Positions 1 through 64,000 of a stretch of 64,000 bases of DNA are shown piece after piece; positions within the stretch are counted from its first letter, which is position 1; the number at the start of each line of letters is the position of its first letter. Source of the stretch: Cantharellus purpuraceus (Eukaryota; Basidiomycota; Agaricomycetes; Cantharellales; Hydnaceae); contig JALBUN010000017.1 of NCBI GenBank assembly GCA_025174535.1, positions 558,001-622,000 of the forward strand, given 5' to 3'. A program made the position numbers and the translations under genes. The notes beneath the pieces are model-generated. The model saw only the letters and a list, made by a program, of their open reading frames with translations. It did not search any database and was not told the origin of the DNA.

Positions 1-7
1 ACGTCGT

Positions 8-1511
8 ATGAGCGTGAGCATACGACACGAAATCTCGTTTAACCATCTGACTCCAAGAGAAAAATCTGTAGTCGACTGGGCTGACCTCGCGATCATTGAT
101 CTTTCGAAAGCCAATACATCCGAAGGCCGAGCTCAGCTCTCTATAAAAGTTCGAGATGCCTTGAAAACGTGTGGATTCTTTTATGTTGTGAACCACGGAT
201 ATACTCCAGACCAAGTGCGATCTTGCACATTCCTCTCCTCGCCGTATATCTGAACGGGATATTGCCATTTCGAAGACCGCGAGGATTTTCGATATTGCAG
301 ACGTTCCTTTTGAACAGGTCGGTCTGGAAGAGAAACAGGTCTATACTGGAGAAATCAAGCAAACAGGTTCATACCAAGGGTACAAGCTTCGCTCATATTG
401 GGTTCGTATTTCTCTCCACGGCCGTCAATATAAGTGTCAGACGACTACTCCTATTACCACAGCACGTAAACAATGGCGTACGGGACCAGATAGAGACCTA
501 CAACAGTGAACTTACCCCAAAACCTCCGATTGAATGAAGCTCACTGCTTTTGTTCCTCCTAGTCAATCGGGACGTTACCAAGCGTCGCCACCCCGATGCT
601 TTGCGCCCTTTCATCCCAGAAGTGGAATCGTTTGCACGACACAATCATTTCAATGTTTTGAAACCAATCCTACAGTATGTCCCCATGATTTCATTAGATC
701 TGATTTAGAGTGTACTCATTTAACTAGACTAGTCGCCCGCGGCTTGGAGCTCCCAGAAAACACGCTCGTCGACACTCATAATTTCCATGCAGTTGGTGAA
801 ACATACGTACGGTTCATGAAGTAGTCAGTCGCATCATGGATAAGTTTTGACGTTTGCATTTCTCAATATCTATGTACGATAGTTATCCACGATCAGAAGA
901 AGACGAAAAACAAGCACAGAACGTATGGCTCAAGGGGCACACGGGTAAGTCGCTCTTGTGTCATGTGGTCACTTGGGCCTTGGGGAATAATTAGCCTTGC
1001 CAAGACTTTGGAAGCATCACCATTTTATGGAGTCAACCCGTCTCAGCTTTGCAGATTCTTTCTCCAGATGGAAAATGGCGATGGGTGAAACATATCAACA
1101 ATGCACTTGTATGCCCTCTTCCTTCCCCTCCTGTCGAACTCACCTCACTTTTTTTGTAAGGTGATCAATGCCGGAGACTGCTTAGAATTCCTTTCAGGGG
1201 GTTATTATAAAGCTACCATTCACCGCGTGGTCCAGCCCCCCCAAGATCAACGCAACTATAACCGACTCGGCGTCTTCTACTTTTGCATCCCTGACGATGA
1301 GCTAAGACTTGACCCTCTTATGGACTCGCCACTTTTACAGCGTGTGGGAGTCGAGGACCGATTCAAGCGTCACAATACTGAGCCGCCTGTGGTCAAAGAG
1401 TGGCGAATGGCGCGTACAGCTGCCTATGGGCAGAGTGAGCTGAAAAGTGGAGAACAGCCCGGTACAGAGGAAGAGATTATTAGAGGAACGGTTGTCAAGC
1501 ATTACAACTGA
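8..1511 (+). CDS. 2-oxoglutarate/Fe(II)-dependent oxygenase (isopenicillin N synthase-like)
   Basis: Likely a soluble non-haem iron oxygenase that couples 2-oxoglutarate decarboxylation to oxidation of an unknown small substrate. The first exon (MSVSIRHEISFNH...) carries the DIOX_N-type signature ending CGFFYVVNHGY. Later exons read ERDIAISKTARIFDIADVPFE, then KRRHPDALRPFIPEVESFAR, LVARGLELPENTLVD, and GHT/DFGSITIL split by an intron; the last gives the HxD pair of the metal triad. The distal His is in ATIHRVVQPP, and the 2-oxoglutarate-binding Arg is probably in QRNYNRLGVFYF. At least five introns are needed. The start is the first ATG; the window edge lies just upstream, so an earlier exon cannot be excluded. 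It converges on the F-box gene. Family is sure; substrate is unknown. Confidence 0.85.
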
Positions 1512-1894
1512 CAAGTCTGACACTGCCGTCCCGTTATGGAACTATCTAGTAATCAATATGCTACGGTTCCTCTTACTATCGGCATACCTGATACAAGATG
1601 AATTGTCTGGAGTAGGTTGTGATGCGAAAGCCAAACCATCATGGAGAACATGATCAGACAAGCCAGGTACTCGCCTTGTTACCATAACCTCGTTCTGAGT
1701 AAAACCGGCAAGCGTCTGTTGATCATTGTGTACAGTAATACATCTTTTTTACTCTGTAAGAACGCCTTTCTGGTCAGACTCCAGTCATACATAGCCACAA
1801 AACTATTCCGGCATATATCACCCGCTGAACCGACTCAAAAACACATGATTTCAATGGCTCTACCCTGCCTTGTGGTTTGCTATCCAGATTCTTG

Positions 1895-3800
1895 TCAGTA
1901 TTTGCTCAAAAGTAAGAAACATATACACACCCTTCTGTGTAATCCCACAAGGCAATCTTCATCAATCATGACCGCATGCAAGTCAAAGAGCTCGTTACTG
2001 ATTATATCACGGTACGGTAACCTGGTCTCGATGTCCTCTCCAAAGGCAGTCCCACGAGGGAGCATCGTAGGTTCTGATGCAGAAATGATTCGACAGTGTG
2101 CTGCCTGGGGCACTGATCCTAAAGTGTCAAGCTCTTGTATGTCTATCAGGTAGTCATCCTCTTCGTTTAGGTCTAAATCAGGCGTAGAATGGTTTGCTGA
2201 AGGTGATGTCGATGTGCAACCATGAGTTTGGACGTTTCCAGTTGAGAAGGATGACTTACCCTGTCGGATAGGCCACGGATTGAAGTCAAGCATTCTAAGA
2301 CGTGGTCCATCGAGTGTTACATAACGAGAACCATGCATGTAACAGACCCAAATGCGTTCTAACTCGTCTGCGCGAAGGAGTCGAGTCTTTTCGGGGCCCC
2401 ATCTATCCCAGGGGATGACCAAATCCATCGATGACTGTTGAGATTCGAGGCCTTCCAGGAGCGTGGAGTGCTGTACAAAGAGAACATAGGAGTTGCGATC
2501 GAAATTCATGCCTCGTACAGGTTGGAATGTATCGATGCTAACTGCCAATACCTGCGAGTTTGCTCTTGTCATGAATGGCTTCCCCTGCGTATGCTTTTGC
2601 GAGGAATACCACGGGGAAGGCTCGGAGCGAATGTCCATCATAGTGACGAGACTTCCAGCCACCAAGTGAGGGAGTTGAAAAGAACGCACAAGTCGGGGCG
2701 TGAGATTGAAGGGCAACACTTCTGGATCGAGGAATTCATAGATTTGTAGAAGCGGCGAAGCTGTTGTCGAAAGGCGGTGATGGGTCCTCGATAGGATAAA
2801 ATGATTATGTGATAGAAAACAAAACGATTCCATCCTTGTAGAATCCGATACCTTGTAATCCTATAATTGGAATAAGAATACGATTACAACCTCTACAGTC
2901 CTACCTACAATTAAGAGCTTGCCACTCTTCCAGTTCCAAATCGTAAGCTGTTCTTTATACTCGATATTACGAGTGTGAAAGAAGACCCCGACAATGTCAC
3001 CCATTATTTGTGTGACAAACTTGCCAGAGTCGTTTATGTGGTAGTCGAGAAAGTATGCCAAAGGATTTGAAGTAGCTGAAGGGTGGATCTCGCCAGTCGA
3101 CATCGAGAACAAGTGTATCTTTTGTTCCCGCAACAGTCCGAGTTCTTGCCTACAGAGTGCCTCAGCTCATTTCCTGCACGTCCGATAGGGAAAGCATGAC
3201 AAACGAGTCTGCAGGTATTTCTCCAAGGACAACTACAAGGTCCTGGCTAGGGTCCATGGTGAAATCTCGAATACAGACACCGAGATCTGCATGGCGCCAC
3301 GTTCTCCCAGGTGTGCCTAGGGCTACTGATGGTAATTCTACAAAAGCTAAACCTCTTGTCATATTTTCTGCAGGTAGACCGTGAGCCAGGACACCGCCCG
3401 CGAGCTCCCACACTCGGCTGTTTTCAGGCATGGGAAAGACAGCCTTTTTACGAAAGCGTAAATTGGTCCAATTTTCCCGCTGAGTCTCGAGCTCAGTGAG
3501 TCTCTCCATTGAAGTGAGCTTGGATGTGGCCCCACAGTCCTGAAATCCAGCAAGTTCGAGGCGCATATTATATTGCAATATTGGCGTGTCATTTATAATT
3601 TGATAGAGAAGACGACAGGTCTTCACATCCACGTCCCGGTATACAAGTTGCACGATAGGAGAAGGGTCAGTTTTTACGGTGAGACACAAGACATGATACA
3701 AACTGACAAGAGAACAATGTATTAGATCCAAAAAACCAAGGCCTCTTAAGATTTGGACGAGGAGTTCGTTAGGAAAGTCGATCACATGCAGAGCGGACAT
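1895..3800 (-). CDS. F-box domain protein
   Basis: Probable substrate-recognition subunit of an SCF ubiquitin ligase. The N-terminus reads MSALHVIDFPNELLVQIL, then GLGFLDLIHCSLVS: an F-box in the first 45 residues. The remainder is the variable region usual in Agaricomycete F-box proteins, including LTIWNWKSGKLLI in a middle exon (about 2861-3133), a propeller-like strand motif common in this group. The last exon runs 2833 to 1895. Introns lie near 3150 and 2845, and the 3' splice pattern is less certain. The ATG at 3800 is preferred because it directly precedes the F-box. The start is only about 154 bp from the divergent UTP14 start, so the two genes probably share a promoter. The target is unknown. 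Confidence 0.75.
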
Positions 3801-3954
3801 GATAGTTGCAACCGGACAACAAACATAGAGTAGCACACGCTGACTAATACGGACCTAGTTACTCAAGTCACGTGTGTAATTTAGCGCCTGCATTTTCTGA
3901 GGCACGCTTCGCAGTGTTAGCTACATTTACCTTCAACGGCCACAAGTGTTGTTA

Positions 3955-6900
3955 ATGGGCCCTAAGCCAAACTCAACCAAGAGGGGCTCCCTTTCTGGTC
4001 GGAAAGCAAATGCGGTTGGCTTTGCGAAACGACAATTGCGGAAGAGCGAGGCAGCCTCCAAGATGAGTGCTGATGTATACGAGTACTCCTCGGGAAAGAA
4101 CAAGAGATCAACCATTTCCCTGACACTGGATAAGGACGAGGAGATAGGCACAGGTAAATATTGACCGTTTCTTGGGCTTTTATTCATTTATTCAGATTTC
4201 TCCAACGATCTAGAGTCAATGGGACTGGGACCTGGTGAGGACAATGCTAATTTCGATCACGAAGCTATCAGAGCACGCATAATGAACACGGAAGAGGACG
4301 TTGATGACATCATCAACAGTGAAGATGATGAGGAAATTGAGAGTGATGATGCGTTTGAGGAAAGCGATGAGGAACGTTTTGCAGGGTTCTCATTCTCAAA
4401 GAAAGTACGATATAATCTATTTTTCATTTTTCGATTGATTAACTGTTTTTAGTCTCTACGAAAGAAAAGAACTTGTGATTCTGCACCGACCACGAAGGTC
4501 CGCTTTGCAGAAGTAGACCTAGACGAAGACGAGCCCGAGCACCAATCTGGGGATGAGTCTCAGTTGGATGCAGACAGTGAAGAAGTTGGTGATAATGACG
4601 AGTTTTTGGACGTACTGGATGTACTGGACGGTCGAGGTGAGCCAGACTTTGGTGACGAACAGGCAGAACGGATCGACAAAGACAAGAAGTCGAGAGGCAG
4701 GGAGCAAGGTCATTACGATGAAGATGACAAGGACGAAGAAGAGGATGACGACATGGAGGAAGAGGAAGGAATGATGGATCCATTCGCTGCATCTGATAAT
4801 GAGGACCAGTTGGATGGGGAGGCTCTCGATAATTTGGATTCCTTTGTCTCCAACCTTGACATTGGCAAGAAACGCAAATCCGAAGACGGCTCTGGTGAAG
4901 CCGCCGTGAGCGATGGTGTTGCTCCTCCTCGAAAGCGTAGGATGCTCAAGGAGCGGACTGAAGCAGGCGTCGAGAGTGAATTTGGAGTCCATGCCGCTTC
5001 AGGTTTGTCGTGTTCTAGTCTGTTATGTTCAGCACCGGGAATTAATTTCATTTCTCATCAGGATCAAAGTTGCAGCTTGATGATCTTCTCGCTCCTTTGG
5101 TATCAACTTCCTCCCTTCAAGCTCTACGAAAGACAACACTAGCACTTAAAAAGGGCGACGCACTTGCCACTCCGCTTCCTCAACGTATTCAGGATCGATT
5201 GGATAGAGAAGCGGCATATGAACAAACGAAAGGCGAGGTGGACAAGTGGAAAGCCACCATGAAGCGGATTAAAGAGGTATATCCCTTTCGCATGCATCCC
5301 TCACAACCCATCGCTCATTTGTTGTTCAGGCAGATCATCTCAGCTTTCCGCTCCAAGTTCCACAGAAAGTGAATCCATCCAACTCGCAGTTAGTTGCCAA
5401 ATTCAAAGTATGTCTGTCTCATTTGAAGCTTTGACAACTTCTGACCTATACGAAATCATAAGCCGTCTACAGAGCTCGAAACTGCAGTCGATAAGCTCCT
5501 CAGGGCTGCACAGATGCGCGATGAAGGGGATATCACTAAAACAGAAGAGCTGAAGATGAATCACCTCTCTGTGGAGGAAGTCGCAGAGCGTCGTGCAGAA
5601 TTACGCAAAATGCGGGAGCTCATGTTCCGCGCGGAGGCTAAGGCCAAGCGGGTTGCAAAGATCAAGAGCAAGACCTATCGCAAAATTCAGAAGAAAAGTC
5701 GTGAAAAGATCAAGGGTTTGATCAAGGAGGCTGAAGGTCAAGATGGTGAAGATAATGACGATGAAGAGCGGATGAAGCATGAGATGGAGCGAGCAAAGGA
5801 GAGGGCGACATTACGACATAAAAACACCGGGAAATGGGCCAAATCGATGAAAGGGCGGGGCGAATTGGACGTTGATCAAAGGCGAGAGATTGAAGAAATG
5901 CTGGAGAGAGGGGAGGCCCTAAGAGCGAAGATACAGGGAGATAATGGGAGCGAGGATGAGGATGATGAGAATGCAGAGGGCGGGATTGAGGGCGTTAAAG
6001 CTAGTGCCTTCGAGGAACTACAGCGTTTGGATCGCGATGACGATGCTGATCTCCCAAAGGAGAAAGCGAAGGGCGTTTTCGGCATGAAGTTCATGCAGGA
6101 TGCAATGGCGAGAGAAGCGAAACGTGTCGGTGAGGCAGCGGATGACTTCCGCAATGAGATGACCCGGATGGGAGAAAGTGATGGGGAGGCAGTTGATACC
6201 GAAGGTGCGGTTACCGAACCGAGCAACATGCAGATGCAACGTATGGGTGGAAGAATGTCATTTCGGCCGGGACAATCGACGGTTTGTATTGTTCCCAAAT
6301 TTCCGGGCACAGGCTGACATTAACATGACTTAGGTTAATGCTTGGCCCATTGCACCATCGGATTCTTCTAGCACATTGAAGTCGTCAGAACCTGCACTAC
6401 TGTCTCCAGCGGTCGCCTCACAGCAAACAATTCGTTCTTCACCACCGGTGGCGCCAGGTGATTATATTAGAGTATTCTCGCCACATCCTGAGTCTCCGGC
6501 CGAAGAGATGAATCCTTGGCTCCACCCTCCTAAACCCACCGTCACACAATCAAGACGAAAGAACGAGATATTGGTTGGCAAGGACAGCGCGGGGGCGGAC
6601 AAATTGAAGAACCAGATAAAGAAGCGTGTATTAAAAGGGGACGAGGAGCGGGAGAAGGCACGGGACGATGCGGTCGTTGAGATTTCGATGGACGAGGTGT
6701 TAAAACTGCCGAGTACTGGGGAGAGTCAGATGACGAAGGCCAAGTCGGCAAAAGCCCAAAGCGAGGAGAAGACCCCCCCGAATGGGAAGCAAGTGGACGC
6801 TGCTTTCGAAGATTCGGATGTGGAAAGTGAGATCGAGGCACAGGAACAGCAAATCAAGGCGAAAGCAAACGGTAAGGGCGTCAAGGCGTTCGAGCAGCGC

Positions 6901-7502
6901 GATCTTGTTGCCCTCGCATTTGCTGGAGACAATGTTGTGCAGGTAACAATATTTGATCTGACGACTACACTGTGCTGCTATTTATAATTCTCTCTGTGAA
7001 GGATTTCAAGAAACTGAAAAAGCGAGAGGTCGAAGCAGATGCTCCTCGCGAAGAGGACCATACACTGCCTGGCTGGGTTTGTTTATTGAGTTCATTCGAC
7101 GCAATCATGTTGACGAATCATCTGGCAGGGTTCCTGGGGAGGGGCAGGCACCAGACCCAATCCGAAAGCCAAAAAAATCATCAAGAAAATCGCCGGGATA
7201 GATCCAAAATCTCGTGCTGATCATGGCAAACCTCATCTCATCATTTCAGAGAAGAAGGACAAGAAAGCGGCCAAATACCTCACCAAAGACCTACCATATC
7301 CATACACTAGCAAGGCGCAATTCGAGAAAAGCATGGAAGTTCCCGTTGGCACTGAGTGGAATACTAGAGTTGGATTCCAGAGGCAGACGCTTCCCCGGGT
7401 TGTTAAAAAGGTGCGTGTTAGACTGGCGAGAGCTGTTCCCTTCGTTCATCACGAATGTTGCAGATGGGAGCGGTTATCGATCCATTGGAGAAATTGTTTT
7501 GA
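3955..7502 (+). CDS. UTP14: U3 small nucleolar RNA-associated protein 14 (SSU processome)
   Basis: Nucleolar component of the small-subunit processome, needed for 18S rRNA maturation and known in yeast to activate the helicase Dhr1. The diagnostic core is in the exon at 5514-6300: KIKSKTYRKIQKKSREKIKG, then ERATLRHKNTGKWAKSM. Before it lie long acidic Asp/Glu stretches (about 4290-4850) and a basic N-terminus (MGPKPNSTKRGS). The C-terminal exons read KKAAKYLTKDLPYPYTSKAQ, then GTEWNTRVGFQRQTLPRVVKK, and after a 53-nt intron the final exon (7464-7502) encodes MGAVIDPLEKLF, a typical UTP14 ending. About eight introns are visible (first donor near 4154, acceptor 4195). The ATG at 3955 is the first in frame. 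Length and domain order fit the family. Confidence 0.93.
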
Positions 7503-7874
7503 TGGGTGGATTTATCGATTAATATACATCGCTGCATAGTTTGAGTCATTCGAATGATACCAACCTCCTTAAAACATGTAAGCGACGTGCAGATCACCGT
7601 CTGCAATTGATCAAGCATCCTACTCTCAACAGTCCCCCCTAAAGGTCAGGATGCTCCGTCTAGATAAACCCTGCTAGTTTATATTTAAATAGCCCACGAC
7701 TCTAGGTCAAACCTCAACGTATTGGGAAATGTTCGTTTCAAAATGTAGTCCATTGAAACTGTACAAGTTGATCGATATATGAAGCAGACTACGAAACAAG
7801 AGTCATAAACCATGTTTATCCTACAGATAGTACCATCTCCACCTGCACACCACCCACCTCCTCAAACTAAGAAT
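7503..7874. other. intergenic, 3' flanks of UTP14 and U4
   Basis: No ORF or repeat is supported here. It separates the UTP14 stop from the 3' end of the minus-strand U4 gene. Confidence 0.5.
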
Positions 7875-8067
7875 GCAATCATAAAATGATTGGGGTTCCA
7901 AAAATTGCTCGATCCCGAAGGAAAGAGACGGGTTCGGATGTGTAATTTGCAATCAGCAAAAGACTGTGCCTCAGTAAAACGTCACTGGCGACAGTACATG
8001 CCCGAGCTGTCGATGAAAACATCAGAACGCAAACATATTGATAATAAAGATACGTACCACAAGAGAT
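7875..8067 (-). ncRNA. U4: U4 spliceosomal snRNA with a 51-nt intron
   Basis: U4 pairs with U6 in the U4/U6.U5 tri-snRNP. Read on the minus strand, the 5' end is ATCTCTTGTG (8067-8058). After removal of 8057-8007 it joins CTCGGGCATGTACTG. The rest shows family landmarks: a GAGGCACAG segment, TTTTGCTGATTGCAAATT (compare yeast TTTTGCTGGTTGAAATT), an Sm site AATTTTTGGAA, and a terminal hairpin at 7892-7876. Spliced length is about 142 nt, close to the usual 140-160. The intervening piece starts GTACGTATC, has a CTGAT branch-like motif and ends CAG. Splicing would restore CUUGUGC, which pairs with the GCACAAG of U6 (stem II), so the intron interrupts the U4/U6 helix. Identification rests on motifs read by eye. 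Confidence 0.78.
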
Positions 8068-8095
8068 GAAAAAAACATTACGCGCGGACTGCCAG

Positions 8096-8130
8096 GCTTA
8101 TATACCAGTGGGCAAATCGTGCACGGACCA
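8096..8130 (-). promoter_or_regulatory. U4 promoter: PSE-like motif plus TATA box
   Basis: On the minus strand the 13-mer TGGTCCGTGCACG (8130-8118) is followed 13 nt later by TATATAAGC (8104-8096), which lies 28 nt before the U4 5' end. The same 13-mer and TATA box occur, oppositely oriented, before U2. Confidence 0.7.
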
Positions 8131-8573
8131 GCAACCCGAGTAAGCGCCCGCAGAGCTGAGCGATGGCGCGGTGAGTCTTGATACTAAATACGCTAAAATC
8201 ACCACGGTGATACGAAAAACGGCACCCCGAGGGCTAATCATAAAAGAAAGTTAACTATAAGCTTTTTCAAAACGAATTGTCATCTGCAATTCGATGGCCG
8301 AAACCCAAAGAATCATGGGGAGGCTAACTAAAGAAATGCCAGTAGAAGCAGCGCCAGCATCGTAAAAACTTCCTGGTCTCAAGGCATTGCAGCGATGAGC
8401 TGAATACCAAAAGGATATATATACATGATGCTTGGGTCGATGCCGGCAAAAGGGAGGTTGTATTTCAATTTGTGGAATGGAGGTGGCCTAGAATTACTAA
8501 TACGGATCACAGGTAAGATCAATCAGTCGAACGCCGCGGCTCGGCTGCAGTGCGTAGCGTGCCACTATTCGCA

Positions 8574-8610
8574 TGGTCCGTGCACGGCGCCTAGCGTACT
8601 AGTATATAAG
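8574..8610 (+). promoter_or_regulatory. U2 promoter: PSE-like motif plus TATA box
   Basis: TGGTCCGTGCACG at 8574-8586 and TATATAAG at 8603-8610, about 25 nt before the inferred U2 5' end. The 13-mer is identical to the one in front of U4. It is probably the snRNA-specific proximal element of this fungus. Confidence 0.7.
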
Positions 8611-8635
8611 CTGGACTGATACCACTCTTGTTTCT

Positions 8636-8877
8636 TCACCACTCTGGCCTTTTGGTGAGTTGTTCAAAAGGTTCTCTTCCTCCCAAGACACTGACAGGAT
8701 TTTGTTTACAGGCTTAGATCAAGTGTAGTATCTGTTCTTTTTAGTTTAACCACTAAAATGGCCGCACCGCGGCCATCATTGGTTAGCCAATTTTTGCCGC
8801 CCTCGTCCTTTGGCCTCTGCTTGCACGCCAGGGGGTATGATGACCTTGCTGTTGCAGTATTGGCTTGTGTCGTCAGG
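8636..8877 (+). ncRNA. U2: U2 spliceosomal snRNA with a 57-nt intron
   Basis: U2 recognises the intron branch site. The 5' part ends CTCTGGCCTTTTG at 8654. After removal of 8655-8711 it continues GCTTAGATCAAGTGTAGTAT, then CTGTTCTTTTTAGTTTAACC: the nearly invariant U2 5' domain, with GTAGTA as the branch-site-pairing segment. Stem II, an Sm site (AATTTTTG near 8789) and stem IV (TGATGAC...GTCGTCA, 8838-8875, loop containing TTGCAGTA) follow in order. Spliced length is about 185 nt against 188 in human. The intervening segment begins GTGAGT, contains CTGAC and ends TTTACAG. The insertion falls between nucleotides equivalent to about 19 and 20 of human U2. The 5' end is placed by homology and TATA spacing and may be off by a few nt. 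Confidence 0.88.
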
Positions 8878-9488
8878 GGATTATCCATCCCCCCTTTTTC
8901 TTAACGTGTTTTGTCATGTCTACCTTGCTGGTCCGTACCGGCATTGTCAACTTGACAAAATCGGAGAGAGACAGGTGTAATTCGTGTTTTTACGGCATGC
9001 TTTTGGAATATATGTATTGTCGATGGTTGCTTTGGAGAACATGGAGACGTTGATCTAAAACAGTCGGGCAGTGTCGCTCTAGCGGAATGTCTCTTTAAAG
9101 GAGATGAACAGAAATGGTTAGTCAGTGTATGCAGCGAGCGGTTGCTCTAGTCTGAGCCGCTCCGAGCTCTAGTGACACAGCCCAGAATCCAGAGGCTTAG
9201 ACTTGCTGGACGCAAGGTCCGCGGCCATGGATATAATCTTTGCGCCACAATCCTCCTCAGAGCGGACAAGCTTGTAGAAATACCGGGTGTATGTAGCGTT
9301 TCCAATGAGTCCTATGTTTTTAATGGGAAGCTTCAACAGGGGAGTAAGCGGGTGAGTCTATATTTTGCAACAGGTTGAGTTGGGTCGGAAGTGAGAAGTA
9401 TACTTTGACATACCCTAAGAGAGTAGTTCTTGTATCTACGAAAGAAACTATGAGATAGGGACCTCAATACAGTAAAGATAACACTTAC
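8878..9488. other. intergenic
   Basis: No convincing gene. Short ORFs here have no recognisable domain or splice context. It holds the U2 3' flank and the 3' end of the next, minus-strand gene. Confidence 0.4.
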
Positions 9489-10277
9489 TCCCTCCCCTCC
9501 GCTTAAGATTTCTTCAGCGTTATATGGAGGGCGACCAGTATAACAAGTGCAACGTACTGAGAATTCTTCCATCTGTGTTGAGACCATATGGCTAGATGTC
9601 TTTTAGTTAATCGCTTCAATTTGAGTATCCCAGAACTCTCACCACATTGTAAGTGGCGGTTTCCCTATCTACTATCTTAGTTCTAAGTACTTTTACCGTC
9701 TCGAATGGGTTGATTCTATGGCAAATGAGTAGATGACAGGACAGATGATGGATCACCCACACAATGTTGAATTTGAATGTAACAGATTCCTCGTTAGTCT
9801 TATTTATAACACTGGTCGACTCCGTGTCAATTTGAAGAGTAAGTCCACTGTTTGCAACGCTTGTGACGGTAATTGTACTCTCGAGTGGGATAACGGCTGA
9901 TGTCTCGATCGATAATGATGCGCCGATGCCGACGGTTTTCCTATCCTCAAATTCCCTGGTGACCGGCCAGGGAATAGCTGAATGGTCGTATGTGATGACG
10001 ACCGTCGTCTCTTCGTCCGATGTCGTGGTAGTACCCCCCGGCACTTTGACCGCATCAGCAAGTAGGACATTGTAGCAGAACGCTCTAAGAATTTGATGAA
10101 GGATGAATAGTATGTATAGTTAAGCTCTTACCCCCAGTTGGCAGCCAAGTCATCGTTAAGGTGCAGACCAGTCTCATCTTTCATGGTCCTATCTCTCTGT
10201 TCATTGCAGCGTTTGAAAACTTCTTGTTTTGTGCAGCCTAGTTTATCAATATCTTCAAATGATGTTGCACGGGGCAT
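9489..10277 (-). CDS. putative aerolysin-like (ETX/MTX2-type) beta-pore protein
   Basis: Small beta-rich protein on the minus strand, at least four exons. Exon 1 is 10277-10132 (start MPRATSFEDIDKLG); a 47-nt intron (10131-10085) follows, then a long exon and two short ones. The middle is a run of Ser/Thr-rich alternating strands (SLSIETSAVIPLEST, LTLQIDTESTSVIN, ESVTFKFN) followed by a proline-containing turn and another strand, the layout of the pore module of ETX/MTX2 and aerolysin-like proteins. Fungal genomes hold many such proteins; roles in defence or lectin-linked pore formation are known only for some. There is no N-terminal signal peptide. The last exon beyond 9489 is unclear and may be truncated. 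The coding call is good, because splices restore one frame; the family call is tentative. Confidence 0.5.
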
Positions 10278-11075
10278 CGTGAGTGCTCAAGTGATGAGTC
10301 GACAGCCGCCGGAAGTTGTGTTGGTTGTCGAGGTCCTGAGCGGCATCTTGTGTCTTTTAAAGTAAGACGGCGCATGAAAGCTAACTTCGCTGGCCATGCT
10401 AGCCCTAACAAAAGTTAGAGTGTAGCATTCGCAAGACTCAGTCTGACGGTGCCAGCCGCCGCCCAGCGCTTCTCTATTTTGCAATGTCAGTTTTAACTCC
10501 AAGCTACGGTGGAGCATGCATATACACCTTCAAGTTCCACATGAAAATTGGCGTCATATTCTGTTGGACCGTAGCATGTAGAGAAGCACGCGTGTCACCG
10601 ATGCCTCCTGGGACAATGACGAGGACAGTCAGAAAGCCCCGTCCCCATCACACGACCACCAGCGACCAGCCGAAACGCCACGAATTTTGCAGCCCCGTCT
10701 GACTACCATTCGTACTAGACGCGGGTCACTGCTGTTCCCAAGACTGCAGGATCGCGCTTGCGGGGAGTTTCCCTGTACTCGATGATTCTCCATTTCGCTA
10801 CATATATTCACCCGTGTCTTGGCTGGACCGACTCACTTGCGTCAGGCAGGCAATCTACATTTTTGACAGCATCACATCCAGCACGCTGGCTTGTCTCGGG
10901 AAGATATCCACTGGTCCTTGCCACTGTATATCAGTCGAAGAAATTATGTAAGAGAACTTGATTCGGTATCCAGAGCAGTAGGAACCAACCTACCTGCATT
11001 TTTACAAGTCAACTATTCTAATAATAAACCTGAACTCTCAATTCGACGCGTCGGATAAAATCGTGTATTTTGTCC
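10278..11075. other. intergenic
   Basis: Several short overlapping ORFs on both strands, none with a recognisable motif. No gene called. Confidence 0.35.
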
Positions 11076-11280
11076 GATCCACTCTTATTGTTGCAGAGTG
11101 ACACGGCAATGACCAATCACTTTGGTCTTGTTTGGTGTCCAACTGTATGTGTAGACGGGAGGATCTACTCCCACGGATCCCAGGTACGATGTCATTGTCA
11201 TGGTTATGAGCGTTCGCCCCAGGCTCTAATATCTTGTATGATCTTCTACTCCCACGGATCCCAGATCCCAAAAATCTTAA
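11076..11280 (-). repeat. solo copia LTR fragment
   Basis: Its minus strand matches the LTR at 25.0-25.2 kb: both contain TCCGTGGGAGTAGA-like, CCCGTCTAC, ACAAGACCAAA and ATTGGTCAT followed by GTGTCACT or GCGTCACT in the same order. Two copies of CTCCCACGGATCCCAG lie 80 bp apart, suggesting a small internal duplication. No internal coding region adjoins it, so it is a solo or truncated LTR. Confidence 0.7.
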
Positions 11281-11754
11281 ACTAGTTCACGCTCTACATC
11301 GAACCCCATAGTTTATTACCTTCACTATTTCATCCACACCTCGTCCATCCTCATCTTTAGTCTGTACCTCGCTTTCCCTGCATCTCCGATCTGACAACAT
11401 TTTAAGCAATAGTAGCTTTGATAATTTATTCATCGGATTACCGTATGTCGTCGTGTGGTACCGATGGAAAGTTGTGTGTATGTAGATGACGGGCCACTTT
11501 AGGGGACACCGCTTTGGTAACTTTCAAGGATCGCAATGACGTGCATAGTTGTCTCTCTCACGTGTAGCTTCACTAAATCAATCAAACGAGCTATTATGCA
11601 ACGACTAAATTTCCTTCAATGAACTAACTCCACAGGTGACATAGATGAGACATTAACTCTAGGCGATATGCTACACCTAACACCCGATCCTAAGATACAT
11701 GACAGGTACACGCTTGCGTGGTGACAGCGGTATACCTAGCCTGTGTACGTCATG
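11281..11754. other. intergenic
   Basis: No gene or repeat recognised. Confidence 0.35.
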
Positions 11755-13141
11755 TTAGAGGACAATGCCCATATTGAGAGTGCCGGTGCTCTGGTTCACG
11801 TGGTAAATGCTCTCGGGATGAGATATCGCAGGAGAAGGGGTCGTTGGAGTAGTCTCAGAATCATCATCGAAATCGTTCCAGTCGCCCTTTTTGGTGTGGG
11901 ATGGACTCATAGGTGAACGCGGAATGCTGTAACGATTCCAGACAGGCCGGGAAGCCGGCGCAGGTGCGTTGGGAGTAGAAAGCTTGATCTTCATGCCAGC
12001 GATAATCGTGGTAACTGTGATACCCTTAACAGAACATATGAACATGGAGAAGAAGAGGAGAGGGAGTCGCATACCGTTATGGGTGAAAGCTGATGATCAC
12101 AGTTGACAAACGTTACTTAATGCGAAATCACCAGTCAAGCGAGACTTACAGCATCGCAAATGATAACGTGGAAGTTGAGTCGTGATACAAACGTAGGAAG
12201 AAGAACTACAGCCGTAAGCAAAGCGGCGGAACCAGACTCAACCAAAACCACTAAGATGGTGTAGACTGTGACATGGCGATTAACGTTTGCAGTGATCGTC
12301 TTATGTATTTGTCGAACTCGGAACATGACAAGAACTGAGGGGGGAAACCAAAACCCGTAAGTAGCGCGTAGCACTTATGGTATAAGAAACCTACATAGGC
12401 AGATCACTTTAGTGGCAAGTGCAAGGGCATAGCTTGCGGTGATCCAAGTCTGAACCTGGCTGTTGAAGGTGACGTCGTGGGGCGACACGGACATTGCGCG
12501 TAATGCACCTCCTGCCGCAACTGCAAGATTTGACAAAAATCAATTATCAACAAATGCAATGATGAGAAGGCTCTTTACTCAAGGTGCCGATAGCTATGAG
12601 ACTAGGAGCAAGTACGACGCAGTAACTCTTATTCCATAGGATGAAAGACCGGGAAATCTGTGGGGATGATTCAACAAGGTATCCCTGTCGATCCAGGAAA
12701 AGGCGCACAATGAGTAGGTCCCCCAAGGATATCAGTACGAAGAGAACTCCGTATTCGAGCCGGTAGAGTGAATACGAAGCATCCTCAAGGTAGTCTACTG
12801 GGACTAGAAACTTGAAGAAAGCATTTATAACTCGAGCAAAGTTAAGACCGAGGTGCTTCAAACATAATGTCATATTGTACTCATCCGACTGTAATGAAAA
12901 TTTACCAAGGTGCAAAGGACGAACACAACGGTCACCAACACCAAATGTGGGACATGTTTCGCTATACTGGATTTCTTTTGGAGAAGCAAGAAGATCGTGA
13001 TCATGTACAGGGACAACAAGACACCTGTGAGGAACATGTTGAGAACCGTTCTCTTCTTCCTCAAGAAGCATGCTCACCCCAGAATACTGATTCTATGAAG
13101 ATGGAGATCAAGCTGCACCTGTCGAGTGCGACGCCAGACAT
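11755..13141 (-). CDS. multi-pass integral membrane protein (Agaricomycete receptor-like family)
   Basis: Resembles the large, mostly uncharacterised family of mushroom proteins with seven or so membrane helices. Landmarks in order on the minus strand: MSGVALDRCSLISIFIESVF, then VLLSLYMITIFLLL, LVLVTVVFVLCTLVNF, an exon 12820-12560 with YGVLFVLISLGDLLIVRLFL and NKSYCVVLAPSLIAIGTL, then HVTVYTILVVLVESGSAALL, RLNFHVIICDAVS, and a polar C-terminal tail (KKGDWNDFDDDSETTPTTP). Four or five introns are required. The VESG and LGDxLIVRL elements are characteristic of the family. Between the first helix and RKKRT (about 13075-13060) the frame does not continue without a stop and the usual connecting helix seems missing, so this allele may be damaged. 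The ligand is unknown. Confidence 0.65.
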
Positions 13142-13259
13142 CTTCTGGACGGGATCAAAAAGAGTGATATCCAACTGACTAGAGGAAGGAAAGACGAGGA
13201 GACTCGGAGGGGAGGGCGAAGAGAGGGGAGAGAGGGTAAAACAGCTCATATTTCACTGC

Positions 13260-15220
13260 ACCGCTCGAAAACTTTCGTTTGGCGCGGACTCGAGGCTTGA
13301 GATCATGAAAGGGCGGTAATTAATTGCTTAGTCAGCGCCGTAAGTCGGCAACACCTCTCGATTCGGTAGTCGACATTTCATTTGATCGCATTTGCCATGC
13401 GTGAGCAACGCTAGCAGGGTCAGGTGCGAAGACTCGGACCATGCTGCAATTGCTCATGACACAGGGAATTGTAATTGGACTCTGGAGTCGATTGCCAGTG
13501 ACTGGACAAGCGTGAATCGTATTACTATATCAGTTCACATCAAAACACGCAAATGTCAGCCACGCCCCAGAGGTAAAGAAGCGGTGGATAGCTCGGGAAG
13601 GGAAGTACATTGTCAAGTCCCAGCCTCTCAGCCTTCCGAGCCGGGTGGATGGTCCACCGCCATCTTCCCAGTCGCTCTATGTGACCAGCTACGACGGTAA
13701 CCAAAGCCAGTCGTCGCATGTCTATGCACCTTGAGCGGCAAGTTGACGAGACACCGACTGCTAGCGATGGGAACTCACCCCGCCAAGTGTTGGCAAAGAT
13801 CTTCCATACCCTACTGACAGGCTATAAATGGCCTTCTGTGCTCCTTCCACCATCCGGCCATCAATTGTGCCCTCCATTAGTCATTTCAGGACATCTGTTG
13901 GGTGAGAGCAGAAAATTGTTGTTTAACGTGGAACGTTGGTGGGAAGATCAGTGGAGTAAACCGTTGTCAGATCGGGAATTCAGGGAAGAGCGTGGAGTGG
14001 ACAAACAGTAGGAGAGATTACAGGGGAAGGCAGACGAGACGAGACAATACAAAGGTGGACAGGCTGTTATCTGAATAATGTCTCACTATTGGTCTTGGCC
14101 CAATGAGGTATGTGCCACCGCGTTGTGGCCCATCGCCTCCCGGTCCACACATTTTGGTCCCACATGGAATACTTTGTTGTCGCCTTCAGAACACATCTGC
14201 GTTATCTGACTCGTCTAATCGAGAGTTCATCCACTTTATTATTAGAACTCCTCACTTGTATATAAGCAGGCGAATTCCTGCTGCTATCGACGTTGATTCA
14301 AGTCCTGAATATTCACCTCAACTAACAGAAACAGCATCATCGGAGTCGTCTTAAACCGTTCAAATTCGGAAATGGATTTCAGCAGACTCGTACATGTCGA
14401 TTTGAGACAACCCACCCCCTTCAGCACTTTCGTGTTCGCTTACTGTCTTATCTCCTTCTATTACGGTCTTGAGCGGTCTGTCGCGATTAGTTGAAGCTTG
14501 ACTTACAGCTGATATATGATTGCCTTGTTTTAGAATTCTGATGAAACTTACGAGAACGGCAGACAATTTATGTTCTCGTTTGGAAAGAGCTATCTGCCGC
14601 ACGTTTATCTATTGGGTTCTAATTATCATCCAATTGTAGGCATTTGGTTCTCTTGATCACGGATGAGGGAGTACTAAGACGACCAGTGCAGTGCTTATCT
14701 GTCGCTTGCTAGCACTATTGATTTTGGGTGAGCATTGAAATATTGCATACTAGACGCAAGTGCTCACGGCAGTTCATGAAAGAATAATTCTAACGGTGGT
14801 AAGCTGCAAATTGCAACACCTACTCTCAAAGAACATCACTAATCACACCATAGGTGGCCATATATCAGTTTGCTGCTGCGTGGTGTTCGCGCCCGTAAGA
14901 ACCAGTTATTACTGCCATATACCATCTAAACCTTTTCATTAAGCAGTCGATTGGGGGAAACTCCTCCACTTGGTGGAAGTGATGTAGAAAATCCTGCCGA
15001 CCATGTGGATATTGCACCCTCTAGCACGACAGATGGTCTGCAGGAAACGTCAGGCTATCTTCCTCTGATAAACACTGAAAACCAAGCCTAGTGCCGACCA
15101 CACGGCGGACGACCATCTTTGCCATCGATGATGGAGACAAGATTGCGTAGTGTTTCATTGTTTATCCACAGTACACAACCTGGATGTTAATTAGACATTT
15201 ATTCATACCACCTCTCCCAG
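13260..15220. other. gene-poor interval
   Basis: Contains ORFs up to about 100 codons (for example 13718-14011 +) without recognisable domains, convincing splice partners or repeat structure. No gene called. Confidence 0.4.
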
Positions 15221-15227
15221 CTAGCTG

Positions 15228-15759
15228 CTAGGCAATCCTGCTTTCATCTCGAATGAACAGTTCCAGTACTCCTGGCTGCAATATCTCATCATCTACCAGT
15301 CGTGCTTCTTCTTTACCCTGTACAAGTGAAATTAAAACTGCCGAGTAATCTGTCTGGTGGTTAACATACATCATCGAGGCGTATGACTGTGGGAATTGAT
15401 TCAATGTTATGAGAGCTACGATACTTATTGTTGGAAGACTTCCATCTTAGATGGGAGTCTCGCAGTTTAGCACCATATCGTAGTAAAGAAACAATTGGAA
15501 TAATAGCGTACGTTTCTTTTTGCCCTACGTAGATGATCAATCCCATTTCGGAGCTCTCATCGAACGATTTCTGAACAATATCTTCAACCCTACGGCAATC
15601 CTGAAACCACTGAGTTGAGATACAACATCCAAGACAAAATATTTTGGCATGATTACCGAACACCACATTCTTCCTGCTTCGTCTCTGCTGGCTGCATACA
15701 ACGTTAATATGAAGGGGCGCTAGAGCTGTAACAAGCGGATCGTTCACAGTAGAAAACAA
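15228..15759 (-). CDS. hypothetical protein (5' end unresolved)
   Basis: A conserved-looking reading frame whose two exons splice cleanly. The larger exon ends IESIPTVIRLDD, a GTATGT..TACAG intron of 51 nt (about 15317-15367) follows, and the last exon reads GKEEARLVDDEILQPGVLEL, then FIRDESRIA and stop. The splice preserves frame and the exon is rich in charged residues, which argues for a real gene. The 5' end is unclear: no ATG opens the large exon. An upstream frame starting MPLISHEGDLPLLSGKTF (ATG near 15820) would have to be joined by an unseen intron or a frameshift. I do not recognise the family. It is divergent from EXO5. Confidence 0.5.
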
Positions 15760-15952
15760 GAAACGTTTTCCCAGAGAGCAGTGGGAGGTCTCCTTCGTGT
15801 GAGATGAGTGGCATCAGTTAAATAGGTAATAATTGCAGGATCCGTGAACTATACTGATGGTCGTCGGGGCGTCTAGCAGCAGGTGCGGCAGTGCAACAGC
15901 TGGGTTTCAAAGTTTATTCATCCCGAACGCCTCTTGATCCTCCCATATCAAC

Positions 15953-18209
15953 ATGAGCACATCAGAAGACGAATATGATGCGCAACTTGGTGGAGCTATA
16001 GAGCTCTCGGCGGAGGATGGTGCCAAACTCGACGCGCTAAGCGCCCAGCTCCTGTCTGAGCCCTGTCGTGGCCCTGCAACCCATATCAATGTTACACTGG
16101 AAACCCCTCAAGCACCTATGCGCGTAGGGATGAATGCACTTAAGGCTAAATCAAGTCCTTTTGAACGCTATAGACATAAGGGTCGTCTATCTGTCACAGA
16201 TCTCGTGGCACCGACATGGCAAGTCCTACCCAGGTATTCACCGTACATTCCAGCTTGATGAGGATGTTAGGTGCGAGGTTCAATTCGAATACGGGCTCCA
16301 ACAGCACCGGTCAAGACGGCTAGATAAACGTCCCGAGTCATTTATTACCCGAGAAGGGAAAGAGATACAAGTGGAAAAGAAGATAGCACAGCTGAATGAC
16401 ACTGTACTGCGTGAGGGACATGTGAGCATATTGAGAATTTGACTAGTGTGACTATGCTTGAAACTCGTGCGTATTAGGCTATACATACTACACTTGAGCG
16501 AGAAGTCCACCCTACACAGGTAACAGTGCATATCAATATACTAGAAGAGGAGTGGGGTCTTCGGTACGGGGTTCTCCCTTTCAGGTCGCTCTACACAAGG
16601 TTCTATTCTTTTCCTAGATTTATCAACATGCTCAGCGATATTGAAACTCTCATGTTGATCGGAAAATGTGTGAGCATATCTTCCAGTGTAGTCATACATA
16701 AACCAAAATGGGTTTCATTATAGCGCGAATTCCCGGTTGTGGGATTTACACATAATCATTTGGTTGTTGGGATCATAGTGAACCCTTTTATTTATGCTTC
16801 AAGTTTTCTCCCAATTGATGCAGGTCATAGGACGAAATTATTCGCGAACCCCTTGCCGAGGCCCAATTAGAGTCTAAATCAAACGAAAGGCCGCTTAATA
16901 GTCCAGTGCCCAGTACTCCCGGTAAACATAAATCCAAGCGTGCCAATAATGCAGAAGCCTCGCCCTCTAAACGGCAGCTCAAAATAAGCTCATTTTTCCC
17001 TACGACTCCGAAGAAATTAGAAAACACAGCAGCTCTTAATGTTCAAGAACAAAACTCATCACCTTGTGTAAACGAAGGAGAGACTGATTCTCCGCCTGAC
17101 CGGCTGAGAAAAACACACACACTCTACCTGGTTGATAACAAAACAAGGCTGTCAGCATCTTTGCCACAACACTCAGCGACCCTCTCCTCTCGTCTCCAAC
17201 TCATGATTTACAAACGTCTGCTTGATGCACTTCTCTCGACCACAACCCCTTTTGATTTCGACAGACTCTGGAGACACGTTGGTGCGGACCCTCGGCGCAA
17301 GTTTTCTGATGCTTTTCTGGAAGAAGCGTCTCTTGTCGATGTGCCAAAAGTCAGGTGTTTGAAGGATATAGAATGCAGATGGCGGACGACTGTGAAGACC
17401 CTAGGTGTCAATGGACGGGAGGGACAAGAAGAAATTAGTTTTCCGGTCAACAATCAATTAAGATTGGTTTATCGCCTTCGAGCATCGGGACGGAGTGAGC
17501 GACCAAAAGGCGGGGTCCGCTCTCGACCTGCGCTACTTTCCAGGGATGATGAGGATCCGGAGACAGCTCTGACTGAAAGCTTACAGCATATCAGTTGTTC
17601 AAAAGATAGGCATGTTGACACACAGCACAGTGCATTTACGGAGCAGGAGCGTTGTGCGTCCGAACCTCACAACCGTGGTGATATGAGTGCTATGGATGAG
17701 CGTAGTCGCGCTTCGGAGGAAACCAGTCCATATGATGTCCTGGATCCCCAGCTAGACTGGGCCGTTCAAGAGAGTCTCAGAGAGGCTGCGAATCCACCAC
17801 AAGGTACCTCATACGATAAAGCTAACAATCCTTCCATCGAACAAAGTAAGTTGACTGCATCTATTTCTTAGATTTTGGTTCCCAATCTATCAATACAGCA
17901 CCCTCAAGGCTTCGAGGATCAAGTGATATTATTGGCGGAAAGAAATTCAAACACGATGATGCTATGTTAGATACACATCTCACCAATGTTTTACAATGGT
18001 GGCATGGGGAGCGTGAGCCTCGTGGTGTCGTAGTGGAAGATTCGAGTCGGTGCCAGTGCGTCACAGTTACTAAATCATGATCTTTGTGTGCTCAATTAAT
18101 CATCTACTTTAGCACTTGTGAATATATGTCAGGATGCGAGTGGAGAGAAAGAAAGGCTTTAGAGGTATTTGAAGAGAGGAAGGGAGCAAGAATGAAAGAT
18201 CTACAATGA
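15953..18209 (+). CDS. EXO5: exonuclease V (Fe-S single-strand DNA exonuclease, DEM1/EXO5 family)
   Basis: Family members are single-strand-specific exonucleases with a 4Fe-4S cluster, acting in mitochondrial DNA maintenance in yeast and in nuclear repair in other species. Domain order is complete: SPFERYRHKGRLSVTDLVAP, WCEVQFEYGL (first cluster Cys), EGKEIQVEKK, LEREVHP, then FINMLSDIETLMLIGK. VVGII/DEIIREPL is split by an intron (acidic catalytic residue), and SRLQLMIYKRLLDAL carries the QxxxY motif. The last intron (about 18057-18114) restores CHTCEYMSGCEWRERKALE, giving the three C-terminal cluster Cys. The stop is at 18207-18209. A fungal linker rich in Ser/Pro (SKRQLKISSFFPTTPKK, about 16960-17020) resembles a PIP-box-like QxxIxxFF motif, suggesting PCNA binding (inference). 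All expected catalytic and cluster residues are visible. Confidence 0.92.
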
Positions 18210-18424
18210 TTTTATATGCCTCAAATTATTCTGTAATTCTGTAAAATAAGTACCTCCAGGATTCATGTCGTCTGTGAATGTGAGAACGCGGAAGTAAATT
18301 CAGGCTGTGACGGGCGCTCACGGAGCGTGGCGTTGAGCTACCCAACCTCGCAACGACACAACGAATCATTGAGGAAAGATCAAGACGGAGTCCATAGTGG
18401 ATATACCTGGTTGAATTTTTCGTC

Positions 18425-21400
18425 ATGGCCCAGGCTTATGCAGCATATCCACAGAATAGGGGAACGCTTCCTCCTGGCCAGACTATCTTGGTGAATAATT
18501 ACACCATTCAAGTTGAGAAGTATCTAAGCCAAGGTGTGTATGAGCTTTGGAATTGGAGACGGTTTTTTAATGCATTCCATAGGTGGTTTCGCCCATGTAT
18601 ACCTAGTGCGGTCGGCGACCCCAATCAACAATACGACTCAACATGTCCTCAAACGTATAGCGGTATCGGATAGCGTCATGCTCAGTAATGTAAAGAAAGA
18701 GGTGGATATCATGGTCTGTATCTTTGTGAGGCTTCTGCAGGGCGTTTGTACCAGACTAATGCAAGCCTCAAGCGCCTTCTGCGGGGCCATCCAAACATAG
18801 TGAATTTCATCGATGCATCCTGGCATGCCCTACCGAATGGAGCCTATGAAGTGTTTATTTTAATGGAGCTCTGTGCTGGTATGTCTTGCCTGCGTCGTAT
18901 GCGAACCATGTCTTTGAACTCGCGAGCAGGTGGAGGAATCATCGACATGATGAATCGACGCCTGCGGGAACGACTCACTGAGGCAGAGATACTACAGATA
19001 TTTGCGGATGTTTGCGAAGCAGTTGCAGCTATGCACAACTTGAAGCCTGCTCTGTTGCATCGTGATTTGAAAGTGGAGAATATACTGCAGTCAAGTCTCA
19101 CGCGTTATAAACTTTGCGACTTTGGCTCCTCTACTCCTGTCCACCCTCGACCTCCTTCGTCCCTGCAAGAAATTAGGCTCTTGGAGGCAGATTTGAACAG
19201 ACACACTACGCTGCAGTACAGAGCACCAGAGATGGTAGATGTCCATCTCCGACGGCCGGTGGATGAAAAGTCTGGCAAGTATCAAGTTTTTTTTGGAAAT
19301 TAAATCCTCTAACGTCACAAATCAGACGTCTGGGCGCTGGGAGTTTTACTGTACAAGCTATGCTATTACACAACGCCATTTGAAGAGCATGGTCCACTGG
19401 CTATATTGAATGTGCAATACAAGATCCCACCATACCCTGTTTACTCTCCGCAGATCAATTCCCTCATTTGTATGTGGTTGTCATACACGCTGTCCTACGG
19501 AAACTGAAGTAGCACTGTAGCGTCTATGTTGCGCGAACTTGGTTCGCAGCGGCCAAGCGTCTTCGAGGTGCTTTCCCTGGTACATCGCATGCGCGGAACC
19601 AAGTCTCCATATCGATATGTGAGTTTATAGTTTTAAAGTCAGTCTAAACGCTGACGTTTGTTCCAGGAAATCCCATCTGCACAATCACTCCGGCCGGCAT
19701 TGCAGGAATCTACATCCTCGGGGATGGAAAGCCTAGTCAGCTTTCGTACCTCTCCCACGCCTGGTTTAAATGTTACTGCCGCTGCTCAAGCACGCCAAAC
19801 TGTTTTGGACGCGATCGCCCCAATGCGACGTGGTCGTCCGACTGCTACCACTGTCTCAACTTCTTCTGTGGATTCTAACCAGGAAGAGAAACCTCCAGAC
19901 GTTCGGAAATTCGAAGAACAGTGGAATGCCGTTCGAGCGACTAGAGCCAACCAAGCGGCAGATGATGCGTGGCATCTCCGCAGCGATAAGGTTAAGACTA
20001 ACACCGTGGAAGGATTGAGCGGTTTTGGAGACTCATTCGTGGACCCGCCCGTCGTGCAATCTACTCCAGCACTGACACCGTCGTCTTCGGCGGTCACGTC
20101 CAGAAAAGTCCCAAGCCATAGCTTAGGCGTACAGAAGGATGCATTTGATGGGCTAGGAGGCATTTCGCGCTCGCGTGAACCATCTCCGACACTTGCAGAA
20201 GCAGCAAACAATCCCAAATCGAACGGCAGCGGATCTCGACCTCCTCATCTCAATGGTATTTCTCGTACTCCTATCCCAGCAGCGTCCTCATCCCCCCTGT
20301 CACCTCGAATCCCTGCATCTCGCACAGGTCTGGCAACATACCACCCTCCCGCGCCTCTGTCCGCAGAGGAACGGTTTCCATCTTTGGACGAGCTCGACAA
20401 AAGTTGGCGGACGCCACTTGTGTCGCAACATCGTACCGCCCCTTTTGTCTCTCAACCCGAGGCTGAGTCAAAGTCTAATTCTATGGCACAACCACGGAAA
20501 GAGGTCTATAATTTGCCGCCATCAGGTGTCTCCCCGTCAGAGTCCAAGACTGCCATCAACGTCCCTCTCAGAGGCGAAGCACGGTCACAGCAGGTGACAG
20601 GAACCGCTATGCGTAATGATCAAGCGGGGACAGTTCCTTTTAATCAGGCTTCCAGACCAGCCACAAGCAATATGGAGCCCATGGATAAACGGCAACTACC
20701 GATTGGCAGCGTGCCAACCAAGTATCGCCCTTTACGCCCTGCCCTTGCACGACGACATCGTAGCTCCATGTCAATCAAGCTTACAGAACCGCTGCGCGCG
20801 CCTCAGGATTGGTTGACGGGAGATGATTCTGTTCCTGTCAACAAGAGCTCAACGGAATCTCCGCCATCGCCATTGAAACAGTCTCCACCCGCGATATTGT
20901 CCTCAACCCCATCGAAGGTGTCATCTGACGGTCCCGGATCAACGAAACCGTTGGTTCAGGATACTGATGCACGTATACCGGAAACGGCTACGCCCTACGG
21001 AGAAAATGGTGGCGCCATATCGTCTGTCACCGCTGATTCACGCAGTGAGTTTACAAGTTTCAAGCATCCTCTTATGCATGCGCCGCGGCATGTAGATGAA
21101 GTGCATGAAACCTCCCGTCGACAAGACTCTTCGGATGATGCCGAGGGTCCAGAGGATGTTAATGGTCGCGTAATGGACAACGACAGAAAGAAGCGAGCCA
21201 AGGGCCGTCAGAGTTCCGTTCATGATTTAGTGGATCTATATGGTGGAGGTGCACGATCCCCTATGGATCGAGAACGTACCGGACTTCCTTCCCCTGTTCT
21301 ACGCCGACAGGGAAGGCGGACGTCTGGCATTCTTATCGACCTTTCTTTACCACCATCTACATCGTCTGCCCCCACGGAAGCATCCCAAGTCTCTACATTA

Positions 21401-22342
21401 CTGTCCCCAGCGTCTATCGTCCCTGAATCCAGAGCGGAATTGGCGAGTCGTAGATCTGGATCTGGTTCGCGTGAGGAGCACACATCTCCCGCATCTTCTC
21501 CAACTCAACTTGTGGAGTCAAATGAGCGTAGTTCACGTCCAGCATCCCGAGCGTCCCCCGATCCAGCAGCGAATCGGGGCAACAGGCCCCGGCCCCAGTC
21601 CATGTTTGTGTTCCCGTCAAAGCCTTCTAAAGACCCTCCTTCAAACGTAAAAGCCCTAGAGGCTCCACGACCACGAGCATCTCGACGTGGGTCGATTTCC
21701 GATATGGTGGATTTATATGAGAATCTGGGTGGCGGAGCTAGATCCAAGAACCCACCCCCACTTGCTAGCAAGCCTATGGGGATGAAACTAACAAAGACTC
21801 CTTCTCCAATCGCGTCACGTTTCCCACCCGTTTCGCCCTCAGGCGTATCGTTTTCGGCGGACCAGGTCACGAGTCTGCTTTCCAATATGAAATCAAAACC
21901 GAAGCAACGAACTTCGACGGCCACATCGTTTGGTGACTTTAATTCCCCGGGTCCTTCAGCTCCTGAGACAACAAAGACCAAGGAAGTTTTCGTATCCCGT
22001 GTTCCACGACGGCAATCAGTCTCCCCTAATAAACGGACTACAGGACCTCTCAAGGCTATACCTCCGGCACAGGCACCTTCCAAGCCTTTCAAGCCACCGT
22101 CTCTATCGATACCTAAGATTCCAAAACCCACACTTCCCAATTCCAGTCCCCGAACGCCCGTAACGGAAACGCCAATAACTTCCCCCTCGCCTGAAAGGCC
22201 ATACCAAGGCGTCGGAAAATTAATTGATCAATGGCAGCGGAAGACAGAGGAAGCAGATGCTTCGTGGCGTCCCGGACCACGAGCGCCTGGGAGACCGGCA
22301 GGTCCGCGGGTAGCGCCCGGGAAAGCTGGGAAAGGAGATTAG
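18425..22342 (+). CDS. Ark/Prk/AAK1-type serine/threonine kinase (NAK family)
   Basis: Numb-associated-kinase family member, related to yeast Ark1/Prk1/Akl1 and animal AAK1/GAK. These phosphorylate endocytic adaptors and actin-patch proteins at the plasma membrane. The start [13 protein letters not shown] fits the family's short N-terminus. Kinase motifs follow in order over several exons: GGFAHVY (glycine loop), HVLKRIAV (ATP-site Lys), [33 protein letters not shown] (DFG), [29 protein letters not shown], and RPSVFEVL. A single exon (19658-22342) encodes an approximately 890-residue Ser/Pro-rich, probably disordered tail with two copies of a [10 protein letters not shown] motif and a conserved C-terminal block [17 protein letters not shown]. 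Introns in the kinase part are 50-60 nt. It lies 216 bp after EXO5 and converges on the NIPSNAP gene. Confidence 0.92.
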
Positions 22343-22488
22343 CATCAAGACGTTCGTGGACATCATTGCGTGACATTGTATTGTTATCTTTCAAGTAGAG
22401 CTAATTTGTGGAAACGCTTGGTTTCGTTGGGCTGCATGCAGTCTTATTGATAATACGAGAGCAATTCTTGGGTGTGGTGTTACAAATA

Positions 22489-23740
22489 TTACTTTAGAGG
22501 ACTGAAAGAAAGTGGTGTTAGGATGGAACTGTCCATCAAAGTTGCTAACTGTGCAGTCTGGGTTGCGATGGACAACAGGCGTTAGAAAAGACCGAAGACC
22601 CCGTTAGTCAGATTCACCTTCGAGACTGTCTCGCTCCATCCGTCCAATTCCCACGCCTTCTCCCGTAAGTCCTTCCTAGTCTGCAGGTCGCTTGAAATAA
22701 AATGCTTCATTTTACTAAAGACCTGAGAATGCAATGGGCAGACGTACGGGTATTGCCATATATGATGAACCTGATGAAGTCGTCCTACTTGAGAGAACCA
22801 AGCCCCCACGGGCGTTACGAGTTTCCTCCGTGCTTCGATACCTCGCCGCCTTGCCAGAAACGATTAATCTTGGCTTACTAGGTGAAGGAGTGCGTAATAT
22901 ACCAGGTACTCTCCCACTGTAATAGAGCTCCAGGCCGCAATTGGTATGTCCTGAGCTCAAATATACCTCCTTGGGATCGTGGTGGAGACGAGGGAAAGAA
23001 TGCAAACTCCTGATTGAGTTGCTGGTTACGGGTCTGGATATAAGGGAGGAGCAGGTTGTGGTTTTCCTTGTGCTGAGGTGGATCCTGTTTAATAACGGAA
23101 CTCCAGCATACATCAGGACATGCTCACATGCGAATCTCGCGTGAGACGTATCGATCGATCATACCCGTCGTAATTTTCGTACTCCAAAATGTGGACTATG
23201 GTGTGCAAAATTGCAGATGAAGCGAGTCTCAAGCGTGCTACATGAATCGTATGAGCTCACCATATGTGTCCTGCGCACCGACTATTGTTTCCCAACTTCC
23301 CGTCAGCTTGATCTTCAATTCCGGATCCCCGACGAGGCCTGTGTAATATTTCTCTCTGTGAAGTTACTTTCAAGATATGTATACGTAAATGTCTCGCCAC
23401 ACGCACGCTGCCTTCTTATAATTTTCGACAGCATCAGGCTTGACACGATGGACTTTCCCGTTCCCGTTAGAATGGGTTTCCATTTAAAGAAGGTGCGATT
23501 ACCTTCAAATGCGTGAAGATATTTCCCCCGTGCTACCAGCCTAGAATGGTGCTGCATCTCGGCGTCGCCAATCTTCTTCGCCTCTGGAGAGCCATGGAGC
23601 AACGACTGAAGTGTCTCGTCAGGGAGGCTAGATTGGAGCTACGTAGTCAAAGATACCTGTACCGATATACTTCTTCCCTGCGTTGCTTGCAAAGTCACTA
23701 AGCCTGTCCGAATCGTTCTCTGGCCAAGTCTGGGTAACAT
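22489..23740 (-). CDS. NIPSNAP-family mitochondrial protein
   Basis: Family proteins are mitochondrial, with two ferredoxin-like NIPSNAP repeats; animal members act in mitophagy signalling and the fungal role is unclear. The first exon (start at 23740) encodes MLPRLGQRTIRTGLVTLQAT, then QGRSIS, an Arg-rich mitochondrial presequence. Following exons give SLLHGSPEAKKIGDAEMQHH, SRLVARGKYLHAFE, VHRVKPDAVENYKKAAEKYY, DPELKIKLTGSWETIVG, HILEYENYDGYD, GGIFELRTYQLRPGALLQWE, STWRRGIEARRKLVTPVGAW, FSQVGRLHQVHHIWQYPDLQ, REKAWELDGWSETVSK, and a last exon ending DSSILTPLSFSPLK. About eight short introns are needed and every junction keeps the frame. It ends 147 bp from the kinase stop. All hallmarks are present, so it is probably functional. 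Confidence 0.9.
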
Positions 23741-23749
23741 GTAGTTGAG

Positions 23750-24370
23750 GATGTCTTAATGCCGATTTGTGACGTCGTGTGTTGTGGTCACGCTCATGTG
23801 ACTCGCTGTTTCACGGGTTGCCGTCTGACTGGGGCCAATAATGCGGAGATGATGCCCAGCGCAAAACATGGGTTATATGCCAGTGCGGCGTCAGCGTCGG
23901 TGTTGCTTGCAAGTCACTTGAGAAACGTGGTAAGGCTAACATACTTCCATTTGCATATCATAGTGCCGACCTCTACTTCGTGGATGTGATTACCACTCGA
24001 GATATTATTGATGGATCAGGCACTAATGAGACTATCTCAACGTAACTAGAATTGCACTACTGGTTACTTTAAGTCTGCTTTGTGCCATTGCGCAGAGAAA
24101 CAATGTCGATCGACTCCCAGAGGGCAGGCCCAGGCTTGGTTTTCCAATATTGTCCTTACCTCACTTTATCTTTCCAAATGAATGAAAATTGTCTACGAAT
24201 GGATCATCACTCGGCAGGTTTGTATTTACAAGCATTTGTATGTGCAAGCGTCAATCTATTATGTGTCATTATCATTCTAAGCACTCCAGTAGTATTCCCA
24301 CGCATCCTAAGACGCTTGGAATGCAAATTCGCTCGCCTCCGTATCTGACGTGGGTGCCATGCAGGTCGTT
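23750..24370. other. intergenic, 5' flank of NIPSNAP gene and copia relic boundary
   Basis: No supported gene. Confidence 0.4.
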
Positions 24371-24372
24371 TG

Positions 24373-24437
24373 CTGATAAAAGTAGATTACGGATTTCTAC
24401 ACGACGTGCAAATAATCAGGGAGTAGGAGATGAATTA
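24373..24437 (-). repeat. truncated copia LTR 3' end
   Basis: Repeats the sequence at 24993-25060: CTGATAAAAGTAGATTACGG, a TTTCTAC..GACGT segment and GGGAGTAG..GATGAA, with small differences. It directly abuts the gag fragment, so most of pol and the 5' part of this LTR have been deleted. Confidence 0.65.
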
Positions 24438-24945
24438 GGCTTATGAATGCCCCGTATTCCGCCTGATCTAATCCTGATATTGCTGCGTGAACGCCGATTT
24501 CGCCTATGATCTCGGATACCGTGAGGGAACTAGGTACTAAGGCAATGAGATCATCTGTCGCTGCATTTATGCGGGCAAAGTATTCGGTGAGGGACTCAGC
24601 ATTGTCCTTGCGCGTATTGAGTAACCTCTGCATCGCATGGTACCTGCTATTAGCTATTTGGGATCGATGCGCGCTCCTAAGGCGCCTCCACATAGCTGTG
24701 GGATCGTCCATGCAGCCTTCGACGTGTACGTATTGCGTGTGAGTGAGTGACCCAAGTATGATACCGGCTGCTTCCTCTCTCTTGAGTATCCATTTCGCGA
24801 TCTCAGCTGCGTCTTTGGGTTTTTCTGATTCACCGGTAGTGATCCCCCATGCGTTTGCCGTCATGGGCATGCTGATGGCCCAGACATTGTAGTTTTTGCT
24901 GGTGAGTCTGGTGGTTCTGGTATTCTCGGTATCGATGTCTGTCAT
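24397..24945 (-). pseudogene. Ty1/copia gag fragment (UBN2-like)
   Basis: Encodes the N-terminal part of a copia Gag: TSKNYNVWAISMPMTANAWG, then ILKREEAAGIILGSLTHTQY, AMWRRLRSAHRSQIANSRYH, RKDNAESLTEYFARINAATD, ALVPSSLTVSEIIGEI. This is the UBN2/gag-polypeptide pattern with an EYxxRIN-like motif. It stops where the truncated LTR begins; no zinc knuckle, protease, integrase or reverse transcriptase follows. About 180 codons remain open, suggesting fairly recent decay. Confidence 0.8.
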
Positions 24946-24992
24946 GGTAATATGTTCCTTTTTGTCCCGGTCAGATTCCGGGGCCCATAATC

Positions 24993-25500
24993 TGATAAAA
25001 GTAGATTACGGAATTCTACGTGACGTACAAATAATCTGGGATTCGTGGGAGTAGAAGATGAACCTCTCCCACGGATCCCCCGTCTACGTATACAGTCGGA
25101 CACTAAACAAGACCAAATAATTGGTCATCGTCGCGTCACTGCAACATTTACCTCTGTAGGTGTGTGTCGCTTTTGTGATTCAGCATCATACCTGTTTCAT
25201 GGATTGAAGTTACCTTCATCATCGGTAATAGAACTTACACTGTTGTAGATTACATCAAAGAATATACGTTTGACCTGATCCCCAGAATGTTGAAATACTT
25301 GACAGATAAACTCAGCGTGTGTGTATTAAACACGACTAACTATAATCTAAATACCTTGACAGATAAACTGTAATGAGAAATAAGTGAACATAGTATTTAG
25401 GGATAATAAAGTAACTCCCTACCTCAGCGTGTGTGTATTAAACACGACTGAGGGAAGGGAGACAGCTGCGACTCCTTTATATATACCATCGCAGCTGTGA
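24993..25500 (-). repeat. copia LTR (5' LTR of the relic)
   Basis: Lies upstream of the gag fragment on the minus strand. The boundary at about 24995 is followed by TTATCAGATTATGGGC, a plausible primer-binding site resembling the TTATCAGAGC of copia elements. It shares sequence with the solo LTR near 11.1 kb. It holds a TATA-like TATATAAAGG near 25475 and two direct repeats of a 27-nt unit containing CAGCGTGTGTGTATTAAACA (about 25312 and 25423), plus duplicated CTTGACAGATAAACT. The outer end is not defined. Confidence 0.6.
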
Positions 25501-26097
25501 AGTAAGTACTAGTGGAATAAATAGATTTAAATATGGTGGAGCGTTGTCATGTGGATTGAATGAGTAATGTCCCGCATTGTGACAACCCGTGTTGATGCGT
25601 TGTTATGGTAGGATCCCGTATCCGGTATTCCAACACAGAACAGAAGCAGGGCATTCGTTTGCAGGTGAACGACTATATATCTCTCAGATGCATGCTTTGG
25701 AGCCCCCCATTCCGGTAGGATGGAGGCTGCAGATGGAAACGTACTATTTGACAATTGTGTAGGGTACCAGCTACCCATGTGGAGGAGTTCCATGCGCCCC
25801 TTGGGCATGGGTTTATCCTCAGATCCCAAGATCACCATTATTTGTGGTCGCAGTTCGAGGCCATCGCGTAACGGCAGTATCGCACAATGTTTTCACATAA
25901 GCATCGCACCGCGGAGGAACGTCATTATCAAGGCGGCGGGATTGCTGCCATCATCGACTGGGAGCCGGCGGGTCTCGCCAGAAAAACAGTGGCTTCTGGT
26001 CAAAGATGGTCATGCGAGCCAAGGAGAACACGATCCGATTACACAGACTAAACCAAAGCAAGGAAGAAACACAATAATCTATGAATTCTGCACAATG

Positions 26098-27300
26098 TCA
26101 TCGTTCATCAACATCCGCCTCATCCCTCTTCACTGTCTCAACAGGCCGCTCAGCACCTGTCAAGCCCATCGAACACGCCACCCAGTACACCAGAATTTGC
26201 ATCACTCTCGGCTCCGTCGCATCAAAATCCTTCAACTCACTAATACTCGCACGCTCCCAATCCTCCGAAAATGACCCGAACATCCACCCCTGATATGTCG
26301 TCAGCACAAACGAATGACATTGGTGCCGCTTGCACGTGTCGAGCAGGTTCGCCCACACACGATGGGAACTGTTCAGTTGACTCTCAGGCGGGGTATCGTT
26401 GTCTGGTAATGACGGCAACTGCAATAGCCCACTATAGTCAACACAAAGAAATAAAATCATGACGGGGCGTGGGGTCACTCACATTCGTGCATTTTGTAAG
26501 ATTCTTCATATCCTGCAGCGCAAGTACCCACGGCGGCTGCACCACCAACACCATCGAATTCAACGGCGCAGGCTCTGTCTTGACATCACTCGTTGCATCT
26601 GGCACATCCCGCCACCACGTCGTATGATGCTCGTCCGGATGAAACCGCCACAAATACGCCCGCCACAGCGGACGATTCGCTGTTTCCTCAGGCAGCTCCA
26701 CGGGATCCGTCTCCTCGAGCCACCATCGCGTCGTGTCGGGATACGCTAGGTGCATGGCGCGTTGCATCGTCTGGAACGGCCGTTGCGCGAGCCACTCGCA
26801 TGTCTGCTCGATACTGGTGGGGTAGGGTGTGTTGTCAAAGCTGCCTTCGCGGTAACAGCCGCACGCATGCAGCACTAGCGCCTCGCCTGGACGATTTTGA
26901 TAGTGTTTGCCTGCGAAGGGACGTCCTTTGCGTCCATACACATGGAATTTATGATCTAGAAATAGTCAGTGAAAGAGAATAAATCAACAAGAGACGTATC
27001 CAGCTCACAATTTTTGGTGGCGTCATCGAACGCCTTTGGTTCGTGCACGCGTATCTGATCGATGTGACGATCGGGGTCTCTTCGGACACGCAGATTATTC
27101 TTATGCGACCTTCGTCCCTTATTGGGCAAGCTGTAGGGGTGCAACCTGTCATTCCGGGCGATGGAGGGCAATTCTGCATTTTGTAGGTATCGTCTAAGAT
27201 TCTTTGCCGCAGGCTGTGGAGATGGGGATCGTGGCGAGGGCGTGGGCAGCTCTCGCAGGTATGTTATGGGTGGAGGTGTGCGGCGTCGAGCTGGTGGCAT
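26098..27300 (-). CDS. hypothetical protein, Agaricomycete-specific
   Basis: Three-exon gene (about 27300-27005, 26941-26500, 26440-26098). The start is MPPARRRTPPPITYLRELPT with a Pro/Ser/Arg-rich disordered N-terminus, then EALVLHACGCYREGSF, QTMQRAMHLAYPDTTRWWLE, LPEETANRPLWRAYLWRFHP, MVLVVQPPWVLALQDM, CHSFVLTTYQGWMFGSFSED, and VMQILVYWVACSMGL near the end. The VLTTYxGWxFGxFS and QxLVYWxxxSMG motifs recur in many uncharacterised mushroom proteins, often multicopy. No catalytic motif or signal peptide is evident. The function is unknown. Confidence 0.7.
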
Positions 27301-27429
27301 TGTGGATGAGACAGTGTAAAGAGGTGGAGAGAGAAAGGGTGGTTAATAAGTAGCTGTGGAGCAAAGCGGGTTGCTTTGACATGACTGGCGGAGACAATAC
27401 CATCATCCATTAATACAAAGGGTACTGCA

Positions 27430-28060
27430 ATTCTGCATCACGTGATCTCCCCTTGTCTCGCCATCCGATTATGTAAGTCGCCACCACGTTCCTGGTTCGC
27501 GCTTCTTGCACAAAGCCACACATCCGATGTCGCAACCTATCGTCAACCACTCTTCAAACCTTCAACCATACCCTCTAATATGCAGCACAAAGCTCGATAT
27601 GTGCTTTATAGTTCACAGCTATCAGTGGATCTCTCAAAATTCATAAAAACACTATCGCAACGTGGATCACAGGAAATCACACTTTCTATTGTTGGGCTCA
27701 TCCAGGTCTATTAGTGAAAATGCTGTGTTTCCACGTGTCTATCCATTGTCAGACCAAGACATGACTGTGTCACACAAATGTCAGACAAACGCCACCTCAA
27801 CACTCCTACAGCCCAACGTCACGGATAGTTTGTGATCATCTTCCTTATGCATTGAATGTGTCTCGGCTCATGCAGGTATCAAGACACAAAGCCACTTGAT
27901 ACTCCGCCCATAGTCGAGTTCATTGAGACATTCCGGGTGTCTACGGCAGCAGGAGTTGCAAGAGTACTTTTTCTCAATGGCAAGCAGCTGCCTCACACCG
28001 ACCAAACCAGGTCCTTTTCATATCGCTTAAAATGTGAGACTGGAATGCAAGTCGTCTGTG
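27430..28060. other. intergenic
   Basis: No supported gene or repeat. Confidence 0.35.
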
Positions 28061-28069
28061 TCTAACAAA

Positions 28070-28210
28070 GTGGCGGGAGCAATGTCCTACATCGCTTTCA
28101 TAGCGTCTCAACCTATGTCACACAGGAGAAGAACACTCGATTTATGAAGCCCTTGGTTTGTTTTCTGGAAGCACATGCAACACCTCTCGCACCTGCTCTG
28201 CATGACTCTG
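28070..28210 (-). pseudogene. degenerate copy of the COQ1 3' end
   Basis: Resembles the region around the COQ1 stop and last exon at about 30663-30866: shared AAGTGGCGGG, GCAATGTCCTA/CAGAATGTCCTA, CTGGGAGCAC/CTGGAAGCAC, and GCACCTGCTCTGCATGACTC (GCGCCTGCTCTGCATGACTC in COQ1) in the same order and orientation. Reading frame and stop are lost. It is a short duplicate about 2.6 kb from its probable source. Confidence 0.6.
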
Positions 28211-29077
28211 GGAAATCTCTAAGTGCCGCTCTCAGCTCAGCTCCAGATGACTATCAGCGAGCACGCACCTGGTTTGGCAATCAGTAGTGCAGTACAGCGC
28301 TTTCTTGCAGCCAGAGCACTGTCGCAGGCTCGCGTTGAGAGAAAGATCGCTTGGATGTACCAGCTTAACACACTCTGCCCATCAGCATCACTCTCATCTC
28401 ACCTTCACCGAGTTCATGCTTTAATATCTGGGCAATCTCATGCAGTCCCACAGTGTGCCCGAATACGATCCACCTGCTTTGCCTGATGGATGCCTCCGAG
28501 TCGGCGAGTTGCATTCGTTTTGAGAGTCGGCCACGAACGCCAGAAGAAATGTGTGCGAGGGACGGGGGCATGGGAAGGCAGCGTGCGTACGCAGCAGGGC
28601 GGTTCGGTACGTGTGCTGGTGTGATTGAGCATGAATATGAGAAGAAACTAGGAGGGAGTTAGGTTTATGGTTGTTAACGGGAATGGCGGGTGGTTGCAGG
28701 GAGAGGGAATATCGTACACTTTTTATACCCTTGCAAAAACCGTAGTCATACCCCTCCTACGAGGGGGATCAATGACTGATGAGCTACCAGGCTCGTAAGC
28801 TCCTCTGTAGGAGAAGTAGCCTCGTGCACCATGCTTCTATAGACATCATGTATAAAGTACAGCGTCCATGAAAACCAATCGACTGATCGACGTTGCGACT
28901 TGCATGATGAGTTCGCCGCAGAGTTCCAGCACGCGCCATCCTCCCTCGCCACAACCTGTTGACGTCTTACAGTAGTGATGACCTCTTTATTCTCGCAAAT
29001 CGTTGTGCCAACTCGCGATGTTCAAACTGGTACGTAAATGCTGTCAGAAGATGGGGCCAGGGGGTTCGTCGGCCATG
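28211..29077. other. intergenic
   Basis: Short ORFs only; no recognisable gene. Confidence 0.35.
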
Positions 29078-29728
29078 TCAGACTTGAGAATTAGGCGAAT
29101 CGTCTTGAAAAGCTGATCGTAGGGTCCTGCTGGTGGGATGACTCGTTTTGAGTGTCTGCCTACTGGTCACACCAGGGTGTTCGATAATATCCACAAGTGT
29201 GTTCGCAGCCTTGGAACGGTGCTCGCTGGATGATGCGAAAGCCCAGCACCAAGTGGCAATTTCATGAAACAACGTGAGAGTCCTTGAGCTCACTAATCGA
29301 TGAACAGTCTCTGTCATTTTTCTGGTGTATGGTACGATAATAATAATGTTGCCTTTGAACATCAGCTAGATTCAGAATGATTGTCCCACCCCAGATGGCT
29401 TGAATCCAGAGTGTAACACTATATCGAAGGGCACACAATTGAGCTCCAGACAGCAGATAACCTCCTTGTCCCGAAATAATCGAAGACAGATGGAAGGGGA
29501 CGCTCTGACTATTTTGGAATACAATTCTTGGTTCTCGGGATCCTTTAAACACCCATGATAGTTCTGCATGCTCGCCAGGCAATTGAAACGACCAGTAAGC
29601 GGGGCCAGCCATTGCGGAGGAAATATCTGGAAATATGCCCCTCGTTGTCTGTATCTTAGGTATTCCCTAGCAAAAGATGATGACCACCCATAAATACGTG
29701 GCCAACGTTCGCCACTGCCAGGCAGCAA
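29078..29728 (-). CDS. possible hypothetical protein
   Basis: Overlapping minus-strand frames of about 95-118 codons (29728-29372, 29612-29262, 29362-29078) could be joined by introns. Two alternative frames compete over 29370-29610. The segment AYWSFQLPGEHAELSWVFKG in one of them looks protein-like, but no domain is recognised. Treat as a weak prediction. Confidence 0.25.
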
Positions 29729-30751
29729 GTAAGACTAAATCAATGGATAGATCGACGACTACCTGCGTTCTCGCAGACATTGCCGGCATGTGGGATCTGC
29801 AGCAAGAGTGGCCAGATGGTGAGTCTGGCGAACAGACGTCATTGCTACGACGGCTTCGGCGGGCGTTCGCAGTGGCTGCGCGATACGCTAGCTGGCTGGC
29901 GTTGGCTCTCAGTCATGCGTGGAATTTTCGGGGAGGAAGGGGGGCGATATGGAGAGAAACGTATGGGTATACACTTTCAAGGGTGACGAATTCTTTTATA
30001 TACTTGGGCTGAAATGCGAATCCCAAGTCAGCGTCTGTTGGATCAGATATATGGTGGATCACTCGTCTCCCACCTTGGGGGGAAAACGCCATGCATGCTG
30101 CAGCTCTATTTGGAAGAAGGCTATATATATATCGTAAACATCACTATTCAGCGTGCGGTTCTTTTTGCGCTTCGGTGATCGTCGCCAGTGCATGAGTGGC
30201 AATTATCATGCACATCTATAAAGTCACTCATGATCACCAAATGCTAATTTGCTGTGGTGTTTTCTCGAAGGATGCATGGTGAATCTTGCCATGCTTCTCT
30301 CCCTGTGTTCGCTACGCCCATGCATCATTCAGCGTCATGCTAAGGGTATATAGCCATCAATATAATACCATTATGACACGGCTGGGAAAGTTTCATTTTC
30401 TTGGGTTTGAGTGATGATGTATCGTGTCGACAGACAATTACAAAACGCTGCGTTACAAAGTTCTCTATGCGACGAAAGCAATGAGAAAGAGTGACACACG
30501 ACAACGCAATGCTGTAGCAGCAAGGTAAAGCTCAAGAATTTGATTCCAAACTCCAACGACGAGTAGCTGCCCCACACCCAGTGACACGCCGAGATCATGT
30601 TATATTGCTCACAAACGCCCAAATGCGAGGCTAGCATGCAGACGGTCGTGCGTGCAAGAAAAGTGGCGGGGCAGAATGTCCTAGTCTATATTATATGGTC
30701 GCAACCTACGTCGCACACAAACAACAAGAAACGAGAGGGAAACACTTAATT

Positions 30752-32342
30752 TACCACTTTCTCTTGACCACTCGCTCTGTTAATGCTTGCAATGCAGCTT
30801 TTGACTCGCTCTCTGGGAGCACGTCCAACGCCTCCCGCGCCTGCTCTGCATGACTCCGGGCCAGATCTCGCGTGCGTTCGACCCCACTCGACCGTCGCAC
30901 AAGATCGCGAGCCTAACCCACGTCCCCACGGCGCGCTTAAATTCAATGTGGGGGGCCGTAAAAGCACAAGAAACACACTTACAAGTTCCACATCGCCCTC
31001 CTGGTCGAATTTGCGCTGGATCAGCGGTCCCATGGCCTCATGCTCCTCCCAGGCGTACAGCGCAGGCGCCGTCGTGAGCCCCAGTTTTAAATCGGCACCC
31101 CCAGGCTTGCCCAGCGTGCCCTCCCCTTCTTCATAGTCCAACACGTCGTCTACGAGCTGAACCATAGCATGTTTTATTTTGAATTGGGTCATGGGAAAGA
31201 GGAGGCCGCAAAACTCCACGACACACCTGAAATGCGATGCCTATATTCCGGCCGTACGCATACGCCACCTCCTTCCATACCTCGCCTTCCTTTACGCCGC
31301 CCAGGATCACCGCTGCCCTGGCACCCTTTGCCATTAAACTCGCCGTCTTGAGATAGCTCTTCCTCAAATACATACTCCAGTCTTCCTGTCGCACCCTCCC
31401 GCTCTCCATCGAGGATCGCGCGGGGTCCCGGGGAACACCCTCTATAGCCCGCAGCTGCTCCCCATGCACATGCTTGATTTGCAAAATCTCACCCTCGACC
31501 AGGTTGGCGATCACCGTCGCGATCAGCTCCGTCACCTCGCTCTCTCCCAGGCGACTCAACGCCGCGCTGGCCCGGCCCAGCAAAAAGTCGCCCGCCAGCA
31601 CGGACAGCTTGTTGCCGTACTTGACGTGTGCCGATGCCGCGCCGCGCCGCAGAGGCGAGTCGTCCAGCACGTCGTCATGCAGCAGCGACGCCACATGTAT
31701 CATCTCCACAATCTGCGCCAAACGCGCCTGTGTCGGCAAAATGTCCCCCACCACCGTTGCCGGCTCGGTGTCGCACAGCACCGGCGGCGGCGGCGGCGGC
31801 GCCCGCGGATGCCCTGGCGCGCGCAGCTGGAACGCCACGTTGAACGACGCGGTGTGGTCCGGCATATTGGGATTCCAGTCATTCAACACGTCCGCGCGCG
31901 TCAGCGGCATGTCGAGCTCCTCCGCGCGTCCGCCGGCGCGCTCGCAGTCTGCGTGCCACCGCTTCACGCTCCAGTCTGCGCCGAGCCCGTTGGTGGCGCG
32001 CGCGAAGAGGAGGACGAGGAGCGGGCGCAGCTGTTTGGAGGGCTGGAGGAAGTAGTATTTGGCGGTTTGGGTGAGGGAGGGGTGGGAGGAGCCGAGGAGG
32101 TGGAGGAGGGTGTGGCGGATGTGTGTCAGCTCGGGGGCGAGCAGGGCGTATGGGTCGATTGTGGACGGGGGTGGTGGGGGCGCCTGCTGCGACGGCAGCG
32201 GCCGAGGTGGTTGCGCAGCCGTGGATGGGGGACGAAGAGACGTCGTCTGCGAGGCGGTGGACTGACAGCGCGGAAAGGACCACCGAGGTGGGTGAGATGC
32301 AGCGCTGGCTGGTATGCTCAGTGAGCACGCCCATCGGTGCAT
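30752..32342 (-). CDS. COQ1: polyprenyl diphosphate synthase (ubiquinone side chain)
   Basis: Mitochondrial trans-prenyltransferase that builds the polyprenyl tail of coenzyme Q. The start is MHRWACSLSIPASAASHPP (ATG at 32342), an Arg/Ser-rich presequence followed by a Pro-rich linker. LTQTAKYYFLQPSKQLRPLL is the substrate entry region, VEMIHVASLLHDDVLDDSPL carries the first Asp-rich motif (DDVLDD), and HVKYGNKLSVLAGDFLLGRA follows. After a 66-nt intron, IAFQ/LVDDVLDYEE gives the second Asp-rich motif. The last exon ends ERVVKRKW. A Pro-coding (GGC)n stretch near 31783-31800 lies in a fungal-type insertion. GC content is clearly higher than in neighbouring DNA. All catalytic motifs are intact. 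An upstream exon is possible, because a CAG acceptor-like site lies just before the start. Confidence 0.92.
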
Positions 32343-32409
32343 GCTCCTGAGTGCGCGGTATGTAAATAATAATCCCTGCAAAACGATGAAGGTGTGATTC
32401 CATTAGCGG

Positions 32410-33580
32410 TTGTCAACAGCGGTAACACCCCCGTGGGAAGGCCCAATATACATCACCAGTCGCAACGCAACTGTGCTGCTGCGTCCAACGGTGGAGGCAT
32501 CATCGCCGAAACGGAGTCGAGGACTCTCTCTCTCGTGTTCATGTTAAAGATGCTTACCTGGTATATAGTGCCAAGCCCAATAGCTGGCTGCAAAAAAAAA
32601 AAAAAACACAAAAGACCACCACCAATTGTAGTCCAGCCGAGATCTATGGCCCGCTACGTACGACAGCTCAAGCGCTCCTGCACGTGACGCGTGATCTATT
32701 ACTAGTAGCGCTTCCTGGCATTCAACCTTCAGAAATGACACATTCAAAAGGCATTAACACAATCCCTGTCGGCACCGGTGTTGAAGCGTTCACCAGCGGA
32801 CGAATGGGGGGCTAACCCACCTATCTATGTAACAAGTTTATTTGGTCTTCCTGTTGAAGTGCACCTTTGCAAGCGCTGCTAATCTGTGGGACTAGGTGCA
32901 ATAATTGCAGAAAAATCTGCTGTTAATTTCAATATAGCGTCTAGGTTCAGCCAAGCACGGTTTTCCGCGGTGTGCCGCTCCGAACTTTGAGTGCTCTGTG
33001 TCGTCGCACTTCCTCTTGTCCACCGTGTAGGTCTAGAAGAGCGGTCTATTCGATTAAGTTTGAACACAAGCCTCGTGGCACATTTTACGCGATGCGCGCA
33101 GGAACCGCAGACGGTCTTCGAGATGACTGGAAACACTCGTTCTGGCCGAAAGAAACAATAAGGTCGTCTTCGAAGTTTGAATGCAAAGAAGTGTCATGGC
33201 CACATAATACTGGCGTTTCACTATCTTAGCATCTAACCTCCATGTCTGAGCAAGTGAATGTATGTGGTCCTGCAGCACATGTGATGGCTGATACTATCGA
33301 CGTTGGTTACTAGCACCCGTCTGACTTGCCAGAGGCTGAAGCCCAGAAATATAACACTGAAGCGCCGCGCCGATCGTGGTTTCATAGCCTGATATCAGGC
33401 ATCTTCGCTCTGACCATATCTGAGCAAGGCAAGGTCTGTCTGCGTAGCCCTGCGGTAGACATCCGATAACTCATACTCAACTCGTGCTAGGTTGAAGACC
33501 AGGAACATAACCATGAAGGTCTGTGCCGGTCTTGGTTCCATCACCTCACATTGTCCTTGAATTACTGCTGTATTTAGACA
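32410..33580. other. intergenic
   Basis: Holds the COQ1 promoter side, a 15-nt A run near 32591, and short ORFs with no recognisable domain. Confidence 0.35.
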
Positions 33581-33649
33581 CCCTTGCTCCTGCTAACCCT
33601 CCGTCCCGCGACATTACTACCACTGCCTCAGGGTCTGATCCTGCCGAGA

Positions 33650-34620
33650 TAAGTGACAGCTCATATGCCTCATTATCGCCCTGATGCACCCATCTGGTCA
33701 TTCTACGTGAAGGAAACGGAGGCCGAGAACAAGGGATTGGTGAAGCGATGGCAGAGTGGCCATGACACTCTTTTGGTATCCGTGAGTCCAGATTTTCGTC
33801 GGCTCGCGGTCAAAGTCTGACGTGCCTCAGGCCGGTCTGTCCGTTGGAATTCTGATTGCTTTCCTTATCTAGGGGCGGAAAGGATTGCAGGCAGAGCCAC
33901 AAAGCACGCTACTGCTTTTCTGCTTTTTAAACGTGTCCGGATCTTCCTTCACTCCATCCACTTTGTACTTGCATGTGAAACCTATGGTGTACTAGCCTGA
34001 TGTTTACCCTCATCGGTGCACTGGCTAGAGTGCTTGCCAAAGGCTGGCTCGCAAAGCATGCATCAGCATCTTCTGGAGTCTCTACCAGCGATGCCTGTGA
34101 GCGTCATCTTCGTGCCATTGAGGCTTTCAAGTGGCATTTTAGTGTAGTCATCAGCGGCATCCCGTTTCTGATCCGCTTGCCCTCTTCTCGCTCTTCCCAA
34201 GAGTCGTACTATTCATCTTGAATTGGCTATACCATTCTCGGCTTGGTCCTCTTCACTGCAGCCGTCTGTCTTTTGGGGACCGTCTTACCGTGGTTCTCCC
34301 CGAGATGTCCACTTCTGAGAACAATGTCTGATTTCATACTGGGGATGGCAGTACTTGCATGATACAAGAAAGACCATACCTTTTCTTATGGGGTGGGAAA
34401 GTTTGACTCTGGGAAGCGTATGTCGTTCTGGGACACGCTTGCGGATCTGCGTTATAAGCCAGTTCAGACGGTACTCGAAGTGACAGCCTTCTCTCACGGG
34501 TCATTGCAAACTCTGCTGTAAAGGAAACCATTGAAGAGGCTGTCCGAGTTGTAGCAGGCATGCCTTTGTCACATTTCGACGCATGGGGGGTGTGATGGCC
34601 AAAGTCTGGAGCTGTGTCAG
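33650..34620 (+). pseudogene. DUF6535 membrane-protein pseudogene
   Basis: Homologous to the Agaricomycete DUF6535 family of membrane proteins of unknown function. PDAPIWSFYVKETEAENKGL and VKRWQSGHDTLLVS precede a standard GTGAGT..CAG intron. The next exon reads AGLSVGILIAFLI and then hits an in-frame TAG (33870-33872) where the family has Glu, before GRKGLQAEPQSTLLL. Further on, LARVLAKGWLAKHASASSG, then DACERHLRAIEAFKWHF and SGIPFLIRL are conserved. A frameshift follows, after which GLVLFTAAVCLLGTVLPWFS appears in another frame, and EEAVRVVAGMPLSHFDAW near 34550. With a stop and at least one frameshift it is not functional. Confidence 0.75.
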
Positions 34621-36200
34621 TACTTTGCGACAGGGTCTGCTGATGCTTTAAGTTGTTCTCCAGCAATAGCCGTTGACAAGTCGAGGCTTATCTGTATGCT
34701 GCTCCAGGTTGCGAAGAACGACCCCCAAGTCATGCCTTGAATTGTTTCAAGCTGGGACGATCATTGCACCCGGTGGGATAATAATATACAGTCGTCCCTG
34801 CAGTCCCTTGCAGTTTGCGTGCGGATACTGGCGGCAAAAAAGGACGATCACCTGGGCACCGAGGCCTGTTGGTGTTGAAAGCAGACGTCATAGAGCCCGC
34901 TGGGGCGACTAGCATTAGCATGGTGGCTGCCAAGACGTGCTCGTGTTCACATGCTCATCCGTTTAAACATCAAGCTTCCGGGGGCCCGACAAACCAGCCG
35001 TCTCGAGGTATGCAAAAATCACACATCACAGCAACTATCTTAAACAAACATCCTTTGATTGACTTAATCTCGCTTCTCCCTAGCCCAGTCGCACTGGTAG
35101 CGCTGGGCCTGGTTGAACAAACTCATCATGGACGAGACGTCTGTCCCTTTCGTCGTCCTCTAGGAAAAAGCACTGCAAGTGTGAGCGTTGGTCCTGGGTT
35201 CTGACGGGTTCGGCGTATGGTTTCGCGAGGTGCGGGTAGAGGTGGGAGATGCGTCGAGCACAGGTGCATCCCTAAAGGATGAGCCAGAAACGGTAGAAAA
35301 CCAGCCTGTAGTGCGTTCACTAATCACAGCTGGGGACGGGCAAATCGACGACCAATTTGCAGGCTGAAGGGACTGAACAACATCTTTTTAGTTTACTGTC
35401 AATTCACCCGTTCATTAGGCTAAGAGGGTTCGCGCGTTGACCACAAGTACACATATGTGGGAAGAGGCACGCAAGGTGTGGTTGAGGTTGTGGGACGGGT
35501 GCGAGCGACAGCGAGAGAGGCCGCGAGTAGAGTACGTGTGGGCGGAAGACATGAGTGGAGTGGGGGGCTGGAGTTTTGGAAAAGTGGCAGGGAGCAGATT
35601 GGGAAGTTGGGGGCGGTTATTCAGAGTATGACGAGTAGTAGAGGTGGAAAGCGAAGAGGGGGGGATATGGCGAGGCGGGGAGTCGAGAGGGAGAAACAGG
35701 AGGAGGGGGAGGAAGGAGATGAAGGCGAGGTATCATTTGTTGAAGCACAAGTCCTGATCAGGTGTGAGTAACTTCTAAGTGTTTCGTGCAGGAGAAGTTC
35801 GTCTATGGGTTACCAGACATGCATCGATTCTGCTAGACCTTTGTTGCTGCTTTTATTCAGAAAATTGCGCGGCAGTCTATTGATTATGTCCTAGTGGATT
35901 AAGATGACGACGAGGACGAGACTGAAGAGTGAGATAGCGAGCAGTGCTTTGACGAAGAGGAGGGAGCGTAGATGCCATTGAGTTTGTCAATACATGAACA
36001 GTAAGATCATGAAAGGTCTAGGTGACATGAAATTCATTTTGACTTCATTTGTACTCATTTTGGCACCCCGTGATCGCTGTAATGTGTATGCCAACGTACA
36101 CGTCATCAGACCCCTTGGGCCAGTATTGATAAGTAGAATTGACAAATGGGACTGCGCATCCAACATCAACTATCTTCACAATGTGATGGACAGTGAAGCA
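34620..36200. other. intergenic, possibly more DUF6535 remnant
   Basis: Frames after 34670 look like decayed coding sequence but no motif is certain. The G-rich stretch at 35440-35770 has a long plus-strand frame without recognisable homology. Confidence 0.3.
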
Positions 36201-36204
36201 CCAT

Positions 36205-36690
36205 CAACTCATAATATCGAGCTCAACGGGAGATGTACAGCAAGATATGAAAGAGTGGTGGTTTCATGAATGCCGGAATGGAAACAGACAGGTTCTGAGA
36301 CTCGGAGTCGACAAGCCATCTAAAGCCATGTTTCTCCTCGTTTGTCTCTTGCAATCTCTGTAAGATCTTCAGTGCTCAACGTTCAACGACCATCACGGCA
36401 ACGTCAGTTTAATCAAATCTTGGTCTCAAGGACTAAATTGGTTCATAGAATGTCGAGCTCAATGGGAGATGCACACCAAAATAGGGCTGGATTTATGAAT
36501 GCCGGGATTGAGGCTTACAGAGACTCGGAGTCGAAAAAGCGAGTTTTATATCTGCCGCATCTTCTCCCCCGAGTCTCGTTCAACGTCAAGAACCACGGCG
36601 GCGTCAATTGCTCCAATTCCCATGCTCTTTCAAGGACTAACCGCATAGTATCCTCTTCTATTAGTACGGATATATCCGCGATTCGTTGGT
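36205..36690. repeat. diverged tandem duplication, unit about 230 bp
   Basis: TCGAGCTCAACGGGAGATG (about 36219) and TCGAGCTCAATGGGAGATG (about 36451) head two similar blocks that both contain CATGAATGCCGG/TATGAATGCCGG and GACTCGGAGTCGA. Each block is followed by related CAACGT..ACCA..CGGC text. The second block overlaps a minus-strand frame (36787-36515) whose RLVLERAWELEQLTPPWFLT looks like decayed protein. Confidence 0.55.
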
Positions 36691-36789
36691 GACGCGACAT
36701 ATGCAAGTCAGCCACGTTCTTGAAAAGGATCCAAGGTGCACGCCATGCAGCGCCTTCTGCCTGCCCCACGCTGGCTGGAACAAGCACGG

Positions 36790-39480
36790 CATGCGTTATT
36801 AAAGCCCGAAGTCAAAGGAAGCTAAACATCGCCGGGAAGCCTTTGACAATCTGAATGACTCCGCGACCTCAACAAGCAAATTTCGCACACGGCAACTCCC
36901 GGACTCTACGGCATATTCGGCCTCAATGACGGTAAGGCTTTGGCTCCCACACAAGCACACACATGCGCACATAGAGTGTTTTCCGGGACACTTATGATCA
37001 CCTAAAAAGGCATGATTTATCGGTGCCTTTTCTATCTCAGAATAGATATGATAGATCTCATTTTAGGCGGCCCCTTATGAAACTTGGTCTGCCGGATCCT
37101 GACTACAATGCGTGGGAACCGCGCCAAATGCTTGCGGCCTGTAGATATCGGTCCGCATCGGGGCACACCGGGCAGACCGGGGCGCCCGGCCGGGATCGAT
37201 GACTACTGGATGCGCCCCCCTCCAGGGTATTGGTCCCTGTCCAAGGATCTGATTTGCTCGTGCACAAGGCTCCAAATGTAGACTGCGGGCACGAGGATAA
37301 TTGTATTGCGACACTTTCAAGGTACTGCATATGGAGTAATATGGCCTTCCAGATGATATCCCACGCAGAAACCTCACTGGCAGGCCCTAGGCACTCTGTT
37401 CGGTCCGTTCATCTATCCCCCCACTGTATTCTGTCACTAGTTGAAGATTTTAGCACACGGCCTGGCGCCATAAATGACCTTTGAGGATAGACGCCATGGT
37501 GTGTTCCGATCTATCAGTAAATTGGCTCTGCCACATTTAGCATCCCGGCGTACGGAATGTTTGAATTGTTTTTTTGGAGGATATTAGCTCGGCATTTTAT
37601 GCCTTAGTGGCGGCAAATTTATTTATTTTTTTTTCACGAGCGCGCATTCCACGTCTGGCTGCTATATTTTTAGCTCCTCGATGCACCGATAGACGTTTTT
37701 CAAAGTCCGGATACATCTATCAATTGTATATTTCGCTTTGCCAGATTTCTCGCGTCTATCAATATTTCGCCTTGCCAGATTTTTAGCGCCTGGCCGCATG
37801 CGTGACCCTTTGAGAGAACCTGTGTTAGATGTACACCGCCTCGTCCTTTTTGATATGCACCGTGTGAGAACGTGCGCGCCTGATAAAGCAGATCAAGAGC
37901 GGGTGAGTGCACGGAAATATGCGAGGATATCATGGGGGAGTCCAGGAACGTGCGAACGTCCAGAAGCCTTGACCTTGCCAGATTCCGGTGTCTAGAGGAG
38001 TAGGTGTTCGGGGATTGGGCGATTCCCGCCCCACTGGTTTCTCCGTAGAGTGGTGTATGCATGGTGTGTGCAGCCAGATGGCTGATCTCCGCTCCAAGAG
38101 AGTGGCTCAGAATAAACACAGATTACTTTAAAATTATCCTACGAGAACTAGTCTAGCGAGATGTGGTGGTGGTTGAGGGAGTGCAGATAATAAATCACGA
38201 GATGAGATGGTGGTTGAAGGCTGTTGTAGTACATGTCACTGATCCAGAAATATGGGACCAATAGACAAGAAGAATGCGGGAAGCCAGATGCAGCCTGGAT
38301 CTTATTGTTCTAGAATTGGCACTGTGGCGCTGGCGGTAATTCCAAGATTGGCACTATCATCATGCGCGTTGCTGTGCGATTGCGCGAATTCAAGGACGAG
38401 GGGTTGGTTCCGGAGACTGCGCCTGCATGTAAACACCCGCTTGAGATGCATGTCCCAAACGCCGCCTTGCATAGCGTTGTGCATAGTGATGAATAGACAG
38501 TGTGTTGTTGTCCTGCGTGATAGTGAGGTGGCAAACTGCTGGTGGATCTCGATCGTGTGCCACATATCAGCTGTGTATGGGAGATAGAAACCACGGCCGT
38601 AAAAATGGCAGCACGGCCAGCAATCCACGAGGGGCCGGGAACAGTTACAAACAACCTGACACAGATGGTGCCCTCAATGGAGGTGCAAGCGTGTCCATGT
38701 ATCATGGGAACCGTGTTCAGTTCCAAACGCCTCGGAGAGAAGTAGAATCATGTGGGCATTAATGAACTGGGCCGCACGACAGCGGAACATCTAAACTCAA
38801 GGAAAATTCCGGGGGGTGATATTGAGGGGCCCCACACCTCGTGATGATGGGGGAAGGAACTCACGCCAAAAGATTACACAAAGATTATCCAAGAGAGGGA
38901 GGCGTACCCCTCCTAGAATGGCAGGTTCGTGCCCAAGAGGCGGCTCAGAGCCCGACTGCTGGGCGCAGATACTCCTTAAACAGTATCCAACGGCTCTAGA
39001 GGACGCCATCGACGGTTCTGAGCCCATTTTATGCAGGATAGTAGAGCTACAGGCTACTTTACATGATTATAATGCGCGTATTTTCAGAGTGATATCAGGG
39101 GGAAGGAGGAATAAAGCAAAGAGCCAGACGAGTATCCTAACCAAAAGACTGGCGCTGGGCGCATCTATGGTCGTCCAAAGGTGGTAATTTGTAGCAGGAA
39201 GTAAATCCAGGAATGGATTGCGAGAAGTATGCTCATTGTTCTTCACATTTCACCATGGGGTTATCACCTTTGGTTGACCCTGCAACATGCATGCTTGTCT
39301 ACACGGGTTCTCATGATAACCCACCCATATAAGTAGTGCACGCAACTTGATGGCTGCTGCCAGTGCACACTGCCAAAGAGTTGCGATCTCCCTTGAATTC
39401 TCTTATCAACGTGTCCGTCTCATCTCTCCCCACTATATCGTATAAAACATGGAACCTAGTGTGTACTAATCCATATCTGC
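36790..39480. other. gene-poor interval
   Basis: ORFs up to 139 codons occur on both strands but overlap each other and show no motif. A local repeat, TTTCGC(C/T)TTGCCAGATTT, occurs twice at about 37731 and 37767. No gene called. Confidence 0.35.
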
Positions 39481-39495
39481 CCTAAAACGTATCTG

Positions 39496-40917
39496 ATGAC
39501 CTCAGCCTCCAACACAGAATATATGACCGCCAATTCTTGGTCATCGCAGCAAAAAGGCAAATACCACGGTCGGGGGCGTCCCGAAGGCCACATCCCCCGC
39601 CCCCCAAACGCCTTCATGTTGTTCCGGTCCGCCTTCCTGAGGGATTTCCCACCCAGCGTTACCCAGCAGGACAAGTCTCGCATGGCTGGCATGTGCTGGA
39701 GACAACTTTCCCCCACAGAAGTAGCAAAGTGGACAGAGCATGCGAAGGAGATAAAGGAGGATCATTATCGACAATACCCCGATTTCAAGTACAAACCGAC
39801 GCCGAAAGGACCCGTCAAGCGGCGTCGTCAGGCGCGGACGAGGGAGCAACAATTGCAGGACTGTGAGACCCTCCTCAAGAAGTACATGCCGGACAAAGCG
39901 GGTCCCATACCACAAAGTAGTACGTCAGTTCCCCGCCGCGGCAAGAGGAAGACCGGCCACAAGTCCAATCTGTCCCCGCAACCCTCGCCTCACGACACGC
40001 AGGAGATGGTCCCGTCGTGTTCCACCGCCCCTCAGCGTGAGCAAGTCTTCACTGATCCGCTCATTCGCCCCCCGCCTGCTAGTGCACAAGCAGCGAGCTC
40101 GTTATCGCCGGATTGCACCCAGCAGGCAGAAGAGCCCTGGACGCTAGACTCATCAATTCTGTTCCCAGACCCCGTTTTACACCCCTTCCTGTTCGATGAC
40201 ACCTCTGCGCCCCCATCAGAGGATTGGAGTCGCCGTTGTTCTCAGAGTGCATTGAAGCCCACCATAGACGCTCTGGAACAGCGCGCCGAGCCCCCCTTCC
40301 CCCAACATCTTTTCGAAGGGACACGAGTCCATCCCTCAGGTGTCCCTCCTCACGACTTTACACAGCATGGACATACATACACCCTCCCGCCGGTATCAAC
40401 GCAACATGCTTACCCTCTGACGTTCGAATGGCAGATGGGGGTGAATCAGAGCCACCCCCAACCCGTAATACCCCACATCATCGAGTCATCGGAGCAAAGC
40501 GCCGGGGTTCCCCATCCCCCTCCTCCCCACGTTCTAGAGCCAGTGCCAGTGAGCATGTGTTACAACTTTGGCTACGGATCACCCAGCACCGGGTGTCAGC
40601 ATCTGGTGGACAGCGATAGAACGGTGAGAATGAGGGTGGCACCGGAGCAAGAATTGGGGCAGCTTGCGAGGGCGTTGGATATGGGGACGGATATCGACCA
40701 TGTGGGCCCTATAGGGGTGGACATGAGCATGGGAATGGGAATGAGCAAGGAGAGGATGGATTTGGGTATGGGAATAGAATTTGGTATGGGGATGGGGATG
40801 GGTATAGGGGACTCGAACGCATATCATGCGGCGGCGGCAACGACAGCGGAAACAGAGTGGATAGTGTCAGCCCCTGTATGCGACCTTGTACAGGTAAATA
40901 ACACACCCACCTCGTAG
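39496..40917 (+). CDS. HMG-box transcription factor
   Basis: Sequence-specific DNA-binding protein of the fungal MATA-HMG/SOX-like class. The HMG box spans about residues 33-105: HIPRPPNAFMLFRSAFLRDF, SRMAGMCWRQLSPTEVAKWT, HYRQYPDFKYKPTPKGPVKR. The RPPNAFxLFR start and the basic KYKPTPK...RR end are diagnostic. The rest is Pro/Ser-rich and probably disordered. The C-terminus has a Met/Gly repeat (MSMGMGMSKERMDLGMGIEF, then GMGMGMGIG; 40723-40810). The frame ends at a TAG right after DLVQ and a possible GTAAAT donor, so a further exon cannot be excluded. No homeodomain or pheromone gene is nearby, so there is no support for a mating-type locus. Relatives act in sexual development and mycelial growth. 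Confidence 0.88.
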   Translation: MTSASNTEYMTANSWSSQQKGKYHGRGRPEGHIPRPPNAFMLFRSAFLRDFPPSVTQQDKSRMAGMCWRQLSPTEVAKWTEHAKEIKEDHYRQYPDFKYKPTPKGPVKRRRQARTREQQLQDCETLLKKYMPDKAGPIPQSSTSVPRRGKRKTGHKSNLSPQPSPHDTQEMVPSCSTAPQREQVFTDPLIRPPPASAQAASSLSPDCTQQAEEPWTLDSSILFPDPVLHPFLFDDTSAPPSEDWSRRCSQSALKPTIDALEQRAEPPFPQHLFEGTRVHPSGVPPHDFTQHGHTYTLPPVSTQHAYPLTFEWQMGVNQSHPQPVIPHIIESSEQSAGVPHPPPPHVLEPVPVSMCYNFGYGSPSTGCQHLVDSDRTVRMRVAPEQELGQLARALDMGTDIDHVGPIGVDMSMGMGMSKERMDLGMGIEFGMGMGMGIGDSNAYHAAAATTAETEWIVSAPVCDLVQVNNTPTS

Positions 40918-41380
40918 TTTTCCTCTTCTTCTCGAGCATTGTCTTGGTCTTGTTCATTTTTACTTTTTTACATTCCTGATGTAGAGTGGCATGAGATATA
41001 TATTCTTACCGTTTGAAGACATATGTAAATATGTTGTAAAAACAAGATCAGTCGATAACGAGGGAGAGAGTGTTGTGTTGTTAACCTGTATAGTCAAGAG
41101 GCTGCACAAACATTTATACGTGGATAGCCTGTAAAAAAGCTAGAGTGGCACGTTGCTGTAGTGTCAAATTGATGATGTTGTAAACAGTATTGGAAAAAAT
41201 TGGCGTTGATGTCGCTTTGTGGCAAAATGTAGCGGGCAATGTTACTGTGGAAACACATCAGTATGACGCGGGATGATATGTTCTGCTCAACGTGCTGACT
41301 TACAACTACCTGCCTTCAAAATTACGACACAGGCGCCTCACAGTTTCTAATGCATAGAACTTTGGCTTCAGAACTCATTA
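40918..41380. other. intergenic
   Basis: AT-rich 3' flank of the HMG-box gene. Nothing else seen. Confidence 0.4.
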
Positions 41381-41381
41381 A

Positions 41382-41847
41382 ATGAATGGGGATGAAGTAA
41401 ACAAGCCAGTGGCATCGTGGTCCGTGATATGGTGCCACACGTCGGGGTTCGAATTAGCGGCCGGGTCCGATGGCACCTTCCTCAACATTTTCAAAGATAG
41501 GTTCACAGTGAGCTGCACAAGCTAAATGGTAGACCCTTATCAACATACCCATCTCTGCTGCCACCGTTCTACCAGGATTAGAGAACAAGACCCAATCTCC
41601 AGACCTAATCACGGTGTTGAAGTCCCGCCTGGCGGGCGCTCGTGAAATATTGGAGACAGACGAACAATATGCCAACGTCTCATGGAGCGGCTTTTATGTC
41701 GTCCAATACATCACTGCGAAGGAGTCGTTGAAAGTACAGAACCTGTCCGATTCTGACGACGCCATCCTGTCTGGCTCTGGCTCTGGCTCCGGATCCCGAC
41801 TCCCGTTCCTCGGCACCGGCGAGCTCTCCCGTGTCCATACATTATGA
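41382..41847 (+). CDS. small hypothetical protein
   Basis: Open frame from ATG at 41382 (MNGDEVNKPVASWSVIWCHT...NIFKDRF), then an intron-like GTGAGC..CAG segment (about 41508-41578) and a second frame reading SPDLITVLKSRLAGAREILE, TDEQYANVSWSGFYVVQYIT, ending in a Ser/Gly repeat and GTGELSRVHTL. The phases of the two frames do not join cleanly at the obvious splice sites, so the model is uncertain. No family recognised. Confidence 0.35.
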
Positions 41848-43615
41848 TCTGTTGTCTTTAAATGGGGTTTTGCACCGTTAATAGCGAGACTTGAGCTTAA
41901 TCTCCTAGGCTACGAGGTTCACGAGTCGCTCATGTCTGGCGAACTCGTATCACGACCTGTCAGAGAAACTGCTTGAATTTGAGAAGCTGCCTGTAATGAC
42001 TCTCCATTATCCTTCCATCTCTACTTCGCAACAGCAAAGTCTGCAATCACACAAAAGAGCGGCGACATTCCCGCTTTCCCTGATGCTTCCAACGTCTTCT
42101 CAACATTGTGCTATCACGTCTGAAATTCTATTTCCTCCCTCCGTTAACCTTTTATGTTTCCAACTACTAAATCTGGACTTGCTAGTCTAATAGCCAGTCT
42201 ACATTGCGTCTGACGCCTATGGAAGGCTTACAAACTCTAGAGCCATTCCTGCTTCATGTAGGCTCCTTTCTTAAACTATGCACGTCGATTAGAGCTATAC
42301 GCTTTAGCCTTACTATTCCTAAAGCGTATACAGCTCTCCAAGTGTCCGCCAGTTTCTCAATGCTCTGATTGGCACGTGCATTGACGGTCTTTGAAAGATC
42401 ATCACTGGCTCTGGTGGGATCTGAGAGCTGCGCTTTGGATGGATTTATGTGATCGAGTAGGTATGCACACCGTCTATCTATCTGATGGTTCTCTTGTTAT
42501 CAAGTCGGTAAATACTAGTACCCCCACCACCAAACATTTTGCTTGCTGCAGCTGACATCGATGTGAGTTCCTGTGACGAGGCTGATATGAAATTAGTCCT
42601 TCTAACCTCCGGCCGGATTCTTCGGAATTTGTACCCTTGCGACAGCTCCGGATAGGAAGGATATCTCTTCGGAGGTATTTTTGGGTGAGTATAAGGATTG
42701 AACAAATGAGCGTAGAACAACCAATTAGGTCCGTGTTTTTTCTTCCTCTTGTCAGTAGCTTAATAGAACATTGTTTTGATAGGTACGACGACAGGGCATT
42801 GTTGTACCTGCAGCTGATCCTTCGGGTGCAGACCCAGTGGTCGACAACTGTGCTGTCTGAACCGGAATATGTTCTTATTATTAAAAATGCACTATACTCG
42901 GTGCTGTCTTCGATCAATCGTCCTTCAGTCGAGCCCGCGTTCAAAAAGGACTCGGGATGAGTGATCGACGTATTTTGGAAGGGAGTCTTCCGGAAGCCAA
43001 TGATAGAGATGATGAAGAGCAGGACAAAGGCATCAACGATGCGAGGTGGGGAAAGGATGAGGTGCTTGTGATAGCATTCACGCTTTTACTCTAGCCCCTT
43101 GAAGGTAATATGCGGTTGTCAATAAGGCACATCATTTCTGACTCTCAATCAATAGCCAATACCGAACCCTCGCTGCAAAATCACTGGGATTTAAGTGACA
43201 TCATCACATCTCTCAAGCGGCACTTCGCATACGTCTCCGACCCACGCAAGAAGTGCACCTCATGTTGATGCGTCGGATGGCGTCAACGCCTGCCGCTACC
43301 TCTGTATCTGGATTCACATTGCGGCGTACGACACTGACCGAGACTGAGTTGCTACGCGCAACATATAAAAATACCCCTAGACCCCATCATCAGTGTCCGC
43401 GCGCAGGGCCTACAGTTGTTGCGGGGGCTCGTCACTCCATCTTGGTCTCTCACTCCGCAACCCAGGGATACCCCTCCACCGGGCAGGATATGACATTCAG
43501 CGGGTACACACGACTCGACGTGGCACTCACGCGGGTGTTCTATTCGTATTCCTGCAATCAATCTGCGCTACCAATGCGCTGCACGGTCTGGCGTATTGAG
43601 ATCTGAATGAAATCA
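41848..43615. other. gene-poor interval
   Basis: Frames up to 156 codons on both strands overlap and lack motifs. No gene or mobile element recognised. Confidence 0.35.
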
Positions 43616-43619
43616 GTCT

Positions 43620-43780
43620 ACAAATAGTAATTAGCTTCCGTGTGTGCTATAATACGATGGAAACAATCATACCTCAGTTGTGGTCTGAACAACTGAGGAA
43701 ACATGCACATGACACTAGCGTCTACCTATATTGTGTAAGCTGTGGACGCATGTGTAATGGTTATTAGGGCGAATTCCAAT
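43620..43780 (-). repeat. copia 3' LTR remnant
   Basis: Begins on the minus strand right after the polypurine tract GAGGGGGAGT that follows the pol stop codon. It carries a perfect 10-bp hairpin (CCTCAGTTGT..ACAACTGAGG, 43675-43701). The outer end is not defined. Confidence 0.5.
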
Positions 43781-43793
43781 ACTCCCCCTCGAC

Positions 43794-45489
43794 CTAATGA
43801 ACTTTGTTCTTTCTTGAAAATATACCCATCACTTCACGGAACTTTATGTGTTTTGGACCCACAAGTGGTTTTGTGAGTGCATCTGCCAGCATTTGGTCTG
43901 TAGATAAGTGCTTGAATGTGATCTGGTTCATCTCTACCCGCTCCCTGACGAAATGATGGGCCACATCGATATGCTTTGATCAGGCATGAAGTGAGGCATC
44001 TTTTGTGAGTGATATGGTCCCCAGATTATCACAAAAGAGGGTAGTGGCTTTGTTTTGAGGTAGACCTAAACCATCAAGTAAGTTTCTCAACCATAACACT
44101 TCTTTTGCACAATGGCTGGTTGCCATATATTCCGCTTCACAGGATGACACAGCAACAGTCTGTTGTTTCTTTGAGCTCCATGATACAACCCCTTTTCCCA
44201 ATGTAAAGAGATATCCGGATATCGATCGACGCCTATCTGGATCATTTGCCCAGTCAGAGTCAGTATATCCAGTAAGTTTGATGTCCTCTTTTCCTCCCAA
44301 CACTAAAGACATATCTCGGGTACTTTCTAGGTACCTTATGACACATTTAGCAGCCTCCCAATGCTGCCACCCTGGATTTGAGGAATACTGACTGAGTTGT
44401 TGTACAGTGAAACGGATGTCGGGTCTGGTAGTCACTGCCACATACATGAGTGAGCCTACTGCTATTTTTTTTTGACATTATTTTCTTTTCTTCTTCATTG
44501 GTAGGGCTCATTTCCCTGGACAGTCGTACCCCTGTTTCAAATGGGGTTGTGACTGGGTAGGTGTTCTGCATTTTAAATTGGGCTATCATGGTATCAATAT
44601 ATGAGGCCTGAGATAGGGTGACTGTCCTGGCTTTGCGATCGTGGGAGATTGCCACTCCTAGAAGCCAGTGTACTTCACCTAAATCTTTTATGTCAAACAC
44701 GCTTTCCAGGTCAGTTTTAAGCTTCTCCATTTCCCTTTCGGAGCTTGCACATGCTAACATATCATCAACATGAATTGCAACAATTGATGAGTTTCCTTTT
44801 GAGGTTTGGGTGTATATGCAATGATCGGCTGATATGCGCTTGTATCCAAAGTTGGTCATCGTGGTATGTAGTTTTTTGTTCCACTGCCATCCTCCCTGTT
44901 TTAATCTGTATAGCCCTTTTTGGAGTAGTACCACATGGTCCTCCTTCCCTGGTTCCTCATATTCTTTCGGCTGACGCATATAAATCTCTTCCTCTAGATC
45001 CCCATACAAAAAAGCTGTCTTCACGTCAAACTGCCGCATTATCCAATCACATTGAGCACCTATGTGAAGTACAGTATGAATTCCTTCCATGTGTGCAACC
45101 AGCACAAAAGTATCAGTGTAGTCCATTCCTGCAACTTGAGTGAAGCCCTGAGCTACCAGGCAAACTTTATGTTCAACTTCCTGGCCTTCAGCACCCCGCT
45201 TGTTCTGACATATGGGATGGCAGCCAATGATCTTTCTGTCCTTTGGTATGAGTGATAATGGGACGAGTTTCCACACTTTCCTCTCCCTTATTGATCCCAT
45301 TTCTTTGTCCATAGCTTTCCGCCACTTGGCATTGTCCTTTGATTGCATAGCTTCTGCCCAAGTTTTTGGGTCTTGTGGGTTATCTGCTATCAGCGTTGCT
45401 AGTACGTTTTCTGTCCCTCCGCTGAGAAAGTTATTCAACTCTTCTATAGGATTTAGAGTTTGATGTGACTTAGTATATATTGTCTCCAA
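43794..45489 (-). pseudogene. Ty1/copia pol fragment (reverse transcriptase and RNase H)
   Basis: 3' half of a copia polyprotein. RT: AKWRKAMDKEMGSIRERKVW, DVKTAFLYGDLEEEIYMRQP, IVAIHVDDMLACASSEREME (HVDD in place of YVDD), DLGEVHWLLGV. RNase H: RPDIRFTVQQLSQYSSNP, TGYTDSDWANDPDRRRSISG, SSCEAEYMATSHCAKEVLWL, HIDVAHHFVRERVEM, DMLADALTKPL-like end. There is a frameshift at a T run near 44464 and an in-frame TGA after TKDASLHA where Arg is expected. Gag, protease and integrase are missing. The 5' end is cut off at the junction with the plus-strand gypsy fragment. Confidence 0.88.
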
Positions 45490-47033
45490 ATGGACTTACT
45501 ATGGACTCCAGCAAAGTCCAGGTAATACAAGATTGGCCAGAACCCTGCAAAGTCAAAGATGTGCAATCCTTCTTAGGATTTGCCAATTTCTATAGGCATT
45601 TCATATTCAACTACTCCGATCTCACAGTTCCACTGACTCATTTAACTTGTAAAGGAACTCTGTGGGAGTTCTTGGACTCCTGCCAGACATCCTTTGAAAT
45701 GTTAAAGAGAGCTTTCACTACAGCTCCGGTCTTATCACGATGGAACCCAGGATCTCTGATCATTGTAAAAACTGACACCTCCAACTACACACTGGCAGCC
45801 ATTCTATCAACTGTCTCTCCAGCAGACAATGAGGTTCATCCAATAGCTTTCCATTCTTGGACTTTCACTCTGGCAGAACTCAACTATGATGTCCATGATA
45901 AAGAACTACTCGCAATCTTTGAAGCTTTCAAGTCCTGGTGACATTACCTTGAAGGATCTCCAACTCTGGTCGATGTCATCACAGACCACAAGAACCTCAA
46001 AATACTACCAAACTCCTTACTAGGCGGCAAGCCCGCTGGTCTGAATTCCTGTCCCAGTTTAATCTGGTAATCCATTTCTGTCCCAGCAAACTCAGCACAA
46101 AACTGGACTCATTAACTAGATGATGGGACATCTATCCTAAAGGGAGGAAATGATTACACAGCAGTAAACCTGCATAATCTTAGGCCTGTGTTCACTAACA
46201 AACAGTTAACCACTTCCCTCCAAGCAACAACATTCTATTCCCCAGTCCTCCAAGCAGCCATCACTATGGATGTTGATACACTCCACTCCAATATCTGATC
46301 TGCACTCTGATCAGATCCAGCCATCTCCAGACATCTCATTAAACTGACCAATCACTGGTCTATTGACCTGGAAGGCTTACTCCATCTTGACAACTGCATC
46401 TATGTTCCTGACGTGAACAATCTCTGACTCCACGTACTCCAGAACAAACATGACCATCTGATCTCCGGTGATTTTGGACAGAACTGAACTATAGATCTAG
46501 TCAGGTGGGACTATGTCTGGCCTGAACTCCGTGGTTCCATTAAGTCCTACATCAAGTCTTGTACCACTTGGATGCACTCAAAATCACAGAGACATTGTCC
46601 TTATGGACTACTCAAGCAAATCCCCAATCTGGAGAGTCTGTAGAACTCCATATCCATGGACTTCGTCAAGAAGCTCCCAGCATCCTCTGGTTACAACACC
46701 ATCTTAGATATTGTGGAATGCCTCACCAAGCAATCCATTTTTATTGCTATGATTGATACCATCACAGCTCCTATGCTTGCAAAACTATTCGTGCTCCATG
46801 TCTTCTCCAAGCATGGAGTTCATGTCCTCCTTTTTCTGAACCCTCAGAAAAGCTTTGGACATCAAACTCCATTTCACCTCTGGATACCACCCGGAAGCTG
46901 ATGGACAAACTGAACAAATGAACCAGACTCTGGAACAGTACCTCCGAGTCTACTGCAACTACCAACAGGACAACTGGTCCGACTTTGTTAATTGGGTGTC
47001 TTAGTTCACACTGTTGCACAGAACTCAACCAAG
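45490..47033 (+). pseudogene. Ty3/gypsy pol fragment (RT, RNase H, integrase)
   Basis: Tf1/sushi-like gypsy pol. SSKVQVIQDWPEPCKVKDVQ, SFLGFANFYRHFIFNYSDLT, PLTHLTCKG, TDTSNYTLAAILS and ELNYDVHDKELLAIFEAFKS span the end of RT and the RNase H. Integrase traces follow in broken frames: WDYVWPELRGSIKSYIKSC, MDFVKKLPASSGYNTILDIV, and SGYHPEADGQTEQMNQTLEQ near 46880-46930. It has many stops and frameshifts. It ends abruptly at 47033, where the 3' LTR of element G begins, so G inserted into it. Confidence 0.82.
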
Positions 47034-47263
47034 TGTATTGGTTGGGCGATGTGCTGTACAGTGTGGTAGTTACTAAGTTCTGTCTACTATATGTGGACCC
47101 ACATGTGTACTTGGGTCCACTGGCTTACATAATAACTATACATATGCACCCTATGGGCGCATATATCTACCAAGAGGACAGCATTCCTTAATGGAATGCT
47201 GCATACACTAATTATAACTATCTAGCTACATACTATAGTAAGTAAGTACCTTGGGTACTTACA
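47034..47263 (-). repeat. 3' LTR of element G
   Basis: 230 bp, on the minus strand TGTAAGTACC...CCAATACA (TG..CA ends). It is preceded by the polypurine tract AAAAAGGGGAGGG (47276-47264). The outer side cuts the plus-strand gypsy pol. No matching 5' LTR is in the window. Confidence 0.75.
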
Positions 47264-47280
47264 CCCTCCCCTTTTTGAAT

Positions 47281-49255
47281 GAGGCACAATCTCATTCAGC
47301 ACCTTTTAATCATACAGCTCCTTATGAAGCTGTTCCAATGAGTTGGTGTCCATATGATCATCTTGTCCATATGGCTCTGGAGGGGGATGGCTCTCAGTCA
47401 TCCCTGATATGGTTGCAGTATCCTCATCCACTTGAATGGATGAGGAGGATGCAATTGCTACTGCAGCATCCTGATCAAGTTCACGATTGAGTTGATTGTG
47501 ACCTAAATGCTCAGCAAGAGAGCGTTTAGCAGCTTTATGAGCTGCTTGGGAGACTCCCTGAGTCTCCTGCTTTCACTTACCAACCCTGGTGGGCTGGTTA
47601 AATGCTGCTCCAGAGGCAATGCATTTAGCAAACTCCTCTAATATAGCAGCATGATCGGGGGTGATGCCCCCCAATCATCCCAACCAGAGCGCAAGCTCTA
47701 ATTCAGTATGTTCTTTGGGGGAGCGATTCCCCCAATCATATGCTCCAGTGACTGAAGTGCAAAAGGTGTCACCAATAGTTGGTGAGAACTTTTGACCACT
47801 GGTCAATAACCCCCAGTGGCCAGGATTCTGCAACATAGTCCAGAGGTTCTTCTTAAATACAGAAGAACCCTTCTTGGGAGTGGCCTTCTGTAGCCACATC
47901 CAGACGTCCACATCGGACAAGTTCATAGTACCATCCAACTCCTGTCAGATGGCTGGGGGGACTCCATTAGGGTTCACTTGCCACCCCTGTATGAGGGCAA
48001 GTGTGTCTACCAGTGTGGTTGGTAGAGTGACAATAAGACTTGCGTTATCAGCGCGAGCCAGCAGAGTCATTCTCTTGATGACTCTGTGCATCGGTACAGT
48101 CTGTTCCACGAACAGTGTGGCCAATGCTTTTTTATGGAGCGATATGAACTCCAGAATGTCTGTATCACAGATGTCGAACCAGTCTGCCCTGATAGGGGTG
48201 GACTTGCCCAGAGGTTGTGGCAGGTGGCCAGTGACTGCTCTGGGAGGGTCAGCTGCAGTTATGAACCATGGTGCTCATTTGGGGAATGATTTCCCCACAT
48301 TGGCATGCTTGAGGGCATGCCCAAAATCATCCCAGTGTTTGCGATAATTCATACGCTGGGCTTCCTCCAGCATCTTCAATGCTGGGTCTTTTAAGGTACA
48401 GCTGGTGTCACCAGCCATATACTCCTTTCGAAGCTGATCAATCTCAGCTTCAATTTCTGATAGGGCAAACTCAAAGAGTTTTCCTGGTTGCTTAGCACCC
48501 TTGGGGATGCTAGCCAGGAGGAGACCACAATCATGGTCGTATCCTTCCCAAATTGGGTCAGTATCGTCCCAATCTTGACCTTCGAACCATTGAGGGTTGA
48601 CCCAAGGCAATTTTCCCAGGAGATCATCCTCTTTGGTGAGGTTGATCATTTCCTGTGATGATGAAGCCACGGGATGTGACGACATAATGGCAGGCAATGA
48701 TTTGCCTGCCATAGCACATGATAGCGATGCTACTGGGGCCAAGCGCACCGTCATGAGCTTGGTCTTGAATGTAGGAGGTGCTCTATCAGCAGCCTCCTTC
48801 AGTGTTTTTAATTCATCTCTGAGACAAGTTACTTCAGACTTCTCATTGTCGAGAAGTCCTTCAAGTTCTTGGACCTGTGCAAACAGGTCCGAGTTGTCCT
48901 TGTACATCTTATCATAGTCTTCACAATAAGGTGTTGTGACATCATCTTTGATGTCATGTATAAGTTGCGGCCACATGACTCTTAATGCCCTTTCCCCTGA
49001 AGCGGTGGAAAGATATAGTCAGCCTCCATTTTGGGCCTCAATTAAGTGTGACACATATGCATCACACTTGTTGCACCCATGAGGGTGATGGATGGCAGCA
49101 CCACCATGCCATCCACCAATTTTCCAGGTCATCTCATCTTGATGACCCCTGATCATATCTGCAGCACTAGTTACCGGTGCTGCAGCTGTGGAAGTTTGTT
49201 CAACTATTGGATGCTTGTCCTGAGCATCCATCATCTCCCTTCTGAGAGATGACAT
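47281..49255 (-). pseudogene. element G downstream ORF (ORF3), interrupted by stops
   Basis: A frame of about 650 codons lying between pol and the 3' LTR, open except for about five TGA codons and one TAA. It begins MSSLRREMMDAQDKHPIVEQ; HHPHGCNKCDAYVSHLI has the spacing of a small His/Cys metal site. YCEDYDKMYKDNSDLFAQVQ with ELEGLLDNEKSEVTCLRDEL is a coiled coil. Trp-rich segments (NPQWFEGQDWDDTDPIWEGY; VDVWMWLQKATPKKG) follow. Stops sit after FPK, PPAI, WLG and VGK. A piece of another copy is at 62.8-63.0 kb. It is not an envelope (no signal peptide or membrane helix seen) and could be a displaced gag-like or accessory protein. Function unknown. Confidence 0.65.
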
Positions 49256-49693
49256 TTTGATGGAGGGGGGGGGGTTGTGGTGGTTTGAAGAAACACCGCT
49301 AGCATTTTATGGCTGAGCTTGAAAATTCTTTATTGAGAATTTTCCAGTGACTATGTCACATGGGTGTAATGTGATTAATTATCGCTTACCCATTTCATGC
49401 TACTATGAGTAGCATGATGGTGAACTGCTCCCTATGGACACAGTTTTTTCTGCCATAGAGCTGCCTGTTGTTATGGTAGCTCTATCCTTATCTAGGAACT
49501 ACCATTAGTCAAGGTGGTTCCTCCTCCCCTCATTGAGCTACTGTCATTGATGGTAACTCTTGTTGCATCCTGCTAGGAGCTACCTTTATTCTTGGTAGCT
49601 CCACTTCTCCCCCTTGAGCCCCATTAGATCTTTGGGGCTCTATCTCTCTGAGAACTAATGTCTATGAGGTAGTTCTCATGCTCAAATCACCCC
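49256..49693. other. hairpin-rich spacer between pol and ORF3 of element G
   Basis: Non-coding. It holds consecutive perfect inverted repeats, for example 49321-49344 (arms 9, loop 6), 49396-49416 (8/5), 49617-49639 (7/9) and 49650-49677 (8/12), plus a run of 11 G near 49266. It would be the 5' leader of any ORF3 transcript. Confidence 0.7.
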
Positions 49694-50191
49694 TCAAAGC
49701 TCTAAATAATCATCTAGAGCTTCTAGGTCCTTACACGATGTGTAAGGTTCCCAGATGACGTCTCCCAACGTCCATAGAACTTGAAATTCAAGTTCTTTAT
49801 CGCTTATCCATTGATGAGCGATGATTTCATTGATGAGCCACTCCTGCTCGTCGTTGTTCCCAAAGTTGTAAAATGACTTTGCTTCCTGTTTTGGGAATCT
49901 CATCTCATCATTCAGCACATATGGTCGAATGAGACTGATGTGAAATGTAGGCATAATACGCCTACTAGTCAGTTCTGGTGGCAGTTCCAGTGTCACCGTC
50001 GAAGCTTTATTATGGGCTTCAATTATTTTATAGGGCCCAATATACCTGGGCACTAGTTTGCTGGTTCTACCCTCAGGTAGAGTCAAGTTTTTCATTGAGA
50101 GGTAGACTTTGTCACCTCTCTGGAAGGTTGGGCCTTCCTGACATTTCTTATTGGCATGAAACATCTGAACAATGAGACTTTCTATAATTGT
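49694..50191 (-). pseudogene. element G integrase C-terminus and chromodomain
   Basis: VQMFHANKKCQEGPTFQRGD, KVYLSMKNLTLPEGRTSKLV and PRYIGPYKIIEAHNKASTVT form the SH3-like integrase C-terminal domain. EWLINEIIAHQWISDKELEF and QVLWTLGDVIWEPY form a chromodomain, which in chromoviruses directs insertion to histone-marked chromatin. The aromatic cage is only partly recognisable. The frame is open to its TGA. It is cut off upstream by solo LTR-A. Confidence 0.85.
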
Positions 50192-50196
50192 GTCAT

Positions 50197-50710
50197 TGTT
50201 ATGACTATATTCATTAATGTCCAGATCCCCGTCCAATCCACTCAGATCCCCGCGCATATGAAATCTATACTCCATTTGGAAACCGCCGTCTCCATCTACC
50301 TGTCTGATTGTCACCACTGATTCCACCCATCCGTCTCCGGTTCTGATTGATGCATCAGCATCACCATAGGAACCCAGACATCCGTCCCCATCAGACTCAG
50401 ACATGCTCATGTAAGGCCGTCGGCCTCGGAGACCCATCACCGGAGTAATTATTATTAGATTTCAAATATGTATTTAAGTTGCCCGACTGGGGACTTCATT
50501 CCCCAGTTCGAATATTGAATCATGCCTAGTTCCTAAGTCTGATCCTAACTCTCTAAGTCGTACTCCATCTCCGAAATCTCAGACACCGGTATTAGTGAGG
50601 GCGCAGCATATAAGCTGAAGCCAAGTCCGTTCTGACCCCCATGATGTGCTCCGACTCCGACCCAATCTCCAACCCAATCTCCAACCCCCAATTGGACCTA
50701 GTGCATAACA
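50197..50710. repeat. solo LTR-A inserted in integrase of element G
   Basis: 514 bp with TGTTATG at one end and CATAACA at the other, flanked by perfect 5-bp target duplications GTCAT (50192-50196 and 50711-50715). Removing it and one GTCAT rejoins the pol frame at LLVVHD/TIIESLIVQMF. The same LTR recurs at 55063 and 59884. It contains a 12-bp CCCAAYCTCCAA tandem repeat near one end (2 copies here). Confidence 0.88.
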
Positions 50711-50715
50711 GTCAT

Positions 50716-53250
50716 GCACCACTAGCAGGTTCATTTGGGCCTGCTGTGCAAATTGTTTGACACCCTTGAACTTGGTGTCATTGTTAATGGGCATGCCTAT
50801 CCTAGGCATATACCCGTGGTTAAGCTCAAACAGAGTAAACCCCGTTGTTGAGCTTATGTTGGAGTTTAGCGCAAACTCCACCATTGGACACTTGTGTGCC
50901 CAATCTTTCTGATCACTTCATGGTCAATTATTATCTCGACCAGCCTCCTCCCCTTCAGGAACACTGAGCGGGGTATACAGATGACATTGTGTTTGTATAT
51001 ATTTTTGGTTTATATTAGACCATCACGCACACCAAATCGTGTGTGCTCTTTAGGTGCTTCCAGCACCTTAGAAAGGACAGTATCCTTTCTATATGTGCCT
51101 CATACAATCTGCACGAGGTTGATCCCATGCTTGACATGGGATCACAATGGTGTTCCATCATCATCTGATGACATCACTCCAACGTCCTCTATTTCTTTAG
51201 AGGAATTAGAATCATCATTCAATGATTCTGTTTGAACATTGAGTACTTCAGCTTCTAGCACTCTGTTTTCTTTTTTCTTGAGCAGTCGCCTTCAGGTGAC
51301 TGCTGCTGTCCTGATCTCAACAAACTGTTCTGTGGGGAGCAGTTCTCCTTCAGGGTTGAGACATACATCTGCACTCATGTAGATGTAGTTGGGATGACTC
51401 TCTGTTGGGGAGTCATCAGCATAGTAGCATGATAGACAATCCACCACTTTGTTCTCTACCCCATCTATATGCAGGGTGGTGAAGATAAGAACTCCCACCA
51501 CCTAATCTGTCTAGGAGACAAGTTCTTTTGGGTCTCAAAGTATTCGAGACCCTTGTGGTCAGTTACTAGGACTAACTTTCATCCTAGTAGCCTATCTTCC
51601 CATCTCATTAGGGCTTTGAGCACAGCTATAGTCTCATGCTCATGAGTCTTATAGTGCTGTTGTGCAGCACTAAATTTCTTGGATAGGAATCTGGCAGGCC
51701 GACAGGTCTGCCAATCTTTTCCTTGCCCATAGATGGCTCCAACTCCAGTCTTGGAGCCATCAGTAATAACCCAAATAGTATCGGGGTTATTGACATCGAT
51801 GGGCTTCAATATTGGAGCCCTACATGCTAGGAACTTAATGCTTTCAGAGCATTTCTCCAGCAGCAGTGTCCATAAGAATGGATGATTATTATGAGCACAA
51901 CCTGATAATGGGGTTGTGTATGCAGTTATGTCTGGCATATAGTGCATCAGATACTGCACTAGTCCAAGAAAACATTGGACTTCGTGGTATGACCTAGGTT
52001 GTCTCCATTCTCATATTCACTGCATTTTATCAGCATCTGCATGCACACCTTGGTCATCTATTAGGTGACCAAGGCAATCCATACTTGTTGAGTATAGATT
52101 GATCTTATCCTTGCTCAGGAACATATGTACTTTCTTGAGCTCAGTGAACACCATCTCTAGGTGGTGTTCATGCTCTCATATAGTACGAGAGTACATAAAT
52201 ATGTCATCCAGATATACATGAATGAATCTTCTGATATATTCTCAGAAAATGGCAGTCATGAGCTGCTGAAATGTTGAGGGGGCATTGCAGTCCCCTTGCT
52301 GCATGACCTGACTGACGAATGTCCCCAAGATGGTTGCAAATGCTGTCTTGGGTATATCTGTTGGTCTGATGCATATCTGTTCATACGCTTCAGACATATC
52401 GAGTTTAGATCAATATGTACAGCAGGCAACATTGTGTCTAATGTTGTCCTGATTGGGGAAGGGTGTTACATCCTTCACCATATTATCATTCTGTTCATGC
52501 AAGTCAAACATGGTGCAGAGCTTCCCATTTTTTTGGGAATGCATAGCATTGGTACAACCTGCTGGGCTGTAGCCGATACCCACCATTTAGCAGTGGTGTA
52601 TTGCAGGACTTTCTCTGAAAGTTCTGCTTGGTAGTGCTCTGGACACTTAGGCAATCAATAATGTATTTGCTTGTCAGGATCCATGAGATTAATCTCGTGG
52701 TTAACTTCCCTAAATGGGGGAAGTTCTAAGGGTATGCTGCCAAATAGGTCAGCGTACTTTTCTTTCCATTGATCCCTCAACTGAGGGATCTGACCAGCCA
52801 TGTAAGTGGTTGATCCTTCACGAGACAAAGCTATTCGCATCATGTTCTTATTTGGATCCTCCATTGGGGGGTGCTTTACTGAGTCTAGTCCTTCTTTTAG
52901 GAAGGACTGCATTGTGGGTAGCTCGTGTTTAGAGTTACCCCCTTGGCATCATTTATTCATGCCAACACTCTTTCTTCATATTGAGTTTATACCCCATGAC
53001 AGGGTATGAAGAGCATTGGTATTATGCTCTCCATTGGTGGGGACTTCTTGGGCCATTAAAGTCCAGGCATATTCCTAGCTTTCATAGGAATGGGGTACTG
53101 AGTATTACATCATAATACTCAATGTTGGTGATATCAAAATATTATAAAATGTTCCAACTACCAAACCTTATGGTACTCCTGCTCCCAACGCATGCTAATT
53201 GCAGTGCGATGGGTTGCTCTAGTGTGAATGTCTTCATACCTGTCGCACGT
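50716..53250 (-). pseudogene. element G pol copy 1: RT, RNase H, truncated integrase
   Basis: Protease end GMKTFTLEQPIALQLACVGS near 53240, then KEKYADLFGSIPLELPPFRE, PMLCIPKKNGK, SKLDMSEAYEQICIRPTDIP, VHVYLDDIFMYSRT (YLDD active site), CLGHLIDDQG, FLGLVQYLMHYMPDITAYTT, TDGSKTGVGAIYGQGKDWQT and TDHKGLEYFETQKNLSPRQI (RNase H), HIDGVENKVVDCLS. Right after EIIIDHE the frame jumps to PMVEFALNSNISSTTGFTLF: the zinc-binding and DDE core of integrase, several hundred residues, is deleted. TGA stops occur at conserved Arg sites. A one-base loss in a T run at about 52529 breaks the KKNGK motif in this copy only. Confidence 0.85.
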
Positions 53251-54626
53251 TGTTGGTTTTCTCAAGGAATAGATCCTATAAGCCTGCACGCAACGGTCCT
53301 AGCAAACAGATGGTGTGTAATGCAGTTGTTCAGCACTCCAAAGATCAATCAGGTTGAGGGGTAGAGGTAGCACTGAGTAACAGGAAAGTGGAATAGTGCT
53401 CTGTGGTTGGATGGGCTGGGAGCAAAAGGTCGGTCCTGATGGCTGATCGTGCTCTGTGACTGGATGAGGATGGAGAGCCCGGTTGGGAGGTACGTGAAAG
53501 CTGGTTTCAGGAGAAGCGACCTCTCGGTGGCAGAGGGAAATCTGATCGTTGAACCAAGGTGCTTTACCTCAGTGTAGAGCTGATGGATTGTGATGTAGAG
53601 CGTAGAGCATAGACTTAGAGTGTGGGCTGAAAACTTCTTGATTGATTCCAAAGGCAAAAACTAGCGCCCTTTTATATACAAATCCCCAGGGCACAACGAC
53701 ACAATATGTGGAGCAAATGATGTGATATGATGCAAGGAATGCTGATCAAGCCAGCTGACAAAGCATGTGAAGTTGAACTACTAATGGGGAAATCATGGAG
53801 AAATGAAGCGACAGATAGGGGTAATCTTTGTAAGAATAGGAGGTGATGAGTAATAAAAGAACCAAAAATAGAACAAGGATGAGTAAGTTGTGTATGAATG
53901 AATTAAAAGATGAAACAGGGGTGAGTCATATAAAAGAACAATAGAAATGTCCACCAATACCATCTTCCATACGGCTCCGAAGGTAAATTGACCCTGAGTC
54001 ACATGAGGACTTCAGTCAGCATCCACAACAAATACTCCTTATTGTCTTAGTGATCTGTCTCCATATGGTATCCTGTTCCAAGGGTATTTGGTCCCTTTGC
54101 CTGACACGATGTAACTTGAGTTGGATTGAAGTGGGAGGATAGGTCGGCGATGGCAACTGAAATTCTACCTCATGTTTGACTCGTCTATCCATGTTACGAT
54201 ATAGAGGTGAAATGCTGAGGAATGTATATGGTTCAATGGAATTGTGAAAGAATATGGGACCAATGGCATAAGAGAGACATGGTGGGGATCTTGGACATTG
54301 AAAGAGTTTTGGAAGTATTTTGACATGTGGAGGTGGCTTAACATGTCCATGGAGCTCGGCATATTTTTGATAGTCATCTGTGTCCAGAGACCAGTGTGAC
54401 GTATTATTAGAAGCGATGTTGGAGAGGGGAATAGAATTGGAAGCCATGTGAATGATGATGAAAGGATTGGTGTGAATTGAAGGCTGATAATGATCGATGG
54501 CGATGAAACACAAGTGACAATCGATGGCTGGAATTAGAGACTGAGGTAGAGAGGGAGTTGCAGTGCTATTTAAAAGTTTGATACAAAAAGGCACTGGCGG
54601 AGTTGGACTGTCAGAGTGGTTCAATA
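53251..54626 (-). mobile_element. element X, copy 1 (1376-bp insertion in protease of G)
   Basis: Bounded by TGTTGG at one end and TCAATA at the other, with CACGT (53246-53250) and TACGT (54627-54631) as a target duplication bearing one change. Excising it rejoins the protease frame. On the minus strand it contains a 202-codon ORF (54624-54016; MASNSIPLSNIASNNTSHWS lies inside) of unknown family, then a TATA-like TATATAAAAGGGCGC (near 53675) and further text without a long ORF. It may be a long solo LTR or a non-autonomous LTR element. It lacks the hairpin lattice of its host. Confidence 0.65.
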
Positions 54627-54631
54627 TACGT

Positions 54632-55062
54632 CCTCGATGCGTCCTGGCTCGTCAATGTGTGAATTCAGGGGATACCATTATCCCCTCACTTCCACTGTCT
54701 AATAGACAGTGAGCTAGTGTTCCACCAATCTCCCAATACCCAGAGATTGTTTTGTTGTCTATGCATGGTCTATCTGGTTGCACTGTCAACTTCTGTCAGC
54801 TCCTATGATTATATATAGGTTCAGCCGATCTGTTGACACTGACAGCAGCTATATGCAGCTGTCGTGATTCCCTGCTTCTCCGGAATCTTGTTGCACTACA
54901 GAAACACACTGCATAGGTGTGTCTCAGTGGAATTTGATCATTGGGTCAAATTTGTATTGCATTAGAGTGATACATTGGTGTAGCCTCCCTTTCAGGGGCA
55001 TCATCTTGGTTGTCCCATTTGTATGGGGTGACCTCTTCATCCCATTCATCAGCCACTTCTAT
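54632..55062 (-). pseudogene. element G gag end and protease start, copy 1
   Basis: EVADEWDEEVTPYKWDNQDD is followed by a TGA-broken stretch and then LLDSGSEGIMVSPEFTH, a retropepsin active site (DSG). It is continuous with the segment beyond X. Confidence 0.8.
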
Positions 55063-55540
55063 TGTTATGACTATATTCATTAATGCCCAGATCCCCATCC
55101 GATCCACTCAGATCCCCACACATATGAAATTTATACTCCATTTGGAAACCACTACGTCTCCATTTTCCTGTCCGATTGTCACCACCAATTCCACCCATCC
55201 ATCTCCAGTTCTGATTGATGCATCAGCATCACCATAGGAACCCAGGCAGATCCGTATGGCCGTCGGCCTCGGAGACCCATCACCGGAGTAATTATTATTA
55301 GATTTCAAATATGTATTTAAGTTGCCCGACTGGGGACTTCATTCCCCAGTTCGAATATTGAATCACGCCTAGCTCCTAAGTCTGATCCTAACTCTCTAAG
55401 TCATACTCCATCTCCAAAATCTCAGACACCGGTATTAGTGAGGGCGCAGCATATAAGCTGAAGCCAAGTCCGTTCTGACCCCCATGATGTGCTCCGACTC
55501 CGACCCAATCTCCAACCCAACCTCCAACCCAACCTCCAAC
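55063..55540. repeat. chimeric LTR at the duplication junction
   Basis: The left flank is that of LTR-B (TCTAT, 55058-55062) and the right flank is that of LTR-A (ACTAGCAGGTTC). Left-end variants match LTR-B. The last 35 bp or so of the LTR plus the GTCAT copy are missing. It has 3 copies of the 12-bp repeat. Confidence 0.85.
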
Positions 55541-58071
55541 ACTAGCAGGTTCATTTGGGCCTGCTGTGCAAATTGTTTGACACCCTTGAACTTGGTGTCA
55601 TTGTTAATGGGCATGCCTATCCTAGGCATATACCCGTGGTTAAGCTCAAACAGAGTAAACCCCGTTGTTGAGCTTATGTTGGAGTTTAGCGCAAACTCCA
55701 CCATTGGACACTTGTGTGCCCAATCTTTCTGATCACTTCATGGTCAATTATTATCTCGACCAGCCTCCTCCCCTTCAGGAACACTGAGCGGGGTATACAG
55801 ATGACATTGTGTTTGTATATATTTTTGGTTTATATTAGACCATCACGCACACCAAATCGTGTGTGCTCTTTAGGTGCTTCCAGCACCTTAGAAAGGACGG
55901 TATCCTTTCTATATGTGCCTCATACAATCTGCACGAGGTTGATCCCATGCTTGACATGGGATCACAATGGTGTTCCATCATCATCTGATGACATCACTCC
56001 AACGTCCTCTATTTCTTTAGAGGAATTAGAATCATCATTCAATGATTCTGTTTGAACATTGAGTACTTCAGCTTCTAGCACTCTGTTTTCTTTTTTCTTG
56101 AGCAGTCGCCTTCAGGTGACTGCTGCTGTCCTGATCTCAACAAACTGTTCTGTGGGGAGCAGTTCTCCTTCAGGGTTGAGACATACATCTGCACTCATGT
56201 AGATGTAGTTGGGATGACTCTCTGTTGGGGAGTCATCAGCATAGTAGCATGATAGACAATCCACCACTTTGTTCTCTACCCCATCTATATGCAGGGTGGT
56301 GAAGATAAGAACTCCCACCACCTAATCTGTCTAGGAGACAAGTTCTTTTGGGTCTCAAAGTATTCGAGACCCTTGTGGTCAGTTACTAGGACTAACTTTC
56401 ATCCTAGTAGCCTATCTTCCCATCTCATTAGGGCTTTGAGCACAGCTATAGTCTCATGCTCATGAGTCTTATAGTGCTGTTGTGCAGCACTAAATTTCTT
56501 GGATAGGAATCTGGCAGGCCGACAGGTCTGCCAATCTTTTCCTTGCCCATAGATGGCTCCAACTCCAGTCTTGGAGCCATCAGTAATAACCCAAATAGTA
56601 TCGGGGTTATTGACATCGATGGGCTTCAATATTGGAGCCCTACATGCTAGGAACTTAATGCTTTCAGAGCATTTCTCCAGCAGCAGTGTCCATAAGAATG
56701 GATGATTATTATGAGCACAACCTGATAATGGGGTTGTGTATGCAGTTATGTCTGGCATATAGTGCATCAGATACTGCACTAGTCCAAGAAAACATTGGAC
56801 TTCGTGGTATGACCTAGGTTGTCTCCATTCTCATATTCACTGCATTTTATCAGCATCTGCATGCACACCTTGGTCATCTATTAGGTGACCAAGGCAATCC
56901 ATACTTGTTGAGTATAGATTGATCTTATCCTTGCTCAGGAACATATGTACTTTCTTGAGCTCAGTGAACACCATCTCTAGGTGGTGTTCATGCTCTCATA
57001 TAGTACGAGAGTACATAAATATGTCATCCAGATATACATGAATGAATCTTCTGATATATTCTCAGAAAATGGCAGTCATGAGCTGCTGAAATGTTGAGGG
57101 GGCATTGCAGTCCCCTTGCTGCATGACCTGACTGACGAATGTCCCCAAGATGGTTGCAAATGCTGTCTTGGGTATATCTGTTGGTCTGATGCATATCTGT
57201 TCATACGCTTCAGACATATCGAGTTTAGATCAATATGTACAGCAGGCAACATTGTGTCTAATGTTGTCCTGATTGGGGAAGGGTGTTACATCCTTCACCA
57301 TATTATCATTCTGTTCATGCAAGTCAAACATGGTGCAGAGCTTCCCATTTTTTTTGGGAATGCATAGCATTGGTACAACCTGCTGGGCTGTAGCCGATAC
57401 CCACCATTTAGCAGTGGTGTATTGCAGGACTTTCTCTGAAAGTTCTGCTTGGTAGTGCTCTGGACACTTAGGCAATCAATAATGTATTTGCTTGTCAGGA
57501 TCCATGAGATTAATCTCGTGGTTAACTTCCCTAAATGGGGGAAGTTCTAAGGGTATGCTGCCAAATAGGTCAGCGTACTTTTCTTTCCATTGATCCCTCA
57601 ACTGAGGGATCTGACCAGCCATGTAAGTGGTTGATCCTTCACGAGACAAAGCTATTCGCATCATGTTCTTATTTGGATCCTCCATTGGGGGGTGCTTTAC
57701 TGAGTCTAGTCCTTCTTTTAGGAAGGACTGCATTGTGGGTAGCTCGTGTTTAGAGTTACCCCCTTGGCATCATTTATTCATGCCAACACTCTTTCTTCAT
57801 ATTGAGTTTATACCCCATGACAGGGTATGAAGAGCATTGGTATTATGCTCTCCATTGGTGGGGACTTCTTGGGCCATTAAAGTCCAGGCATATTCCTAGC
57901 TTTCATAGGAATGGGGTACTGAGTATTACATCATAATACTCAATGTTGGTGATATCAAAATATTATAAAATGTTCCAACTACCAAACCTTATGGTACTCC
58001 TGCTCCCAACGCATGCTAATTGCAGTGCGATGGGTTGCTCTAGTGTGAATGTCTTCATACCTGTCGCACGT
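55541..58071 (-). pseudogene. element G pol copy 2
   Basis: Same content as copy 1, with the same integrase-core deletion and TGA positions. The KKNGK motif is in frame here (T run one base longer), so copy 2 keeps the ancestral state at that site. Confidence 0.85.
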
Positions 58072-59447
58072 TGTTGGTTTTCTCAAGGAATAGATCCTAT
58101 AAGCCTGCACGCAACGGTCCTAGCAAACAGATGGTGTGTAATGCAGTTGTTCAGCACTCCAAAGATCAATCAGGTTGAGGGGTAGAGGTAGCACTGAGTA
58201 ACAGGAAAGTGGAATAGTGCTCTGTGGTTGGATGGGCTGGGAGCAAAAGGTCGGTCCTGATGGCTGATCGTGCTCTGTGACTGGATGAGGATGGAGAGCC
58301 CGGTTGGGAGGTACGCGAAAGCTGGTTTCAGGAGAAGCGACCTCTCGGTGGCAGAGGGAAATCTGATCGTTGAACCAAGGTGCTTTACCTCAGTGTAGAG
58401 CTGATGGATTGTGATGTAGAGCGTAGAGCATAGACTTAGAGTGTGGGCTGAAAACTTCTTGATTGATTCCAAAGGCAAAAACTAGCGCCCTTTTATATAC
58501 AAATCCCCAGGGCACAACGACACAATATGTGGAGCAAATGATGTGATATGATGCAAGGAATGCTGATCAAGCCAGCTGACAAAGCATGTGAAGTTGAACT
58601 ACTAATGGGGAAATCATGGAGAAATGAAGCGACAGATAGGGGTAATCTTTGTAAGAATAGGAGGTGATGAGTAATAAAAGAACCAAAAATAGAACAAGGA
58701 TGAGTAAGTTGTGTATGAATGAATTAAAAGATGAAACAGGGGTGAGTCATATAAAAGAACAATAGAAATGTCCACCAATACCATCTTCCATACGGCTCCG
58801 AAGGTAAATTGACCCTGAGTCACATGAGGACTTCAGTCAGCATCCACAACAAATACTCCTTATTGTCTTAGTGATCTGTCTCCATATGGTATCCTGTTCC
58901 AAGGGTATTTGGTCCCTTTGCCTGACACGATGTAACTTGAGTTGGATTGAAGTGGGAGGATAGGTCGGCGATGGCAACTGAAATTCTACCTCATGTTTGA
59001 CTCGTCTATCCATGTTACGATATAGAGGTGAAATGCTGAGGAATGTATATGGTTCAATGGAATTGTGAAAGAATATGGGACCAATGGCATAAGAGAGACA
59101 TGGTGGGGATCTTGGACATTGAAAGAGTTTTGGAAGTATTTTGACATGTGGAGGTGGCTTAACATGTCCATGGAGCTCGGCATATTTTTGATAGTCATCT
59201 GTGTCCAGAGACCAGTGTGACGTATTATTAGAAGCGATGTTGGAGAGGGGAATAGAATTGGAAGCCATGTGAATGATGATGAAAGGATTGGTGTGAATTG
59301 AAGGCTGATAATGATCGATGGCGATGAAACACAAGTGACAATCGATGGCTGGAATTAGAGACTGAGGTAGAGAGGGAGTTGCAGTGCTATTTAAAAGTTT
59401 GATACAAAAAGGCACTGGCGGAGTTGGACTGTCAGAGTGGTTCAATA
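58072..59447 (-). mobile_element. element X, copy 2
   Basis: Duplicate of the first X, one T/C difference noted (58318), with identical boundaries and the same 202-codon ORF (59445-58837). Confidence 0.65.
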
Positions 59448-59452
59448 TACGT

Positions 59453-59883
59453 CCTCGATGCGTCCTGGCTCGTCAATGTGTGAATTCAGGGGATACCATT
59501 ATCCCCTCACTTCCACTGTCTAATAGACAGTGAGCTAGTGTTCCACCAATCTCCCAATACCCAGAGATTGTTTTGTTGTCTATGCATGGTCTATCTGGTT
59601 GCACTGTCAACTTCTGTCAGCTCCTATGATTATATATAGGTTCAGCCGATCTGTTGACACTGACAGCAGCTATATGCAGCTGTCGTGATTCCCTGCTTCT
59701 CGGGAATCTTGTTGCACTACAGAAACACACTGCATAGGTGTGTCTCAGTGGAATTTGATCATTGGGTCAAATTTGTATTGCATTAGAGTGATACATTGGT
59801 GTAGCCTCCCTTTCAGGGGCATCATCTTGGTTGTCCCATTTGTATGGGGTGACCTCTTCATCCCATTCATCAGCCACTTCTAT
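59453..59883 (-). pseudogene. element G gag end and protease start, copy 2
   Basis: Same as copy 1 apart from C/G at 59702. It ends at the TCTAT target duplication of LTR-B. Confidence 0.8.
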
Positions 59884-60406
59884 TGTTATGACTATATTCA
59901 TTAATGCCCAGATCCCCATCCGATCCACTCAGATCCCCACACATATGAAATTTATACTCCATTTGGAAACCACTACGTCTCCATTTTCCTGTCCGATTGT
60001 CACCGCCAATTCCGCCCATCCATCTCCAGTTCCGATTGATGCATCAGCATCACCATAGGAACCCGGACATCCGTCCCCGTCGGCCTCGGAGACCCATCAC
60101 CGGAGTAATTATTATTAGATTTCAAATATGTATTTAAGTTGCCCGACTGGGGACTTCATTCCCCAGTTCGAATATTGAATCACGCCTAGCTCCTAAGTCT
60201 GATCCTAACTCTCTAAGTCATACTCCATCTCCAAAATCTCAGACACCGGTATTAGTGAGGGCGCAGCATATAAGCTGAAGCCAAGTCCGTTCTGACCCCC
60301 ATGATGTGCTCCGACTCCGACCCAACCTCCAACCCAACCTCCAACCCAACCTCCAACCCAACCTCCAACCCAACCTCCAACCCCCAATCGGACCTAGTGC
60401 ATAACA
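59884..60406. repeat. solo LTR-B inserted in gag of element G
   Basis: 523 bp, TGTTATG...CATAACA, flanked by TCTAT at 59879-59883 and 60407-60411. Removing it rejoins the gag frame at EKVSAI/EVADEWDEEV. It carries five 12-bp CCCAACCTCCAA repeats. Confidence 0.88.
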
Positions 60407-60411
60407 TCTAT

Positions 60412-60560
60412 AGCTGATACTTTTTCGTCTAGATGGTCCTTGCGATCATCCATTGTTTCTTCATGTTCTCCCTCTATCAGGGAGAATCCATCTACCTTAT
60501 CCTCCACTATGTGTTTTGGAACCCGCAAAATTATGGTGTTAGGGCAAACTCTAAATCACC
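60412..60560 (-). pseudogene. element G gag segment upstream of LTR-B
   Basis: ILRVPKHIVEDKVDGFSLIE and GEHEETMDDRKDHLDEKVSA lie in frame with the segment beyond LTR-B. The 5' continuation is lost in stops beyond 60560. Confidence 0.6.
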
Positions 60561-60599
60561 ACAATTCCGTGAATGAACAGCTGAGAAGAATATCAAACC

Positions 60600-61620
60600 C
60601 TGCTGCAGCACAACTCCAGAAACAATTTAACGTTTGTACTTTGGTTACAATCCCTTGTATTGGTCAATGCAGACTATATGCAGAAAAGTAATACATTTCT
60701 TAGCAGCAAGAAATGAATAAGACTTCCAGAGTCTAGAGTTCATGGACGCTTAGGGGTCCAGATATTCCAAAAAGAGGGGAATGCACTTAGAGGCTAAAGG
60801 AAGTAGGTGGATGAATCCAACCGTCCAACCAGTGGCACTCAGAAGCGGGTAACAACGATGTGTGAAGTAGTCTAGCAACTGCTTCACACAAGTTCAAGCT
60901 TCTAATGCTCTGCAAAGGCAGTACACACTAGTAACTTAAACAAGAGCACTAATGGCAGGACTATTGACAGACAATCTCACCCTGTAGATTTGTAGTCATG
61001 TGAGGCAGATACTACACTCATGCCCAAAGCAGGAATATCACTACTTTGAGTGCAATCTAGTACAGTTACACAACTGTAAAAGATCCTTGAACTGGACAAT
61101 CAACAGTTACTGAGATAGAGGATGACACTGTATGTCACTCTAGTCACACTGGTGTGCAGAAGATGGGTAGAATAGGTTGGATATGTTACTATTTCAGAGG
61201 CAGAATGGCCTCCTTATATATTGTATTTACAGGGGCTGAGTAATGGTTCTGGAATATTCTACCTATTAATAGATGGAAACTACTGGAAGGTTGTGGAAGG
61301 TGGAAGAAAGGGGTAGAATATTCCAAGCCAATCACAGGTTCTGACCACTGCATTAACACTGATCAGAGCTGAATAATGGTTCTGGAAAGTTCTATCTAAT
61401 AATAGAAGGAAACAGCTAGAATGTTATGGAAAGGGGTAGAATATTCCAAGGCAATCACCTGATCTGATCTCTGAACTAGGCACTGATCAGGCAAAAAGAA
61501 GGGTGTCCACCCTGTTTTCTGCACTGGTTTGGACAGCCATGGATAGCCACATCTCAGGTGATGATCTGCATGGAAAATAGTGCCCTGAGAGGCTGTGGTT
61601 GTCAAGTTAGAGAATATTTA
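60600..61620. other. LTR-like or 5' untranslated sequence of a retroelement
   Basis: No ORF. It includes a TATA-like CTTATATATTG (about 61211) and a 130-bp imperfect tandem duplication. Hairpins such as GTGTGAAG..CTTCACAC (60869-60898) continue to about 61.1 kb, suggesting it still belongs to G. Confidence 0.4.
61236..61489. repeat. imperfect tandem repeat, unit about 125-130 bp
   Basis: Both units start GCTGA(G/A)TAATGGTTCTGGAA, contain AAAGGGGTAGAATATTCCAA and end CACTGATCAG. Confidence 0.75.
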
Positions 61621-61917
61621 TTGATCAGAGACATCTGAGCTTGAATTCAGGCCGAATGCCTGGTCCAAAGGTGGAGAGCTGGCTGTGTGAAGGTTTGTGG
61701 GTGCCTATGGGTCCACAACTGTAGCACAGCAGAAATAAATCATTCTGGGCCGAGTTCTGCATGGAATATTCCTGAAAAAATATGGAAAAATAGAGAATAA
61801 GTCCATTCCAGGTACAAGCATCAAATATATGCTGATATTTAGGAATGGAAAAGCAAAGTATAGCACATTGGTGCTGCATAAATAGGATTTGATAGGGAAA
61901 AGGTGGTTCCCATACAG

Positions 61918-62827
61918 CTGACCTATCCTCCCACTTCAATCCAACTCAAGTTACATCGTGTCAGGCAAAGGGACCAAATACCCTTGGAACAGGATACCAT
62001 ATGGAGACAGATCACTAAGACAATAAGGAGTATTTGTTGTGGATGCTGACTGAAGTCCTCATGTGACTCAGGGTCAATTTACCTTCGGAGCCGTATGGAA
62101 GATGGTATTGGTGGACATTTCTATTGTTCTTTTATATGACTCACCCCTGTTTCATCTTTTAATTCATTCATACACAACTTACTCATCCTTGTTCTATTTT
62201 TGGTTCTTTTATTACTCATCACCTCCTATTCTTACAAAGATTACCCCTATCCATCGTTTCATTTCTCCATGATTTCCCCATTAGTAGTTCAACTTCACAT
62301 GCTTTGTCAGCTGGCTTGATCAGCATTTCTTGCATCATATCACATCATTTGCTCCTCATATTGTGTTGTTGTGCCCTGGGGATTTGTATATAAAAGGGCA
62401 CTAGTTTTCGCCTTTGGGATCAATCAACAAGTTTTCAGCCAACACTCTAAAGTCAAAGTCCATGCTCTAAGTCTATGCTCTACGCTCTATATCACAATCC
62501 ATCATCTCTACACTGAGGCAAAGCACCTTGGTTCAACGATCAGATTTCCCTCCGCCACTGAGAGGTTGCATCTCCTGAAACCAGCTTTTGCATACCTCCC
62601 AACTGGGCTCCCCATTGTCATCCAGTCACAGAGCATGATCAACCATCTGGACCGTCCCTTTCACCCCATCCTCCTCCAACCACAGAGCACTATTACACTT
62701 TCCTGTTACTCAGTGCTACCCCTACCCCTCGACCTGATTGTTCTTTGGCGTGCTGAACAACTGCATTACACACCATCTGTTTGCTAGGACTGTTGCATGC
62801 AGGCTTATAGGATCTATTCCATAAGCG
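61918..62827 (+). mobile_element. element X, inverted and truncated copy
   Basis: Matches the reverse complement of 53251-54145, roughly 10% diverged, from the end of the X ORF through the TATA box to the X terminus. It ends beside a fragment of G ORF3. It is older than the two duplicated copies. Confidence 0.75.
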
Positions 62828-63045
62828 AACCGACAGCGGGCTGGTTAAGTGCTGCTCCAGAGGCAATGCATTTAGCAAACTCCTCTAATATAGCAGCATG
62901 ATTGGGGGTGATGCCCCCCAATCATCCAAACCAGAGTGCAAGCTCTAATTCAGTATGTTCTTTGGGGGAGCGATTCCCCCAATCATATGCTCCAGTGACT
63001 GAAGTGCAAAAGGTGTCACCAAGAGTTGGTGAGAACTTTTGACCA
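62828..63045 (-). pseudogene. fragment of a second element G copy (ORF3 part)
   Basis: About 97% identical to 47597-47815, same orientation, with GGGCTGGTTAA(G/A)TGCTGCTC at one end and AGAACTTTTGACCACT at the other. X is inserted next to it. Confidence 0.8.
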
Positions 63046-63049
63046 CTCT

Positions 63050-64000
63050 GATCTCTGAAAACATCACTCTGATCTGAACTTCAACTTCAAAATTTATAAG
63101 TCAACCCCATTACTTCTCTTAGTTCACTCTGAAATTACATTCAAGAAGTCATTTTGTTTCTACAAGTTATACATCATGCTTCCTTCTTCCCTTCCCCTTG
63201 TCCACCTCAGCTTCTGTCTCCAACTCACTATCATCTTTCACATTGTTAAGAAAAGATATGGAGGGGTGTTGTGGGTGAGTGTAAAATGATGGTGAGGGAT
63301 GGTGGCGAAGTAGATTTTGAATAGGGGAGCAATTACTGCAAGGATGCAGATATATGCGGGGTCGATGGAAAGATATTGTTTAGTAGAGTAATGTTACCAA
63401 ATATCAGAATATTTGGTTGAAAACTGGGACTTCTGCGAAATATTTGAGCAGAAATGGGAATAGCAACACTTCGAAAAAGTGTTTGCTTAATAGAAATGGA
63501 TGTAATGATCCAAATCGTTCGTAATTTGAGATAGCAATAATTGATGCAATATCCTAATGGGATATGCAAAAGATTTCCAATCGAATAGGTCGTTTAGGAG
63601 TTATTCCAGGAACGACAGAAAGTTGACACAAGCTGTTTGTTTGCAGCTTGGAAGGGATTAAGAGTAATGAATCTCCTTATTGATACTCGTACACAGTTGT
63701 AGTTAATATACAATTTGACAATCACATGATAAAAAAGCCTTTTAGTAAGATTGAAACATATGATAAAAGAAATGATGTGGATACTGATAATATGTGATGT
63801 CATGGGGAAAAACTTTTTACAGAGAAAGGAGTTTTTACCCGTTTGACTTGAGGTTTATGACGAATGAAAATCATCATAATACCTCCCTTTTTGAGTAGTA
63901 ACCACCCCCGTAGAACGAAAGGATGGCTCACAAAATAAAATCGAAAAACACCTTCTCCTCATCCCTTAATCAAAAAATTCCCAAACTTTTCACAACTTTT
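63050..64000. other. AT-rich interval at window end
   Basis: No supported gene; short ORFs without motifs. Confidence 0.35.

Follow-up and report, generated by a model that had tools for sequence, protein, structure and literature searches.

Why a retrotransposon should be filled with short perfect hairpins, in its protein-coding parts as well as outside them, is the question raised by element G, which lies within a 64,000-nucleotide stretch of Cantharellus purpuraceus DNA (the window; contig JALBUN010000017.1, positions 558,001 to 622,000). An original prediction, made from the letters alone, described a dense lattice of perfect inverted repeats at 47264-60560 and ascribed it to a palindrome-making mutation process or to selection for structured RNA. 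The lattice is confirmed, and this interpretation is partly supported.

G is a decayed Ty3/gypsy-type LTR retrotransposon carrying an extra 3' ORF (Table 1). In common with Ty3/gypsy LTR retrotransposons, it has protease, RT, RNase H and integrase in the order that defines the group, an integrase with H2C2 (33.5 bits, cut-off 25.5, in pieces of the G locus L010) and SH3_Tf2-1 (55.1 bits, cut-off 30, in the window copy), an LTR with ends of the TG..CA type, and a polypurine tract adjoining the 3' LTR; it departs from them in its extra 3' ORF and its hairpin lattice. The L010 pieces also match RVP_2 (21.9 bits, cut-off 20.3), and G homologues bear PF17919/PF17917. A weak Ty3_capsid match (E 1.4e-4, 21.8 bits) falls under its cut-off of 29.1, and a chromodomain-like region was seen by eye after the integrase, where Pfam gave none at E 0.1. 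Three homologues of the extra 3' ORF, all from metagenomes, share 42-48% identity with it. A single scan across viral contigs gave no relative, and Rfam gave 0 matches at the gathering score in 46900-56000.

The predicted extent holds for the lattice within G, but the interval is not all G, containing three LTR-A copies and two X segments, and the latticed 3' LTR lies beyond its edge. Its second half provides no independent evidence, because it is a tandem duplication.

Table 1. Element G and its insertions (window coordinates; L010 is a further G locus)
Feature	Position	Strand	Remarks
G 3' LTR	46997..47263	-	4 hairpins in 267 bp; TGTAAG..GACA on sense strand; matches L010:717-985
Polypurine tract AAAAAGGGGAGGG adjoining 3' LTR	47264..47276	-	sequence read
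Extra 3' ORF of G	47306..49255	-	26 hairpins (13.3 per kb) across 47308-49255; 649 codons up to the final stop, with the copy here broken by 5 internal stops
Non-coding stretch, integrase end to 3' ORF	49256..49693	-	6 hairpins (13.7 per kb)
Integrase C-terminal part (SH3_Tf2-1) of G	49694..50191	-	4 hairpins (8.0 per kb)
Inserted LTR-A, outside lattice	50197..50710		1 hairpin
G integrase N-part, RNase H, reverse transcriptase, protease end	50711..53244	-	30 hairpins in 50711-53175, within integrase N-part to protease end (12.2 per kb)
Inserted X, outside lattice	53245..54657		1 hairpin in 53200-54600
G segment across X, lattice back	54658..55062	-	4 hairpins in 54601-55070; matches L010:3387-3775
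Tandem copy of 50195-55540 (LTR-A, G, X, G, LTR-A)	55061..60357		98% identical
Further G fragment	60404..60514	-	matches L010:3284-3394

Counted as perfect arms of at least 7 bp with loops of 3-15 nt, hairpins reach 10-16 per kb in the densest kilobases of G, against 0.55-1.0 in shuffles. Pooled G DNA (139.9 kb) holds 1498 where shuffles give 127, and other DNA (155.6 kb) holds 179 where shuffles give 112. The density in G is thus about ten times chance, protein-coding parts included. Neither dinucleotide shuffling nor codon-preserving shuffling, the controls proposed with the original prediction, reproduces the lattice; in the latter (300 shuffles each), 27 hairpins were observed in the 3' ORF versus a mean of 2.5 and a maximum of 7, and 9 in RT-RNase H versus a mean of 0.8 and a maximum of 4. 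Direct repeats in G are at chance level. All six hairpins first given as examples are present in the sequence, although one, 51733-51760, becomes 51732-51761 with an 11-bp arm and another, 52771-52790, reads as arm/loop 9/2 or 8/4 depending on the loop rule. The hand count of about 15 hairpins (arms of at least 7 bp) in 51.5-53.1 kb rises to 18 non-overlapping ones on recounting; shuffles of 51-53 kb give 1.0-1.2 per kb.

Hairpin density changes abruptly at element borders. The G pieces in the window carry 8.0-15.0 hairpins per kb, compared with 1.9 and 2.1 in the two LTR-A copies counted, 0.7 and 0.7 in X and 0 in its inverted copy, and the copia stretch at 43000-46900 has 5 versus 2.6 expected; the inserted LTR-A and X do not belong to the lattice. 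Within G it is present in the LTR, the gag/protease side, RT, integrase, the non-coding stretch and the 3' ORF. It is present in all six diverged G subfamily loci sampled, and G loci bearing it are spread over many contigs, whereas a second gypsy family in the same genome lacks it. The lattice is accordingly a property of the element, as first proposed, carried by all sampled parts of G and not by other DNA. Extra hairpins in two loci, L032 and L039, lie mostly (4/6 and 5/6) past the end of family similarity, and the repeats at L050:1200-1632 are a 34-bp minisatellite; neither was retained.

The excess in G is confined to arms of 6-11 bp, with loops mostly of 3-10 nt. Arms of 12 bp or more are absent (loops 3-12), and those of 4-5 bp are slightly above expectation (175 vs 141; 52 vs 38.5), where graded selection on stability should have raised them more. 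C-G closes 61 of 200 distinct hairpins and G-C 23, and the flanking bases are A in 90 and 88 cases, a sense-strand feature not predicted by a rule of selection that is purely two-strand. Simulated implants, placed randomly or at quasi-palindromes and in some cases then given CpG decay, fail with or without that decay on C-G closure, the purine gradient and the A-rich flanks. Random implants also do not reproduce the GC-poor loops (loop GC 0.380 in G vs 0.438 in 30 implant simulations, sd 0.014, lowest 0.412). No loop motif dominates in 105 hairpins (top 4-mer AATA, 9 vs 2.8). In the coding frames imperfect hairpins are few and perfect ones prevail, and the commonest codon phase is the least constraining one (17/38, plain count).

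Pairing type and strand symmetry bear on which molecule folds. One 961-nt G stretch gives a folding z of -12.1 for the sense strand and -13.95 for the antisense strand (20 shuffles each). G.U and A.C number 59 vs 78 in G stems, 66 vs 84 among shared mismatches and 2 vs 7 among fixed non-CpG mismatches. G thus shows neither the favouring of G.U nor, in the stretch folded, the greater stability of sense over antisense that would mark sense-RNA structure; lack of preference for G.U over A.C is expected if both polarities must pair.

Variation common to several G copies is mostly CpG decay, and other lineage variation is scarce. Stems defined in the window copy seemed about twice as conserved as other sites, an effect that disappeared on pooling over copies (0.140 vs 0.139); the lack of extra conservation at pooled stem sites weighs against selection. 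Stems from diverged loci give 0.106 vs 0.139 (p 0.066), and those from five other single copies 0.084-0.115 vs 0.134-0.138 (p 0.003 to 0.26), subject to the same ascertainment. Two shared Watson-Crick states occur at 33 of 902 pairs, compared with 1-3 when partners are slid by 1-3 positions. A covariation reading of these pairs was rejected, as each includes a CpG-type site (a lenient test) and many half-changed states occur, the pattern that independent CpG decay in the two arms would give. An apparent better conservation of stem codons was likewise lost once decayed codons were removed. Pooled over alignments, the rate of agreement with metagenome proteins is the same for stem codons and for the rest; codon-level means in RT (stems 0.663 vs others 0.743, p 0.06) lean against stems, and so against a selective origin. 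A further point against selection is that the amino-acid changes seen in metagenome homologues fail to preserve pairability at the same sites (0.819 vs 0.812, 9 hairpins).

The lattice is best, if tentatively and at rather less than even confidence, explained by selection for local self-folding of G single strands of both polarities. The roughly tenfold hairpin excess suggests a strong pressure on single-stranded copies of G to self-fold. Judged from many copies, the source copy was probably an end-to-end chain of small Watson-Crick hairpins, with arms of 6-11 bp, GC-poor loops mostly of 3-10 nt and flanks rich in A, accommodated within the coding frames. A strand folding instantly into many short hairpins would anneal poorly to its complement, so that less long duplex would arise between sense RNA and its antisense, or between RNA and cDNA, and the arms would be too short to register as long dsRNA. 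The lattice would in this way spare G either dead-end duplex or RNAi set off by dsRNA. In a bolder and more doubtful form, the G genome may have been wholly recoded as an anti-annealing Watson-Crick lattice, its closely spaced hairpins forming in both polarities and too short for long-dsRNA sensing, that keeps sense, antisense and cDNA single, an anti-RNAi counter-defence housed in synonymous sites.

The main rival, conceivable but on the unlikely side, is physically gated template switching, in which G's own RT stalls at nascent-cDNA hairpins, copies arm from arm and returns, so that imperfect hairpins are perfected each cycle and protein-level purifying selection filters the outcome. Watson-Crick pairing with no preference for G.U over A.C, the sharp 6-11 bp excess beside slightly raised 4-5 bp arms, and the limitation of the lattice to one element of a shared host are all consistent with such a process. 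For nematomorph mitochondria, PMC6649704 argues for such conversion from missing imperfect repeats, and template switching is argued in PMC8794818 to create and maintain RNA stems. Sequence-blind copying, however, yields neither the loop closure and purine gradient nor the flanking A and loop GC of G; extra gating must therefore be assumed, and of the mutational process first proposed it is switching at already formed hairpins that survives. The arms, moreover, show no significant donor/recipient polarity (5' arm favoured in 13/30, 3' arm in 10/30, ties in 7/30; p 0.40), nor are stem codons clearly damaged relative to homologues.

Function of the sense RNA alone, as ordered genome-scale structure or as dispersed packaging signals for Gag or the translation machinery, is improbable. 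The sense strand does fold strongly and carries A at loop ends and flanks, but the equal stability of the antisense in the tested stretch and the unfavoured G.U make a sense-only structure awkward, and the 105 hairpins lack a dominant loop motif. What may stand of the proposed selection for structured RNA is folding in two polarities. Composition, coding constraint, repeat expansion or assembly artefact can practically be dismissed, no supporting point having been found and the dinucleotide and codon-preserving shuffles, the direct-repeat control, the loci on many contigs and the control families all speaking against them.

Inverted repeats this dense inside coding DNA are unexpected under either selection or mutation. 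If selected, they show how far a coding genome bends to a second, structural code, and offer a natural example of how single strands can be designed to resist duplex formation; if mutational, they mark a step of reverse transcription that makes palindromes strongly and in this element specifically. The two readings are separable with DNA from relatives. Among the literature matches listed (titles and abstract openings, subscription papers being mostly uncovered), none is a retroelement with such a lattice. In RNA viruses with genome-scale ordered RNA structure, the structure spans the whole coding genome, as in G, but is imperfect and includes G.U pairs, whereas G has discrete perfect hairpins of 7-11 bp.

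The template-switch hairpins of PMC8794818, which arm copying creates or repairs, resemble those of G in their perfect Watson-Crick stems, but are described there as events in RNA genes rather than an element-wide lattice. In vitro evolution with Qbeta replicase led to fewer unpaired G and C and less dsRNA (PMC6913131), a rule resembling the one proposed for G and so a point in favour of selection. The evolved RNAs are, like G, locally structured with few unpaired G and C, for which reduced sense-antisense duplex is the explanation given, but they are in-vitro replicons for which that account describes no chain of short perfect hairpins. Nematomorph mitochondrial genes contain perfect inverted repeats in coding sequence with arms up to 284 bp (PMC6649704). 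As in G, the protein is kept, imperfect repeats are not in excess, and the least constraining codon phase, commonest in G, is favoured. Unlike the nematomorph case as reported there, the excess in G ends at 11 bp and fills a whole nuclear retrotransposon, its LTR and non-coding stretch included.

Hairpins in the window (non-overlapping, perfect, arm at least 7 bp, loop 3-15 nt) were counted per kilobase against 20 dinucleotide shuffles each. The first 46 kb is at chance level, with 28 hairpins (about 0.6 per kb). Kilobases 47-48, 48-49, 49-50, 51-52 and 56-57 hold 14, 10, 15, 16 and 15, compared with 0.55-1.0 in shuffles, bearing out the excess claimed for the decayed LTR retrotransposon G in the original prediction; the example hairpins named there reappear on recount and are visible by eye. 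The existence of this hairpin lattice in G is nearly certain. By part of G, densities per kb are 15.0 in the LTR, 13.3 in the 3' ORF, 13.7 in non-coding DNA, 8.0 at the INT end, 12.2 in INT-RT, and 8.5 and 10.6 in protease-side pieces. As had also been proposed, the inserted sequences lack the lattice, with 1.9 and 2.1 in LTR-A, 0.7 and 0.7 in X, and 0 in inverted X. Hairpin density tracks G, changing at element borders.

G, on the minus strand, reads as a Ty3/gypsy-type element, with the domain order gag, aspartic protease (both taken from copy L010), RT, RNase H, and integrase with H2C2 and SH3_Tf2-1 domains. Downstream come non-coding DNA and an extra ORF of ~650 codons; a polypurine tract then precedes a 267-bp LTR, which opens with a 9-bp hairpin. 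Three metagenome homologues of the extra ORF were found; a 247-residue piece matched no Pfam family above cut-off. In the 40.15-Mb assembly (50 contigs), two DNA queries returned at least 60 and at least 69 G pieces, mostly at 84-94% identity, and more diverged relatives are also present. The window copy is broken by five internal stops in the 3' ORF, by LTR-A and X insertions, and by a tandem duplication of the kind that unequal exchange between the LTR-A insertions would produce. An inverted X copy is followed by a short G-like fragment.

Coordinates of features in the window and in other loci of the genome
Feature	Position	Remark
LTR of G	46997-47263 (L010:717-985)	
Extra 3' ORF of G	47306-49255	downstream of integrase
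LTR-A / G / X / G / LTR-A unit	50195-60357	tandem copies, 98% identical
X copy	61917-62841	inverted orientation, 92% identical
G-like fragment	~62831-63050	3 hairpins
Hairpins beside control gypsy family	L032:1-420; L039:1-480	arms up to 13-14 bp, AT-rich by eye
Minisatellite within G relative	L050:1200-1632	34 bp, 13 units, every unit a hairpin

At loops of 3-12 nt, the excess in G falls on arms of 6-11 bp, with no arm longer. Observed and expected counts are 26 and 9.8 (6 bp), 23 and 1.9 (7 bp), 20 and 0.8 (8 bp), and 12 and 0.1 (9 bp); the longest arms are 10 bp (n=3) and 11 bp (n=2). Arms of 2-3 bp occur at chance and those of 4-5 bp slightly above it. Loops are mainly 3-10 nt, with a weaker excess up to 15 and little past that. 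Over 5184 bp of G also represented in the window, one copy or more is perfect at each of 129 distinct hairpin centres; including the upstream part gives 200 distinct hairpins, 148 of them in at least three copies. Short direct repeats show no excess in G (12 vs 9.2 expected).

Pooling the window with loci L009-L054 (segments >300 bp; L011 retained, the duplicate L016 left out) gives 1498 hairpins in G DNA vs 127 in shuffles (139,921 bp, 66 segments), and 179 vs 112 in other DNA, control loci included (155,595 bp, 72 segments). Lattice clusters beyond the first G reference comprised three groups and one minisatellite; the three groups rank as G partly by reference choice, because DNA from L009, L010 and L019 was taken into the reference as G. 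With the enlarged reference, the sole dense cluster left is the minisatellite in L050, whose units make up 13 of that locus's 25 hairpins. All six more diverged loci sampled carry the lattice (9-28 hairpins in 1.6-2.5 kb vs 1.6-2.55 expected). By DNA similarity, 14 of 20 reverse-transcriptase control loci represent one co-resident gypsy family (88-95% identity, L043 66-69%; CpG ratios 0.32-0.95), and 12 of these have 1-3 hairpins per 1.8 kb vs 0.7-1.55 expected. Controls L032 and L039 have six each, mostly outside the gypsy-family match; the remaining six have 0 or 1.

Codon-preserving shuffles leave the excess standing: 27 hairpins vs 2.5 in the 3' ORF (maximum 7 of 300 shuffles) and 9 vs 0.8 in RT-RNase H (maximum 4 of 300). 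Allowing CpG decay gives 36 vs 5.5 in the 3' ORF and 38 vs 4.6 in RT. Compared with 128 metagenome proteins, decayed sites removed, stem codons match at about the same rate as the rest: pooled matches at stem vs other codons are 0.746 vs 0.742 (RT), 0.629 vs 0.594 (3' ORF) and 0.684 vs 0.559 (INT), with codon-level p of 0.06, 0.66 and 0.33; RT codon-level means lean the opposite way (0.663 vs 0.743). Pairability is not kept at the same sites where the homologues differ in amino acids, so the exact hairpins are probably absent from those lineages.

CpG-type changes account for 203 of the 222 stem sites, and for 233 of the 277 sites elsewhere, at which variants are common to at least three copies. 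Two shared Watson-Crick states occur in 33 of 902 pairs vs 1-3 with slid partners. The excess resembles covariation, but all 33 touch CpG-type contexts and half-changed states are present too; the pairs fit independent CpG decay in both arms. Given this pattern, the G copies seem to derive from a burst whose source already bore the lattice. Substitutions seen in a single copy are about as frequent in pooled stems as outside them (0.158 vs 0.140, p 0.23), and stem constraint read from scarce shared variants in window stems was set aside as largely ascertainment.

If sense RNA alone were important, G.U should outnumber A.C as the Watson-Crick replacement. No such preference appears in stem counts (59 with G.U, 8.6 expected; 78 with A.C, 11.9 expected) or among fixed non-CpG mismatches (G.U 2, A.C 7, others 11), and one 961-nt stretch of G folds with z of -12.1 sense and -13.95 antisense. 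A sense-strand signal is nevertheless seen: among 200 hairpins, A occupies the flanking positions 90 and 88 times and T 20 and 33 times, and 86 loops end in A.

Palindrome-making mutation, one of two origins originally suggested, is disfavoured in the form of sequence-blind copying. Hairpins implanted in simulation at random places, at quasi-palindromes, or at random with CpG decay all gave C-G and G-C closing pairs about equally, a flat purine profile and flank A of 0.27-0.34. Real hairpins close with C at 0.31 vs G at 0.09, have flank A of 0.44-0.47, and show 5'-arm purine of 0.38-0.39 at the three loop-proximal positions vs 0.59-0.66 at positions 6-8 (0.48 at position 9, few hairpins); loop GC is 0.380 vs 0.438 in random implants (sd 0.014). 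On this comparison, the hairpins look shaped by folding, not by copying alone.

The favoured cause is selection, which would act for local self-folding of G strands in both polarities; it would unite Watson-Crick pairing without G.U preference, equal two-strand folding, loops poor in GC, short arms and preserved proteins. Template switching gated by physically formed hairpins, the main rival, would account roughly equally well for hairpin perfection and for arms of 6-11 bp, and agrees with the nematomorph case (PMC6649704). Selection for self-folding is further favoured by work on Qbeta, which shows that such a rule can evolve (PMC6913131).
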